DNA from: Cellulomonas fengjieae
Lineage (GTDB): Bacteria; Actinomycetota; Actinomycetes; Actinomycetales; Cellulomonadaceae
Assembly: GCF_018388465.1 (NCBI RefSeq)
Contig: NZ_CP074404.1
Span: forward strand, 2,914,001-2,978,000
Direction of reading: 5' to 3'
DNA: 64,000 nt
Below are positions 1-64,000 of this stretch, one piece after another. The notes under the pieces are model-generated. The model had not been told where the DNA came from. It ran no database searches and saw only the letters and a program-made list of their open reading frames with translations. The position numbers were made by a program, and so were the translations under genes. Every line of letters starts with the position of its first letter. Positions within the stretch are counted from its first letter, which is position 1.

Positions 1-483
1 CGGCGTCGAGGCGCCACCGATCGAGCCGGGCTTGCGGTGGTTGCGGTGCGCACCGTGCGAGGCGCCGACGCCGTGGAAGCCGTGACGCTTCATGACACCG
101 GCGGTGCCCTTGCCCTTGGTGGTGCCGATGACGTCGACGCGCGCGCCGGCCTCGAACAGAGCTGCGGTGAGCTCCTGGCCGAGCGTGAACTCGCCGGCGT
201 TCGGCGTACGGATCTCGGCCACGTGCCGGCGGGGGGTGACCCCAGCCTTCTCGAAGTGGCCCTTCAGCGGCTTGGTGACCTTGCGCGGGTCGATCTGGCC
301 GTGGGCCAGCTGGACCGCGGCGTAGCCGTCAGCGTCAGCGGAGCGCACCTGGGTCACGACGTTCGTGCCGACGGCGACGACGGTGACCGGGACGAGACGA
401 CCGTTGTCGTCCCACACCTGGGTCATACCGAGCTTCGTGCCGAGCAGAGCCGTGACTGCGCGCTCGTTCTGCTGGGTAACCAT
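1..483 (-). CDS. rplC: 50S ribosomal protein L3 (3' end cut off by window edge)
   Basis: L3 binds domain VI of 23S rRNA and is an early assembly protein of the large subunit. About 160 residues are visible from the ATG at 483. The N-terminal [12 protein letters not shown] segment and the glycine/histidine-rich loop near the left edge ([20 protein letters not shown]) are typical of bacterial L3. The family is about 215 residues, so the C-terminal quarter lies outside the window. It follows rpsJ by 22 bases, the standard S10-operon order. Identification is certain; only completeness is limited. Confidence 0.97.
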
Positions 484-505
484 AGAAATCAGTCCCTTCC
501 CAGCG

Positions 506-814
506 TCAGAGCTTGATCTCGATGTTCACGTCCGCAGGCAGGTCGAGACGCATGAGCGAGTCGACGGCCTTCGGCGTGGGATCGATGATGTCGATGAGCC
601 GCTTGTGAGTACGCATCTCGAAGTGCTCGCGGCTGTCCTTGTACTTGTGGGGCGACCGGATGACGCAGAACACGTTCTTCTCCGTCGGCAGCGGCACCGG
701 ACCCACGACCGACGCACCAGCGCGAGTCACCGTGTCGACGATCTTGCGCGCCGAGCTGTCGATGACTTCGTGGTCGTAGGACTTGAGCCTGATGCGGATC
801 TTCTGTCCCGCCAT
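506..814 (-). CDS. rpsJ: 30S ribosomal protein S10 / NusE
   Basis: S10 is a small-subunit head protein and, as NusE, a partner of NusG and NusB in antitermination. The ATG at 814 begins [19 protein letters not shown] and gives 102 residues, the usual family length; the open frame extends further upstream but without a plausible start. A purine-rich SD (AGAGGGAAG) lies about 9-17 bases upstream. It is the first gene of the S10 operon, followed by rplC, and is preceded by a leader of about 220 nt that shares an element with the rpsL leader. Confidence 0.98.
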
Positions 815-1042
815 GGCGCTTCTACTTCCCTCTGTTGGAACCGGCCCGTCCGACCCCCGCACTCGGGCGTGTCGCTTGGCGCGACACACCGTTGCGCTGC
901 GTACCGTTTCCGGTACGGGATCGGTGGTTGTTGTCGGGCGCCAACCGCCGGGTACTCCCGGGGTCCAGACGCCGTCCACGTGTGTGAGCCCCGTCGTGTG
1001 CTGCGCGCGCTAACGCGCCGCCCTCGACTAGGCAACCTGAAC
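815..1042 (-). promoter_or_regulatory. 5' leader of the S10 operon with conserved hairpin element
   Basis: No gene fits in this stretch on either strand. On the minus (transcribed) strand it carries two small hairpins: a 7-bp stem at 869-887 and a 7-bp stem with a TTTC loop at 900-917. At 850-875 is the element GCGACACGCCCG-N3-GCGGGGGTCGG (sense strand), which recurs in the rpsL leader at 6100-6125. Its closeness to the rpsJ start (about 35 bases) suggests an RNA-level control site. That function is inference. Confidence 0.5.
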
Positions 1043-1072
1043 AGTGTGCCAGACGGCGGCCGGGAACTCCAA
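1043..1072 (-). promoter_or_regulatory. candidate promoter of the S10 operon
   Basis: On the minus strand TTGGAG (1067-1072) and CACACT (1043-1048) are 18 bases apart, a fair sigma70 match. This would start transcription near 1036 and leave a leader of about 220 nt before rpsJ. A weaker alternative, TTGCCT-17-TAGCGC, lies just downstream. Sequence-only call. Confidence 0.45.
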
Positions 1073-1146
1073 TCGCGTCCGTCACACCCCGGGGGTGCGG
1101 GCCGTGTGATGTCGCCCACGACCACCCCCTCCAGTACCGTCCGGCC

Positions 1147-1548
1147 ATGAGCAACCGGACGGCGCAGCTCCTGGTCCCCCTCGCCACCGCAGCCGTCCTC
1201 GCGGGCTGCACGCCAGGCGGCGGGACCCCTCCGTCGCCGACGACGACGTCCCCGACCGCGGCGACCTCCACCCCGTCCGCCGGCTCGTCGACCGCGCCGG
1301 CGCCCTCCCCCACGTCCGACCCGACCACGGACCCGGCGGCGTCACCGTCCGCGACCACGCTGCCCACGCCCGGTGAGCCGTGCGACCCGGCCGCCGGCTC
1401 CCCCGACTGCACCGACGCCACGGTGGACGAGCAGTTCCGCCACATCGAGGGCTACGCGGAGTGCGTGGAGGCTCTGCCCGGCCACGAGTACGGGCTCTGC
1501 ACGGATCTCGACGGCGACGGCCGGGCGGGGTACCCCGAGTCCCGCTGA
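1147..1548 (+). CDS. small secreted lipoprotein, function unknown
   Basis: A 133-residue protein with a lipoprotein signal peptide: positive start, hydrophobic stretch and lipobox LAGC with the lipidated Cys near residue 21. Residues about 25-75 are a Thr/Ser/Pro-rich low-complexity linker. The last 60 residues carry four Cys in a short folded segment with an Asp-rich DLDGDGR loop that resembles a calcium-binding (excalibur-like) motif. No specific function can be named. It sits alone on the plus strand between the str and S10 operons. A TACCGT hexamer ends six bases before the ATG and there is no SD, so the mRNA is probably leaderless. Confidence 0.75.
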   Translation: MSNRTAQLLVPLATAAVLAGCTPGGGTPPSPTTTSPTAATSTPSAGSSTAPAPSPTSDPTTDPAASPSATTLPTPGEPCDPAAGSPDCTDATVDEQFRHIEGYAECVEALPGHEYGLCTDLDGDGRAGYPESR

Positions 1549-1566
1549 GCGGGCACAGCACGCACG

Positions 1567-1602
1567 AGAAGGGCCCGGGAGCCGAAGCTCCCGGGCCCTT
1601 CT
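1567..1602. terminator. bidirectional terminator between lipoprotein gene and tuf
   Basis: A perfect 16-bp GC-rich stem closed by a CGAA tetraloop. It lies 19 bases after the lipoprotein stop and 28 bases past the tuf stop on the other strand, so it can serve both convergent genes. There is no long U tract on either side, as is common for actinobacterial terminators. Confidence 0.85.
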
Positions 1603-1630
1603 GCGGATCAGCTGCCCCGAGGGGCGAGCA

Positions 1631-2824
1631 TCACTTGATGATCTTGATGACCTTGCCCGAGCCGACGGTGCGGCCACCCTCACGGATGGCGAAGCCGAGG
1701 CCCTCCTCCATCGCGATGGGCTGGATGAGGTTCACGTGGATCTCGGTGTTGTCACCGGGCATGACCATCTCGGTGCCCTCGGGCAGCGTGATGACGCCGG
1801 TGACGTCGGTGGTGCGGAAGTAGAACTGCGGGCGGTAGTTCCCGTAGAACGGGTTGTGACGGCCGCCCTCGTCCTTGGCCAGGATGTAGACCTGACCCTC
1901 GAACTCGGTGTGCGGCGTGATCGAGCCGGGCTTGACGACGACCTGGCCGCGCTCGACCTCCTCGCGCTTGGTGCCACGCAGGAGCAGACCGACGTTCTCG
2001 CCGGCCTCGGCGTAGTCGAGCAGCTTGCGGAACATCTCGACGCCGGTGACCGTGGTCTTGATCGCCTTCTCCTTGATGCCGACGATCTCCACCTCCTCGT
2101 TCACCTTGAGCTTGCCGCGCTCCACGCGACCGGTGACGACGGTGCCACGACCGGTGATCGTGAAGACGTCCTCGATCGGCATGAGGAAGGGCTTGTCGAT
2201 GTCGCGCACCGGGTCCGGGACGGACTCGTCGACGGCCTCGAGCAGGTCCTCGACGGACTTGACCCAGACCGGGTCGCCCTCGAGCGCCTTCAGGCCGGAG
2301 ACGCGCACGACGGGGACGTCGTCGCCGTCGAAGCCCTGGGCCGAGAGGAGCTCGCGCACCTCGACCTCGACGAGCTCCAGGATCTCCTCGTCGTCGACCA
2401 TGTCGGTCTTGTTGAGCGCGACGAGCAGGTACGGCACGCCGACCTGACGGGCGAGCAGGACGTGCTCACGCGTCTGGGCCATGGGGCCGTCGGTCGCCGC
2501 GACCACGAGGATGGCGCCGTCCATCTGCGCCGCACCCGTGATCATGTTCTTGATGTAGTCAGCGTGACCGGGAGCGTCGACGTGAGCGTAGTGACGCTTC
2601 TCCGTCTGGTACTCCACGTGCGCGATGTTGATGGTGATTCCGCGCTGCTTCTCCTCGGGCGCCTTGTCGATCTCGTCGAAAGGCGTGAAGGGGTTCAGGT
2701 CGGGGTACTTGTCGTGCAGCACCTTCGAGATGGCAGCGGTCAGCGTCGTCTTACCGTGGTCGACGTGGCCGATCGTGCCGATGTTGACGTGCGGCTTCGT
2801 CCGCTCGAACTTCGCCTTGCCCAC
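1631..2824 (-). CDS. tuf: elongation factor Tu
   Basis: EF-Tu delivers aminoacyl-tRNA to the ribosome in a GTP-dependent step in the cytoplasm. The 397-residue length is standard. The G1 loop GHVDHGKT is at residues 19-26, DAPGHADY near 82 and NKTD near 137; the switch II His is present. The start is a GTG at 2824 in a frame beginning [16 protein letters not shown]. It is the last gene of the str operon, 124 bases after fusA, a gap long enough to hold its own promoter though none is obvious. Strong codon bias fits a highly expressed gene. Confidence 0.99.
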
Positions 2825-2948
2825 TAGGTGTCCTCCTCAGGACTTGGTAGAGATTGGCCGACGGTGCAGCTACCGGACGGTAGCTGCGTGGCGCGGCGTC
2901 CTACGGGTCGGTTTGTGTGATGGAACTACAGGTTTCGACCTGTGGGAC

Positions 2949-5051
<2,103 letters not shown>

Positions 5052-5140
5052 GTGAGTTGCCCCTTGTCGGTTGGCTTGGGTGGCGCCACCGGTCCGGCCC
5101 GAGGATCGGACCGGCGGCGCAGCGCCCGTGAGTGCCGGGA

Positions 5141-5611
5141 TTACCAGCGGTAGTGCGCGAAGGCCTTGTTGGACTCGGCCATCTTGTGCATGTCCTCACG
5201 ACGCTTCACCGCGGCACCGAGGCCGTTGGACGCGTCGAGGATCTCGTTCATGAGGCGCTCGGTCATCGTCTTCTCGCGGCGAGCGCGGGAGTAGTCGGTG
5301 AGCCAGCGCAGCGCGAGGGTGGTCTGGCGGACCGGACGCACCTCCACGGGCACCTGGTAGGTCGCACCACCGACGCGGCGCGAACGCACCTCGAGCGACG
5401 GGCGGACGTTGTCCAGCGCACGCTTGAGCACGACGACCGGGTCGCCCTGCGTCTTCTCACGGACACCCTCGAGGGCGCCGTAGACGATGTGCTCCGCGAC
5501 GGACTTCTTGCCGTCGAGCAGGACCTTGTTGATCAGCTGCGTGACGACCGGGGACCCGTAGACGGGGTCGACGACGAGCGGCCGCTTCGGGGCCGGACCC
5601 TTGCGAGGCAT
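5141..5611 (-). CDS. rpsG: 30S ribosomal protein S7
   Basis: S7 nucleates assembly of the small-subunit head and contacts E-site tRNA. The 156-residue length and start [20 protein letters not shown] match the actinobacterial family. The ATG at 5611 shares one base with the rpsL stop (TGATG), so translation is probably coupled to rpsL. Second gene of the str operon. Confidence 0.98.
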
Positions 5612-5982
5612 CAGCCCACCTTCTTCGCGCCGTAGCGGCTGCGCGCCTGCTTACGGTTCTTGACGCCCTGCGTGTCGAGGGCGCCTCGGACGATCTTGTA
5701 GCGGACACCCGGGAGGTCCTTCACGCGGCCACCGCGCACGAGCACGATCGAGTGCTCCTGCAGGTTGTGACCGACACCGGGGATGTACGCGGTGACCTCG
5801 ACCTGGCTCGAGAGACGGACGCGCGCGACCTTGCGGAGCGCGGAGTTCGGCTTCTTCGGGGTCGTGGTGTAGACGCGGGTGCACACACCGCGTCGCTGGG
5901 GGGAGCCCTTCAGGGCAGGCGTCTTCGACTTGTTCGTCTTCGCCTGCCGGCCCTTGCGGACCAGCTGCTGGATCGTAGGCAC
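5611..5982 (-). CDS. rpsL: 30S ribosomal protein S12
   Basis: S12 sits at the decoding centre and controls accuracy. Starting at the GTG at 5982 ([11 protein letters not shown]) the protein has 123 residues, as expected. The two sites where streptomycin-resistance substitutions usually arise are wild-type lysines: K43 in TPKKPNS and K88 in [10 protein letters not shown], so no resistance is predicted from this gene. The longer open frame upstream has no family support. It is the first gene of the str operon, with a promoter at 6276-6304 and a leader of about 287 nt. Confidence 0.98.
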
Positions 5983-6275
5983 TACGTCTCCGTCTGTTGG
6001 ATGAATCTCTGGTCGACCGGCACCCGTCGCCCTGGACGGCCGGCATGGTCGAGGATCGTCGCCCGTCGTGCGACTACCTCGGAGGTCGTACGTCCCGAAC
6101 CGACCCCCGCGCCCGGGCGTGTCGCCCCGTACCTCCGCACCGCAGTCCGCAAGGTTGCCTTGGCGGAGAGACGGCGTGGTGGGGGGAACCACCCGATGCC
6201 CCGGCTGGACCATCCCCGCAAGGGGCGTCCACCGGATGCATGCGCGAGAGCCCGACGGCGCGGGCACGGTGTCCA
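5983..6275 (-). promoter_or_regulatory. 5' leader of the str operon
   Basis: This 293-base stretch holds no convincing gene. It is the transcribed leader between the rpsL promoter and the GTG. At 6100-6125 it has the bipartite element GCGACACGCCCG-N3-GCGGGGGTCGG (sense strand), matching the rpsJ leader except in the three spacer bases. Several GC-rich inverted repeats, such as CCCC-GCAA-GGGG near 6215-6226, could form further hairpins. Confidence 0.5.
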
Positions 6276-6304
6276 ACGTTACCCGGCACCTGCGGGGGCG
6301 TCAA
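6276..6304 (-). promoter_or_regulatory. sigma70-type promoter of the str operon
   Basis: On the minus strand TTGACG (6299-6304) and TAACGT (6276-6281) are separated by exactly 17 bases. Transcription would start near 6269. This is one of the best consensus promoters in the window and fits a high-output ribosomal operon. Confidence 0.8.
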
Positions 6305-6369
6305 AGCGATGTTGCGCACACCCCGCCGGCGGCCAGCGGATTCGTCGCCGCGGGCACTCCCCCGGACGG

Positions 6370-6407
6370 GCCGAAGGGCCCACCGGCGAACCGGTGGGCC
6401 CTTCGGC
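6370..6407 (-). terminator. terminator of rpoB-rpoC
   Basis: A perfect 17-bp stem with a CGAA tetraloop begins about ten bases after the rpoC stop codon. The stem and loop style is the same as the tuf terminator at 1567-1602. It isolates rpoC from the str promoter just downstream. Confidence 0.88.
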
Positions 6408-6416
6408 GTGGGTCGA

Positions 6417-10286
<3,870 letters not shown>

Positions 10287-10403
10287 GGGGGGTCCTACTT
10301 CCTTCGCTTGCTGGTGTTGCACACCAGCGGAACGGAAATGTTGCTAAGGGGTGCGGGCACCCGGTCCGGCATCACGAATGTGCAGCCGGACCGGGGCTCG
10401 ACG

Positions 10404-13910
<3,507 letters not shown>

Positions 13911-14062
13911 AAGAGGGGTCCTTCCCAGCGGATCGAGTGCACGCTGCACAGGTCCTGGCTAAGCGCGATCCCCCGGCCGGCGAGCCCCACGACGTCGTGC
14001 ATTGACGACGAAGGCGGGCTCGGGTTATACGGGATCGCGGGCACAGGCCAGCGCAAAGCGAT

Positions 14063-14091
14063 AGCATACTCGGCCGCGGCGGCAAAGTCCA
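14063..14091 (-). promoter_or_regulatory. promoter of rpoB-rpoC
   Basis: Minus-strand TGGACT (14086-14091), 17-base spacer, TATGCT (14063-14068). Start expected near 14056. A second -10-like TATAAC lies downstream at 14024-14029 but its upstream partner is badly spaced. The rest of the 503-base gap between rplL and rpoB holds the rplL terminator and no gene that I can support. Confidence 0.75.
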
Positions 14092-14318
14092 CCCGCCATC
14101 GACACCCCCTGGCGCCACCCCGACGTGCAGGTGACGGACCCTGAAGGCGTCCGGTACGAGCGGGCGGCTCCGCCCGCACGGCGACGACGTTGTCGCCGCG
14201 CACATGGTGGCACACGTGGCGGACGCGCGAAAGCCCGCGGCCGTCCGGACCCCCGTCCGGCCCTACGCGCGGCAGGGCACGGCGGATACAGCCGGGCGCC
14301 TGCTCGGACGCCGGGACG

Positions 14319-14359
14319 CGACGGAGCCCGCGTCCCTCAGCGGGACGCGGGCTCCGTCG
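14319..14359 (-). terminator. terminator after rplL
   Basis: A perfect 18-bp stem with a five-base loop, 55 bases past the rplL stop. It shows that rplJ-rplL and rpoB-rpoC are mainly separate transcription units here, although some read-through is usual in this family of operons. Confidence 0.83.
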
Positions 14360-14413
14360 AATCGTGCAGCTACCTCCGTGCGGTCGGCGGACCGGCCGGC
14401 ACGGAGGCCGCGA

Positions 14414-14803
14414 TCACTTGAGGGTGACCGTGGCGCCGGCGGCCTCGAGGGTCGCCTTGGCCTTCTCGGCGGCCTCCTTGGTGACACCCTCCAGGACAGC
14501 CTTGGGGGCGGCGTCGACGACGTCCTTGGCCTCCTTCAGGCCGAGGGACGTCAGGACGCGCACCTCCTTGATGACCTGGATCTTCTTCTCGCCGGCGGCC
14601 TCGAGAACGACGTCGAACGAGTCCTTCTCCTCCTCGACCTCGGCCTCGGCAGCGCCACCGGCGCCGGCGGGGGCCGCAACGGCGACGGGAGCGGCAGCGG
14701 TGACCTCGAAGGTCTCCTCGAACGCCTTCACGAACTCGGAGAGCTCGATGAGGGAGAGCTCCTTGAACGCGTCGATGAGCTCGGTGGTGGTGAGCTTCGC
14801 CAT
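14414..14803 (-). CDS. rplL: 50S ribosomal protein L7/L12
   Basis: Stalk protein that recruits and activates translational GTPases, present as several dimers on L10. 129 residues: N-terminal dimerisation helices ([16 protein letters not shown]), an Ala/Gly/Pro-rich hinge at about 36-52, and the C-terminal factor-binding domain with the conserved [10 protein letters not shown] and [10 protein letters not shown] segments. It lies 83 bases downstream of rplJ. Confidence 0.98.
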
Positions 14804-14886
14804 GGTGGCGGTTCCTTCCGTTCGATGCCCGCGGGGCCGGTTCGGCCCGTGCGGACGGGGGCTTGTGAGCGCCTGTGCCGGATGGC

Positions 14887-15420
14887 TCAGGCAGCGACCT
14901 CGGCCGACTCCTCGTGCTTGAGGCGCAGAGCGTCGATGGTGCGAACGGCCTGTGCGGCAGGCGCCGTGAACAGGTACGCCGCCTGGTACAGCGACGCCTT
15001 GAACACGCCGGCAGCCTTGGCCAGCAGCACCTCGCGGGACTCGAGGTCCGCGAGCTTGGTGACGTCCGCAGCGGTCAGGGCGCGTCCGTCGAGGACACCG
15101 CCCTTGATGACCAGTGCGGGGTTCGCCTTGGCGAAGTCACGCAGTCCCTTGGCGGCCTCGACCGGGTCACCGGAGACGAAGGCGATCGCCGACGGGCCCG
15201 TGAGCGCGTCGTCGAGGCCTTCGAGGCCGGCATCCTTGGCCGCGATCGCGGTCAGCGTGTTCTTCACCACGGCATAGGTTGCGTTGCCGCTGAGCGCCTT
15301 GCGCAGCTTCTTGAGCTGAGCAACGGTGAGCCCGCGGTACTCGGTCAGCACGGCTGCGTTCGAGTCACGGAACAGGTCCGTGAGCTCTGCGACAGCGGCT
15401 GCCTTGTCCGGCCTCGCCAT
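14887..15420 (-). CDS. rplJ: 50S ribosomal protein L10
   Basis: L10 anchors the L7/L12 stalk to 23S rRNA. The ATG at 15420 gives [17 protein letters not shown] and 177 residues; the N-terminal [13 protein letters not shown] segment is conserved. Upstream lie an L10 leader with an attenuator-like hairpin and a dedicated promoter, so it is not simply read from rplA, which here is more than 5 kb away. Expression is likely autoregulated by the L10-L12 complex on the leader, as in other bacteria. Confidence 0.98.
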
Positions 15421-15471
15421 GGCAATCCTTCCGATGGTGGTGCCACCGGTCGTCACGCCCCACAAACGAAA

Positions 15472-15629
15472 GAGCCCCGCGCAGGCGCGGGGCTCGTCAG
15501 GCGGATCGGCACAGGCCGAACCATCCGGGAACTCTCACCTGCGCTGGCCTCCGCTGCTGCGGGACTTCGGGCGATCGGGCGTGAGCACTGCGTGCGCACG
15601 ACACGGTCGACGACCGGCGGTCTTTGGGT
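15472..15629 (-). ncRNA. ribosomal protein L10 leader with attenuator hairpin
   Basis: The transcript starts near CAAAGACCGCCGG and contains GGAGGCC...GCGCAGGTGAGA, features of the L10-L12 binding leader. It ends in a 10-bp stem (15472-15495, loop CCTG) followed on the sense strand by CTTTCGTTTG, which looks like an intrinsic terminator placed before the rplJ start. Binding of excess L10-L12 could favour this terminator. The leader family is established; the exact boundaries are my estimate. Confidence 0.7.
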
Positions 15630-15635
15630 CCTCCC

Positions 15636-15664
15636 AAGGTACGGCACCGGGCGGCGCCGACCAA
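15636..15664 (-). promoter_or_regulatory. promoter of rplJ-rplL
   Basis: Minus-strand TTGGTC (15659-15664), 17-base spacer, TACCTT (15636-15641). It fits into the few bases between the end of the CHAT gene and the start of the L10 leader. Its position predicts a start near 15629, exactly where leader-like sequence begins. Confidence 0.7.
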
Positions 15665-15673
15665 ATCGGCTCC

Positions 15674-18364
15674 TCAGGCCGCCCCGTGGGCGCTGAACGT
15701 GCACCAGTTGACGAAGCCCTCGGGGCTGTCGCGGTCGATCCGGCCGCGGGCCTCGTGCAGCGCCCGCGCGAGGGTCAGGCCGCGCCGGACCCCTCGGTGC
15801 AGCTCGAGCATGAGGTCGACCGCCGCGACGTCGGGCACGGCCGCGATGCTGGCGACGGCGCCCGCGGTCCCCTGGGCCAGCATGGCGCTCACGAAACCGA
15901 GCACCTCGTCCCCCGCGTACGCCACGTCGGCCCCCGCGTGGCACGACGCGAGCACCAGCCGGTGGGGCGCGACGCCCGCGCCGTGCAGCTCCTGGACGGT
16001 CACCGGCCCGTCCGCCAGGCGGAGCGAGGAGAACATCGGGTTGTCCGCACGGGGTGAGCCGTGGCAGGCGAGGTGGGCGAGGTCCGCGTCCGCCAGGGCG
16101 GTGAGCACGTCCTGCGCGCGCGCGTGCTCGCCGGACAGGACCCGGGCACCGGCGTGGACCGCGCGGAGCGCCTCGACCTCCTCGCGCGCCCCGGCGAGGT
16201 CCGGCCCGGCGACCAGGACGGTGCCGCCCTCACCCGCCCGCGCCTGAGCCGACCTGCGCGTGCGGACCCAGAACGTGGCGGACGGCGCCTGCGCGAGCGG
16301 GCCGTCGTGCAGGCACGACCACGGCACCCCGTGCAGGAGGCCGACGGGGACGACGACCAGCTCGTCCCGGGGGTCGACCCCGAGCGGCGCGACCAGCAGG
16401 GCGCGCAGCCGGGCGATGCGCAGGTCGGCGCTGATCCGGGCGGCCTCGGCGGCGGTGCTGCCGCGGGGGTTGGCCAGCCGGCGCAGCGCGAACAGCAGCG
16501 GGCGCAGCTCGGCGGCGATGTCCTCCACCGGGCCGAGCTCGACGATCCTCGCCCGGCGCGGCTCGACGACGACCGCGACCAGCCGACCAGCGAACCGCCC
16601 GAACTCCACGAGCGTCCGCCCGTCCAGCGCAGCCCGGGTGGCGGCGATGCCCGGCACCTGGGGCAGCGCCACCATCGCCGGAACGCCGTCGTGCCCGAGC
16701 GACCAGTCGACCACCGGCACGCGCACGTCGGCGCCCCGCGGTGAGGCCGCAGCGGCGCGCACGGCCTCGGGCGGTCCCGACGTCGCCGCAGGGAGCCGGT
16801 CGGCGAGCGGGACGTCCGAGAAGGGCAGCCGAGTGCTCAGCGCCGCCGCGCGGGTGCGCTCCATCCAGGCGAGCGTCCGCGCGGGCGACGCCTCGGCCAG
16901 CACCACACCCAGCCCGATCTCCCCGAGCTCGGCTCCGTGCCCCGACGCGAGCGCCCGCAGCTCGATGGTCGGCAGGGCCGACCGGTGCACGGCCAGGTCC
17001 CGCAGGCCGGCCCTGCACTCGGCGAGCACGGCGGCCGGGCGGCCCGCGGCCCGCTCGGCCAGGGCCCCCGCGAGCCGGCCGCGCAGCCGCACGAGCACCT
17101 GCCCGCGCCCGGCGAGCGCCCGCGCGCGGGTCAGCGCGGGCATCGCGGACCGCGGGCGGGACAGGTCCAGAGCCACCCGTCCCGCCACGAGGTACGCCTC
17201 CACGGCACTGTGCAGGTCGCCGGAGCCCTCCAGCCGAGCGGCGGCGCGCCGCGCGACGGCGAGCTGCTCGAGCCCGGCCGTCCCCGCCTGCAGCCGCGCC
17301 TCGACGCCGATCAGCTGCGCCCTGGCCGCCCACGTGGCCCGGTGCTGCTGCCGGGCGGCACGAGCGGCCTCGTCCGCGAGCTCCCCGGCCTCCTCGTGGC
17401 GCTCGGTCAGCAGCCGGATCCGGGCGAGCCGCAGCTGCGCCTCCGTGAGCATCAGGCCCAGGCCCGCCGCCGCCAGCTCGTCGACCGCCCGCGCGGCCGC
17501 GGCGGCCGCCTCGGGCAGCAGCCGCAGGTCGGTCATCGCGTCGGCGTACTCGGTGTAGTACTCCCCCAGCGGGATGCCGGCGTCGAGGTAGGCGCGGGCG
17601 GACCGCTCGAAGTCGGCCATGCCCTCCTGCAGGCGCCCCGCGCGGACCGCGATCCAGGCGCGGGTCTGCACCAGCGGAGCCTCGAGCGTGGGTACCTGGG
17701 AGGTCGCGAGCGCGACCGCGGCCTCGGCCGTCCTGATCGCCTCCTCGTACTCGCCCCGCTCGGCCAGCACGAGCGCCAGGTTGTTGGTCGCGATCGCCGC
17801 CGACCGCGGCTCCAGCCCTCCCGCCGCGAGCAGCGACCGGTAGCGCTGCTCCGACTCCTCGAGCCGCCCGGCATGCTGCTCCACGATCGCGAGCGAGAGC
17901 CCGACGCGTCCGAGGAACCGGGCCCGCTCCGCCGGCTGGACCTCCGGCGCCCGGCTCATCGCGACGATCGCGGCGTCCAGGTCCCGGGCCGCGGCGCGGG
18001 CGTCACCGAGGTCGTGCAGGACCGAGGCGCGGCTGGCGAGCACCCGCGCGGCGACGTCCCACACGCTGTGCCGGCGGGTGATCCGGACGGCCTCGTCGAG
18101 GAGGGGACGCGCGGACGAATCGTCCCACCGCGCCCGAAATGTCGCAGCCAGCAGCCGTAGGCTCAGACCGAGCAGCTCGGGGTCCTTGCGGGTGCGCGCC
18201 ACCGTCACGACGGCCTGCGCCTGGGGCTCCACGGACCGCGGGTCGACGTCGACCGCGTCCATCAACGAGCTCACATGTATCAGGAGGTCGGCTCGGGCCT
18301 CTGGTAAGGCGTAGGGCTCGTCGTTCGGCGCTGATGGCTCGACGCCGGGGCCGGACGGGCACAT
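15674..18364 (-). CDS. TPR-CHAT cysteine protease
   Basis: An 896-residue cytoplasmic protein with no signal peptide or membrane segment. Residues about 30-560 are Ala/Leu/Arg-rich helical repeats of TPR type. Residues about 600-890 form a CHAT (caspase-HetF-associated with TPRs) domain. The catalytic dyad is intact: H768 in LACHGSP and C808 in LASCHAG. CHAT proteins are clan CD proteases; TPR-CHAT proteins such as Csx29 of type III-E CRISPR are proteases kept inactive until a trigger binds. The ATG at 18364 is preferred over 18409 because a TAGACT -10 box ends seven bases before it and no SD is present. Divergent from a subtilase-sigma operon 32 bases away, suggesting a joint function. Substrate and trigger are unknown. 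Confidence 0.88.
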   Translation of the reverse strand: MCPSGPGVEPSAPNDEPYALPEARADLLIHVSSLMDAVDVDPRSVEPQAQAVVTVARTRKDPELLGLSLRLLAATFRARWDDSSARPLLDEAVRITRRHSVWDVAARVLASRASVLHDLGDARAAARDLDAAIVAMSRAPEVQPAERARFLGRVGLSLAIVEQHAGRLEESEQRYRSLLAAGGLEPRSAAIATNNLALVLAERGEYEEAIRTAEAAVALATSQVPTLEAPLVQTRAWIAVRAGRLQEGMADFERSARAYLDAGIPLGEYYTEYADAMTDLRLLPEAAAAAARAVDELAAAGLGLMLTEAQLRLARIRLLTERHEEAGELADEAARAARQQHRATWAARAQLIGVEARLQAGTAGLEQLAVARRAAARLEGSGDLHSAVEAYLVAGRVALDLSRPRSAMPALTRARALAGRGQVLVRLRGRLAGALAERAAGRPAAVLAECRAGLRDLAVHRSALPTIELRALASGHGAELGEIGLGVVLAEASPARTLAWMERTRAAALSTRLPFSDVPLADRLPAATSGPPEAVRAAAASPRGADVRVPVVDWSLGHDGVPAMVALPQVPGIAATRAALDGRTLVEFGRFAGRLVAVVVEPRRARIVELGPVEDIAAELRPLLFALRRLANPRGSTAAEAARISADLRIARLRALLVAPLGVDPRDELVVVPVGLLHGVPWSCLHDGPLAQAPSATFWVRTRRSAQARAGEGGTVLVAGPDLAGAREEVEALRAVHAGARVLSGEHARAQDVLTALADADLAHLACHGSPRADNPMFSSLRLADGPVTVQELHGAGVAPHRLVLASCHAGADVAYAGDEVLGFVSAMLAQGTAGAVASIAAVPDVAAVDLMLELHRGVRRGLTLARALHEARGRIDRDSPEGFVNWCTFSAHGAA

Positions 18365-18371
18365 CTTTCGG

Positions 18372-18401
18372 AGTCTAGGCCGACCAAGGAGCGCATGTGA
18401 G
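18372..18401 (-). promoter_or_regulatory. candidate promoter of the TPR-CHAT gene
   Basis: Minus-strand CTCACA (18396-18401), 18-base spacer, TAGACT (18372-18377), placing the transcription start at or next to the ATG at 18364. The -35 element overlaps the GTG start of the divergent subtilase gene, so the two genes cannot have independent upstream regions. Confidence 0.5.
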
Positions 18402-19803
18402 TACGTCATCCGAGGAACCGCGTACGCCCGGACGACCGTTCGGACGCGACTACCGGTCAGGAGCCGCGGTCGAGCCCGTCCCCGCGCGCGTGCGGCAGCG
18501 CGTGCAGCGCCAGGTCGACGAGCTGGCGCAGCGTCGCACCGACGCCGGCCTGCGCCGCCGCCTGAACACGGCCGTCCAGGAGCGGTGGAGCCTGCGGCAC
18601 GCCAGCCGGCTGGACGTCGTCGTCAAGGACAACGGGCTCGAGACGATGGTGGTGACCGGCGAGATCCTGGTGACCGAGTCGTCCTGGCAGGACCGCGGTG
18701 TGCGGACGTACGTGCAGCGCCGGGGCCTGGCCGAGGCCGAGCTCGGCTGCGTCGACCTGGAGAGCCGCCTGGTCCGCCTGGTGAGCACCGTGCCGACCAC
18801 GACCGAGCACCTCGAGGACACGGTCGGTGAGCTGCGCGCGCGAGGCTTCGCCGCCTCGCTCACGCACGTCGCCCCGCTGGGCCCCATCGTCAAACCGTTC
18901 AGCGGGGTCGCCGTCCCGACGATCGGCGACTTCGGCTCGTACGGCCCCTACGCGACGGGCGACGGGGACGGCGCCCGGGTGGCCGTCATCGACACGGGCA
19001 TCGACCCCACGCCGCGCGGCGACGGCTGGCTGACGGGCATCCCGCGGATCGCCCAGGACGATCCCGCGACGCACGCGGTCGACATCAACGTCGACCCGCT
19101 CGACGCCGATCCCCTGGACGGGTTCCTCGACTTCTCCGCCGGGCACGGCACGTTCGTCAGCGGCGTCATCGCCCAGGTGGCGCCCACGGCCGACATCTCC
19201 ATGTACCGGGCGCTGGGGACGGGCGGGACCGGCAGCGAGATCGACGTCGCGTGCGCGCTCGTCCGGGCGGTGCGCGACGGCGCCCAGGTGGTCAACCTGT
19301 CGCTCGGCACGCAGACGCAGTTCGACCAGCCGTCCCTCGCCATGGCGGCGGCGCTCGACGTCGTCGGTGAGATCGAGCGGGAGCGCGGCGAGCACGCCCT
19401 GATCGTGGCGGCCGCCGGCAACTTCGGTGACACGACGCCGACCTGGCCCGCCGCGTTCCGGCGCGTGGTCTCGGTGGGGGCCCTGACCGCTGACCTGCGC
19501 CCGAGCGCGTTCTCGAGTCACGGCTGGTGGGTGGACTGCTCGGCGGTCGGGGAGGGTGTGCTGTCCACGTACGTGGAGGGCGAGCAGTCCCCCGACTTCA
19601 CCGAGGACCCCGAGACGTTCCCCGCGGACTCGTTCTCGCGCTGGAGCGGGACGTCGTTCGCGGCACCGCAGGTGGCGGGCGCCGTGGCACGCCTCATGCA
19701 GGACCGGGGACTGTCGGCACGCCAGGCCTATGTCGAGCTCCTGGCGACCGGCCGCCCCATGCCGGACTTCGGCCAGACGTTCGAGATCCTGCCGGGGGTC
19801 TGA
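18397..19803 (+). CDS. S8 family subtilisin-like serine protease, cytoplasmic
   Basis: 468 residues. The catalytic triad is complete: D199 in VAVIDTGID, H250 in SAGHGTFVSG and S420 in SGTSFAAPQVAG. There is no signal peptide, so it is predicted to act inside the cell, unlike most bacterial subtilases. The first 170 residues are an Arg-rich segment plus a mixed alpha/beta region that I do not recognise; it may be a prodomain or a sensor. The GTG at 18397 has an AAGGAG SD five bases upstream. It heads an operon with a sigma factor and a small protein and faces the TPR-CHAT gene. Proteolytic activation between the two proteases is a reasonable guess, nothing more. Confidence 0.88.
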   Translation: MSTSSEEPRTPGRPFGRDYRSGAAVEPVPARVRQRVQRQVDELAQRRTDAGLRRRLNTAVQERWSLRHASRLDVVVKDNGLETMVVTGEILVTESSWQDRGVRTYVQRRGLAEAELGCVDLESRLVRLVSTVPTTTEHLEDTVGELRARGFAASLTHVAPLGPIVKPFSGVAVPTIGDFGSYGPYATGDGDGARVAVIDTGIDPTPRGDGWLTGIPRIAQDDPATHAVDINVDPLDADPLDGFLDFSAGHGTFVSGVIAQVAPTADISMYRALGTGGTGSEIDVACALVRAVRDGAQVVNLSLGTQTQFDQPSLAMAAALDVVGEIERERGEHALIVAAAGNFGDTTPTWPAAFRRVVSVGALTADLRPSAFSSHGWWVDCSAVGEGVLSTYVEGEQSPDFTEDPETFPADSFSRWSGTSFAAPQVAGAVARLMQDRGLSARQAYVELLATGRPMPDFGQTFEILPGV

Positions 19804-19870
19804 CGTGCTGGGCACAGTCGCCGCCGCGCGACATGATGGCATCCGAGTCGCAGGTCGAAGGGATGCGGAC

Positions 19871-20500
19871 ATGGACGACGAGGATCCGTACCGCCGGTGG
19901 GACGCCCCCGCCCTCGTGCAGGGCGCCCTGGACGGTGACTCGAGGTCGTGGGGGGAGATCGTCCGTCGGCACACCCCCGCCGTCGTGGCGCGGGTGCGCC
20001 AGTTCCGCCTCACGCCCGACCAGGCCGAGGACGTCGCACAGACCGTGTGGCTCAACCTGCTGGAGAACCTCGACAAGCTCCGCGACCCGCACGCGCTGCC
20101 CGGGTGGATCGCCACCACCGCACGCCACGAGTGCATCCGGGTCACCAACCTGAACCGGCGGACCGTGCCCGTCGACCCGCAGGGCGGGCGGCTGGACGGT
20201 GTGTCCGACTCGGACCTGGACGCGCGGATGCTCGCGGTCGAGCGCGAGCAGGCGCTGCGTGAGGGGCTGGCCGAGCTGCCGGCCCACCAGCGCGAGATCC
20301 TGCTCCTGCTCGCCGTCGACCCTCCCCTCAGCTACGCGGAGATCGCCGAGCGGCTCGGGGTACCCGTCGGCTCGATCGGCCCCACCCGGGGTCGTGGACT
20401 AGCGCGCCTGCGTCAGACGGCCGCGATCAAGAAGTACGTGCGGGCCTGGTCGGCCGCCACGGCAGACGAAGGAGGACGCGATGTCCTGGCACTCGGATGA
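19871..20500 (+). CDS. ECF-like RNA polymerase sigma factor
   Basis: 209 residues with sigma70 region 2 (about 25-90; DQAEDVAQTVWLNLLENLDKL and a WIATTARHECIR segment) and region 4 with its helix-turn-helix (about 135-190; LPAHQREILLLL, SYAEIAERLGV). There is no region 1.1 or 3, as in ECF sigma factors. The ATG at 19871 has a GAAGGGA SD; an in-frame GTG at 19805 is possible. It lies 67 bases after the protease gene and overlaps the next gene by 20 bases. No classic zinc anti-sigma gene is adjacent, so its control may involve the neighbouring proteases or the 175-residue protein. Target promoters are unknown. Confidence 0.88.
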   Translation: MDDEDPYRRWDAPALVQGALDGDSRSWGEIVRRHTPAVVARVRQFRLTPDQAEDVAQTVWLNLLENLDKLRDPHALPGWIATTARHECIRVTNLNRRTVPVDPQGGRLDGVSDSDLDARMLAVEREQALREGLAELPAHQREILLLLAVDPPLSYAEIAERLGVPVGSIGPTRGRGLARLRQTAAIKKYVRAWSAATADEGGRDVLALG

Positions 20501-21008
20501 CCGCGCCCACACCCCCGGACCGCGCGGCGACTCACCCTGGCCCGACGACGAGGCGCTCGGCGCCGAGCTGGTCGCGGCCCTCGCCGAGGCGGAGACCTAC
20601 GACCGGGTCGTCGCCAGCGCCGAGACGGCGTTCCACGCACACCGCGGCATGATCGAGGCGCGTTCCGGCCTCGAGCTGGACCTGCTCCTGCTCGAGCTCG
20701 TCTACGACTCGCAGGCGCTCGATGCGCCCGTCGGCGTCCGCGACCGGTCGGGCGGGTCGTCGCGGACCCTCGTCTTCGAGGGGCGCGACCTCGGCGTCGA
20801 GGTGGAGGTGGAGCCGACGTCGATCGAGGGCCAGCTGCTGCCCGCGACGCGGGGGCGCGTCACGTTGCGCACCCCGGAGCGGAACGTCGCCACGATCGAC
20901 ACGGACGACGTCGGGTACTTCCGTTTCGACGTCCGCCCGGACGGGCCGCTGCAGCTCGAGTGCGTGAGCGCCGGCGGCACGTGCGTCACCCAGTGGCTGC
21001 CGTTCTAG
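20481..21008 (+). CDS. 175-residue protein coupled to the sigma factor, function unknown
   Basis: Overlaps the sigma gene by 20 bases and has its own strong SD (AAGGAGG), so synthesis is coupled to the sigma factor. Residues about 20-75 are acidic and helical (DDEALGAELVAALAEAETYD). Residues about 90-175 alternate hydrophobic and polar residues as in a beta-sandwich, resembling carboxypeptidase-regulatory or transthyretin-like folds, ending in GGTCVTQWLPF. No transmembrane segment or HxxxCxxC zinc motif, so it is not a standard ZAS anti-sigma factor. It could be an anti-sigma, a protease substrate or an adaptor. Annotated from position and composition only. Confidence 0.7.
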   Translation: MSWHSDDRAHTPGPRGDSPWPDDEALGAELVAALAEAETYDRVVASAETAFHAHRGMIEARSGLELDLLLLELVYDSQALDAPVGVRDRSGGSSRTLVFEGRDLGVEVEVEPTSIEGQLLPATRGRVTLRTPERNVATIDTDDVGYFRFDVRPDGPLQLECVSAGGTCVTQWLPF

Positions 21009-21024
21009 CCACCCCGCACGTAGG

Positions 21025-21067
21025 ACGACGAAGGCCCGGTCCGCAGGGGGGACCGGGCCTTCGTCGT
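21025..21067. terminator. bidirectional terminator between the sigma operon and rplA
   Basis: A perfect 18-bp stem with a seven-base loop. It lies 16 bases after the 175-residue protein stop on the plus strand and 13 bases past the rplA stop on the minus strand, so it closes both the inserted module and the secE-nusG-rplKA unit. Confidence 0.88.
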
Positions 21068-21080
21068 GCGGACGCTACCG

Positions 21081-21797
21081 TCAGGCGGCGTCGTCCTCGA
21101 GCAGGTTCCTCGTCTTGTTCTGGTCGACGAGGATGCCGGGGCCGTTCGTCGTCGAGACGGTCGCCTTCGCGATGTAGCGGCCCTTCGACGCGGACGGCTT
21201 CAGACGCAGGATCTCGTCCAGCGCGGCGGCGTAGTTCTCCACGAGCGCGGTGTCGCTGAACGACGTCTTGCCGATGATGAAGTGCAGGTTCGCGTGACGG
21301 TCCACGCGGAACTCGATCTTGCCGCCCTTGATGTCGGACACGGCCTTGGCCACGTCCATCGTCACGGTGCCGGTCTTCGGGTTCGGCATGAGACCACGCG
21401 GGCCCAGGACCTTGCCCAGTCGACCGACCTTGCCCATGAGGTCCGGCGTCGCGACGGCGGAGTCGAAGTCGGTGTAACCGGCCGCGACCTTCTCGATGAG
21501 CTCGTCGCCACCGACCTCGTCGGCGCCGGCCGCGCGGGCCTGCTCGGCACGCTCGCCCGTCGCGAAGACGATGACGCGAGCCGTCTTGCCGGTGCCGTGC
21601 GGCAGGTTGACCGTGCCACGGACCATCTGGTCCGCCTTGCGCGGGTCGACACCGAGGCGGAAGGCGACCTCGACGGTCGCGTCGTACTTGGTGGTCGACG
21701 TCGCCTGCGCGAGCCGGACGGCCTCGAGGGGCGTGTAGAGGTGCCCCTCCTCGATCTTCTCGACCGCGGCGCGGTACGCCTTGCTGTGCTTAGCCAT
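21081..21797 (-). CDS. rplA: 50S ribosomal protein L1
   Basis: L1 forms the mobile L1 stalk at the ribosomal exit site and can repress its own operon. The ATG at 21797 gives [18 protein letters not shown] and 238 residues, with the conserved [14 protein letters not shown] segment. AAGGAG SD. Follows rplK by 112 bases. In most relatives rplJ follows at once or after a short gap; here the CHAT/protease module and a terminator intervene. Confidence 0.98.
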
Positions 21798-21909
21798 CTG
21801 CTTGTTCTCCTTCAGCAGTCGTGGTCCATCGGGCCGCACCGGCCCTGCCACACATTCGTCAGCCGGCTGAGGTCAGCCGCCTGTTCGTGCTGTTCGAGCC
21901 GAGCTGCGC

Positions 21910-22341
21910 TCAGCCCTCGACCTTGATGCCCATCGAGCGGGCCGTGCCCGCGATGATCTTCTCCGCCGCCGCGAGGTCGTTCGCGTTGAGATCCTCGAGC
22001 TTGGTGCTCGCGATCTCGCTGATCTGCGCGTTGGTCAGCGTGGCGACCTTGACGGTGTGCGGGGTCGGGGAACCCTTGGCCACACCGGCGGCCTTCTTGA
22101 TCAGCTCGGCGGCCGGCGGCGTCTTGGTGATGAAGGTGAACGAGCGGTCCTCGTAGACCGTGATCTCCACGGGGATGACGTTGCCGCGCTGCGCCTCGGT
22201 GGCCGCGTTGTACGCCTTGCAGAACTCCATGATGTTGACGCCGTGCTGACCCAGCGCCGGACCGATCGGCGGCGCGGGGGTGGCGGCGCCGGCCTTGATC
22301 TGGAGCTTGATCAGGCCGGTGACCTTCTTCTTCGGGGGCAT
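21910..22341 (-). CDS. rplK: 50S ribosomal protein L11
   Basis: L11 binds the GTPase-associated region of 23S rRNA and is needed for RelA activation and thiostrepton action. The ATG at 22341 gives [18 protein letters not shown] and 143 residues. The proline-rich [20 protein letters not shown] segment is intact. Lies 79 bases downstream of nusG. Confidence 0.98.
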
Positions 22342-22420
22342 AGCAGCTTCCGTTCGTGTCGTGGGCCGACGCCGTGGGCGATGACCCGGTTGCAGGACCC
22401 CGGAGTCCCGGGGCGTCCAG

Positions 22421-23251
22421 TCAGATCTTGGCGACCTGGCTGAAGGACAGCTCGACCGGGGTCTCCCGGCCGAAGATGGAGACGAGGACCTTGAGCTTCT
22501 GGTTCTCGGCGTTGATCTCGGAGATCGTCGCGGGCAGCGTGTCGAACGGGCCGTCGGTGACGGTGACCGACTCGCCGATCGTGAAGTCGACCTTGATCTG
22601 CGACGCGGCCTTGGCGGCGCCGGCGGCCGTGGTCGGCTGCTTCGGCTCCAGCGACGGCGCCAGCATCGAGAAGACCTCGTCGAGCGTGAGCGGGACGGGC
22701 TGGTGCGTGTGGCCGACGAAGCCGGTGACACCCGGCGTGTGCCGGACGGCGCCCCAGGACTCGTCGGTCAGGTCCATGCGGACGAGGACGTAGCCGGGGA
22801 TCCGCACGCGCTTGACGACCTTGCGCTGCGCGTTCTTGATCTCCACGACCTCCTCCATGGGGACCTCCACCTGGTAGATGAAGTCCTCCATGTTGAGGCT
22901 CTGGCGACGGTTCTCGAGGTTCGCCTTCACACGGTTCTCGTACCCGGCGTAGGAGTGGATGACGTACCAGTCACCGAGCTGGCTGCGCAGCTGCGCACGG
23001 AACGCGGCGATCGGGTCGTCGTCGACGTCCGGCTCGGCGTCCTCGACGTCCGGCTCGGCGTCGTCGGTCTCGTCAGCGGCCGGCTCGGCACCCGCGTCTG
23101 CCGGCTCGTCGCTCTCGGTGGCTGCGGCGTCGTCGGACGTGACGTCGTCGACGTCATCGACGGGCGACGTCTCGACGGCCTCGACCGACGCGATGGCGTC
23201 CTCGAGCTCCGCCTCGGCGGCCGTCGTGGGCTCCTGCGACTCCTGCGACAC
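22421..23251 (-). CDS. nusG: transcription termination/antitermination protein NusG
   Basis: NusG binds RNA polymerase and links it to S10 or Rho. The NGN domain begins near residue 90 ([19 protein letters not shown]) and the KOW domain near 220 ([21 protein letters not shown]). The first 85 residues are an acidic, disordered extension rich in Asp, Glu, Ala and Pro; such extensions occur in actinobacterial NusG but this one contains an exact heptad duplication ([14 protein letters not shown]). Total 276 residues against about 180 in E. coli. GTG start at 23251. Between secE and rplK, 106 bases after secE. Confidence 0.97.
23018..23059. repeat. 21-bp tandem duplication inside nusG
   Basis: Two adjacent 21-base units differing at one position, in frame, encoding two copies of a seven-residue acidic repeat in the NusG N-terminal extension. 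Confidence 0.9.
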
Positions 23252-23357
23252 GTGCGAACCTGCTTTCTCCTGCGTGTGCGCCCCGGCGGACCGGCGCGGT
23301 GGGTGCTCGACCCGGGTGGGGCGACTACCTGGCTGTCGGGGAGTCCCCGAGCGGCTG

Positions 23358-23645
23358 TCAGCCCCCGAAGACCCAGAACGTGAGCTTGCCGATGCCCAGG
23401 TCGACCACGGTGACGAAGGCCATGACCACGGCGACGAACACCAGGACGACGCTCGTGTAGGTGATCAGCTCCGACCGCGTCGGCCGGACGACCTTCTTGA
23501 GCTCCGCGACGACCTGGCGGACGAAGAGCGCGATGCGTGCGAACAGGCCACCGCGCGACTCACCCTTGCGGGTGTCCTTGGATCCCGACGGACGCGCCGC
23601 CGAACCCCCGGCGTCGGACGCCGCAGCCGGTGCTGTTTCGCTCAC
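23358..23645 (-). CDS. secE: preprotein translocase subunit SecE
   Basis: Small essential membrane subunit that clamps SecY. 95 residues with one transmembrane helix (about 60-85, [20 protein letters not shown]) preceded by the amphipathic helix [18 protein letters not shown] that is diagnostic for SecE. The first 30 residues are a disordered Ser/Ala/Gly segment, common in actinobacteria. GTG start at 23645. Transcribed with tRNA-Trp upstream and nusG downstream. Confidence 0.95.
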
Positions 23646-23781
23646 GTCTGGCCCCTACGTCTCGAGATGGTCGGGCTCCGTGCGGAACCTGACGGACGGA
23701 CGAGCCGACGCGTCGCGCCGGACCGACCGGCGGTCCTGCTCGCCTCCCGCCGTCGGAGGACCCGACGGACGGACGCGTGCG

Positions 23782-23854
23782 CAGGGCAGACAGGACTCGA
23801 ACCTGCAACCTGCGGTTTTGGAGACCGCTGCGCTACCAATTGCGCCACTGCCCT
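23782..23854 (-). tRNA. tRNA-Trp (CCA anticodon)
   Basis: A 73-base cloverleaf: acceptor AGGGCAG paired with CTGCCCT, anticodon loop CTCCAAA giving CCA, T-arm GGTTCGAGTCC. The 3' CCA is not encoded. Its place directly upstream of secE is conserved across actinobacteria. The 462-base gap from secE to the aminotransferase contains otherwise only a promoter and a small repeat. Confidence 0.97.
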
Positions 23855-23989
23855 ACGACGGCCTGGGCCTCCACGACGAGCCGTCCGCGCACAGCGCGCC
23901 GACGGACACCACCCGCAGGGGGTCCGCGCAGCATCCCGGAGAACTCCGGGGCACGGCTCATCATGGCGGACGTCAACCGCCGGGGGTCC

Positions 23990-24018
23990 ACTGTACGCGA
24001 CGAGCGCCCGTGGGTCGA
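23990..24018 (-). promoter_or_regulatory. candidate promoter of tRNA-Trp/secE/nusG unit
   Basis: Minus-strand TCGACC (24013-24018), 17-base spacer, TACAGT (23990-23995). Start near 23983, about 130 bases before the tRNA. No other promoter-like sequence was found between the tRNA and secE, so co-transcription is likely. Confidence 0.55.
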
Positions 24019-24040
24019 ACGGCACCGCCTTGTCGCCCAC

Positions 24041-24062
24041 CGATCACCCACCGATCACCCAC
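24041..24062. repeat. two 11-bp direct repeats upstream of the aminotransferase gene
   Basis: CGATCACCCAC occurs twice in tandem with a degenerate third copy before it. It sits 46 bases upstream of the aminotransferase start, where a regulator could bind. Eleven-base spacing places both copies on the same helix face. Confidence 0.55.
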
Positions 24063-24107
24063 TGACCCGTCCACGTCGGTCCCGGTGACCTCTGCCACTA
24101 TGAACCT

Positions 24108-25328
24108 GTGAGCGAGCAGACCTCCCCCCGTCCCCGCGTGTCCGCCAAGCTGGCCGCGATCGCCGAGTCCGCGACGCTGGCCGTCGACGCCAAGGCCAAG
24201 GCCCTCAAGGCGGCCGGCCGGCCCGTCATCGGCTTCGGCGCCGGCGAACCGGACTTCCCGACCCCCGCCTACATCGTCGAGGCGGCTGTCGCCGCGGCGC
24301 AGGACCCGGCCAACCACCGCTACACGCCCGCCGCAGGCCTGCCTGCGCTGCGCGAGGCCATCGCGGCCAAGACGCTGCGCGACTCCGGCTACGAGGTGAA
24401 GCCGTCGAGCGTGCTGGTCACCAACGGGGGCAAGCAGGCGGTCTACCAGGCGTTCGCGGCGATCGTGGACCCGGGCGACGAGGTGCTCCTGCCGGCGCCG
24501 TACTGGACCACCTACCCGGAGGCGATCCGCCTCGCGGGCGGTGTCCCGGTCGAGGTGTTCGCCGGCGTCGAGCAGGGCTACCTCGTGTCGGTGGAGCAGC
24601 TCGAGGCTGCCCGCACCCCCAAGACCAAGGTGCTGCTGTTCAACTCGCCGTCCAACCCGACGGGTGCGGTGTACTCCCCGGAGCAGACCGAGGCGATCGG
24701 GCGGTGGGCCCTCGAGCACGGGATCTGGGTCGTCACCGACGAGATCTACGAGCACCTGACCTACGACGACGCGGTGTTCACGCCCATCGTGCGCGTGGTG
24801 CCGGAGCTCGCGGACACGACGATCGTGCTCAACGGCGTGGCCAAGACCTACGCCATGACGGGCTGGCGGGTGGGCTGGATGATCGGGCCCGCCGACGTCA
24901 TCACCGCCGCGACCAACCTGCAGTCGCACCTCACGTCGAACGTCGCCAACGTCTCCCAGCGCGCCGCCATCGCGGCGCTGCAGGGCGACCTGTCGGCCGT
25001 CGAGGAGATGCGCACCGCGTTCGACCGGCGGCGCCGCACGATCGTCGAGATGCTCGGGCAGATCGACGGCGTGCAGGTGCCGACCCCCGAGGGCGCGTTC
25101 TACGTCTACCCGTCCGTCGAGGGGCTGCTGGGCCGCACGATCCGGGGGGTCACGCCGCGCACGTCCGCCGAGCTGGCGACCCTCATCCTGGAGCAGGCCG
25201 AGGTCGCCGTGGTCCCCGGCGAGGCGTTCGGACCCAGCGGCTACCTGCGGTTCTCGTACGCCCTCGGCGACGCCGACCTGGTGGAGGGCATCAGCCGGGT
25301 CCAGGCGCTGCTGGCCGAGGCGGAGTAG
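24108..25328 (+). CDS. PLP-dependent aspartate aminotransferase
   Basis: Class I fold-type I aminotransferase, 406 residues. It moves an amino group between aspartate (or a related amino acid) and 2-oxoglutarate in the cytoplasm. The PLP Schiff-base lysine is K246 in [16 protein letters not shown]; the N-terminal [12 protein letters not shown] and SPSNPTGA segments are typical of the aspartate transaminase I-gamma subgroup. GTG start at 24108; no SD, and a CACTAT hexamer ends six bases upstream, so the mRNA is likely leaderless. The stop is immediately followed by the GTG of the next gene. It is widely found near tRNA-Trp/secE in Micrococcales. Confidence 0.93.
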
Positions 25329-26174
25329 GTGCCGCATGCCGTCGAGGTCGTCGGGCTGAGCAAGCTCTACGGTGCGAAGCGCGCGGTGGACGGGCTCGAC
25401 CTGCACGTCGCGCGCGGTGAGGTCGTCGCGCTGCTCGGGCCCAACGGCGCCGGCAAGACGACGACGGTCGAGATCCTCGAGGGCTACCGCGTGCGCGACG
25501 GCGGCGACGTGCGCGTGCTCGGGCAGGACCCGCAGTCCGGCGGCCGCGCCTGGCGCTCGCGCCTGGGCATCGTGCTGCAGACCAACAACGACCTCGCCGA
25601 GGCGACGGTCGCCGAGCTGGTCCGGCACTTCGCGACGTTCTTCCCCCGTCCCCGGGACCCGGAGGAGGTCATCGCCTCCGTCGGCCTGCAGGACAAGGCC
25701 GGCACGCGGGCACGGCAGCTGTCCGGCGGGCAGCGGCGCCGGCTCGACGTGGCGCTCGGCATCGTCGGCCGGCCCGAGCTGCTCTTCCTCGACGAGCCGA
25801 CCACCGGTTTCGACCCGCAGGCGCGCCGCTCGTTCTGGGACCTGATCGAGGCCCTGGCCGCCGACGGCACGACGATCCTCCTGACCACGCACTACCTGGA
25901 GGAGGCCGAGCGCCTGGCCGACCGCGTGATCGTGGTGCGTGACGGCCGCGTGGTGGCCGAGGGGCCGCCCGCGGACCTGGGCGGCCGCACGGCTCGTCGG
26001 GCGGTCGTGCGCTGGTCGCAGGACGGGCAGACGCGCGAGGTCCGCACCGACACGCCGACGCGGACCGTGGTCGAGCTGACCGCCGAGCTCGGCGAGGAGA
26101 TCCCCGGCCTGCAGGTGCTGCGCCCCACGCTCGAGGACGTCTACCTCAGCCTGATCGACGGGAGCCCCTCATGA
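25329..26174 (+). CDS. ABC transporter ATP-binding protein
   Basis: 281 residues. Walker A GPNGAGKTT, signature LSGGQRRR, Walker B LLFLDEPTTGFD and the switch His in LLTTHYLEEAERLADR are all present, with an ABC-2 exporter (CcmA/DrrA-like) pattern. It powers export through the membrane protein encoded next. The GTG at 25329 touches the aminotransferase stop and the end overlaps the permease by four bases (ATGA), so the three genes are one transcript. The exported substrate cannot be deduced; a histidine kinase pair downstream suggests an envelope-stress or drug-efflux role. Confidence 0.93.
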   Translation: MPHAVEVVGLSKLYGAKRAVDGLDLHVARGEVVALLGPNGAGKTTTVEILEGYRVRDGGDVRVLGQDPQSGGRAWRSRLGIVLQTNNDLAEATVAELVRHFATFFPRPRDPEEVIASVGLQDKAGTRARQLSGGQRRRLDVALGIVGRPELLFLDEPTTGFDPQARRSFWDLIEALAADGTTILLTTHYLEEAERLADRVIVVRDGRVVAEGPPADLGGRTARRAVVRWSQDGQTREVRTDTPTRTVVELTAELGEEIPGLQVLRPTLEDVYLSLIDGSPS

Positions 26175-27007
26175 GCGTCGTCGACACCGAGGTGCGCCTG
26201 CCGGGTGCGCTGCGCCTGGGGCTGGGGCGCACGGTCTACGAGGTGCGCACGTTCTTCCGCGAGCGCGACGCGGTCGTCTTCATCTTCGCGTACCCGGTGA
26301 TCATGCTGGCGATCTTCGCGACGGTGTTCGGGCAGGACGGGGCGACGGTGGGACCACCGCCCGGGATCCCCTTCGCGCAGTACTTCCTGCCGGGCATGCT
26401 GGCGACCGGCATCATGCTGTCCAGCTTCCAGAACCTGGCGATCTCGATCGCGGTCGAGCGGGACGACGGCGGTCTCAAGCGGCTCCACGGGACACCCCTG
26501 CCGCCCGCGGCCTACTTCCTGGGCAAGCTCGGCGGGGTCCTCGTGACCTCGATCGTGCAGACGGCGCTGCTCCTCGCGGCGGCCGCGCTCGTCTTCGGCG
26601 TCGACCTGCCGACCACCGCGACGGCCTGGGCCACGTTCGCCTGGGTGTTCCTGCTCGGGACCGCGGCCGGGACCCTGTGCGGCGTCGCCTTCTCGTCGGT
26701 CCCGCGCACGGGCAGGTCCGCGACCGCGGTCGTGACGCCCGTCGTCCTCGTCCTGCAGTTCATCTCCGGCGTGTTCTTCGTGTTCAACGACCTGCCCTCC
26801 TGGATGCAGCAGGTCGCGTCGGTGTTCCCGCTGAAGTGGATGGCGCAGGGCATGCGGTCCGTGTTCCTGCCGGCGGACGCGCAGTCCTGGGAGGTCAGCG
26901 GCTCGTGGCAGCACGGTGCGACGGCCGCGATCCTGCTCGCCTGGGCGGTCGCCGCCCTGCTCGTCGGGGTCCGCACCTTCCGCTGGCAGCGTCGCGACGA
27001 CGGCTGA
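26171..27007 (+). CDS. ABC-2 type transporter permease
   Basis: 278 residues with six predicted transmembrane helices, at about 35-55, 75-95, 115-140, 150-170, 185-210 and 250-270. The ABC-2 family RLHGTPLPPAAYFLGK segment follows helix 2. It pairs with the preceding ATPase by a four-base overlap. Family only; substrate unknown. Confidence 0.9.
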   Translation: MSVVDTEVRLPGALRLGLGRTVYEVRTFFRERDAVVFIFAYPVIMLAIFATVFGQDGATVGPPPGIPFAQYFLPGMLATGIMLSSFQNLAISIAVERDDGGLKRLHGTPLPPAAYFLGKLGGVLVTSIVQTALLLAAAALVFGVDLPTTATAWATFAWVFLLGTAAGTLCGVAFSSVPRTGRSATAVVTPVVLVLQFISGVFFVFNDLPSWMQQVASVFPLKWMAQGMRSVFLPADAQSWEVSGSWQHGATAAILLAWAVAALLVGVRTFRWQRRDDG

Positions 27008-27066
27008 GCGGATCGCCGCTCCCCCAGCACTGCCCACCGGTCGGGCCGGCCGACATACTGGCCTGC

Positions 27067-28608
27067 ATGCCACGCAGCCCCCGGACCGGCGCCCGCGCCG
27101 ACCTCGCCGGGGCGACGACCGGCTCGATCCCCGCGTACCAGCGCACGCTCGCGCACCTGACCGTGCGCGCCCGGCTGCTCACCGCGGTCGTGGTGCTGTC
27201 CGCCCTCACCGTTCTCGGCGCCGGCGGCACCGCCTTCGCGCTGCAGTCCGGCCAGACCGACGAGCGCATCGACAACTCGCTGTCCCGGGCGGTCGCGGCG
27301 CTGCGCACGGTGCAGGCCGGCAAGGACCCGGCCACCGACCGCCCGTTCGAGGACGTCAACAGTGTCCTGTTCCAGGGTGTGCGCAACCGGGTCCCGGGCG
27401 AGAACGAGGGCGTCGTGGCCCTGCTCGACGGGCGCGCCACCTGGTCCCCCGCGGTGGAGACGCGTGCCGTCCGCCTGGAGGACGATCCCGAGCTGATCGC
27501 CCTGCTGGCCGAGGTCCCGGCCGATGCGCCGGCGGTCGCGCGGACCGTCACCACGTCGACGACGCAGTACCGGCTGATCGCGGTCCCGGTCCAGGTCAGC
27601 GGCGACCTGAGGACCGGCATGTTCGTGGTGGCGTTCGACCGCGCGGCGGAGATGTCCAGCCTGCGCAGCACGTACTACACCTACTCCGCGGTCGGGCTCG
27701 GCGCGCTGGCCGGGATCGCGATCGTCGCCTGGTTCGTGGTCGGACGGCTGCTGCGCCCGGTCCGGCTGCTGCGCGACACGACGCGGCGCATCACCGAGTC
27801 GGACCTCTCGGAGCGGATCACGGTGACCGGCAAGGACGACCTGTCGAACCTGGCCCGCACGGTCAACGCCATGCTCGACCGGCTGGAGCGCGCGTTCGGG
27901 TCGCAGCGCGAGCTCCTCGACGACGTGGGCCACGAGCTGCGGACGCCCCTGACGATCGTGCGCGGCCACCTGGAGCTGGTGGACGCGGACGACCCCGACG
28001 ACGTGCGGGCGACGCAGGCGCTCGCCCTCGACGAGCTGGACCGGATGCAGCGGCTCGTCGACGACCTGATGACCCTCGCCACCGCCGAGCGGCCCGACTT
28101 CGTCCGGAGCGCGCCGACCGACGTCGGCCGGCTCACCGACGACGTGCACGAGAAGGCGCGCGGGCTCGGCGACCGGCACTGGGTGGTCGCCGCGCGCGCC
28201 GACGTGACCGTGCAGCTCGACGCGCAGCGGATCACCCAGGCGTGGCTCCAGCTGCTGGCCAACGCCTGCCGGTACTCCGCGCCGCGGTCCACGGTGCGCC
28301 TCGGCAGCGAGGTGTCGGGTGACCGGCTGCTGCTGTGGGTGCGCGACGAGGGACCCGGCGTGCCGGCCGAGGAGGCCGAGCGCATCTTCGAGCGGTTCCA
28401 CCGAGGGCGGGCCGACCGGGTGCCGCACGGGGCGGGCCTGGGCCTGCCGATCGTCGCGGCGATCGCACACGCCCACCGCGGACGCGTGTTCGTGGAGCAT
28501 CCACCGGCTAACGTCGGGCCCGGCGTGGTCTTCGTGCTGGACCTGCCGGCCGTCGACCTCATGGACGGCGAACCCCGACCTGTCACGGAGCTGGTGGAGT
28601 ACCTATGA
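27067..28608 (+). CDS. two-component sensor histidine kinase
   Basis: 513 residues: transmembrane helix about 37-60, an extracellular sensor region about 61-195, a second helix about 205-228, HAMP domain about 230-280, HisKA with the phospho-acceptor H289 in DDVGHELRTPLT, and HATPase_c with N (QLLANACRYS), G1 (VRDEGPGVP) and G2 (GAGLGLPI) boxes. Substrate and signal are unknown. The ATG at 27067 lies seven bases after a CATACT hexamer with no SD, suggesting a leaderless transcript of its own, separate from the ABC genes. The end overlaps the response regulator by four bases. Confidence 0.93.
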   Translation: MPRSPRTGARADLAGATTGSIPAYQRTLAHLTVRARLLTAVVVLSALTVLGAGGTAFALQSGQTDERIDNSLSRAVAALRTVQAGKDPATDRPFEDVNSVLFQGVRNRVPGENEGVVALLDGRATWSPAVETRAVRLEDDPELIALLAEVPADAPAVARTVTTSTTQYRLIAVPVQVSGDLRTGMFVVAFDRAAEMSSLRSTYYTYSAVGLGALAGIAIVAWFVVGRLLRPVRLLRDTTRRITESDLSERITVTGKDDLSNLARTVNAMLDRLERAFGSQRELLDDVGHELRTPLTIVRGHLELVDADDPDDVRATQALALDELDRMQRLVDDLMTLATAERPDFVRSAPTDVGRLTDDVHEKARGLGDRHWVVAARADVTVQLDAQRITQAWLQLLANACRYSAPRSTVRLGSEVSGDRLLLWVRDEGPGVPAEEAERIFERFHRGRADRVPHGAGLGLPIVAAIAHAHRGRVFVEHPPANVGPGVVFVLDLPAVDLMDGEPRPVTELVEYL

Positions 28609-29288
28609 CGCGCATTCTCATCGCGGAGGACGAGGAACGCATCGCCGCGTTCGTCGCCAAGGGCCTGCGCGCCTCGGGCTTCGAGACGAGCGCGGTGACG
28701 TCCGGCGAGGAGGCCCTGTCCGCGGTGCAGGCCGGCGGCGTCGACCTGCTCATCCTCGACCTGGGGCTCGTGGACATCGACGGGTTCGAGGTCCTGCGCC
28801 GCCTGCGCGCGGCGGGACACACCGTTCCGGTCATCGTGCTGACCGCGCGCTCGTCGGTCACCGACACCGTCACGGGCCTGGAGTCCGGGGCCGACGACTA
28901 CATGGCCAAGCCCTTCCGCTTCGAGGAGCTGCTCGCCCGGGTCCGGCTGCGCCTGCGCGCGCACGGGACCTCCGGCGAGGCCTCCGTGCTCACGCACGGC
29001 GCGCTCCAGCTGGACCTGCGCACGCGGCGGATGAAGGTCGGCAACCAGGAGGTCGACCTGTCCGCCCGGGAGTTCGCCCTGGCGGAGACGTTCCTGCGGC
29101 ACCCGGGCGATGTCCTCACCCGGGAGCGACTGCTCTCGGAGGTGTGGGGCTTCGACTTCGACCCCGGCTCCAACGTGGTCGACGTGTACGTGCGCTACCT
29201 GCGGCGCAAGGTGGGCGCGGAGCACTTCGACACCGTCCGCGGCGTGGGGTACCGGCTCATCGACGCGACGACGACGGCGGGCGTGTGA
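28605..29288 (+). CDS. OmpR-family response regulator
   Basis: 227 residues. Receiver domain with acidic pocket E8/D9, phospho-acceptor D52 (LLILDLGLVD), the conserved Thr (VLTAR) and Lys (YMAKPFR); a C-terminal winged helix from about 130 with the VDVYVRYLRRKV recognition segment and GVGYRL. Coupled to the kinase gene by ATGA and to the adenosine deaminase gene by GTGA. Likely targets are nearby genes such as the ABC exporter, but no binding repeats were identified. Confidence 0.95.
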   Translation: MTRILIAEDEERIAAFVAKGLRASGFETSAVTSGEEALSAVQAGGVDLLILDLGLVDIDGFEVLRRLRAAGHTVPVIVLTARSSVTDTVTGLESGADDYMAKPFRFEELLARVRLRLRAHGTSGEASVLTHGALQLDLRTRRMKVGNQEVDLSAREFALAETFLRHPGDVLTRERLLSEVWGFDFDPGSNVVDVYVRYLRRKVGAEHFDTVRGVGYRLIDATTTAGV

Positions 29289-30304
29289 CGCGCGATCTGG
29301 CCCTCTTGCCCAAGGCCCACCTGCACCTGCACTTCACCGGCTCGATGCGGATCTCGACGCTGGCGGACCTGGCGACGACCTACGGCGTCCGTCTGCCGGC
29401 CGCGCTGCTCGACGCCGACCCGCTGCACGTGCCGGCCGACGAGCGCGGCTGGTTCCGGTTCCAGCGGCTCTACGACGCCGCGCGGGCGTGCGTACGGGGC
29501 GAGGCCGACATGCGCCGGATCGTGGCGGAGGCCGCGCAGGACGACGCCCGGGAGGGGTCCGGTCGGCTCGAGATCCAGGTGGACCCGACGTCGTACGCGC
29601 CCTTCGTCGGCGGTCTGACGCCGGCGCTGGAGATCGTGCTGGACGCCGCCCGGCAGGCCTCGGCGGACACCGGCGTGGACGTCGGCGTCATCGTCGCCGC
29701 ATCCCGGATGCGGCACCCGCTCGAGGCGCGCACGCTCGCCCGCCTCGCGGCGCACCACGCCGGCGACGGTCCCGGCCAGGTGGTCGGGTTCGGGCTCTCC
29801 AACGACGAGCGTCGCGGCGAGACGTCGGAGTTCGCACCCGCGTTCGCGATCGCCCGGCGGGCCGGCCTGGCCTCGGTGCCGCACGGGGGCGAGCTGCTCG
29901 GGCCGGCGCACGTCGAGGACGTGGTCAGCCACCTGCACCCCGACCGGCTCGGGCACGGCGTGCGGTCCGCCGAGGACCCGCGGGTGCTGGAGCGCGTGGT
30001 CGAGGAGGGCGTCGCGCTGGAGGTCTGTCCCGCGTCCAACGTGTCGCTCGGCGTGTACGGGACCGCGGCGGACGTCCCGCTGCGCGCGCTCGTCGACGCG
30101 GGTGCCACGGTCGCCCTCGGCGCCGACGACCCGCTGCTGTTCCTGTCCCGGCTGGTGGACCAGTACGCGATCGCGCGCGACGTGCACGGGTTCTCCGACG
30201 AGGAGCTCGCCGAGCTGGCGCGGGGCTCGATCCGCGCCAGCCGCGCGTCCGACGACGTCCGGGCGCGGCTGCTCGCCGGCGTGGACGACTGGTTGGCCGG
30301 TTGA
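29285..30304 (+). CDS. adenosine deaminase family protein
   Basis: 339 residues, amidohydrolase fold. Hydrolyses adenosine (or a related aminopurine nucleoside) to inosine and ammonia. Zinc ligands H14 and H16 in AHLHLHFTG, H200 with the catalytic E203 in PHGGE, RLGHGV, CPASN, and D281/D282 in GADDPLLF. The usual HLDG is HFTG and the usual HAGE is HGGE, a variant pattern also known in actinobacterial homologues, so the exact substrate is less sure. GTG start at 29285 overlaps the response regulator stop by four bases: purine salvage is translationally coupled to a two-component system. Confidence 0.85.
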   Translation: MTRDLALLPKAHLHLHFTGSMRISTLADLATTYGVRLPAALLDADPLHVPADERGWFRFQRLYDAARACVRGEADMRRIVAEAAQDDAREGSGRLEIQVDPTSYAPFVGGLTPALEIVLDAARQASADTGVDVGVIVAASRMRHPLEARTLARLAAHHAGDGPGQVVGFGLSNDERRGETSEFAPAFAIARRAGLASVPHGGELLGPAHVEDVVSHLHPDRLGHGVRSAEDPRVLERVVEEGVALEVCPASNVSLGVYGTAADVPLRALVDAGATVALGADDPLLFLSRLVDQYAIARDVHGFSDEELAELARGSIRASRASDDVRARLLAGVDDWLAG

Positions 30305-30352
30305 CACCGCCCCTCGGGAGCGCTTGTATCAATCTACTAGTTCATTGATACA
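30301..30352 (+). promoter_or_regulatory. promoter with symmetric GntR operator
   Basis: TTGACA (30301-30306) overlaps the deaminase stop codon; a -10-like TTGTAT follows after 17 bases (30324-30329). Over the -10 and start region lies a long dyad: TGTATCAAT at 30325-30333, ACTAGT exactly at its centre (30336-30341), and ATTGATACA at 30344-30352. This is the sort of site bound by YtrA-type GntR repressors, one of which is encoded two genes downstream, so autoregulation is likely. Confidence 0.72.
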
Positions 30353-30361
30353 GGAGTCCTG

Positions 30362-31297
30362 ATGTCCAACCTGCTGTGGTTCGTGCTCCTCGCGCTCCTC
30401 GTCGCCGGTCTCGGCTGGTCGCTGCGGCCGGTGCGCACGGCCGGACCCACGACGCCGTCGCAGGCGTGGCTCGCCGCCGAGGCCCATGCCCGCCGCATCA
30501 CCGCGGCGGCGTGGACGGCGCTGGTCCCCCTGCCGATGCTCCTCGCGGCCGCCATGAGCGGCCCCGTCCTCAGCGGTCCGTCCCGCGGTGCGTTCGTCGC
30601 GGCCCTCCCCGCCATCGCAGGCACCGCCTACCTCACCGTGCACGCGGGCGGCGAGCTGACCTGGCCGCGACCCGCAGGTGCGGTCCGACGGGCGGCCCTG
30701 GCCCGCCGGCGCATCCGTGACGTGGCACCGCGGGCACTGACCTGGGTGAGCGTGTCGTGGTTCGCCGCGCTCGCCCTGCTCCTGGCGGTGTGCGGCCTGG
30801 CTGCGGGCACGGGCGGCCGGAGCCTGACGTACGCGCACGCCGACCTGGTCTCGACGGCCAGCCCGTTTCCCGGCTTGTACTACGGCCGCACGATCGCCCC
30901 CGCGATCGCGGTGCTCGCCCTCGGGTGCGTCGGGACCCTTCTGCTCGTCGCCCGCCGTCCGGCGGTGTCCGACACCTCCCCCGCCGACGACGTGGCGCTG
31001 CGCAGGACCTCCGCGAGCCGGATCCTGGCCGGCGTCCAGCTGGTCACCGCGTGGACCCTCGCCGGGTGCCTGTTCTTCGCGGCGAATGCCGTCGCGACCG
31101 TGCAGCCCGCCTGGGCGGACGTCGTCGTGCCCGGGAGCTCGCAGGCGGTCGGCACCGTCGCCCGGTTCGTCTCCCTGGCGGTAGTGATCGCCTCCGTCGT
31201 GATCGCCGTACGCGCCACCCGTGCGGCGAGCGCGCCGGTGCCCGCCGGTGCGGTGGAGCCTGCGGGGCCCGCGGAGAAGGCGCAGGTCTCCGCATGA
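30362..31297 (+). CDS. polytopic membrane protein, function unknown
   Basis: 311 residues with about seven hydrophobic helices (near 2-20, 47-66, 78-96, 127-150, 176-197, 222-245 and 262-283) and a short Ala/Pro-rich cytoplasmic tail. I recognise no catalytic motif. AGGAG SD six bases before the ATG. It is the first gene behind the GntR operator and overlaps the GntR gene by ATGA. In such pairs the membrane protein is usually the regulated target, induced by envelope-active compounds; this is inference from family context. Confidence 0.8.
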   Translation: MSNLLWFVLLALLVAGLGWSLRPVRTAGPTTPSQAWLAAEAHARRITAAAWTALVPLPMLLAAAMSGPVLSGPSRGAFVAALPAIAGTAYLTVHAGGELTWPRPAGAVRRAALARRRIRDVAPRALTWVSVSWFAALALLLAVCGLAAGTGGRSLTYAHADLVSTASPFPGLYYGRTIAPAIAVLALGCVGTLLLVARRPAVSDTSPADDVALRRTSASRILAGVQLVTAWTLAGCLFFAANAVATVQPAWADVVVPGSSQAVGTVARFVSLAVVIASVVIAVRATRAASAPVPAGAVEPAGPAEKAQVSA

Positions 31298-31746
31298 CCG
31301 CGCAGCTCGAGGTCGACCTCACGTCCGGCGTCCCCGCGTTCGAGCAGATCCGCGCGCAGGTGGTCGCGCACGTCGCGGCGGGCCGGTTGGTGGCGGGCGA
31401 CCGGCTACCCACGATCCGTGCGCTCGCCACCGACCTCGGCCTGGCCGCCGGCACGGTGGCGCGGGCGTTCCGTGAGCTCGAGGCGGAGGGCGTCGTGGAG
31501 ACCCGCCGCCGGGCCGGGACGGTCATCGCCGAGGGCGCCTCGGTGCCGACCGACATCGCGCGGCGGGCGGCCGAGACGTACGTGGCCGCCGTCCGGGCGG
31601 CCGGCCTGACCGACGACGAGGCCCTCGTGCTGGTGCACGGCGCCCTGCTGGGGCGTGAGAGCGGGCGTCAGAGCGTGACGCCCACCAGCACCGGCTCGGG
31701 CTCCAGCTCGACGCCGAACGTCGACCGGACGCCGTCGCGCACCTGA
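31294..31746 (+). CDS. GntR-family regulator, YtrA type
   Basis: 150 residues. Winged helix at about 8-80 (PAFEQIRAQVVAHVAAGRLV, then LPTIRALATDLGLAAGTVARAF) and a short helical tail in place of an effector domain, as in the YtrA subfamily. The ATG overlaps the membrane protein stop by four bases. The last 26 codons run antisense through the end of murB and are low-complexity (Ser/Thr/Pro); YtrA proteins normally end near residue 120, so this tail may be an accident of a lost stop codon. Likely represses its own operon through the dyad at 30325-30352. Confidence 0.88.
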   Translation: MTAQLEVDLTSGVPAFEQIRAQVVAHVAAGRLVAGDRLPTIRALATDLGLAAGTVARAFRELEAEGVVETRRRAGTVIAEGASVPTDIARRAAETYVAAVRAAGLTDDEALVLVHGALLGRESGRQSVTPTSTGSGSSSTPNVDRTPSRT

Positions 31747-32822
31747 CGGGCCAGGGCCAGCAGGTCCTCGGCCTTCGCTCCGCCGCGGTTGGTCAGGGCG
31801 AGCGCGTGCTTGGTCGAGAGCGTGGCCGGCCCGGGTGCGCCGAAGCCCCGCGAGAACCCCGCGTGCTCGATGAGCCAGGCGGCGCTCGTCTTGGTGCGGC
31901 CGTCGTCGGTAGGGAACCGGGGCGCGTCGTCCGGCAGATCCGCCGCGGCGTCCGGCGCCAGGATCGGGTTGGTGAAGAACGAGCCCGCGCTCCACGTGTC
32001 GTGGTCCGCGGGGTCCAGCACCATCCCCTTGCGTCCCCGCAGGGCGAGCACGGCGTCGCGCACGTCCGCGAGCGGGGCGCGGCCCCCGACGTCCACGCCG
32101 AGCGTGCGGGCCAGCTCGGCATAGGCGATCGGCCGGGACAGGGTGGCCGGACGCAGCTGGAACGTCACGTCGAGCACGACGTAGCGGGGGGTGGGCGACC
32201 AGGGCGCGCGGGGGTCGGTGGGGTCGGCGTCCCGCATCGACCGCTTGAGCAGCGACGTGCGGTACCCGAACGCGAGCGTCACCAGCGGGAGCGTGCGGAC
32301 CTTGGCCCGGCCGCGGTCCCAGACCCGGACGGTGGCGATGCTCTGCGAGACCTCCTGCCCGTACGCGCCGACGTTCTGCACGGGGGTCGCACCGGTCGAT
32401 CCCGGGATGCCGGACAGCGCCTCGATCCCCGTGAGCTCCTGCTCGACCGCGTACCGCACCACGTCGTCCCACGGCGTGCCGGCGGGCACCGTGAGCGTCG
32501 CGCCGGCGCAGGCGGAGGCGTCGGGCACCTCGATGGCGCTGCGCACGTCCCGCACGACGACCCCGTCGAACCCGGCGTCGGACACCAGGAGGTTCGACCC
32601 GCCCCCGACGACCAGCAGCGGTTCCCCGTCGGTGTCCGCGGCGCGGACCGCGTCGATCAGCTCCGCCTCGGTCGCCGTCTCCACGTAGCGGCGCGGCGCA
32701 CCGCCGACGCGCAGCGTCGTGAGGTCCGCAAGGGTGGACGGGGAGGCGGTCCGGGCCGGCCAGGTGAGGGCCGGGGGGACCGTCGCCGGCGAGCAGTCGG
32801 CCGCGCTCAGCTCAGTCTGCAC
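31668..32822 (-). CDS. murB: UDP-N-acetylmuramate dehydrogenase
   Basis: Reduces UDP-GlcNAc-enolpyruvate to UDP-MurNAc with NADPH, second step of peptidoglycan precursor synthesis, cytoplasmic. 384 residues, FAD-binding PCMH fold: TTLRVGGAPRRYVE, the FAD motif VVGGGSNLLVSD and the SGIPGSTGATPVQNVGAYGQ segment. The long type I form with SAGSFFTNPI, whose Ser is the proton donor. GTG start at 32822, four bases after the MFS stop. The 3' end overlaps the convergent GntR gene by 79 bases. Confidence 0.95.
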   Translation of the reverse strand: MQTELSAADCSPATVPPALTWPARTASPSTLADLTTLRVGGAPRRYVETATEAELIDAVRAADTDGEPLLVVGGGSNLLVSDAGFDGVVVRDVRSAIEVPDASACAGATLTVPAGTPWDDVVRYAVEQELTGIEALSGIPGSTGATPVQNVGAYGQEVSQSIATVRVWDRGRAKVRTLPLVTLAFGYRTSLLKRSMRDADPTDPRAPWSPTPRYVVLDVTFQLRPATLSRPIAYAELARTLGVDVGGRAPLADVRDAVLALRGRKGMVLDPADHDTWSAGSFFTNPILAPDAAADLPDDAPRFPTDDGRTKTSAAWLIEHAGFSRGFGAPGPATLSTKHALALTNRGGAKAEDLLALARQVRDGVRSTFGVELEPEPVLVGVTL

Positions 32823-32826
32823 CGCT

Positions 32827-34077
32827 TCAGGTTACGCGGTCCTCGCGCAGCGGGGCCGCGGCGTTGATCACCAGCAGTCCCAGCACGATCGGGACGATGA
32901 TCACCAGCAGCGCGTGCCGGTAGCCGACGTGCTGCGCGAGCAGCCCGAGCAGCGGCGGGCCGGCGAGGAACGCGCTGTAGCCGATGGTCGAGACCACGCT
33001 GACGCGCGCGGCCGCCCGCACCGGGTCGTCGGCGGCGGCGCTCATGCCCACCGGGAAGCCCAGGGCGGCGCCCGCGCCCCACGCGACGATGCCGACGACC
33101 GCGAGCCACAGCGGCCCCGCCAGGCCGAACACCAGCAGCCCGACCAGCGACAGCGCGGCGGACAGCCGCAGGACCGTGACGCGGCCGTGCCGGTCGAGCA
33201 TCGTGGTGCCGAACCAGCGCATCGCGGTCATCGCCGTCACGAACACCGCGAACGCGACCGCGCCGACGGCGTCCGGCACGTCGAAGCCGTCGACGACCGC
33301 GAGGCTGACCCAGTCGTTCGCCGAGCCCTCGGTGAGCGCGGCGGCGAGGACGACCAGGCCGATGAGCAGCGTGCGCGGCTCGAGCCAGGCGGCGAACGCC
33401 CCCCGGGCACCCGCACCGCCACGCTCGGAGGCGTGCGCCGCCTCGGGCTTGTGAGGAATCGGGAGGAACGCCCGCACGGCGAGTGCGACGCCGATGGTCG
33501 ACAGCACCACGATGATCGAGATGTGCACGACGACCGGCACGTGGAACCCCGCCGCGACGGCGGCGATGCCCGCGGCGGCGACGGTGCCGAACGAGAACCC
33601 CGCGTGGTACCGCGGCATCACGGTACGGCCGACGTGCTGCTCGACCACGGCGCCCTCGACGTTCATGGACGCGTCCCAGACGCCGGTCCCGACGCCGAAC
33701 AGGACGAGGCCCAGCCCGACGACCACCACCTCGCCGACGGCCACGCCGGACGCGGCCACCACCAGGCCCCCCGCGTTGAGGCACGCGAACGCGAGCACGG
33801 TGCGGCGGGCGCCGAGCCGCTCCACGACCATCCCGGACAGCGGCAGGGCGACGAGCGAGCCGACGGAGCCGACCAGGAGCAGCAGCCCCATCTGCGCGGG
33901 CGAGAAGTCGAGCCCGTCACGGATGGCCGGCAGGCGCGCGGCCCAGCTGGCGAAGTTGAAGCCGTTGAGGAAGAAGACGGCGAACACCGCGACCGATGCG
34001 CGCTCGACCGATCGCGCGGCGCGGCCGGGACCGCTCGGGGCGGTCAGGCCCTCCTCGTGTCCAGCTGGCGTCGTCAT
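32827..34077 (-). CDS. major facilitator superfamily transporter
   Basis: 416 residues with about twelve transmembrane helices. FFLNGFNFASWAARLPAIRD after helix 1, GARRTVLA (motif A) between helices 2 and 3, and the GVGTGVWDASMNVEGAVVE helix are typical of the YbjJ/fucose-permease-like branch. ATG at 34077 preceded by GGAGGG; an in-frame ATG at 34095 is an alternative. Divergent from a LacI regulator with a perfect palindrome between them, so sugar or related solute transport under LacI control is likely. It runs into murB with a four-base gap, so murB may be partly expressed from the same promoter. Confidence 0.88.
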   Translation of the reverse strand: MTTPAGHEEGLTAPSGPGRAARSVERASVAVFAVFFLNGFNFASWAARLPAIRDGLDFSPAQMGLLLLVGSVGSLVALPLSGMVVERLGARRTVLAFACLNAGGLVVAASGVAVGEVVVVGLGLVLFGVGTGVWDASMNVEGAVVEQHVGRTVMPRYHAGFSFGTVAAAGIAAVAAGFHVPVVVHISIIVVLSTIGVALAVRAFLPIPHKPEAAHASERGGAGARGAFAAWLEPRTLLIGLVVLAAALTEGSANDWVSLAVVDGFDVPDAVGAVAFAVFVTAMTAMRWFGTTMLDRHGRVTVLRLSAALSLVGLLVFGLAGPLWLAVVGIVAWGAGAALGFPVGMSAAADDPVRAAARVSVVSTIGYSAFLAGPPLLGLLAQHVGYRHALLVIIVPIVLGLLVINAAAPLREDRVT

Positions 34078-34156
34078 CGGCCCTCCGGTGCTCATGTTCT
34101 CGCCCGTCCTGTCGTGGTGGCACGCGCGCAGAGTCGCCGTGCTGGGTGGTGCCCGT

Positions 34157-34172
34157 CTCGAATCGATTCGAG
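34157..34172. promoter_or_regulatory. LacI-type operator between MFS and LacI genes
   Basis: A perfect 16-bp palindrome CTCGAATCGATTCGAG with the CG-centred AATCGATT core usual for LacI/GalR operators. It lies 80 bases from the MFS start and 103 bases from the LacI start, next to a TACGCT -10 (34193-34198) for lacI. It can control both divergent genes. Confidence 0.8.
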
Positions 34173-34274
34173 GGCCGGCCCAAGCCTGCGGGTACGCTGT
34201 CCGCTGCGTCAACTCGCACCCGTCTCGCGCGCGTCGCGCGCCCGGTCCCGCGACGCCGACCCGGAGGTCCGACC

Positions 34275-35345
34275 CTGTCTGCGCACCGCCCCACCCTGGC
34301 CGACGTCGCCGCCGCCGCTCACGTCTCGGTCTCGACGGCCTCTCTCGCCTTCTCCGGTGCCGGACCGATCGCCGCGGCCACCCGCCAGCGCGTCCTCGAC
34401 GCCGCCGCGGCCCTCGAGTACTCCGGGCCGAACCCCCTGGGCCGCCAGCTGCGCCGGGGCCGGTCCGGGATCGTGGGCGTCGTCGTGGGCGACTCGCTGC
34501 GCCGGGCGTTCCGCGACCCGGTCTCGGTCCAGACCCTCGACGGCCTGGTCAGCACGCTCGGACCGCTCGAGCTCGGCGTCCTGCTCATCCCCGGGTCCAG
34601 CGACCCCAGCGGACCCGCCGTCGACCCCTTGCTGGAGACCGCCGCGATGGACGTCGCGGTCATCATGTGGGGCGGCACCACCGACGACCCCGTGCTCGCA
34701 GCACTGCGCCGGCGCGGGACGCCGACGGTCCTCGTCGAGGGGCAGCACGCCCCCGACGTGGCCTCCGTCGGCATCGACGACCGCGGCGGCATGCGTCAGG
34801 CGACCGAGCACCTGCTCGCGCTCGGGCACACCCGGATCGCGTCGGTCACCCTCCCGTTCGACCCCTCGCGCGGCGAAGGGCTGGTCCGGCCCGACCAGAT
34901 GGGCCACCTGGACTGGGAGATCACCCGCAGACGGCTGGCCGGCGTGACCGACGCGGGCGTGACCCCGGTCGCGATCTGGGAGACCCCGGCATCGCTCGTG
35001 GAGCACGGCCGCACCGCGGGAACGGCGCTGCTCTCGGTCCCCGACCGGCCCACGGCCATCGCGTGCCAGTCCGACCTGCTCGCGTCCGGCGTGGTGCTCG
35101 CGGCGCGCGAGCTCGGGCTGCGCGTGCCGCAGGACGTGTCCGTCAGCGGGTTCGACGGCCTCGACCTGCCCTGGCTGGCCCCCGACGTGCTGACGACCGT
35201 CGTGCAGCCGCTCGCGGAGAAGGGCGCGGCGGTCGGCCACGCGGTGGAGGACTTCCTGGCCGGCGACGGACCGTCGCGGCGGGAGCTGCCCGTGAGCCTG
35301 CGGATCGGGACCACGACGGGCCCCGCGCCGGCACTGGTCAGCTGA
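34275..35345 (+). CDS. LacI-family transcriptional regulator
   Basis: 356 residues. N-terminal helix-turn-helix begins six residues in (TLADVAAAAHVSVSTASLAFSG), followed by a periplasmic-binding-protein-like sensor domain (about 60-350; GIVGVVVGDSL, VSVSGFDGLDLPW). No ATG, GTG or TTG occurs in frame near the DNA-binding domain: the only codon at the right distance from the GGAGG SD (34263-34267) is a CTG at 34275. An upstream ATG would add over 90 residues of unrelated sequence. Divergent from the MFS gene. Its stop overlaps the convergent MaoC gene by eight bases. Confidence 0.88.
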   Translation: MSAHRPTLADVAAAAHVSVSTASLAFSGAGPIAAATRQRVLDAAAALEYSGPNPLGRQLRRGRSGIVGVVVGDSLRRAFRDPVSVQTLDGLVSTLGPLELGVLLIPGSSDPSGPAVDPLLETAAMDVAVIMWGGTTDDPVLAALRRRGTPTVLVEGQHAPDVASVGIDDRGGMRQATEHLLALGHTRIASVTLPFDPSRGEGLVRPDQMGHLDWEITRRRLAGVTDAGVTPVAIWETPASLVEHGRTAGTALLSVPDRPTAIACQSDLLASGVVLAARELGLRVPQDVSVSGFDGLDLPWLAPDVLTTVVQPLAEKGAAVGHAVEDFLAGDGPSRRELPVSLRIGTTTGPAPALVS

Positions 35346-35745
35346 GGCGGACCAGCGCCTGCGCCTTGCCCAGCACCCGGACGCCGTCGACGGCGACGGT
35401 GAGGTCGATGCGGACGGTCCCTGCCTCGGTGTCGAGCGCGCCGACCACCGCCGTCACCTCGATCGTGGCTGCGCCGGGGTCCGCCACCGGCACCGGCCGG
35501 CTGAAGCGCACCTGGTAGTCGATGATCGCGCCGGGGTCGCCGATCCAGTCGGCGACGACGCTCGAGGCCGCGCCCATGGTCCACATGCCGTGCGCGATGA
35601 CGTCCGGCAGCCCCACCGAGGTTGCGACGCGCTCGTTCCAGTGGATCGGGTTGAAGTCGCCGCTCGCACCGGCGTACCGGATCAGGCGCGCGCGGTCGAC
35701 GGTGATCTCGCGGCGGGCGACCTGGTCGCCGACGGCCAGGGTCAT
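35338..35745 (-). CDS. MaoC-family dehydratase, HadB-like
   Basis: 135 residues, hot-dog fold. Catalytic hydratase motif is complete: D30 and H35 region (YAGASGDFNPIHWNE) followed by IAHGMWTMG. Resembles HadB, the catalytic subunit of a (3R)-hydroxyacyl-ACP dehydratase in fatty-acid synthesis, normally paired with HadA. It follows the HadA-like gene with a four-base ATGA overlap. In mycobacteria HadAB act in mycolic acid elongation; a mycolate role is not expected here, so fatty-acid or polyketide dehydration is the safer call. Confidence 0.85.
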   Translation of the reverse strand: MTLAVGDQVARREITVDRARLIRYAGASGDFNPIHWNERVATSVGLPDVIAHGMWTMGAASSVVADWIGDPGAIIDYQVRFSRPVPVADPGAATIEVTAVVGALDTEAGTVRIDLTVAVDGVRVLGKAQALVRLS

Positions 35746-36191
35746 GACTCCTCCGGACGGACGGCGAGGGTGCAGATCACGGTGCTGACCGGGTCGCCGT
35801 CCTCGGACGCGATCTCGGAGCGCGTGGTGATCATGGCCAGGCCGGCCCGCACGGTGATCGAGTCGACGTGGAGAACCGTGACGAGGCGGTCCCCCGCGTG
35901 GATGGGACGGTGGTGGATGAACCGCTCGTCCGCGTGGACCACCCGGCTGAAGTCGATGCCGGCTGCGGGGTCCTCGAACAGCTGGGCCTCGGCACGCTGG
36001 GCCACCACGACGGCAAACGTCGGTGGCGCGATCACGTCGGGATACCCGAGCTCGCGCGCCACCGACGGATCCGTGTGGGCTTGGTGGGAGGCGCCGACGG
36101 CGTCGGCGAACTCCTGCAGCTTCTGGCGGCCTACCTCGTAGGCAGCGGTCGGCGGGTACTGACGACCCGCGTACCCGACGTCGACCGGCAT
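35742..36191 (-). CDS. MaoC-like N-terminal-type dehydratase, HadA-like
   Basis: 149 residues, hot-dog fold without the full catalytic D/H motif, as in the stabilising HadA subunit (YPPTAAYEVGRQKLQEFADAV, then GYPDVIAPPTF). It would form a heterodimer with the next gene product. Start ATG at 36191, ten bases after the rpmG stop, so it belongs to the tRNA-Thr/tRNA-Met/rpmG transcript. The same order is found in Mycobacterium tuberculosis (rpmG2-hadA-hadB). Confidence 0.85.
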   Translation of the reverse strand: MPVDVGYAGRQYPPTAAYEVGRQKLQEFADAVGASHQAHTDPSVARELGYPDVIAPPTFAVVVAQRAEAQLFEDPAAGIDFSRVVHADERFIHHRPIHAGDRLVTVLHVDSITVRAGLAMITTRSEIASEDGDPVSTVICTLAVRPEES

Positions 36192-36201
36192 CGGGACGAG
36201 A

Positions 36202-36372
36202 TCAGCGAGTCTCGCGGTGCAGGGTGTGACGGTTGTCGCGGGGGCAGAACTTCTTCATCTCGAGACGGTCGGGGTCGTTCCGACGGTTCTTCTTCGTGAT
36301 GTAGTTCCGCTCCTTGCACTCGGTGCACGCGAGCGTGATCTTCGGACGGACGTCCGAGCTCTTGCTGGCCAT
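36202..36372 (-). CDS. rpmG: 50S ribosomal protein L33
   Basis: 56 residues from the ATG at 36372 ([20 protein letters not shown]). The first zinc pair CTEC is intact, but the second, normally CPxC, reads FCPRDN, leaving three Cys. Loss of one zinc ligand is unusual between the standard C+ and C- L33 forms. [15 protein letters not shown] and HTLHRETR are conserved. Downstream of tRNA-Met, upstream of the MaoC genes. Confidence 0.95.
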
Positions 36373-36456
36373 GGTCTTGCCACCTCTCGCACCCGGTACG
36401 GATGCATGCGATCTCGTCATTGCGCGCCGGCCGACGCGCAGGTGTGTCACTGGCGG

Positions 36457-36530
36457 TAGCGGGAGCGGGACTCGAACCCGCGACACCACGATTATGAGCC
36501 GTGTGCTCTAACCACCTGAGCTACCCCGCC
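36457..36530 (-). tRNA. tRNA-Met, elongator (CAT anticodon)
   Basis: 74 bases: acceptor GGCGGGG, D-arm GCTC/GAGC, anticodon loop CTCATAA, T-arm GCGGG/CCCGC. Lacks the three consecutive G-C pairs in the anticodon stem that mark initiator tRNA. A CAT-anticodon tRNA-Ile2 is the alternative, but the context next to tRNA-Thr and rpmG fits elongator Met. CCA not encoded. Confidence 0.93.
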
Positions 36531-36590
36531 ATGTCGATGCGTCCTCGGCAGTGCCGCGCAATCACGGCACCATCTTCGAACACACCACAG

Positions 36591-36663
36591 AGCCCCGAAA
36601 GGGAATCGAACCCTTGACCTTCTCCTTACCATGGAGACGCTCTGCCGACTGAGCTATCGGGGC
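36591..36663 (-). tRNA. tRNA-Thr (GGT anticodon)
   Basis: 73 bases: acceptor GCCCCGA/TCGGGGC, D-arm GCTC/GAGC, anticodon stem CTCC/GGAG around ATGGTAA, T-arm with GGTTCGATTCC. CCA not encoded. First gene of the tRNA-Thr, tRNA-Met, rpmG, hadA-like, hadB-like unit. Confidence 0.96.
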
Positions 36664-36673
36664 AGCGCGAGCA

Positions 36674-36703
36674 AGGTTACACGGGCTGTGGGGTGCTCGT
36701 GAA
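36674..36703 (-). promoter_or_regulatory. promoter of the tRNA-Thr/tRNA-Met/rpmG unit
   Basis: Minus-strand TTCACG (36698-36703), 18-base spacer, TAACCT (36674-36679), ten bases upstream of mature tRNA-Thr. No other promoter was seen before rpmG. Confidence 0.6.
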
Positions 36704-36790
36704 ATCGGACCCGTCGAGGGCCGCCGCGGGTGCTCCCTAAACGCTTCATCTCATGGTCCGCGCCGTCCCTGCCGTGCCACGATCCCCGCC

Positions 36791-37240
36791 ATGCGCCAGC
36801 CCCGACGCGGCCTCGTTGCTGCCCTCACGCTCTGTGCCGCCCTGCTCGCCAGCACCGCCTGCACCGGCGGCGACGGCGACAGCCCCGACCCCGCGACGAC
36901 CGTGACCACCCCGGCCTGGCCGACCGCCATCGACCCCGCCACCTCGGCGGAGCCGTTCTTCGTCGTCTGGACCGACGTGGTGGAGACCGGCGAGGGCGAC
37001 ACGGCCACCCTCCAGCCCTCGATCGACTCGCTGTCCGCACTGGGCTACCCGACCCTGCCGTGGGACCCGGCCTGCCAGAGCGGCGCCGAGGAGCTCCTGT
37101 CGGGCCTCACGGGCTTCACCGACCCCCTCGGGGTCGGGGTGGCCTTCGAGTCGGCGCAGGACGCAGGGACGTTCGACACCCTGTACGACGGCGCGACGGT
37201 GTCTCTCACGGAGGGCACCTACACCTGCGGGACCGCCTGA
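36791..37240 (+). CDS. putative lipoprotein, function unknown
   Basis: 149 residues. Signal peptide with Arg start, hydrophobic core and a likely lipidation Cys near residue 24 (LLASTAC, a weak lipobox). The mature part is acidic, with two further Cys that could form a disulphide, and shows no known domain. A CACGAT hexamer lies seven bases before the ATG with no SD, suggesting a leaderless transcript. Followed after 30 bases by the nicotinamidase gene. Confidence 0.72.
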   Translation: MRQPRRGLVAALTLCAALLASTACTGGDGDSPDPATTVTTPAWPTAIDPATSAEPFFVVWTDVVETGEGDTATLQPSIDSLSALGYPTLPWDPACQSGAEELLSGLTGFTDPLGVGVAFESAQDAGTFDTLYDGATVSLTEGTYTCGTA

Positions 37241-37270
37241 CCTGCCGGCCCACGGCGGCATGATGGTCCG

Positions 37271-37867
37271 ATGAGGAACCGGGCCCTGCTGGTCGTCGAC
37301 ATCCAGAACGACTTCTGCGAGGGCGGTGCCCTCGCGGTCAGCGGCGGGAGCGACGTCGCCCGGGACGTCTCGGCGTACCTGCGCGACCACGCCCACCGGT
37401 ACGTCGCGGTGGTGGCGACCCGCGACTGGCACGCGCCCCTGCCGGACACCAACGACGGTCACTTCGCGACGGGTGCCGATCCCGACTACGTGACCACGTG
37501 GCCGGTGCACTGCGTGGCCGGCACCCCGGGCGCCGAGTACCACCCGGCACTGCAGCTGCCCGCGGGGACCCTGCACGTGCGCAAGGGGCAGGGCCGGCAG
37601 GACTACTCGGGGTTCGAGGGCGAGGTCGTCGGCGCGCCCGGGGAGACCCTCGCCGCCGTCCTGGCCGCCGCCGGCGTCACCGAGGTCGACGTCGTGGGGC
37701 TGGCCACGGACCACTGCGTCGCCGCGACCGCGACGGATGCCCGCGCCGCGGGGCTCGCCGCCACCGTGCTGCTGGACCTGACCGCCGCCGTGGCGTCCCC
37801 GACGACCCTGCGCGCCGTCGCCCGGCTCGCGCAGCAGGGCGTCGGCCTCACGACGAGCACGGCCTGA
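37271..37867 (+). CDS. pncA: nicotinamidase / isochorismatase-family hydrolase
   Basis: 198 residues. Deamidates nicotinamide to nicotinate in NAD salvage; in mycobacteria the same enzyme activates pyrazinamide. Catalytic triad D10 (VVDIQNDF), K105 (HVRKGQ) and C149 (TDHCV); metal ligands in TRDWH and the downstream His. CATGAT ends six bases before the ATG, no SD. The 3' end runs into 17-bp tandem repeats. Confidence 0.93.
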   Translation: MRNRALLVVDIQNDFCEGGALAVSGGSDVARDVSAYLRDHAHRYVAVVATRDWHAPLPDTNDGHFATGADPDYVTTWPVHCVAGTPGAEYHPALQLPAGTLHVRKGQGRQDYSGFEGEVVGAPGETLAAVLAAAGVTEVDVVGLATDHCVAATATDARAAGLAATVLLDLTAAVASPTTLRAVARLAQQGVGLTTSTA

Positions 37868-37917
37868 CGACGAGCGCGGCCGGATGACGAGCGCGGCCGG
37901 ACGACGAGCAGGGCGGC
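37850..37917. repeat. four 17-bp tandem repeats
   Basis: Four consecutive units of the form ACGACGAGCGCGGCCGG at 37850, 37867, 37884 and 37901; the middle two differ at one base, the outer two at three to five. The first unit covers the last codons of the nicotinamidase gene and its stop; the last ends eight bases before the recQ stop. Length variation would change the spacing between two convergent genes. Confidence 0.85.
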
Positions 37918-37924
37918 CGAGCCG

Positions 37925-40030
37925 TCAGCCGCGCAGCGCCAGAGCGAACGGCAGCACCCCGGACGCGCCCGCCAGCCGCACCTCGCGCGCGGCGACGGTC
38001 ATGGTCCAGCGGCTGTCCACGAGGTCGTCGACGAGCAGCACCGGGCCCGGCGGCAGGTCCAGCGCCGACGCGTCGAACCGGCCCCACACGCCGGCCAGGC
38101 GGAAGGCACTGTTGCCGCCCGGCTCGCCGCTCGGCCCGCCGTCCCGGAGCGCAAGGGCCCCCGCGTAGGGCAGCCGGCCGATCTCGGCCAGACCGCGCGC
38201 GAGGGAGTCGACGAGCAGCGGTCGGCGCCGCGACGGCAGGGCGACCACCGCGGTCGGACGCTCGTCCCAGCCCCACTGCGCGAGCACGCGCACGCAGCCG
38301 GCCAGCATGGCCGGGGTGACGGGGGCATCGGTGGCGCCCGCCGCGAACACCTCGCGCAGGGCCGTCCCCCAGCCCAGGTCGGTCAGCCGCGCGAGCGCCC
38401 GGCCCTCGCCTGCCCGCTCCGACTCGGCGATCTTGCCGCGCACGGGCAGGCCCAGGCGGTCCGCGCCCACGGGCCACTGCGCGCGCGGCTCGATCGGCAC
38501 CCCGACGCGGTCCAGCGAGCGCTCGGCCGACGCCGCCGCGTCCTCCACGACGTCGGTCGGGTACCAGACGCCCGCGCACGAGTCGCAGCGACCGCACGGC
38601 GTGGCCGTCTCGTCGTCCAGGCTGCGCTGCAGGAACTCCATCCGGCAGCCGGTGGTGCGCTCGTACTCGAGCATGTGCTCCTGCTCGGCCTGGCGGGCCG
38701 CGGCGATGCGGGCGTACCGCTCGGCGTCGTAGGTCCACGGCTGCCCGGTGGCCACCCAGCCGCCCTGCACCCTGCGCACGGCCCCGTCCACGTCGAGGAC
38801 CTTGAGCAGCAGCTCCAGCGGCGTGCGGCGGAGGTCGACCCGCGCCTCGAGCGCGGGCGTCGACAGGGGCCGGTCGTTCAGCTCCGCGATCACGCGCTGC
38901 GCCCGGTCCTCGTCGGGCATGGACGCGGTCGCGAAATACTGCCAGATGTCGCGGTCCTCGGGCCCGGGCAGGAGCAGGACGTCAGCGCTCTCCGTCGCGC
39001 GACCGGCGCGGCCGACCTGCTGGTAGTACGACACCGGCGACGAGGGCGCCCCCAGGTGCAGCACGAACCCGAGATCGGGCTTGTCGAAGCCCATGCCGAG
39101 CGCGCTCGTCGCGACCAGCGCCTTCACCCTGTTCGCCTTGAGCGCCGCCTCGGCGTCCTCACGCTCGGCCGGGTCCGTCTGGCCGGTGTACGCACGCACG
39201 TCGTGGCCGGCCTCGCGCAGGAGCCTGGCGGTGTCCTGGGCGGCCGCGACCGTGAGCGTGTAGATGATGCCGGAGCCGGGCAGGTCCGCCAGGTGGCTGA
39301 GCAGCCAGCCCAGGCGCGCCTTCGCGGTCGGGAGCCGCAGCACCCCCAGACGCAGCGACGCCCGAGCGAGCGGGCCGCGGATGGTCAGCACGTCCTGCGC
39401 GTCACCGCTGCCGAGCTGCTCGGCCACGTCGGCCACCACCCGGCTGTTGGCGGTCGCCGTGGTCGCCAGCACGGGCACGCCGTCCGGCATGGTGGCGATG
39501 AGGTCGCGCAGGCGCCGGTAGTCGGGCCGGAAGTCGTGGCCCCAGTCGCTGATGCAGTGCGCCTCGTCGACCACCAGCAGGCCGAGACGCCGCACCAGGG
39601 CGGGCAGCTGGTTCTCCCGGAAGGCGGGGTTGTTCAGCCGCTCGGGCGAGACGAGCAGCACGTCCACCTCGTCGGCGGCCAGACGCGCCAGCAGGTCGTC
39701 CCACTCGTGGGCGTTGGTCGAGTTGATGGCCACGGCGCGGACCCCGGCACGCTCGGCGGCGGCGACCTGGTCGCGCATCAGCGCCAGCAGCGGCGAGACG
39801 AGCACCGTCGGCCCGGCACCGCGCTCACGCAGCAGCATGGTGGCGACGAAGTACACCGCCGACTTGCCCCACCCGGTGCGCTGCACGACGAGCGCGCGGC
39901 GACGGTCGTCCACGAGCGTCTCGATGGCCTCGAACTGGCCCTCGTGGAAGTCGGCGGCGGGGTTGCCCACCAGCCGGCGCAGGACGGCGAGTGCTGACTC
40001 GTGGGTGGTGTCGCGGGTGGTATCTGGCAC
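37925..40030 (-). CDS. RecQ-family DNA helicase with phosphoribosyltransferase-like C-terminus
   Basis: 701 residues. 3'-5' DNA helicase: Walker [17 protein letters not shown] box [23 protein letters not shown], and motif [10 protein letters not shown], then a RecQ zinc-binding region with Cys clusters (GCRMEF, CGRCDSC). From about residue 540 the canonical RQC/HRDC domains are replaced by a phosphoribosyltransferase-like segment whose PRPP-loop-like motif [13 protein letters not shown] is near the end. This architecture occurs in actinobacteria; the role of the tail is unknown. The GTG at 40030 is chosen because a strong hairpin lies just upstream, inside the longer frame. Confidence 0.9.
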
Positions 40031-40063
40031 GCGCCCACCCTGCCAGGCCTCGCCGACACCGAA

Positions 40064-40103
40064 CGACACGACCCCGGGCCGCAGGCGGTCCGGGGTCGTG
40101 TCG
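40064..40103 (-). terminator. terminator of tRNA-Tyr
   Basis: A perfect 14-bp stem with a 12-base loop that itself can pair, starting five bases after the 3' end of tRNA-Tyr. It separates the tRNA from recQ and argues for the shorter recQ start. Confidence 0.85.
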
Positions 40104-40108
40104 TGATG

Positions 40109-40190
40109 TGGCGGGTGAGGGATTCGAACCCCCGTAGGCGTTGCCAGCTGATTTACAGTCAGCCCCCTTTGGCCACTCGGGTAACCCGCC
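40109..40190 (-). tRNA. tRNA-Tyr (GTA anticodon)
   Basis: 82 bases, class II with a long variable arm: acceptor GGCGGGT/ACCCGCC, anticodon loop CTGTAAA giving GTA, T-arm GGGGG TTCGAAT CCC. CCA not encoded. A TATCCT box at 40251-40256 about 60 bases upstream is a likely -10, its -35 partner is weak. Confidence 0.95.
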
Positions 40191-40342
40191 GGGGATGCCC
40201 ACCGTACGGGAACGCCGAAGGGGCGAACGCGCGTGCAGCGTGCGGGTGGAAGGATAGCAACACCCGGGCGGTGCTAGCGAAACAGGGCACCGGCCGTCCC
40301 GAGCAACCAGCCCGCGTCGCCGCGGGCAGCAGGAGGAGAACC

Positions 40343-40849
40343 ATGGCGAGCGAAGCCTCGTTCGACGTCGTCAGCAAGGTCGACCGCCAGGAGGTGGACA
40401 ACGCCCTGAACCAGGCCGCGAAGGAGATCGCGCAGCGGTACGACTTCAAGGGCGTGGGGGCCTCGATCGCCTGGAGCGGCGAGAAGATCGTGATGATCGC
40501 CAACTCGTCCGAGCGGGTGCTCGCGGTGCTGGACGTCTTCCAGTCCAAGCTCATCCGGCGCGGCATCTCGCTGAAGTCGCTGGACACCGGCGGCGACGAC
40601 GGCCCCGAGCCCAAGCCGTCCGGCAAGGAGTACCGGCTGGAGGCCCTGATCAAGGAGGGCCTGAGCAGCGAGACCGCCAAGAAGGTGGCGAAGATCATCC
40701 GCGACGAGGGGCCCAAGGGCATCAAGACGCAGATCCAGGGCGACGAGCTGCGGGTCACCGGCAAGAGCCGCGACGACCTGCAGGCCGTCATCGCACTGCT
40801 CAAGGGCGCCGACGTCGACGCCGACCTGCAGTTCACCAACTACCGCTGA
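40343..40849 (+). CDS. YajQ family nucleotide-binding protein
   Basis: 168 residues from the ATG at 40343 ([19 protein letters not shown]) with an AGGAGG SD. YajQ/XC_3703 proteins bind nucleotides, cyclic di-GMP in some species, and act with transcription regulators. Conserved [17 protein letters not shown] and the C-terminal [13 protein letters not shown]. Single gene after tRNA-Tyr on the opposite strand, convergent with htpX. Confidence 0.95.
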
Positions 40850-40923
40850 GCGACCCGGGCGTCGCCCGGCACGCGCCCGGCACGCGCCGATACCGACACC
40901 GGGCTCGGCGCGGGCCGGGCGGC

Positions 40924-40948
40924 CCGCGGGCTCGCGTCGAGCCCGCGG
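40924..40948. terminator. terminator between yajQ and htpX
   Basis: An 11-bp perfect stem with a three-base loop ending three bases from the htpX stop; the pair of convergent genes can share it. Confidence 0.75.
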
Positions 40949-40951
40949 TGC

Positions 40952-41836
40952 TCAGTACCGGGTGACGCCGTCGCGCGGGCCCGCCAGCGCCTCCAGGCGG
41001 GCGATCCGGTCCGCCATCGGCGGGTGCGTCGAGAAGAGCCTGGCCATCCCCGCGCCGCGGAACGGGTTCGCGATCATCAGGTGGGAGACGTCCACCAGCT
41101 GGCGGTCCTGCGGGAGCGGCCGCGCCTTGGTGCCCAGCTCGAGCTTGCGCAGCGCGGACGCGAGGGCCAGCGGGTCGCCGGTGAGCCGGGCGCCGTCCTC
41201 GTCGGCGTCGTACTCGCGGGTCCGGGTGATGGCGAGCTGGACGATGGTCGCGGCCAGCGGTGCGAGGAACGCCAGCAGCAGGCCGGCGATCGGGTTGCCT
41301 CCCCGGTCCCGGTCGCTGCCGCCGCCGAAGTACAGGGCGAACTGCGCCAGCGACGTGATCATGCCGGCGACCGCGGCGGCCACCGAGGACGTGAGGATGT
41401 CGCGGTTGTAGACGTGCATCAGCTCGTGGCCGAGGACGCCCCGCAGCTCACGCTCGTCGAGCAGGGCGAGGATGCCGTCGGTGCAGCACACGGCGGCGTT
41501 CTTCGGGTTGCGGCCCGTGGCGAACGCGTTCGGGGCGGCGGTCGGCGAGACGTACAGGCGCGGCATGGGCTGGCGGGCGGCGGTGGAGAGCTCGCGCACG
41601 ATCCGGTACATCGCCGGCTGCTCGATCTCGCTGACCGGCCGGGCCCGCATGGCGCGGATCGCGATCTTGTCCGAGTTCCAGTAGCTGTACGCGGTCATCA
41701 CCAGACCGAGCGCCGTGAACAGCAGCAGGAACTTGGGCGTCCCCTGGCCCAGGACCCAGCCGATGCCGAGCAGCACGGCCCACAACGCACCGAACAGTGC
41801 CGCCGTCTTGAGACCGTTGTGGTGCCGGTGACCCAT
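40952..41836 (-). CDS. htpX: membrane zinc metalloprotease HtpX
   Basis: 294 residues, M48 family. Degrades misfolded membrane proteins at the cytoplasmic membrane. Zinc motif HELMH with H137, E138 and H141, third ligand in REYDADEDG; four hydrophobic helices, two at the N-terminus and two after the HEXXH. ATG at 41836 with GAAGGAGG SD. The longer open frame upstream is not conserved. Divergent from the amino-acid ABC operon. Confidence 0.93.
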
Positions 41837-41945
41837 TGCCACCCTCCTTCCTGACACGAGTTGCACTGGTTGGAACGCTCTCCGCCGCGTCGGCGTTCCC
41901 TCGTATCCTGGACGCCTGCAACCCCGCCGACCCCCGGAGCTCCCC

Positions 41946-42788
41946 GTGCGCACTGCCCGCTGGACCGCACTCGCCGCCGTCGCCGCGCTGGCGCTCGTCG
42001 CGTGCGCGCCGACCGACGACGCGGCGGGCTCGTCGCCGACCGCCACCGACGGCGCGCTCGAGACCGTCACCGACGGCGTCCTGACGATCGCCACGTCCGA
42101 CCCCGCGTACGAGCCCTGGGTCGTCGACAACGACCCGTCCAGCGGCAAGGGCTTCGAGGCCGCGGTCGCGTACGTGGTGGCCGAGGAGCTCGGGTTCGAC
42201 GAGGACCACGTCGAGTGGACCGTGGCCAGCTTCGACCAGATCATCGCGCCGGGCGCCAAGAACTTCGACATCGCGGTCAACCAGGTGTCGATCAGCGACG
42301 AGCGCAAGGCCAACCTCGACCTCTCCTCCCCGTACTACACGACCACGCAGGCGGTCGTGACCCTCGAGGGCTCGCCCGCCGCCGCCGTGACCTCCCTCGC
42401 GGAGCTCAAGGACCTGCGGATCGGCGCCATGGTGGGCACGACGAGCCTCACCGCAGCGCAGGAGACCATCGACCCGACGACCCCGGTGTCGCCGTTCAAC
42501 GACAACGACCAGGTCAAGCAGGCGCTCACGGCGGGCCTCGTGGACGCGATCGTCGTCGACCTGCCCACCGCGCTCTACATCACCGGGGCCGAGCTCGAGG
42601 GCTCCGTCCTGCTGGGGCAGCTGCCGGACAGCACCGGCGGCGACCAGTTCGGGTTCGTGCTGGACAAGGGCAGCCCGTTGACCGCGCCGGTCTCGGAGGC
42701 GGTCGACACCCTGCGGGAGAACGGCACGCTGGCCGACCTCGAAGCCACGTGGCTCACCGACGCCGCAGGCGCGCCGGTCCTCAGGTGA
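41946..42788 (+). CDS. amino-acid ABC transporter substrate-binding lipoprotein
   Basis: 280 residues. Signal peptide with lipobox LVAC (Cys about residue 20), then a family 3 solute-binding fold typical of polar amino acids ([41 protein letters not shown]). GTG start at 41946 with GGAG. A TATCCT box at 41904-41909 marks the probable promoter. Overlaps the permease by four bases. Ligand not predictable beyond polar amino acids. Confidence 0.92.
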
Positions 42789-43651
42789 GCTGGGCTCCCT
42801 CCGAGCGCCAGCAGGAGCGGGACGCCTACCGGCTCAGCCGGGCCAGACGGTCGACGGCGGTGGCCGTCGCATCGACCGTCGCGGTGGTCGCGGTGGCCGT
42901 CCTGGCGCTCGTGTCCTCCCCCGGCTGGCCCCGCGTCAAGGCGTCGTTCTTCGACTGGGACGTCGCCGTGGCGTCGCTCCCCACGATCCTCGAGGGCCTC
43001 TGGCTCAACATCCGGGTGATGGCCGTCAGCGCGGTGCTGATCGTCGTCGTCGCCCTGGCGCTCGCGCTGGCCCGGACCCTGCGCGGGCCCGTCTTCTTCC
43101 CGGTGCGGGCGCTGGCGACGGCGTACGTCGACGTCTTCCGTGGCCTGCCACTCATCCTGGTGCTGCTGCTCGTCGGCTTCGGGCTGCCGGGGCTGCGTCT
43201 GCAGGGGATCCCGACGTCCGCGGTCGCGCTCGGCACGCTCGCGCTGGTGCTCACCTACTCGGCGTACGTGGCCGAGGTGTTCCGCGCGGGCATCGAGTCG
43301 GTCCACCCGTCGCAGGTCGCCGCCGCCCGCTCGCTGGGGTTGAACCGGGCGCAGGCGATGCGGCACGTCGTGCTGCCCCAGGCGGTCCGGCGCGTCATCC
43401 CGCCGCTGCTCAACGACCTCGTCGCCCTGTCCAAGGACTCCGGGCTGATCTCGATCCTCGGTGCCATCGACGCCGTCCGCGCCGCGCAGATCGAGACGGC
43501 CCGCTACGCCAACTTCACGCCCTACGTGGTGGCGGGGATCCTCTTCGTGGCGCTGACCATCCCGCTCACCCGGCTCACCGACGTCATGGCGCGGCGCTCC
43601 GGGTGGGTCGGTGCGCAGAGCGCGCTGGCCGGCGGCGGGGCGCTGCGATGA
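42785..43651 (+). CDS. amino-acid ABC transporter permease
   Basis: 288 residues, HisM/GlnP family: about five to six transmembrane helices, with the EAA loop GIESVHPSQVAAARSLGLNR that contacts the ATPase. GTG start overlapping the binding-protein stop (GTGA). A 40-residue cytoplasmic N-terminus precedes helix 1. Confidence 0.93.
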   Translation: MSWAPSERQQERDAYRLSRARRSTAVAVASTVAVVAVAVLALVSSPGWPRVKASFFDWDVAVASLPTILEGLWLNIRVMAVSAVLIVVVALALALARTLRGPVFFPVRALATAYVDVFRGLPLILVLLLVGFGLPGLRLQGIPTSAVALGTLALVLTYSAYVAEVFRAGIESVHPSQVAAARSLGLNRAQAMRHVVLPQAVRRVIPPLLNDLVALSKDSGLISILGAIDAVRAAQIETARYANFTPYVVAGILFVALTIPLTRLTDVMARRSGWVGAQSALAGGGALR

Positions 43652-44433
43652 GCCCCGGGCGACTGCGTGACCCGAGCCTGCCCCTGCCGGCCCGCCCGGC
43701 GCCGCTGCTGTCCGTGCGCGGCGTGCGCAAGGCGTTCGGGGACCACGTGGTGCTCGACGACCTGTCGCTGGACGTGCACGCGCACCAGGTCGTCGTCCTC
43801 ATCGGCGCCTCCGGCTCCGGCAAGTCCACCCTCCTGCGGTGCATCGACCTGCTCGAGGACGTCGACGACGGCGTGATCGAGCTCGAGGGCCAGGACATCA
43901 CCGACCCGCGGCTGGACGCCAACGCGATCCGGTCCCGCATCGGCATGGTGTTCCAGGCCTACAACCTGTTCCCGCACCTGCGCGTGATCGACAACGTGAC
44001 GCTCGCGCCGCGCCTGGTGCACCGGACCGGGCGCGAGCAGGCGCAGGCGGAGGCGCTCGCCGTGCTCGAGCGCGTCGGGCTGGCCGCCAAGGCCCAGGCC
44101 TTCCCCGACGAGCTGTCGGGAGGTCAGCAGCAGCGCGTCGCGATCGCCCGCGCGCTCGTCGGCAAGCCCGCCATCATGCTGCTCGACGAGGTGACCAGCG
44201 CCCTCGACCCCGAGCTCGTCGGCGAGGTGCTCACGCTGCTGGCGGAGCTCAAGCAGACCGGCCTGACCATGGTCGTGGCGACGCACGAGATGGGTTTCGC
44301 GCGGGAGGTCGCCGACGAGGTGTGCTTCCTGCACGAGGGCCGCGTGCACGAGCGCGGCACGCCCGAGCAGGTGCTCGGCAACCCCCGCGAGGAGCGCACG
44401 CGCGAGTTCCTGCGCCGCATCACCGGCCCGTAA
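43648..44433 (+). CDS. amino-acid ABC transporter ATP-binding protein
   Basis: 261 residues. Walker A GASGSGKST, Q-loop VFQAYNLFPHL, signature LSGGQQQR, Walker B IMLLDEVTSALD, switch His VATHEMGFA; the GlnQ/HisP pattern. ATG at 43648 overlaps the permease stop (ATGA). Last gene of the three-gene uptake operon, followed by a long terminator. Confidence 0.94.
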   Translation: MSPGRLRDPSLPLPARPAPLLSVRGVRKAFGDHVVLDDLSLDVHAHQVVVLIGASGSGKSTLLRCIDLLEDVDDGVIELEGQDITDPRLDANAIRSRIGMVFQAYNLFPHLRVIDNVTLAPRLVHRTGREQAQAEALAVLERVGLAAKAQAFPDELSGGQQQRVAIARALVGKPAIMLLDEVTSALDPELVGEVLTLLAELKQTGLTMVVATHEMGFAREVADEVCFLHEGRVHERGTPEQVLGNPREERTREFLRRITGP

Positions 44434-44436
44434 CGA

Positions 44437-44484
44437 CAACGTCCGAGCAGATGTAGGCCCTGACCTACAGCTGCTCGGACGTTG
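44437..44484. terminator. long bidirectional terminator
   Basis: A 21-bp stem with one mismatch and a six-base loop, three bases after the ABC ATPase stop and 12 bases from the stop of the convergent ferredoxin reductase gene. It is less GC-rich than the other terminators here. Confidence 0.88.
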
Positions 44485-44496
44485 CGGGGTGGTGGG

Positions 44497-45870
44497 TCAG
44501 CTGCGACCCAGGGAGATCTTGACCATCTCGTCGCGCGGGACGAGCTTCACGCGCTCGCGGCCGTGCGGCTCGCCCTGGCTGCGCTCGTAGGCGTCCAGGA
44601 GCTCCCAGCCCTGCCACGTGATGACGTCGACCCCGCGGCCGCGCAGGAACTCGGTGACCGCCTCGGGGTCGCGGTCGGTGGCCGTGTAGAAGGCCTCGCC
44701 CCCCTCGGCGACGTCCTCGCCGAGATGCCGGATCGTCTCCGACGCGTCCGACTTGGTGTGGCCGATGAGGCCCACCGGTCCGCGCTTGATCCAGCCCGTC
44801 GCGTACACCCCCGGCAGCTGCTCGCCGTCGACGTCGACCACGCGGCCCTCGCGGTTCGGGATCACGCCCGCCACGTCGTCGAACGGGATGTCCACCAGGG
44901 GCGACCCGAAGTACCCGACCGCGCGGTAGACGGCCTGCACCGGCCAGTCGTGCAGCTGACCCGTGCCGGTGACGTTCCCGTCTCCGTTGAGCGCCGTGCG
45001 CTCCGTGCGCAGGCCGACGACGTGACCGTCCTCGCCGAGGATCTCGACCGGCTTGTGCAGGAAGTGCAGGTGGATGCGCCGGCTCGCGGTGTTCTCCTCC
45101 GGCTCCTTCAGGGTCCAGTCGGTCAACGTCTTGACGACCTGCTTGGTCTGGTTCGAGGAGTGGATCGCGGCCATCGAGCCCTCGTCGAAGTCGAAGTCCT
45201 CGGGGTAGACGATGACGTCGACGTCCGGGACGTGCCCGAGCTCGCGCAGCTCGAGCGGCGAGAACTTCACCTGCGCCGGGCCGCGACGCGCGAACACGTG
45301 CACGTCCGTGACCGGCGAGGCCTTGAGGATGTCGTAGACATTGGCGGGCACCTCGGTGGGCAGCAGGTCGTCGGCGTGCTTGGCCAGGATGCGCGCGACG
45401 TCGAGCGCGACGTTGCCCGCGCCGAGCACGGCCACCTGCCGGGCCTCCAGCGGCCACGTGCGCGGCACGTCCGGGTGCCCGTCGTACCAGGACACGAAGT
45501 CCGCCGCGCCGAACGAGCCCTCGAGGTCGATGCCCGGGATCGGTAGCGCCGCGTCCCGGATGGAGCCCGTGGAGAAGATGACCGCGTCGTAGAACTGGCG
45601 CAGGTCGTCCAGCTTGAGGTCGGTGCCGTAGTCGACGTTGGCGAGCAGGCGGATGTCACCGCGCTCGAGCACCTTGTGCAGGGCGACGATGATCTGCTTG
45701 ATGCGCGGGTGGTCCGGCGCGACGCCGTAGCGCACCAGCCCGAACGGCGCGGGCAGGCGCTCGAAGAGGTCGATGCTGACGTCGAGGTCGGTCTTCGACA
45801 GGATGTCGGCGGCGTAGATGCCGGCCGGGCCGGCGCCGACGACAGCCACTCGCAGAGTCGGGGTGCTCAC
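44497..45870 (-). CDS. ferredoxin/adrenodoxin-NADP reductase (FprA type)
   Basis: 457 residues. Passes electrons from NADPH to ferredoxin, or the reverse, via FAD. FAD-binding VVGAGPAGIYAADIL at the N-terminus, the family segment FGLVRYGVAPDHPRIK, NADP-binding VLGAGNVALDVARIL near 155, and the C-terminal GWIKRGPVGLIGHTKSDA, as in M. tuberculosis FprA. GTG start at 45870. Partner ferredoxin is not in the window. Confidence 0.93.
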   Translation of the reverse strand: MSTPTLRVAVVGAGPAGIYAADILSKTDLDVSIDLFERLPAPFGLVRYGVAPDHPRIKQIIVALHKVLERGDIRLLANVDYGTDLKLDDLRQFYDAVIFSTGSIRDAALPIPGIDLEGSFGAADFVSWYDGHPDVPRTWPLEARQVAVLGAGNVALDVARILAKHADDLLPTEVPANVYDILKASPVTDVHVFARRGPAQVKFSPLELRELGHVPDVDVIVYPEDFDFDEGSMAAIHSSNQTKQVVKTLTDWTLKEPEENTASRRIHLHFLHKPVEILGEDGHVVGLRTERTALNGDGNVTGTGQLHDWPVQAVYRAVGYFGSPLVDIPFDDVAGVIPNREGRVVDVDGEQLPGVYATGWIKRGPVGLIGHTKSDASETIRHLGEDVAEGGEAFYTATDRDPEAVTEFLRGRGVDVITWQGWELLDAYERSQGEPHGRERVKLVPRDEMVKISLGRS

Positions 45871-46025
45871 GGGACGCGGGTGCCTTCCGATCAGGGGAGC
45901 CCTGCGTAAGGTGCGGCACGCCGGATCCCGGCAGAGCCAGGCACGACCGGCGGCACCGTGCAGGACTGTGCTCATCGCCAGTGTAGGACCGGCGGTGAGG
46001 CTTGCCTTCCCCGCGCGCCACCATC

Positions 46026-46053
46026 TGGACAGCGCTGGGACGCCACCTAGGCT
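46026..46053 (+). promoter_or_regulatory. promoter of the rarD-like gene (leaderless)
   Basis: TGGACA (46026-46031), 16-base spacer, TAGGCT (46048-46053). The -10 ends six bases before the GTG at 46060, so transcription should start at or beside the start codon. Confidence 0.65.
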
Positions 46054-46059
46054 CATCGG

Positions 46060-47016
46060 GTGCCCGACTCCCCCACCGCCGCGCGCCCCGTCGTCGCACC
46101 CCTCGACGGTCCGGGGCTGGCCGCCGGCGTCGGCGCCTACGTGCTCTGGGGGGTCCTGCCGCTGTACTTCCCCCTGCTGCAGCCGGCCGGTGCGGTCGAG
46201 ATCATCGCGCACCGCGTCGTCTGGTCGCTGCTGTTCTGCGTCGTCCTGCTCCTCGCGACGCGCACGTGGGACGCGTTCGTCGGTGCCCTGCGCTCGCGGC
46301 GCACGCTCGGGCTGCTGTCGGTCGCGGCCGTGCTGCTCGCGGTGAACTGGCTCGTCTTCGTGTTCGGCATCCTCACCGACCGCGTCGTCGACGCGGCGCT
46401 CGGCTACTACATCAACCCGCTCGTCACCGTCACGCTCGCGGTCGTCGTCCTGCGCGAGAGGCTGCGGCCCGTCCAGTGGGTGGCGCTGGGGTGCGGGGCG
46501 GCCGCCGTGGTGGTCATCACCGCGGGCTACGGTCGGCTGCCCTGGATCGCGCTGGTGCTCGCGCTGAGCTTCGGGTTCTACGGGTTGATCAAGAACCGGG
46601 TGGGGCGCAACCTCGGCGCCGTGCCCGGCCTGACGGTCGAGACGCTCGTCCTGGCCCCGCTGGCCCTCGGCTACCTGCTGTGGATGGGTGCCGTCGGCCA
46701 GGGGGCGTTCGGTGCGCACGGCACGGCGCACGCGCTGGTGCTCGCGTCCTCGGGCGTCGTCACGGCCATCCCGCTGCTGCTGTTCAACTCCGCCGCGCGG
46801 CGCCTTCCCCTGTCGATGCTCGGGCTGCTGCAGTACATCGCACCCACCCTGCAACTGCTCATCGGCGTGCTGGTGCTGCACGAGCAGATGCCCGCGGCCC
46901 GGTGGTGGGGCTTCGCGCTGGTGTGGACGGCGCTGGCGATCCTCACGGTCGACGGCGTGCGCACCAGCCGCGCGCAACGGCTCGACCGGCGCGCGGCCAG
47001 CCTCAACGCGGGCTGA
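46060..47016 (+). CDS. rarD: EamA-family transporter, RarD type
   Basis: 318 residues with ten predicted transmembrane helices in two EamA repeats. [26 protein letters not shown] and ALGYYINPL match RarD, a permease linked to chloramphenicol sensitivity in E. coli but of uncertain substrate. GTG start, no SD. Its 3' end overlaps the convergent phosphatase gene by 14 bases. Confidence 0.9.
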
Positions 47017-47737
47017 GCGTCGCGTCGAGCACGATCACGGTGACGTTGTCCCGGCCTCCCGCGGCGAGCGCCGCCGCGACGAGACGGTCCGCAGCGGCCT
47101 GGGCGTCGTCCTCGGCGCGCAGCTCCGCCTGGACGCGGGCGTCCGACAGCACGTCCGTCAGCCCGTCGGAGCACACGAGCATCCGGTCGCCCGGGCTCAC
47201 CGGCAGCAGCCACACGTCGGGCTCGACGTCGCTGGCGCCACCCCCCAGCACCCGCGTGACCACGTTCCTGCGCGGGTGGTGCGCCACGTCCGTGGGTGCG
47301 ACCAGGCCGCGCTCGACGAGCTCCGCCACCTCCGAGTGGTCCCGGCTCACCTGCTCCAGGACGCCCCCGGCCATCCGGTAGGTCCGCGAGTCCCCCACGT
47401 TGAGCACGAGCCAGCAGGGCGTCCCGGCGTGGGTCGTCACGACGACGCCGGTCACGGTCGTGCCCGGCCTGCGGCCCGTCTCCGCCGGCAGGTTCCTGAC
47501 CGCGACGTGCGCCGCGCGCACGGCCGACCGCACGTCCGCCGGGGTCGGCGTCCCGGCCCCGAGCCCCTGCAGCGCCTCGACGGCCGTCCTGCTCGCCACC
47601 TCGCCGGCCTCGTGGCCGCCCATGCCGTCGGCGACGACGTAGAGACCGTCCGCGGCCGACACGCTGTCCTCGTTGCGCGCGCGCCCCGCCTGGTGGCTGG
47701 CGACACCGACGCGGAGGCGCACGCGAGGATCGGTCAT
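47003..47737 (-). CDS. PP2C-family Ser/Thr protein phosphatase
   Basis: 244 residues from the ATG at 47737 ([16 protein letters not shown]). Metal-dependent phosphatase with all hallmark motifs: [52 protein letters not shown] and GRDNVTVIV. Acts against Ser/Thr kinases of the Pkn type in the cytoplasm. In-frame ATG at 47794 would add 19 residues; start is uncertain. Next to an FHA-domain protein, the usual phospho-Thr reader, but no kinase gene is present here. Confidence 0.92.
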
Positions 47738-47834
47738 CGCGCGGAAGTCCGGAGGGTCATCGACGTCCTTCTGTCCGTGAGTCGACGTCAGCATAGTCAG
47801 TCGAACCGGACGTACCGCACCGGCGGCCCGGGGG

Positions 47835-49055
47835 TCAGTGCGCTGTGACCTGCAAGGATCGTCCACCGAACCGGACGGACGCGCCCGGAGCGACGTCGAC
47901 CCGGGACCCCGGCCGAAGGACGACCGTGCGCCCGTCGGGCGTCGCGACGACCGTCCCGTTGGTCGAGCCGCGGTCCATCACCCAGAGGCGGCCGTCGGCG
48001 TGGAGCCCGAACGCCAGGTGCACCTTGGAGATCGACCGTTCGGGGTCGTCGATCGCGACCACGTGCTCGGTGCCCGTCTCCGCGACCGGGTGCCGGCCGA
48101 CGAGCCCGTCACCTCTGACGTCCACCACCTCACCGGTGTCGAAGCGCAGCCGCAGCCGCGTCCCGGACGCACGCGCCCGCCCGGCCCGCGAGGTGTCGCG
48201 CAGCCGGGTGCGCTCGAGCTCGCGCAGGTCCTCGCCGGCCGGCCGCACCAGCGGGGAACCCGCCAGGTCGGGCCGGGGGCCGGCCAGCAGGGCCGGCGGC
48301 GGCACGGCCCGCGTGCTCGGCGCCGGCGCGGGTGCGTCGATGAGCGGGCCGGCCGGCGGTGGGTCGGCCGGACGTGCTCCGGGGTCGACGGTGATCACGG
48401 CGGGATGGGTCGGGGCCGCCGGCTCACCGGACGACGCGCCCGGGACGGCGCGGATCATCGCGGTCGGCGCCGAGGACGTGCCGGGTTCGATGGCGCGGGC
48501 GACCGCCAGGTTCAGTGCACGGGCACTGTCGCGTCCCACGACGGCCGAGCGACCGAACGGGGCGAGGAGCACCAGCGTGCCGGCGGCCTTGTCGTGCCAC
48601 CCGCGCTGGGCCGCACCGCGGTCCCAGGCCCCCGAGGCCACGACGACCCACTGGCCGACGCCGAACGCGAGCGTCCCGGCGGCGACCACGAGCTGGCGCA
48701 CCAGGACGCGCAGGAGCCCCGCCGGCCGGCCGGTCTCCGGCGACAGCGTCCGGATGCCGGTGAGGACGCTCCCGACGGTCGCCCCCGTACGCGCCTCGGC
48801 GATCCACTGCCCCGCGCCCACGACGAGCACGAGCGCGAGCGGCAGCAGCGCCGGCGCGCCGGACGGCCCGAGCGCGGCGGCCACCGCGTAGCCGAGGCCC
48901 GCGGCGCCCAGGGCGACGAGGGTGTCGAGAGCGAAGGCGCCGACGCGTCGACCCACGGGCGCGACCGCCCACGGTGCGACGGCGAACGCGGGGGGTTCCG
49001 TGCGGGCGCGCCGGGCCGTCGGGCCGGGCAGTGACTCGTGCTCTGCAGTGCCCAC
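47835..49055 (-). CDS. RDD-domain membrane protein with C-terminal FHA domain
   Basis: 406 residues. N-terminal RDD domain (about 30-175: VGRRVGAFALDTLVA, four hydrophobic helices), a Pro/Ala-rich linker (about 180-290) and an FHA domain (about 300-400) with the phospho-Thr binding residues in RSISKVHLAF and DRGSTNGTVV. FHA domains bind phosphothreonine; RDD proteins are small membrane proteins of mostly unknown role. GTG start at 49055 with GGAGGA SD. Cotranscribed with the phosphatase gene. Confidence 0.9.
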   Translation of the reverse strand: MGTAEHESLPGPTARRARTEPPAFAVAPWAVAPVGRRVGAFALDTLVALGAAGLGYAVAAALGPSGAPALLPLALVLVVGAGQWIAEARTGATVGSVLTGIRTLSPETGRPAGLLRVLVRQLVVAAGTLAFGVGQWVVVASGAWDRGAAQRGWHDKAAGTLVLLAPFGRSAVVGRDSARALNLAVARAIEPGTSSAPTAMIRAVPGASSGEPAAPTHPAVITVDPGARPADPPPAGPLIDAPAPAPSTRAVPPPALLAGPRPDLAGSPLVRPAGEDLRELERTRLRDTSRAGRARASGTRLRLRFDTGEVVDVRGDGLVGRHPVAETGTEHVVAIDDPERSISKVHLAFGLHADGRLWVMDRGSTNGTVVATPDGRTVVLRPGSRVDVAPGASVRFGGRSLQVTAH

Positions 49056-49141
49056 AGGTTCCTCCGCGTGCCGCCGGCGTGCCGCGCGTCATGCTGCCAG
49101 ACGCGGCAGCGGACCCGCGCCTGCGTTCACCCGACCGAGGG

Positions 49142-50149
49142 TCAGGCCGCGCGGTCCACGAGCACGTCGGCGAACGACACGAGCGCGTCCTTGACCGGCC
49201 CTGCGGGCAGCGGGTCGAGCTCGCGCACGGCGGCCTGCGCCAGCGCGACCGCGCGGGCGCGGGTGTCGTCGACCACGGGGTGCACGCGCAGCGCGGCGAC
49301 CGCGGTCGCCAGGTCGGCGTCGGCGGACAGGTCACCGTCGAGCAGGGCGACCAGCGCGAGGTCCTCGGGCGACGCACCGTCGCGCGCGGCGCGCGCGCGC
49401 AGCAGGAGGGCCGGCATCGTCGGCACCCGCTCGCGCAGGTCGGTACCCGGGGTCTTGCCCGTCAGGTCGCCGTCGGAGGTCAGGTCCAGGACGTCGTCGG
49501 CCAGCTGGAACGCGACGCCGATCTTCTCCCCGAAAGCCGTCACGATGTCGACGACGGCCGGCCGACAGCCCGCGAACATCGCGCCGAACCGGGCGGACGT
49601 CGCGATCAAGGAGGCGGTCTTGTCCGCGAGGACCTGGAGGTAGTGCTCGACGCGGTCGTCCTCGGGACGCGGACCCACGGTCTCGTGCAGCTGACCGAGG
49701 CACAGGCGCTCGAACGTCGTCGCCTGGATCCGGACGGCGTCCGGGCCGAGCCCGGCGACCGTGGCGGACGCCCGGGCGAACAGCAGGTCGCCGGTGAGGA
49801 TCGCCACGGAGTTGCCCCAGACCTCGTGGGCGGCGGGCGCACCGCGGCGCAGCGGCGCCGAGTCCATGACGTCGTCGTGGTACAGCGTGGCCAGGTGCGT
49901 CAGCTCGACGACGACCGCCGCGTCCACGACCTCGCGCCGCGACCCGTCGCCGAGCTCCGCGGCGAGCAGGGTCAGCAGCGGCCGCAGCCGCTTGCCGCCG
50001 GCGTTGACCAGGTGCCGCGACGCGTCGTCGGCCAGCGGGTCCACGTTGGTCACGGCGTCGCGCAGCCGCTCCTCGACCAGGGCGAGCCGCTCCGTCAGGC
50101 GGTCGGCCAGGTCGGGATCAACCAGCGGGAAGGCCGTCATCGAAGTCAC
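49142..50149 (-). CDS. polyprenyl diphosphate synthase
   Basis: 335 residues. Chain-elongating trans-prenyltransferase. First Asp-rich motif HDDVMD (about 90-95) and second ADDVLD (about 219-224) bind Mg-diphosphate; GGKRLRPLL binds IPP. Its place beside the complex I operon suggests it makes the menaquinone side chain (hepta- to nonaprenyl). GTG start at 50149 lies six bases after a TAGGTT hexamer without SD, so leaderless; an ATG at 50140 is possible. Chain length cannot be read safely from sequence. Confidence 0.92.
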   Translation of the reverse strand: MTSMTAFPLVDPDLADRLTERLALVEERLRDAVTNVDPLADDASRHLVNAGGKRLRPLLTLLAAELGDGSRREVVDAAVVVELTHLATLYHDDVMDSAPLRRGAPAAHEVWGNSVAILTGDLLFARASATVAGLGPDAVRIQATTFERLCLGQLHETVGPRPEDDRVEHYLQVLADKTASLIATSARFGAMFAGCRPAVVDIVTAFGEKIGVAFQLADDVLDLTSDGDLTGKTPGTDLRERVPTMPALLLRARAARDGASPEDLALVALLDGDLSADADLATAVAALRVHPVVDDTRARAVALAQAAVRELDPLPAGPVKDALVSFADVLVDRAA

Positions 50150-50195
50150 GGCTAGAACCTATCCCGGCGCGGCGACCCCACCCGACACGAGTGCG

Positions 50196-51893
50196 TCACG
50201 GCAGGAACGCCGCCACGTCCGCGATGAGCTCGAGCACGGGCGACGGGAAGACGCCCAGGGCGACCGTCAGGACCGCGCAGACCGCGATCGCGACGGTCGC
50301 GAACCCCTCGGTACCGACGACCGTGGTGGTCACCCTCGAGCGCGCCGCGACCGCCGTCTCCGTCTCGACGGCGACCGACGTGCCCCCGAGCGCCGGCTGG
50401 CCGGCCACGGTCGGGGCCGCGACGGCGGGCACCGCCTCGTCGGGCACGGCCGGCTCCGTGAAGAACATCAGCACGATGATCCGCACGTAGAAGAAGACCG
50501 CGGCCGCCGAGACGATCACGCCGATCAACGCCAGCGGCCAGGCGTCGCCCTCGACCGCCGCGGAGAACACGGCGAACTTGCCGGAGAAGCCGGCGGTCAG
50601 CGGGATCCCGGCGAACGAGAGCAGGAACAGCGCGAACGTGACCGCGAGGACCGGGTGGGTGCGGCCGAGGCCGGCCCACTGCGACACGTGCGTGGCCTCG
50701 CCCAGGATCGGGCTGGGCCCGTCGGTGCCGTCGGCGTGACCGGCGCGCTCGCGCACCAGCCAGACGATGCCGAACGCGCCGACGCTCGCCGCGCCGTAGG
50801 CCAGGAGGTAGAAGAGCACCGCGACGATCCCGGCCTCGTTGAGGGCGATGATGCCCGTGAGGACGAACCCGGCGTGCGCGATCGAGGAGTACGCCAGGAC
50901 GCGCTTCATGTCCGTCTGCACCAGTGCGGCGGCCGTGCCGACGACCATCGTGAGGATCGCGACGGTCCACAGGACGACGTCCAGGTCCCACTCCAGGCCG
51001 GGCAGCATCGTGTAGACGACCCGCAGGAGCGCGCCGAACGCGGCGATCTTGGTGCCCGCCGCCATGAAGCCGGTGATCGGCGTCGGGGCACCCTGGTAGA
51101 CGTCGGGCGTCCACGTGTGGAACGGCACCGCACCGACCTTGAACAGCAGGCCGGACAGGACCAGCACGGCACCGACCAGCAGCAGGCCGTCGAGGCCGCC
51201 GGGTACCTGGGTGGCCTCGGCGATCTCGGAGTACCGCAGCGAGCCGGAGTAGCCGTAGAGCAGCGCGATGCCGAACAGCAGGAGCGCGGAGGAGAACGCA
51301 CCCAGCAGGAAGTACTTCATGGACGCCTCCTGCGACAGCAGGCGGCGGCGACGGGCCATCCCCGTGAGCAGGTACAGCGGGAGCGAGAGGACCTCGAGCG
51401 CCACGAACAGCGTCAGCAGGTCACCGGTCGCCGGGAAGATCAGCATGCCGCCGGTGGCGAACAGCACCAGCGGGTAGATCTCGGTCTGGTGCACACCCTT
51501 GCGGCGGGCCAGCTCCTCGTACTCCGACCCCGGCACGGCGGCGGCGTTCGGAGCGAACGCGTCCTCGCCCGTCTCCGTGCGGTCCGCGATGACGAGCAGC
51601 CCGAGCAGGGCCATCAGCGCGATGGTGCCCTGCAGGACCAGGGTCGGCCCGTCGACCAGGAGGGAGCCGCCGAGCACGGTGGTGCCGCCGGTCTCCGCGA
51701 CCCCGCCCCACAGCGCCGCGACCGCGATGATGGCGCCGAACAGCGCGGCGAGGGACAGCGTGAGCTGCACCGTGCGCCGGAACCGCGCGGGCACGAAGGC
51801 CTCGACGAGCACGCCGAGCACGGCGGCGAGCAGCACGATGACGACGGGGCTCAGCGCGGCCCAGTCGACGTCCGGTGCGACGAAGTCGTTCAC
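50196..51893 (-). CDS. nuoN: NADH-quinone oxidoreductase subunit N
   Basis: 565 residues, antiporter-like membrane subunit with about 14 helices; proton pumping. GTG start at 51893 overlapping nuoM by GTGA. Conserved FKVGAVPFHTWTPDVYQGAP and the pump Lys/Glu pattern. A longer loop after helix 4 (about residues 90-125, charged) is typical of actinobacterial NuoN. Last nuo gene; 46 bases separate it from the polyprenyl synthase promoter region. Confidence 0.96.
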   Translation of the reverse strand: MNDFVAPDVDWAALSPVVIVLLAAVLGVLVEAFVPARFRRTVQLTLSLAALFGAIIAVAALWGGVAETGGTTVLGGSLLVDGPTLVLQGTIALMALLGLLVIADRTETGEDAFAPNAAAVPGSEYEELARRKGVHQTEIYPLVLFATGGMLIFPATGDLLTLFVALEVLSLPLYLLTGMARRRRLLSQEASMKYFLLGAFSSALLLFGIALLYGYSGSLRYSEIAEATQVPGGLDGLLLVGAVLVLSGLLFKVGAVPFHTWTPDVYQGAPTPITGFMAAGTKIAAFGALLRVVYTMLPGLEWDLDVVLWTVAILTMVVGTAAALVQTDMKRVLAYSSIAHAGFVLTGIIALNEAGIVAVLFYLLAYGAASVGAFGIVWLVRERAGHADGTDGPSPILGEATHVSQWAGLGRTHPVLAVTFALFLLSFAGIPLTAGFSGKFAVFSAAVEGDAWPLALIGVIVSAAAVFFYVRIIVLMFFTEPAVPDEAVPAVAAPTVAGQPALGGTSVAVETETAVAARSRVTTTVVGTEGFATVAIAVCAVLTVALGVFPSPVLELIADVAAFLP

Positions 51894-53428
51894 TTGTCGC
51901 TCCCTTCGTTGGTTGCGGCACCGGCGGGCACGTCCTGCACGCCGACCTGCTCGAGCGTCACGCTCGCGGGCGGACGCACCAGGTCGAGCGCGGGCCCGGG
52001 TACGAAGCCGAGGACGAGCATGAGCGCGAGCAGCGGGGCGATGACCCACCGCTCACGGCCGTCCGCGTCGGGCATCCCGGCGAGCTCCGGGTGCGACGGG
52101 CCGGTGAACATGCGCTGGTAGGTCCAGAGCACGTAGATCGCGGCCAGCACGACCCCGAGGCTGGCGACGACCGCCGCCGCGGGGTGACGCGCGAACGTGC
52201 CGACGAGCACGAGGAACTCACTGACGAAGGTCGACAGACCGGGCAGCGACAGCGCCGACAGGCCGGCGACCAGGAAGGTCCCCGCGAGCACGGGCACGAT
52301 GCGCTGCAGCCCGCCGAAGTCGGCGATCTGCTGCGACCCGCGGCGGGCCACCAGGAATCCGGCGATGAGGAACAGCGCGGCCGTGGAGAGGCCGTGGTTG
52401 ACCATGTAGAACGAGGAGCCGGCCACCGACGTCGACGTGAAGGCGAAGATGCCCAGCACGATGAAGCCGAAGTGCGACACCGAGGTGTACGCGATGAGCC
52501 GCATGATGTCCTTCTGCCCGATCGCGAGCAGCGCCCCGTAGAGGATCGACACCACGGCCAGCACGATGACCACCGGCGCCGCCCAGCGCGAGGCGTTGGG
52601 GAACAGCGGCAGGCACAGCGTGAGCATCCCGAACGTGCCGACCTTGTCCAGCACGCCGACCAGGAGCGTCGAGGTACCGGCGGGAGACTGCTGCACGGCG
52701 TCGGGCAACCACGTGTGCACCGGGAACATCGGCGCCTTGATGGCGAACGCCAGGAAGAACGCGCAGAACATGAGCTTCTCGGCGGTCGGGTCGAGCGCGA
52801 TGCCCGTGAGGTTGTCCGTCAGGAAGCCCTGCGGGCCACCGGGCCCCTGCAGGTAGAGCGCGATGACGCCCACCAGCATCACCAGCCCACCGGCCAGCGA
52901 GTAGAGCAGGAACTTCACGGCCGCGTACCGGCGCTGGGCGCCGCCGAACATCCCGATCATGAAGTAGACCGGGATGAGCATGGCCTCGAACAGCACGTAG
53001 AAGAGGAACAGGTCGCGCGCGGCGAACACGGCGACGATGAACGCCTCGAGCAGCAGCACGAGCGCGAGGTACCGGCGCAGCTTGTCCGTCGCAGCCGTGA
53101 GGCTGCCCTGCTCACGCCAGGAGGCGAGCACGACCAGCGGCACCAGCAGCACGGACATCAGGATCAGGGCGAGCCCGACCCCGTCGACGCCGACCGCGTA
53201 GGACACCCCGAAGGCGGGGATCCAGCCGTGGATCTCGGAGAGCTGGACGGCGCCGGCGTCGGACACGTCGAACGCGGTCAGGGCCGCGACGCCGAGCAGG
53301 AGCTCGAGGACCGTGACGCCGAGCGCGACGGCCCGAGCACGGCTGGCAGGCAGGACCCACAGCGCCACCGCGCCCAGCACGGGCACGACGATGAGGGCGG
53401 TCAGCCAGGGGAAGGAGGACGACATCAC
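51890..53428 (-). CDS. nuoM: NADH-quinone oxidoreductase subunit M
   Basis: 512 residues, antiporter-like proton-pumping subunit. FFAIKAPMFPVHTWLPDA-type signature (AFAIKAPMFPVHTWLPDA) and the key Glu in helix 5 region (VLFEAMLIPVYFMIG). GTG at 53428 or ATG at 53425; AAGGAG is six or nine bases upstream. Eleven bases downstream of nuoL. Confidence 0.96.
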   Translation of the reverse strand: MMSSSFPWLTALIVVPVLGAVALWVLPASRARAVALGVTVLELLLGVAALTAFDVSDAGAVQLSEIHGWIPAFGVSYAVGVDGVGLALILMSVLLVPLVVLASWREQGSLTAATDKLRRYLALVLLLEAFIVAVFAARDLFLFYVLFEAMLIPVYFMIGMFGGAQRRYAAVKFLLYSLAGGLVMLVGVIALYLQGPGGPQGFLTDNLTGIALDPTAEKLMFCAFFLAFAIKAPMFPVHTWLPDAVQQSPAGTSTLLVGVLDKVGTFGMLTLCLPLFPNASRWAAPVVIVLAVVSILYGALLAIGQKDIMRLIAYTSVSHFGFIVLGIFAFTSTSVAGSSFYMVNHGLSTAALFLIAGFLVARRGSQQIADFGGLQRIVPVLAGTFLVAGLSALSLPGLSTFVSEFLVLVGTFARHPAAAVVASLGVVLAAIYVLWTYQRMFTGPSHPELAGMPDADGRERWVIAPLLALMLVLGFVPGPALDLVRPPASVTLEQVGVQDVPAGAATNEGSDK

Positions 53429-53439
53429 TCAGTGCTCCT

Positions 53440-55440
53440 TCAGCTCTGGACGAGCAGGACGACGACGATGAGAACCACGAGCCCGAGCAGCATCGAGGCG
53501 GCGTACGACCGGACGTACCCGGTCTGCAGGCGCCGCACCCAGCCGCCGAGCGCGACGGTGGACAAGCCGACACCGGTGACGGTGCCGTCGATCACGGTCC
53601 GGTCGGCGTACACGAGCGAGCGCGTGAGCGCCTGCCCGGGCTCGACCAGAGCGATGTCGTTGACGGAGTCCTGGTACAGGTCGACCCGGGCCGCGCGGGT
53701 GAGCGCGGTGCCCACCGGCGGGATGATCGGGACCTGCGAGACCGCGTACCGGCGCCACGCGATGACGACGCCGACGAGCACGAGGCCGAGCGTCAGGACG
53801 GTGATCACCCAGATGGGCAGCACCGGCTCCTCGTGCTCCGCGTGCCCGAGCACCGGCTCGAGCCAGTCGACGAACCGGCCGCCCAGGTTCAGGAAGAACC
53901 CGAGACCGATGGAACCGATGGCGAGCACGATCATCGGCCACGTCATGAGCCTCGGGGACTCGTGCGGGTGCTGCGCCGAGCCGTCGCGCTTGGTGGACCA
54001 CCGGCGCTCGCCCTCGAACGTCATGAAGAACAGCCGCGACATGTAGAACGCCGTGAGCCCGGCGCCGAGCAGCGCCACGCCGCCGAACACCCAGGCCCGC
54101 CACGGGGCCCCGTCGACGGGGATGAACGCCGCCTCGATGATCTTGTCCTTGCTGAAGAAGCCGGAGAACGGCGGGATGCCGATGATCGCCAGCCACCCGG
54201 CCATGAACGTCAGCCACGTGATCTTCATGTAGCGGGCGAGGCCGCCGAACCGGCGCATGTTCACCTGGTCGTCCATGCCGTGCATGACCGACCCGGCGCC
54301 GAGGAACATGCCGGCCTTGAAGAAGCCGTGCGTGATCAGGTGGAAGATCGCGAACGCGTACCCCACCGGACCCAGGCCGGCCGCGAGGACCATGTACCCG
54401 ATCTGCGACATCGTCGACGCGGCGAGCGCCTTCTTGATGTCGTCCTTGGCGCAGCCGACGATCGCCCCGAACAGGAGCGTGATCGCTCCGACGATGACCA
54501 CGACGAGCTGCGCCGTGGGCGCGGCGTCGAACACCGGCGCCGACCGGACGATGAGGTAGACGCCCGCGGTGACCATGGTCGCGGCGTGGATGAGCGCGGA
54601 GACGGGTGTTGGGCCCGCCATCGCGTCACCGAGCCAGGACTGCAGCGGGAACTGCGCCGACTTGCCGCACGCGGCCAGCAGGAGCATGAGCCCGATCGCG
54701 GTGAGCGTGCCCTGGCTGACGCTCTCGTCCACGCCGCCCAGCACGGTCCCGAAGTCCACGGCGCCGAACGTCGCGAACATGAGGCCGAGCGCGATCAGCA
54801 GACCGAGGTCACCGATGCGGTTGGCGACGAACGCCTTCTTCGCGGCGACCGCGTAGTCGGTGTTGTAGTTCCAGAACCCGATGAGCAGGTACGACGCCAG
54901 GCCGACGCCCTCCCAGCCGACGAACAGCAGGAGGTAGCTGTCGGCGAGCACGAGGACGAGCATCGCGGCGACGAACAGGTTGAGGTACGCGAAGAACCGG
55001 CGGCGGTCCACGTCGTGCTCCATGTACGCCACGGCGTAGACGTGGATCAGCGTGCCGACGAACGTCACCAGCAGGACGAACGTCAACGACAGCGGGTCGA
55101 GCCGCATGCCCGCGTCGAGGTGGAACGCCCCGGCGTCGATCCACGTGCCGAGGTGCACGTCGAGCACGCGGGAGTCCGCGGGCCGCTGCAACATGGTCAC
55201 GAACACGACGGCGGCGACCACGAACGAGGCCGCCGACGCCAGAACTCCGAGCCAGTGGCCCCATCTGTCGGTGCGTCTGCCCAGCAGCAGCAGCACGGCG
55301 GCGCTGAGCAGAGGGAGGCCGACGAGCAGCGGCGCGACCAGCAGGACGCCGTCGTTGACCACCTCGCTCGCGGGCGTGATCGTCTCTGCGTACATGCCCG
55401 CGGGCAGGCCTGCAGACACGAGAGTTGTCAGGGTGTGCAC
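53440..55440 (-). CDS. nuoL: NADH-quinone oxidoreductase subunit L
   Basis: 666 residues, largest antiporter-like subunit, with the lateral amphipathic helix at the C-terminal end that spans the membrane arm. [18 protein letters not shown] and [20 protein letters not shown] signatures. GTG at 55440 with GAAGGG six bases upstream. Ten bases after nuoK. Confidence 0.96.
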
Positions 55441-55450
55441 GTCGCGCCCT

Positions 55451-55750
55451 TCAGCTCTTCAACAGGTTGATGTCGTCGACCGAGGCCGAACGGCGGGTGC
55501 GGAAGATCGCCACGATGATCGCGAGCCCGACGACGACCTCGGCGGCGGCGACGACCATCACGAAGAAGGCGAGCACCTGCCCCGTCAGGTCGCCGTGGAT
55601 CCGCGCGAACGTGACGAGCAGCAGGTTCGAGGCGTTGAGCATGAGCTCGACGCCCATGAACACGATGATCGCGTTGCGTCGCAGCAGGACCGTGGCGGCA
55701 CCGATCGAGAAGAGGATCGCCGACAGGACCAGGTAGTGGGTCAGGCTCAC
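55451..55750 (-). CDS. nuoK: NADH-quinone oxidoreductase subunit K
   Basis: 99 residues, three helices. The conserved glutamates are in [17 protein letters not shown] and [14 protein letters not shown] start overlaps the nuoJ stop by four bases. Confidence 0.97.
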
Positions 55751-56688
55751 TTGCCGTCCTCCTGTCCGATGACGCCGGCCGGGCCGGTCGACGGGCCGTT
55801 CTGCCCGCTGTCGCTCACAGCGGCACCCAGGTCGGGTGCGTTGACGGGTGCACCCTCGGGCACGGCCTGCGGCGGCGGTGTCCCTCGTCCGCCGCGCACC
55901 TGCGAGGCGCCCTCGAGCACCCGCGCGGTCCGGGCGGCGAACTCCGCCGCGTCGGCCTCCTGGCCGCGGATGCGCAGCACCCGGGGCACGGAGATGTCCA
56001 GCGGCTGACCGTCCGGGCCCAGCGCGGGCACGTCCATCGCGTTGTGCCGCGCGTACACGCCGGGCGCAGGCAGCGGGGTGAGGGTCGCACCGGCGGCCAC
56101 GCGGGCGTCGGCACGCTCCCGCTGGCCCACGCGCGGGGTGAGCCGCTGGCGGTGCGTCAGCACGAGCGCGCCCAGCGCAGCGGTCACCAGCAGCGCGCCG
56201 ACGACCTCGAACGCGAACACGTACTGGCCGAAGATGATCCGCGCGACGCCGGCCGGGTTGTCCTGCGTCACGGCGGGGGTGAACCCGAACGGCCTCCCGT
56301 ACGTGGCGGTGCCGACCACGCCGACCAGCACCGCGGCGAGGCCGACGCCGGCGAGCAGCCCGATCCAGCGCTGCCCGCGGATGGTCTCCACGAGCGAGTC
56401 GGACGAGTCGACCCCGACGAGCATCAGCACGAACAGGAAGAGCATCATCACGGCGCCGGTGTAGACGACGACCTGCACGACCCCGAGGAAGACGGCGTCC
56501 TGCGCGACGTAGAGGAACGCCAGCGAGATCATCACGACGACCACGGCGAGCGCCGCGTGCACCGCCTTCTTGGCGAACAGGAGGCCGAGCGCGGAGAGCA
56601 CCATGATCGGGCCGAGGGTCCAGAACAGGACCGCTTCGGCCGTGGTGGTCTGTCCCGAGTCCAGCAGGGACGTGGCCAGGCCGCTCAT
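55747..56688 (-). CDS. nuoJ: NADH-quinone oxidoreductase subunit J
   Basis: 313 residues, against roughly 165-260 in most bacteria. Five transmembrane helices in the first 190 residues ([19 protein letters not shown] is diagnostic). The remaining 120 residues form a hydrophilic, Pro/Ala/Gly-rich cytoplasmic tail, which I cannot assign. ATG at 56688 overlaps the nuoI stop (ATGA). Confidence 0.96.
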
Positions 56689-57503
56689 CGGGTCCCCTGC
56701 TTGGTCGCCGCGGCCACGGTCGCCGCCATCACGGCGGCCGTCGGACCCGGCTTGTTCGCCGCGTCCAGTCCGGCGCCGCCGGGCAGCGTCGGGTCGTCGG
56801 GCCGGTGCTCGGCGACCCACGCGACCTGGGCCGGCGTCGCGCCGGTGACCTCGCCGCGGTAGTAGTCGGTGTCGGTGGTGCCCTCGACCATCGGGTGCGG
56901 AGCCTGCAGCATGCCGGTGCGCAGCGGCGCCAGGAGGTCGTCCTTCTCCCAGATCATGCCCGCGCGGGTGGGACCGGCCAGCTCGTACTCGTTGGTCATC
57001 GTCAGGGCGCGCGTCGGGCAGGCCTCGATGCACAGCCCGCAGAAGATGCACCGCAGGTAGTTGATCTGGTAGACGCTGCCGTACCGCTCCCCCGGCGAGC
57101 GCTGGTTGTCGGGCGTGTTGTCCGCACCCTCGACGTAGATCGCGTCCGCGGGGCAGGCCCAGGCGCACAGCTCGCACCCGATGCACTTCTCCAGGCCGTC
57201 CGCGTAGCGGTTGAGCTGGTGGCGCCCGTGGTACCGAGGCTTCGGCGGCACCTTCTCCGACGGGTACTGCTCGGTGACCGTCGGCCGGAACATGTTGGCC
57301 AGGGTCACGCCGAACCCGCCCACGGGGGCGAGGAGCTCGGAGACGGGTCCGCGGGGCTCGATGAGCGAGGTGTAGCCCTCGGGCTCGGCCGCGGCGACCT
57401 CGCCGCCACGCGGACGAGGCGCGGCGGCCTTGCCCGGCTCGGGCTGTGCGGACCGGCCTGTGGGCCTCACCGGCTTGCGGGCTGGCTTGCGCTGGTCAGC
57501 CAC
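56685..57503 (-). CDS. nuoI: NADH-quinone oxidoreductase subunit I
   Basis: 272 residues. Carries two [4Fe-4S] clusters N6a/N6b: [12 protein letters not shown] and [12 protein letters not shown]. The N-terminal 45 residues are a disordered basic segment; the C-terminal 60 extend beyond the family core. GTG at 57503 with AGGAGG; overlaps nuoH by eight bases. Confidence 0.96.
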
Positions 57504-58845
57504 CGTGCACCTCCTGGGCGACCTGGGGGGTCGTCGTCGCGTCGTCGTCGGTTGCGCTCGCGGCCAGCCGCTGCTTGCGCGGCGACGGCGGCAGGACCTG
57601 GCCGGGCAGCGGCGGCACCGGATAGCCACCGGCGTAGGGGTCGAACACCTGCGGTCCGGGCGGTCGGGGCGGGCCGGCCGGCGTCTTCTTCTCGGGGACC
57701 AGGAAGGAGATCACCAGCCCGACGAGCACGATGCCGCCGAGCACGAAGAGCACGGAGCGCAGGTCCAGGCCGGAGAACTGCCGCACGCCCTGCACCACGC
57801 CGACGGCGAACACCCACGCCAGCGCGGCCGGGATGAGCACCTTCCAGCCGATCTTCATGAACTGGTCGTACCGGAAGCGCAGGGCGGAGCCGCGGATCCA
57901 CACGAACACGAACATGACCAGCCAGAGCTTGGCCAGGAACCACAGGACCGGCCACCAGCCCTCGTTGAACATGCCGTCGTTGATCGCGGAGATCGGCCAC
58001 GGAGCGCGCCAGCCACCGAGGAACAGGGTGGTGGCGACGGCCGAGACGTTGAGCATGTTGATGTACTCCGCGAGGAAGAACCACGCGAACTTCATCGACG
58101 AGTACTCGGTCATGAAGCCGGAGACCAGCTCGCCCTCGGCCTCGGGGAGGTCGAACGGCAGGCGGTTGACCTCACCGACCATCGAGATGACGTAGATGAT
58201 GAAGGCCGGCAGCAGCGGCAGGAACCACCACACGGCGGTCTGCGAGGTCACGATCTCCGAGGTCGACATCGACCCGGCCATGATGAACACGCTGACGAGC
58301 GAGAGGCCCATCGCGAGCTCGTAGGAGATGACCTGCGCCGTGGAGCGCACCGCACCGAGCAGCGGGTAGGTCGAGCCGGAGGCCCAGCCGCCGAGCACGA
58401 TGCCGTACACGCCGACGGAGGCGCACGCGAGGATGTAGAGCACGGCCACGGGGAAGTCCGTGAGCTGGATCGGGGTGTCGACCCCGAACATGCTCACGTT
58501 CGGGCCGAACGGGATGACCGCGAACGTCAGCAGCGAGCAGAACACCGCGATCATCGGCGCCACGATGTAGACCAGCTTGTCCGCGGCCTTGACCGTCAGG
58601 TCCTCCTTGAACAGGAGCTTCATGGCGTCGGCGAGCGACTGCAGGAGGCCGAACGGTCCGTGCACGTTGGGGCCGGGCCGCACCTGCATGCGGGCGACGA
58701 CCTTGCGCTCGAACCAGATGGCGATGAGCACGCTGGTCAGCAGGAACACCACGATGGCGACGGCCTTGATCAGCCAGATCCACCAGGTGTCGTTGCTGAA
58801 GTCGGCGGTCGTGGACGCCGCGGCGGCGACGGACAGGCTGCTCAT
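57496..58845 (-). CDS. nuoH: NADH-quinone oxidoreductase subunit H
   Basis: 449 residues, eight helices, forms part of the quinone-binding chamber: [19 protein letters not shown] and [21 protein letters not shown] 60-residue Pro-rich cytoplasmic tail follows the last helix. ATG at 58845 overlaps nuoG (ATGA). Confidence 0.97.
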
Positions 58846-61418
58846 GCGCTGACCTCCTGGGTGCGCGGACCGGCGAGGCGCACGAGGTCGCCCGCGTCGG
58901 CGTGCAGGGCGTCGCGCACACCGGCGCCCGCCGCGTTCGTCGGGAGCCACACCACGTGGTCCGGCATGTCGGTGAGCACGACGGGCAGCGTGAGCGTGCC
59001 CGCGTCGGTGGACACGCTCAGGCTGTCGCCGTCGCGCACCCCGATCGCCGCGGCCGTGCCGGCGGAGATCCGGGCGAGGGGGCGCTTGGCGGTGCCGGCG
59101 AGGAACGGCTCACCCGACTGCAGGCGGCCGGCGTCGAGCAGCTGGTGCCACGTCGCGAGGACGGCGACCCCCGGCTCGACCGCCGGCGGCTCGGCGGCCG
59201 GCACGTCGGGCGCGCCGACGCGTGCGCCGTCCCACCCGCCCAGCTGGTCGAGCTCGGCGTGCACCGCGGTCACCGTCTGCAGGCCCAGCTCGACGCCCAG
59301 GGCGTCGGCGAGCCGGTCCAGCACGCGGTGGTCGGCCATGGTGTGCGAGGTGAGCGCCTGCGGGAACGGGCGCGGACGCCCTTCCCACGTGACGAACGTT
59401 CCGGGCTTCTCCGTCGGGGGCGCGACCGGCAGGACGACGTCCGCGCGCTCGGTCACCTCGGAGTGCCGGACCTCGAGCGAGACCAGGAACGTGACGCGGT
59501 CCAGCGCCTCGCGGGCGGCGGCCGGGTCGGGCAGGTCGGCAGGCTCGAGCCCACCGACGACGAGGCCGCCGAGCAGCCCGGCGCGGGCGGCGGCGAGGAT
59601 CTCGGAGGTGGAGCGACCGGGCTGTGCCGGCAGGTGCTCCACGCCCCAGGCGGCGGCGAGGTCGACGCGCGCCGCGGAGTCCGCGACGGGCCGACCGCCC
59701 GGCAGCAGCGACGGCAGCAGGCCCGCCTCGACCGCGGAGCGCTCGCCCACGCGGCGGGGCACCCAGGCCAGGCGTGCGCCGGTGCGGTTCGCCAGCCGGA
59801 CCGCGGCGGAGAAGCCTCCGGGCACCCCCGCCAGGCGCTCGCCCACGAGGATGAGCGCACCGGCGGACCCGAGCAGCTCGGCGGCCTCGGCCAGCGCGGA
59901 GTCGGTGCCGATGCCGTCGAGCACCTCGGCCTCCGTGCCGGGTGCGGCAGCGAGCAGCGTGCCGGACAGCCGCTGCAGACCGCGGCTCTCCAGGGCGGCG
60001 ACCGACAGCACGCGCAGGCCGCGGGAGACCACGGCGTCGCGCAGCCGCAGGAAGGCGATGCCCGCCTCCTCCTCGGCCTCGAGGCCGACGAGCAGCACGG
60101 CGGGCGCGCGGTCGAAGTCGGCGAACGTCACGTCGAGGGTGCGACCGGCGACGTGGTGGCCGAGGAAGACCTCCTCCTCCGCCGAGTGCGGGCGGGCGCG
60201 GCCGTCCACGTCGTTGGTGCCGAGTGCGACCCGCGCGAACTTGCCGTACGCGTAGGCGTCCTCGAGCGTGAGGCGACCACCGGGCAGCACGGCGACGCCG
60301 ACCGCGGTGTCGCGGGGGTCGTCGGGCTGCTGGGCGGCCCGCAGGCCGGCGGCGGCGACGTCGAGCGCCTCGACCCAGCTGGCGGGCTCGAGCTCGCCGT
60401 CGGCGTTGCGCACCAGCGGAGTCGTGATGCGGTCCGGCGCGGACTGCCAGGTGAACGCGAAGCGGTCCTTGTCGGTGATCCACTCCTGGTTCACCGTGGG
60501 GTCCTCGCCCGCGAGCCGGCGCAGCACGACGCCACGGCGGTGGTCGACGCGGATGGCCGACCCCTGCGAGTCGTGCTCGGCGATGCCGGGGGTGGACACC
60601 AGGTCGAACGGACGCGACCGGAACCGGTACGCCGCGCTGGTCAGCGCGCCGACGGGGCAGATCTGCACCGTGTTGCCCGAGAAGTACGAGGCGAACGGCC
60701 GACCCGAGGTGTCCTGCGCGGAGGCGCCGACCGGGGCGTCACCGTCGAAGCCCAGGACCGCCGTGTCGAACCGGCCGATCTGCTGGTTGGCGCCGCGCTT
60801 CTGCAGGTCGATGAAGACGTCGCCGGCGATCTCCTCGGAGAACCGGGTGCACCGCTGGCACAGCACGCAGCGCTCTCGGTCGAGCAGGATCTGCGTCGAG
60901 ATCGCGATCGGCTTGGGGAACGTGCGCTTGACGTCGACGAACCGGGTGCTGGCGCGCCCGTTGCTCATGGCCTGGTTCTGCAGGGGGCACTCGCCGCCCT
61001 TGTCGCACACCGGGCAGTCGAGCGGGTGGTTGATGAGCAGCAGCTCCATCACGCCGTGCTGGGCCTTGTCGGCCTCGGGCGACGTGTGCTGCGTCTTGAC
61101 CTGCATGCCCGGCGTGGCCTCGAGCGTGCAGCTGGCCTGCGGCTTCGGCATCTTGGCCAGCTTGCCGTCGCGACCCGGTGCCCAGACCTCGACCAGGCAC
61201 TGACGGCAGGCGCCGGCCGGGGCGAGCAGGGGGTGGTCGCAGAACCGCGGGATCTGGATGCCCAGCTCCTCGGCGGCGCGGATGACGAGCGTGCCCTTGG
61301 GCACCGCCGTCTCGATGCCGTCGACGGTGAACGTGACGAGCTCACCCGCAGGCTCGGGCGCCGGGGCCGGGGCCGCGGGGACGAGCGACGTGGTCGGTCC
61401 GGAGGACAGGATCGTCAT
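58842..61418 (-). CDS. nuoG: NADH-quinone oxidoreductase subunit G
   Basis: 858 residues. N-terminal 2Fe-2S ferredoxin-like domain ([19 protein letters not shown]...SC), His-Cys ligated 4Fe-4S ([16 protein letters not shown]), two more 4Fe-4S ([19 protein letters not shown]) and a molybdopterin-oxidoreductase-like C-terminal domain without molybdenum function. ATG at 61418, overlapping nuoF by four bases. Confidence 0.97.
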
Positions 61419-62755
61419 GCGTGCACCCCTGCGAGAACTGGGTTGGCGGCCTTGGGCCGGTAGGAGAACAGCGAGCTGCGCTCCGGCGGGAACAGCACGT
61501 CCGCCGGCGTGTGCGTGCCGGCGACGAACTCCTCGCGGAAGTACTGCACGGCCGACGTGATCGGGCTGGTCGCCCCGTCGCCCAGGGCGCAGAACGCCTT
61601 GCCGAGGATGTTGTCGCACAGGTCGAGCAGCAGGTCGATGTCGGCGAGCGTGCCCCGCCCGGCCTCGATCCGCTGGAGGACCTGCACGAGCCAGTACGTG
61701 CCCTCACGGCACGGGGTGCACTTGCCGCAGGACTCGTGCTTGTAGAACTCGGTCCACCGCGTCACCGCGCGCACCACCGAGGTGGTCTCGTCGAAGATCT
61801 GCAGCGCGCGCGTGCCCAGCATGGAGCCCGCGGCACCGACGGACTCGTAGTCCAGCGGCACGTCGAGGTGCTCGGCCGTGAAGATCGGGGTCGAGGACCC
61901 GCCGGGCGTCCAGAACTTGAGCTCGTGACCCTCGCGGATGCCGCCGGCCATCTCGAGCAGCTCGCGCAGGGTGATGCCCAGGGGCGCCTCGTACTGGCCC
62001 GGCCGCGTGACGTGCCCGGACAGCGAGAACAGCCCGTGGCCGGAGGAGCGCTCCGTGCCCATGGCCTTGAACCAGTCCGCGCCGCCGAGCACGATGCCGG
62101 GCACCGACGCGATCGACTCGACGTTGTTGACGACCGTCGGCCGGGCGTACAGGCCCGCGACCGCGGGGAACGGGGGCTTCAGGCGCGGCTGCCCGCGCAG
62201 GCCCTCGAGCGAGTCGAGCAGGGCCGTCTCCTCGCCGCAGATGTAGGCGCCGGCGCCCGAGTGCAGCGTGATCTCCAGGTCGAACCCGGACCCGAGGATG
62301 TTCGTGCCGAGGAAGCCCGCGGCCCGTGCCTCCTCGATCGCGTTCAGCAGGCGGCGGTAGACGTGCACGACCTCGCCGCGGACGTAGAGGAACGCGTGGT
62401 GGCAGCCGATCGCGTAGCTGGTGATGATCATGCCCTCGATCAGGTGCTGCGGGCTGGCCATCATCAGCGGGATGTCCTTGCAGGTCCCCGGCTCGGACTC
62501 GTCGGCGTTGACCACCAGGTAGCGCGGTCCGCCGTCGGGCGCGGGCAGGAAGCCCCACTTCATGCCCGTCGGGAACCCGGCTCCCCCGCGTCCGCGCAGG
62601 CCGGAGTCCTTGACCATGGTGACGACGTCGGCGGCGGGCATGCCGAGCGCACGGCGCAGGCCGCGGTAGCCGCCCGCGTCCTGGTACGACGCGAGCGACC
62701 AGGAGCGGTCGGCGTCCCAGGTGTCCGTCAGGACCGGGGTGAGGGTCGTCGCCAT
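61415..62755 (-). CDS. nuoF: NADH-quinone oxidoreductase subunit F
   Basis: 446 residues. NADH and FMN site and cluster N3. [13 protein letters not shown] binds [17 protein letters not shown] binds FMN and [11 protein letters not shown] with a later Cys holds the 4Fe-4S cluster. ATG at 62755 has GAAGGAG five bases upstream; GTG at 62758 is the alternative. Shares one base with the nuoE stop. Confidence 0.97.
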
Positions 62756-63600
62756 CACGACTCCTTCGCGTCGTCGGTGGACTGCTTGAGCTCTTCGGCA
62801 GCCGGCGAGACGTCGGCCGGGGTCGTGGCCGGACGCTGGGCGCTCGACTGCTCACCGCCCACCTTCGGCTCGCTGGAGCCCGCCGGGGCGCCGGTGGAGG
62901 CGTCCGAGTACTCGGGTGCGGTCCAGCCCTCGGCACGGGCGAGCTGGAGGCCGCGCAGCGTGGGTACGCCGGCCCCGACGCCCTCGTCGGCGCGACCGTC
63001 GTCGAAGCCGGCGAGCACGCGGGACATCTCCTTGAAGGAGCAGACGGAGGCCGCGCCGCGCGTCGGGACGACGGGCTTGCCGGCGGTCAGGTCGTCGGCG
63101 ATCTGCCGCGCGCTGTCGGGCGTCTGGTTGTCGAAGAACTCCCAGTTCACCATCACGACCGGCGCGTAGTCGCAGGCCGCGTTGCACTCGATGCGCTCGA
63201 GCGTGATCGCGCCGTCGTCCGTCGTCTCGTCGTGACCCACACCGAGGTGGTCGGACAGGTCCTCCCAGATGGCGTCGCCGCCCATGATCGCGCACAGCGT
63301 GTTGGTGCAGACGCCGACCGTGTACGTGCCGTTGGGGTGGCGCTTGTACTGCGTGTAGAACGTCGCGACCGCGGACACCTCCGCGGTCGTCAGGCCCAGG
63401 TGCGCGGCGCAGAACGCGATGCCGCGAGGGCTGACGTACCCGTCCTCGGACTGCACCAGGTGCAGCATCGGCAGCAGCGCGGAGCGCGCCTGCGGGTAGC
63501 GGGCGACGATGGCGTCCGAGTCCGCGGTGAGGCGGGCGTGCGTCTCGGGGTCGTAGGACGTCTTGTGGGTCCGGCTCTGCGCGGACTGTTCGACGGACAT
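62755..63600 (-). CDS. nuoE: NADH-quinone oxidoreductase subunit E
   Basis: 281 residues. Thioredoxin-like 2Fe-2S protein (cluster N1a): CTNTLC and CNAAC supply the ligands. The family core ends near residue 200; the last 80 residues are a Ser/Pro/Glu-rich extension. ATG at 63600 shares a base with the nuoD stop. Confidence 0.96.
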   Translation of the reverse strand: MSVEQSAQSRTHKTSYDPETHARLTADSDAIVARYPQARSALLPMLHLVQSEDGYVSPRGIAFCAAHLGLTTAEVSAVATFYTQYKRHPNGTYTVGVCTNTLCAIMGGDAIWEDLSDHLGVGHDETTDDGAITLERIECNAACDYAPVVMVNWEFFDNQTPDSARQIADDLTAGKPVVPTRGAASVCSFKEMSRVLAGFDDGRADEGVGAGVPTLRGLQLARAEGWTAPEYSDASTGAPAGSSEPKVGGEQSSAQRPATTPADVSPAAEELKQSTDDAKES

Positions 63601-64000
63601 CAGCGGTCCACCCCTCCCAGCACGGGGTCGAGGGACGCGACGGCGACGACGACGTCGGCCACCTGTCCGCCCTCGCACATGATCGACGTGGCCTGCAGGT
63701 TGTTGAAGGACGGGTCGCGGAAGTGCGCACGGTACGGCCGCGTCCCCCCGTCGGACACCAGGTGCACGCCCAGCTCGCCGCGCGGGTGCTCGACGGACTG
63801 GAACACCTGGCCGGCCGGGACCCGGAAGCCCTCGGTGACCAGCTTGAAGTGGTGGATCAGGGCCTCCATCGAGGTCCCCATGATCTCCCGGATGTGGTCC
63901 AGCGAGTTGCCCATGCCGTCCGACCCGATGGCCAGCTGCGCCGGCCACGCGATCTTCCGGTCCTCGACCATGACCGGTCCGGGGCCCATCTTCTGCAGGC
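63600..64000 (-). CDS. nuoD: NADH-quinone oxidoreductase subunit D (5' end outside window)
   Basis: Only the last 130 or so codons are visible. The conserved C-terminal segments [28 protein letters not shown] and [16 protein letters not shown] (here [14 protein letters not shown]), [17 protein letters not shown] and the terminal DPVLGGVDR identify the 49-kDa/NuoD subunit that lines the quinone site. The frame runs open to the window edge. Confidence 0.95.

Follow-up and report, generated by a model that had tools for sequence, protein, structure and literature searches.

Within the window, the 64,000-nucleotide stretch of a 3.99-Mb Cellulomonas-like genome that we analyzed, four genes lie between rplA and rplJ, as the first-pass annotation had described, and the flanks of the window hold housekeeping genes. 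On the minus strand, rplJ (L10; PF00466; 14887..15465), followed by rplL and rpoB, borders a gene for a TPR-CHAT cysteine protease of probably 862 residues (15674..18262; PF12770, E=2.2e-29, and TPR_12), for which a longer open reading frame reaching 18364 or 18409 is possible. Divergent from it on the plus strand lies a unit of three genes encoding a cytoplasmic pro-subtilase of 468 residues (18397..19803; PF00082, E=2.3e-31), an ECF sigma factor of 209 residues in an ECF54-type context (19871..20500; PF04542, PF08281, and TIGR02937), and a protein of 175 residues, here called SP (20481..21008), whose gene has its first 20 nt within the sigma gene. The sigma factor and SP had been placed in the protease operon, which holds for the subtilase, encoded on the same strand, but not for the CHAT protease, since its minus-strand gene diverges from the subtilase-sigma-SP unit and thus falls outside that operon. 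Between SP and rplA (L1; PF00687; 21081..21851, minus strand), we read directly in the sequence an inverted repeat (21027..21065) that may act as a two-way terminator; it was absent from the output of a terminator scan.

Both proteases carry the catalytic residues earlier assigned to them, namely H768/C808 in CHAT (numbered from the ATG at 18364) and D199/H250/S420 in the subtilase, and these are invariant or nearly so in alignments with relatives (for CHAT, His in 67/67 and Cys in 68/68; for the subtilase, Asp in 71/71, His in 72/72, and Ser in 71/72). The CHAT domain (PF12770) spans about 15695-16408 on the minus strand, with its His codon at 16061-16063 and its Cys codon at 15941-15943. Among the candidate starts of this gene (ATG 18409, 18364, or 18262), we lean with some uncertainty toward 18262, since the promoter-like site described below occupies 18276-18302; this start would yield 862 residues and the catalytic pair H734/C774. 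With starts that are themselves estimates, the CHAT gene begins 15-24 bp from the promoter-like site in four other loci (L025, L026, L028, and L029) and would extend past it in three (L027, L032, and L034). A hydrophobic N-terminus is absent from all four window proteins, consistent with the annotation of both proteases as lacking a signal peptide.

The predicted structure of the subtilase includes a prodomain-like fold (residues about 72-158; 18610-18870, plus strand) and a linker (residues 159-192). Together with the intact D/H/S triad, this prodomain-like N-terminal domain agrees with a zymogen model. The predicted fold matches the prodomain and catalytic domain of pro-subtilisins (e.g., 3whi), but unlike these, the window subtilase has no visible secretion signal, and its gene is preceded by a promoter-like motif. 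We also considered a CHAT cut at some conserved position within the linker of the subtilase, but no conserved Arg or Lys is evident at residues 159-192. In two genomes of the same genus, a trypsin-like protease replaces the subtilase, with a similar motif before it.

Co-occurrence of the four families across the Actinomycetota

The four families recur together far beyond one strain, and this recurrence across the phylum rules out a single-strain oddity, the outcome that the first-pass annotation had named as refuting its reading. All four were found at 56 of 80 sigma loci (46/57 among loci flanked on each side by 5.5 kb or more) and at 26 of the 40 SP loci drawn across the phylum, while 13 of the 80 sigma loci, some on short contigs, had none of the three partners. 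Of 396 genomes, 53 had SP, 48 had full-length CHAT, and 45 had both; in the three genomes with CHAT only, a diverged SP and a sigma gene adjoin CHAT. Seven genomes carry CHAT elsewhere in the assembly than SP (G428, G280, G312, G497, G505, G355, and G382, of which only G312 is a single contig), and in five of these seven a subtilase lies beside CHAT.

The genes rplA and rplJ are usually neighbors. We examined 8 of the 11 SP-negative genomes of the same family and found a gap of about 330-360 bp between the rplA and rplJ matches in two, a more diverged form of the module in five (G130, G158, G102, G186, and G008), and neither a short gap nor the module in one. Since five of these eight supposedly negative genomes carry diverged modules, the 11 of 198 order genomes positive in a single-sequence SP search are an underestimate. 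The nearly empty rplA-rplJ space in some relatives would suit the idea that this site tolerates insertions and gathered unrelated genes by chance, but elsewhere in the phylum this set of four families turns up at many further locations, and this co-occurrence refutes chance so far as to leave it a negligible probability.

The position of the module also bears on whether it serves in defense against phage or in abortive infection, with CHAT and subtilase killing the cell once activated. The CRISPR-linked protease of Craspase is likewise a TPR-CHAT protein (PMC10028731), and subtilases occur in catalogued defense systems, as judged from PADLOC and NCBIfam model names. On the other hand, PADLOC matched neither CHAT nor sigma nor SP and gave only generic-subtilase and weak IetS matches for the subtilase (with CHAT and subtilase faring alike at locus L066), and the module does not contain all parts of any anti-phage system catalogued there. 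Furthermore, it has a fixed chromosomal place, adjoining rplA in 17 of the 18 Cellulomonas or same-family loci examined (the exception being L069, in C. cellasea). Given these results and the housekeeping flanks, the cell suicide or phage resistance suggested in the first-pass annotation gained no positive evidence, and we regard a defense role as quite improbable.

The association of these genes is already published as the context of the ECF54 group. Section 3.3 and table 2 of PMC8999054, citing Huang 2015 and Casas-Pastor 2021, give CHAT, subtilase, and 'carboxypeptidase' domain proteins as conserved neighbors and SFT86700.1 of Geodermatophilus amargosae as the reference sigma factor; there, ECF54 and ECF282 are both placed under proteolytic control without an anti-sigma factor, with experimental proof limited to the ECF282 member AntA. 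The window sigma factor shares the ECF54 architecture of sigma2 and sigma4 only (PF04542 and PF08281), and its locus shares the CHAT, subtilase, and carboxypeptidase-like neighbors. A G. amargosae sigma factor in our set (L066), which may be this reference protein, is 53% identical to the window sigma factor and has all four genes at its locus. PMC8999054 was the only relevant paper in a literature search on 'ECF54'; the titles and abstract openings of the literature searched do not mention the four-gene association, and a term look-up in eLife 52696 and PMC8103513 did not find it.

A promoter-like motif before subtilase and sigma genes

A promoter-like site, TGTATCA-N16-CTCT (18276..18302, plus strand), precedes the window subtilase gene and is the sole exact motif match in the 3.99-Mb genome; motif and spacing make it likely that the sigma factor of the module itself recognizes it. 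In 88 discovery loci, GTATC-N17-CTCY occurred 74 times, compared to 2 to 30 times when the spacing was set to any other value between 10 and 25, and 44 of these copies lay 20-330 bp before a subtilase (22) or sigma (22) gene and none before CHAT. The 40 phylum loci gave 35 occurrences compared to 0 to 14 at other spacings, with 11 copies before subtilase or sigma and again none before CHAT. In each of five later loci, a copy lay 136-265 bp before the estimated sigma start (spacing 17 in four and 18 in one), and both of the later loci with a trypsin-like gene had a second copy before that gene. The exact N17 motif is missing at the expected place in 47/88 discovery and 29/40 phylum loci. Since GC-rich pairs brought the random control windows to as many as 14-15 loci in our first dyad count, the case for the motif rests on the spacing control and not on the raw count. 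That TGTATCA-N16-CTCY stands ahead of the subtilase or sigma gene in many cases, and with this spacing ahead of no CHAT gene, is new here, and it suggests that the module's sigma factor reads this motif. In loci where the genes run in the same direction (e.g., L021 and L022), a motif before sigma could also serve CHAT.

SP and the proposed proteolytic circuit

SP had no Pfam family above cut-off, no known anti-sigma family in Pfam or NCBIfam up to E = 1, and no protease domain by family search or in its model. The AlphaFold model (pLDDT 85, pTM 0.50) predicts a helix (residues 23-79), a flexible linker (80-94), and an Ig-like beta domain (95-169). Fold searches, which barely probed the helix, returned Ig-like domains, none with Foldseek E < 0.001, and an SP profile run against PDB sequences, a set that may lack the Csx30 chain, gave three matches, none named Csx30. 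Residues 85-87 of the linker fall below pLDDT 50, and here Arg87 (GVR; codon 20739..20741, plus strand) is kept in 114 of 119 homologs, plus 5/5 further loci, while the rest of the linker varies. This predicted helix-linker-Ig arrangement with a conserved linker Arg87 is new here, and the low-confidence, conserved arginine is a candidate CHAT cleavage site. Among five SP-bearing genomes without a CHAT match, Arg87 is lost in three (L171, L082, and L090, in genomes G569, G583, and G584), two of which (G583 and G584) are metagenome assemblies of unstated completeness; it is retained in the other two (G459 and G573), which counts against a link between Arg87 and CHAT. The remaining two of the five SPs lacking Arg87 come from CHAT-bearing genomes, one with an Arg one residue away (L046) and one being a second copy (L086).

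SP could instead be an accessory, carboxypeptidase-related protein, with the proteases degrading the sigma factor itself and no anti-sigma factor involved, as the ECF54 account in section 3.3 and table 2 of PMC8999054 states. Two of four SP relatives scanned did match PF13620 (CarboxypepD_reg) weakly, below cut-off. This family is a non-enzymatic regulatory-like domain, and SP itself, as noted, has no protease domain. An accessory role also fits poorly with SP being the most constant neighbor of sigma, adjoining it in 65/80 sigma loci and 34/40 phylum-draw loci, and with the almost invariant arginine in a variable linker. In addition, the SP helix tracks sigma divergence: in partial correlations between distance matrices of 58 loci, for which there is no null, sigma correlated with the SP helix at 0.50 and with the SP beta domain at 0.32, while helix and beta domain correlated at -0.02. 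Since the subtilase often sits behind the presumed sigma promoter, it is more likely an output than an off-switch, and altogether we consider the published proposal unlikely to apply here.

Alternatively, SP may be an adaptor or executed substrate of the CHAT/serine-protease pair, with sigma merely supplying the proteins. Extra SP copies do adjoin protease genes where no sigma gene accompanies them (L160 and L165), the genome-wide co-occurrence of SP with CHAT persists when the two genes are separated, and Ig-like domains are common binding modules. However, SP is usually coupled to sigma and not to CHAT at the loci counted above, and its helix co-varies less with CHAT (0.25) than with sigma, again with no null; an adaptor role therefore seems rather unlikely. 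We favor the anti-sigma reading, in which SP is a probable anti-sigma factor that CHAT may cut at Arg87; SP, not the subtilase or sigma, is the most likely CHAT substrate.

The conserved module, the intact catalytic residues, the motif placement, the zymogen-like predicted fold, and the linker arginine are seen in the sequence data, and with them we propose, at about even chances, an ECF54-type soluble circuit of protease, anti-sigma factor, and sigma factor that would work like the CRISPR-linked CASP circuit. SP would hold the ECF sigma factor via its N-terminal helix until TPR-CHAT, which has no motif copy before its gene, senses a signal through its TPR part and cleaves SP after Arg87, between the helix and the Ig-like domain. 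SP, weakened or degraded further, would then let sigma go, and freed sigma would transcribe subtilase-sigma-SP from TGTATCA-N16-CTCY, giving positive feedback. The output would be a cytoplasmic serine-protease zymogen, the subtilase here and a trypsin-like protease in some relatives. The scheme of a protease releasing the sigma factor, proposed in the first-pass annotation, thus remains the best reading of four genes that form one conserved unit, but its wiring changes, since the promoter-like motif makes the subtilase an output of sigma rather than an input to it, with CHAT acting ahead of the two.

This circuit departs from the ECF54 account, which has no anti-sigma factor, in that the 'carboxypeptidase' gene is here read as encoding a helix plus Ig-like protein that is probably one, and it adds a promoter-like motif and a candidate cleavage site. 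It also resembles the type III-E CASP system (PMC10028731), which combines Csx29 (TPR-CHAT), Csx30 (a sigma inhibitor), and CASP-sigma: both have a TPR-CHAT protease, an inhibitor (SP being the candidate) whose N-terminal part binds, or would bind, an ECF sigma factor, and motifs in their own locus. Unlike CASP, the module includes a second, serine protease, and the window CHAT protein falls outside the Csx29 family (NF041237), scoring 14.2 bits, far under the cut-off of 300. CalpL/CalpT/CalpS, as outlined in PMC11417357, likewise has a protease cutting the anti-sigma factor to which an ECF sigma factor is bound, but that protease is of the Lon class with a SAVED sensor for cA4.

We more tentatively suggest, as a broader and less probable claim, a widespread protease cascade outside CRISPR, in which a caspase-type TPR-CHAT sensor would cleave a soluble anti-sigma factor of a novel type, built of a helix, a linker with an Arg, and an Ig-like domain, and the freed ECF54 sigma factor would make an interchangeable serine-protease zymogen, either a subtilase or a trypsin-like protease. 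Csx29/Csx30/CASP-sigma would then represent a single instance, harnessed by CRISPR, of a broader principle at work on chromosomes. If the CHAT cut after Arg87 does free sigma, transcription throughout the Actinomycetota would be governed by caspase-type proteases in a non-CRISPR setting, and how the CRISPR-linked CASP circuit arose would become open to study. For ECF54, the data yield a specific, testable prediction, namely that a CHAT cut after Arg87 releases sigma to act at TGTATCA-N16-CTCY.

Motif copies away from the module

A wider sigma regulon in the window's genome was rejected: a one-mismatch search gave 8 sites compared to 28 for the reversed control, and since the control gave more, the seven sites other than the module's own are not credible. 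Across 25 genomes, mostly chosen for holding the sigma gene or the module and leaving out L031, the exact pattern occurred 42 times compared to 9 for the reversed control. It was absent from five of them (G130, G158, G397, G599, and G600), although the module is present in the first three at least. Fourteen of 20 hand-picked sites away from the module, a sample with no background control, lay 35-127 bp before a predicted gene. Some of these genes were scanned against Pfam and share no common theme; they include an AAA_16 ATPase, a Wzz-like protein, an M64 peptidase, and a MoxR-type ATPase. The site at the AAA_16 ATPase recurs at the same spacing in a second Nonomuraea, and in a second Kribbella a site is followed by a gene similar to the Wzz-like one, an identity that does not come from the Pfam scan.

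A four-gene module at the ribosomal protein site

In the window, rplJ and rplA bracket four genes (15674-21008), as the first-pass annotation had described. The TPR-CHAT protease gene (CHAT) lies on the minus strand, with possible starts at 18409, 18364 or 18262, while the plus strand carries a subtilase gene (GTG at 18397, with an AAGGAG site ahead), an ECF sigma factor gene (ATG at 19871) and the gene for a 175-residue protein, SP (ATG at 20481), which overlaps the sigma gene by 20 nt. The protease operon proposed in that annotation therefore holds for subtilase, sigma and SP, which share a strand, but does not extend to CHAT. Both proteases had also been described as lacking a signal peptide, and we found no hydrophobic N-terminus in either, nor in the other two window proteins; within the first 70 residues from estimated starts, none of 75 subtilase, 78 CHAT, 80 SP and 98 sigma matches exceeded a simple hydropathy limit. 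We prefer 18262 as the CHAT start because the earlier starts put the promoter-like site at 18276-18302 inside the CHAT coding region; estimated starts in four related loci (L025, L026, L028 and L029) fit this choice, and those in L027, L032 and L034 do not. Between CHAT and rplJ, a strong hairpin on the minus strand (15472-15495), followed by a T-rich stretch and without a match in Rfam, could be the CHAT terminator or part of the rplJ leader.

The 18 loci examined from Cellulomonas or the same family include two that are truncated or short (L036 and L037) and two that probably represent one contig (L013 and L024). Of the 18, rplA adjoins the module in 17 and rplJ does too in 15. In Cellulomonas cellasea (L069), neither gene lies by the module, which is therefore able to sit elsewhere; this module, off the ribosomal genes, is complete, and its SP and sigma genes lie on different strands. 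Gene order varies, with all four genes in one direction in L021 and L022. When eight same-family genomes with an initial negative score were re-examined, the site was almost empty in G197 and G088, G074 had no module, and G102, G186 and G008 had all four genes at the site. In Cellulomonas terrae (L026:9090-10959), extra subtilase-like ORFs, one of which matches PF00082, lie between SP and rplA.

Co-occurrence of the four families

A sigma-alignment scan of named genomes gave at least 594 stretches, at least 563 of them relatives, from which we retained the best 80; a separate SP search covered 396 genomes drawn across the phylum. The check suggested in the first-pass annotation, co-occurrence of the four families, was run on both sets, and all four were present in 56 of the best 80 named loci and in 26 of 40 phylum loci, the latter covering 43 of 63 listed SP places, mostly the strongest (G000 excluded). 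The remaining 24 named loci, some on short contigs, had none of the three partners (13), SP alone (6) or SP and CHAT (5). Among the 57 of these 80 with at least 5.5 kb either side of sigma, SP was found in 50, CHAT in 47, subtilase in 46 and all four in 46. Across the 396 genomes, SP (E <= 1e-3) occurred in 53 and full-length CHAT (E <= 1e-50) in 48, with both in 45 (Fisher p = 2.9e-47, kinship ignored). Diverged SP and sigma adjoin CHAT in all three CHAT-only genomes, and the SP match is marginal in four (G204, G347, G408 and G579) of the eight SP-only genomes. We are nearly certain that the four genes form a functional module.

The module behaves as two blocks, a sigma-SP pair and a CHAT-subtilase pair. 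Sigma adjoins SP in 65 of the best 80 named loci and 34 of the 40 phylum loci. The blocks are separated, with CHAT elsewhere in the assembly, in seven genomes (G428, G280, G312, G497, G505, G355 and G382), only G312 being a single contig; the separated CHAT adjoins subtilase in G312, G280, G355, G382 and G505, and in G382 lies about 25 kb off on the same contig. In 54 of 56 named loci, CHAT and subtilase do not share a strand, but among phylum loci this holds for only 14 of 26. The clusters at L160 and L165 each contain several copies of the SP, subtilase and CHAT genes but a single sigma gene. At L084:9070-11502, the sigma-SP pair is followed by a CHAT protein of different architecture (CHAT and a CBM9-like domain) that matches PADLOC SAVED_CHAT (E 1e-18).

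A promoter-like motif ahead of subtilase and sigma

Pairs of a 5-mer and a 4-mer were counted in the upstream regions of sigma at 87 loci and in those of subtilase or CHAT at 66 loci. GTATC-N17-CTCC was the top pair in both sets (16 and 12 loci, respectively), level in the second with its own one-base shift, and random control windows reached 14-15 loci with GC-rich pairs. The motif is singled out by the spacing control: across 88 loci, GTATC-N17-CTCY gave 74 matches, other spacings 2 to 30 (30 at spacing 18) and the reversed pattern 0. The 40 phylum loci, which played no part in motif discovery and some of which may share species with discovery loci, gave 35 matches at spacing 17, 0 to 14 at other spacings and 3 for the reversed pattern. 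In the 88 loci, 44 of the 74 matches lie 20-330 bp ahead of subtilase (22) or sigma (22), in 41 loci; in the phylum loci, the motif precedes subtilase in 8 cases and sigma in 3 (11 of 40 loci). At spacing 17, it was found ahead of CHAT in none of the 88 loci and none of the 40, with 330 bp of upstream sequence for 61 CHAT genes in named loci and 31 in phylum loci; at other spacings, single copies preceded CHAT at 15 and 24.

The 3.99 Mb genome contains a single copy of the exact form TGTATCA-N16-CTCY, which lies at 18276-18302 and is directed at the subtilase-sigma-SP unit. Its placement looks like that of an autoregulated ECF promoter that the module's own sigma would read, and sigma probably drives both subtilase and itself. 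In two genomes of Nonomuraea (L200:3016 and L201:2519), the motif also lies 58 bp ahead of a gene for an AAA_16-type ATPase, and in two of Kribbella (L206 and L208) it lies 63 and 66 bp ahead of mutually similar, Wzz-like genes; these may be conserved distant targets. Two partnerless Geodermatophilus sigma genes (L041:8596-11397 and L039:8540-11554) each have an adjoining convergent gene, a haem peroxidase gene in L041, with GTATC-N17-CTCC at its 5' end.

A proposed circuit and its exchangeable serine protease

The gene association is already known, and by its gene context the window locus is a member of the ECF54 kind, since the ECF54 passages of PMC8999054 describe such neighbours and a locus (L066) of the species that supplied their reference sigma, Geodermatophilus amargosae, carries all four genes. 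According to those passages, which cite Huang 2015 and Casas-Pastor 2021, the conservation of carboxypeptidase, subtilase and CHAT as neighbours led to the proposal that proteolytic enzymes control ECF54 and that no anti-sigma factor is involved. Our proposal differs in making SP both anti-sigma factor and CHAT substrate, with subtilase as the output: CHAT would cut SP, and sigma would transcribe subtilase and its own gene. We consider the case for SP as an anti-sigma factor cut by CHAT to be evenly balanced. Two circuits with a worked-out mechanism come closest: Csx29/Csx30/CASP-sigma, where the inhibitor of sigma is cleaved by a TPR-CHAT protease (PMC10028731), and CalpL/T/S (PMC11417357). 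The window CHAT scored far under the cut-off of the Csx29 model, so we do not claim CRISPR-family membership; that the module ends in defence or suicide seems improbable.

In two genomes of the same genus, G130 and G158, which were also among the eight re-examined, CHAT, SP and sigma are at the site, but subtilase is replaced by a divergent gene for a trypsin-like protein. This protein carries a GDSG motif and matches Trypsin_2 at E 1.3e-5 and 3.6e-5, just short of the Pfam cut-off. The motif, as TGTATCT, lies 102 and 56 bp ahead of the trypsin-like ORF, and motif copies, one with spacing 18, lie 240 and 265 bp ahead of estimated sigma starts. The serine protease can thus be swapped under a similar motif, which supports its role as circuit output. 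The trypsin-like proteases (L223:6861-8660 in G158 and L224:6876-8696 in G130) have a C-terminal tail with many PFTEPFTEP repeats and ALGADP/ALGTNP units, and related GDSG proteins occur near modules in L164 and L155.
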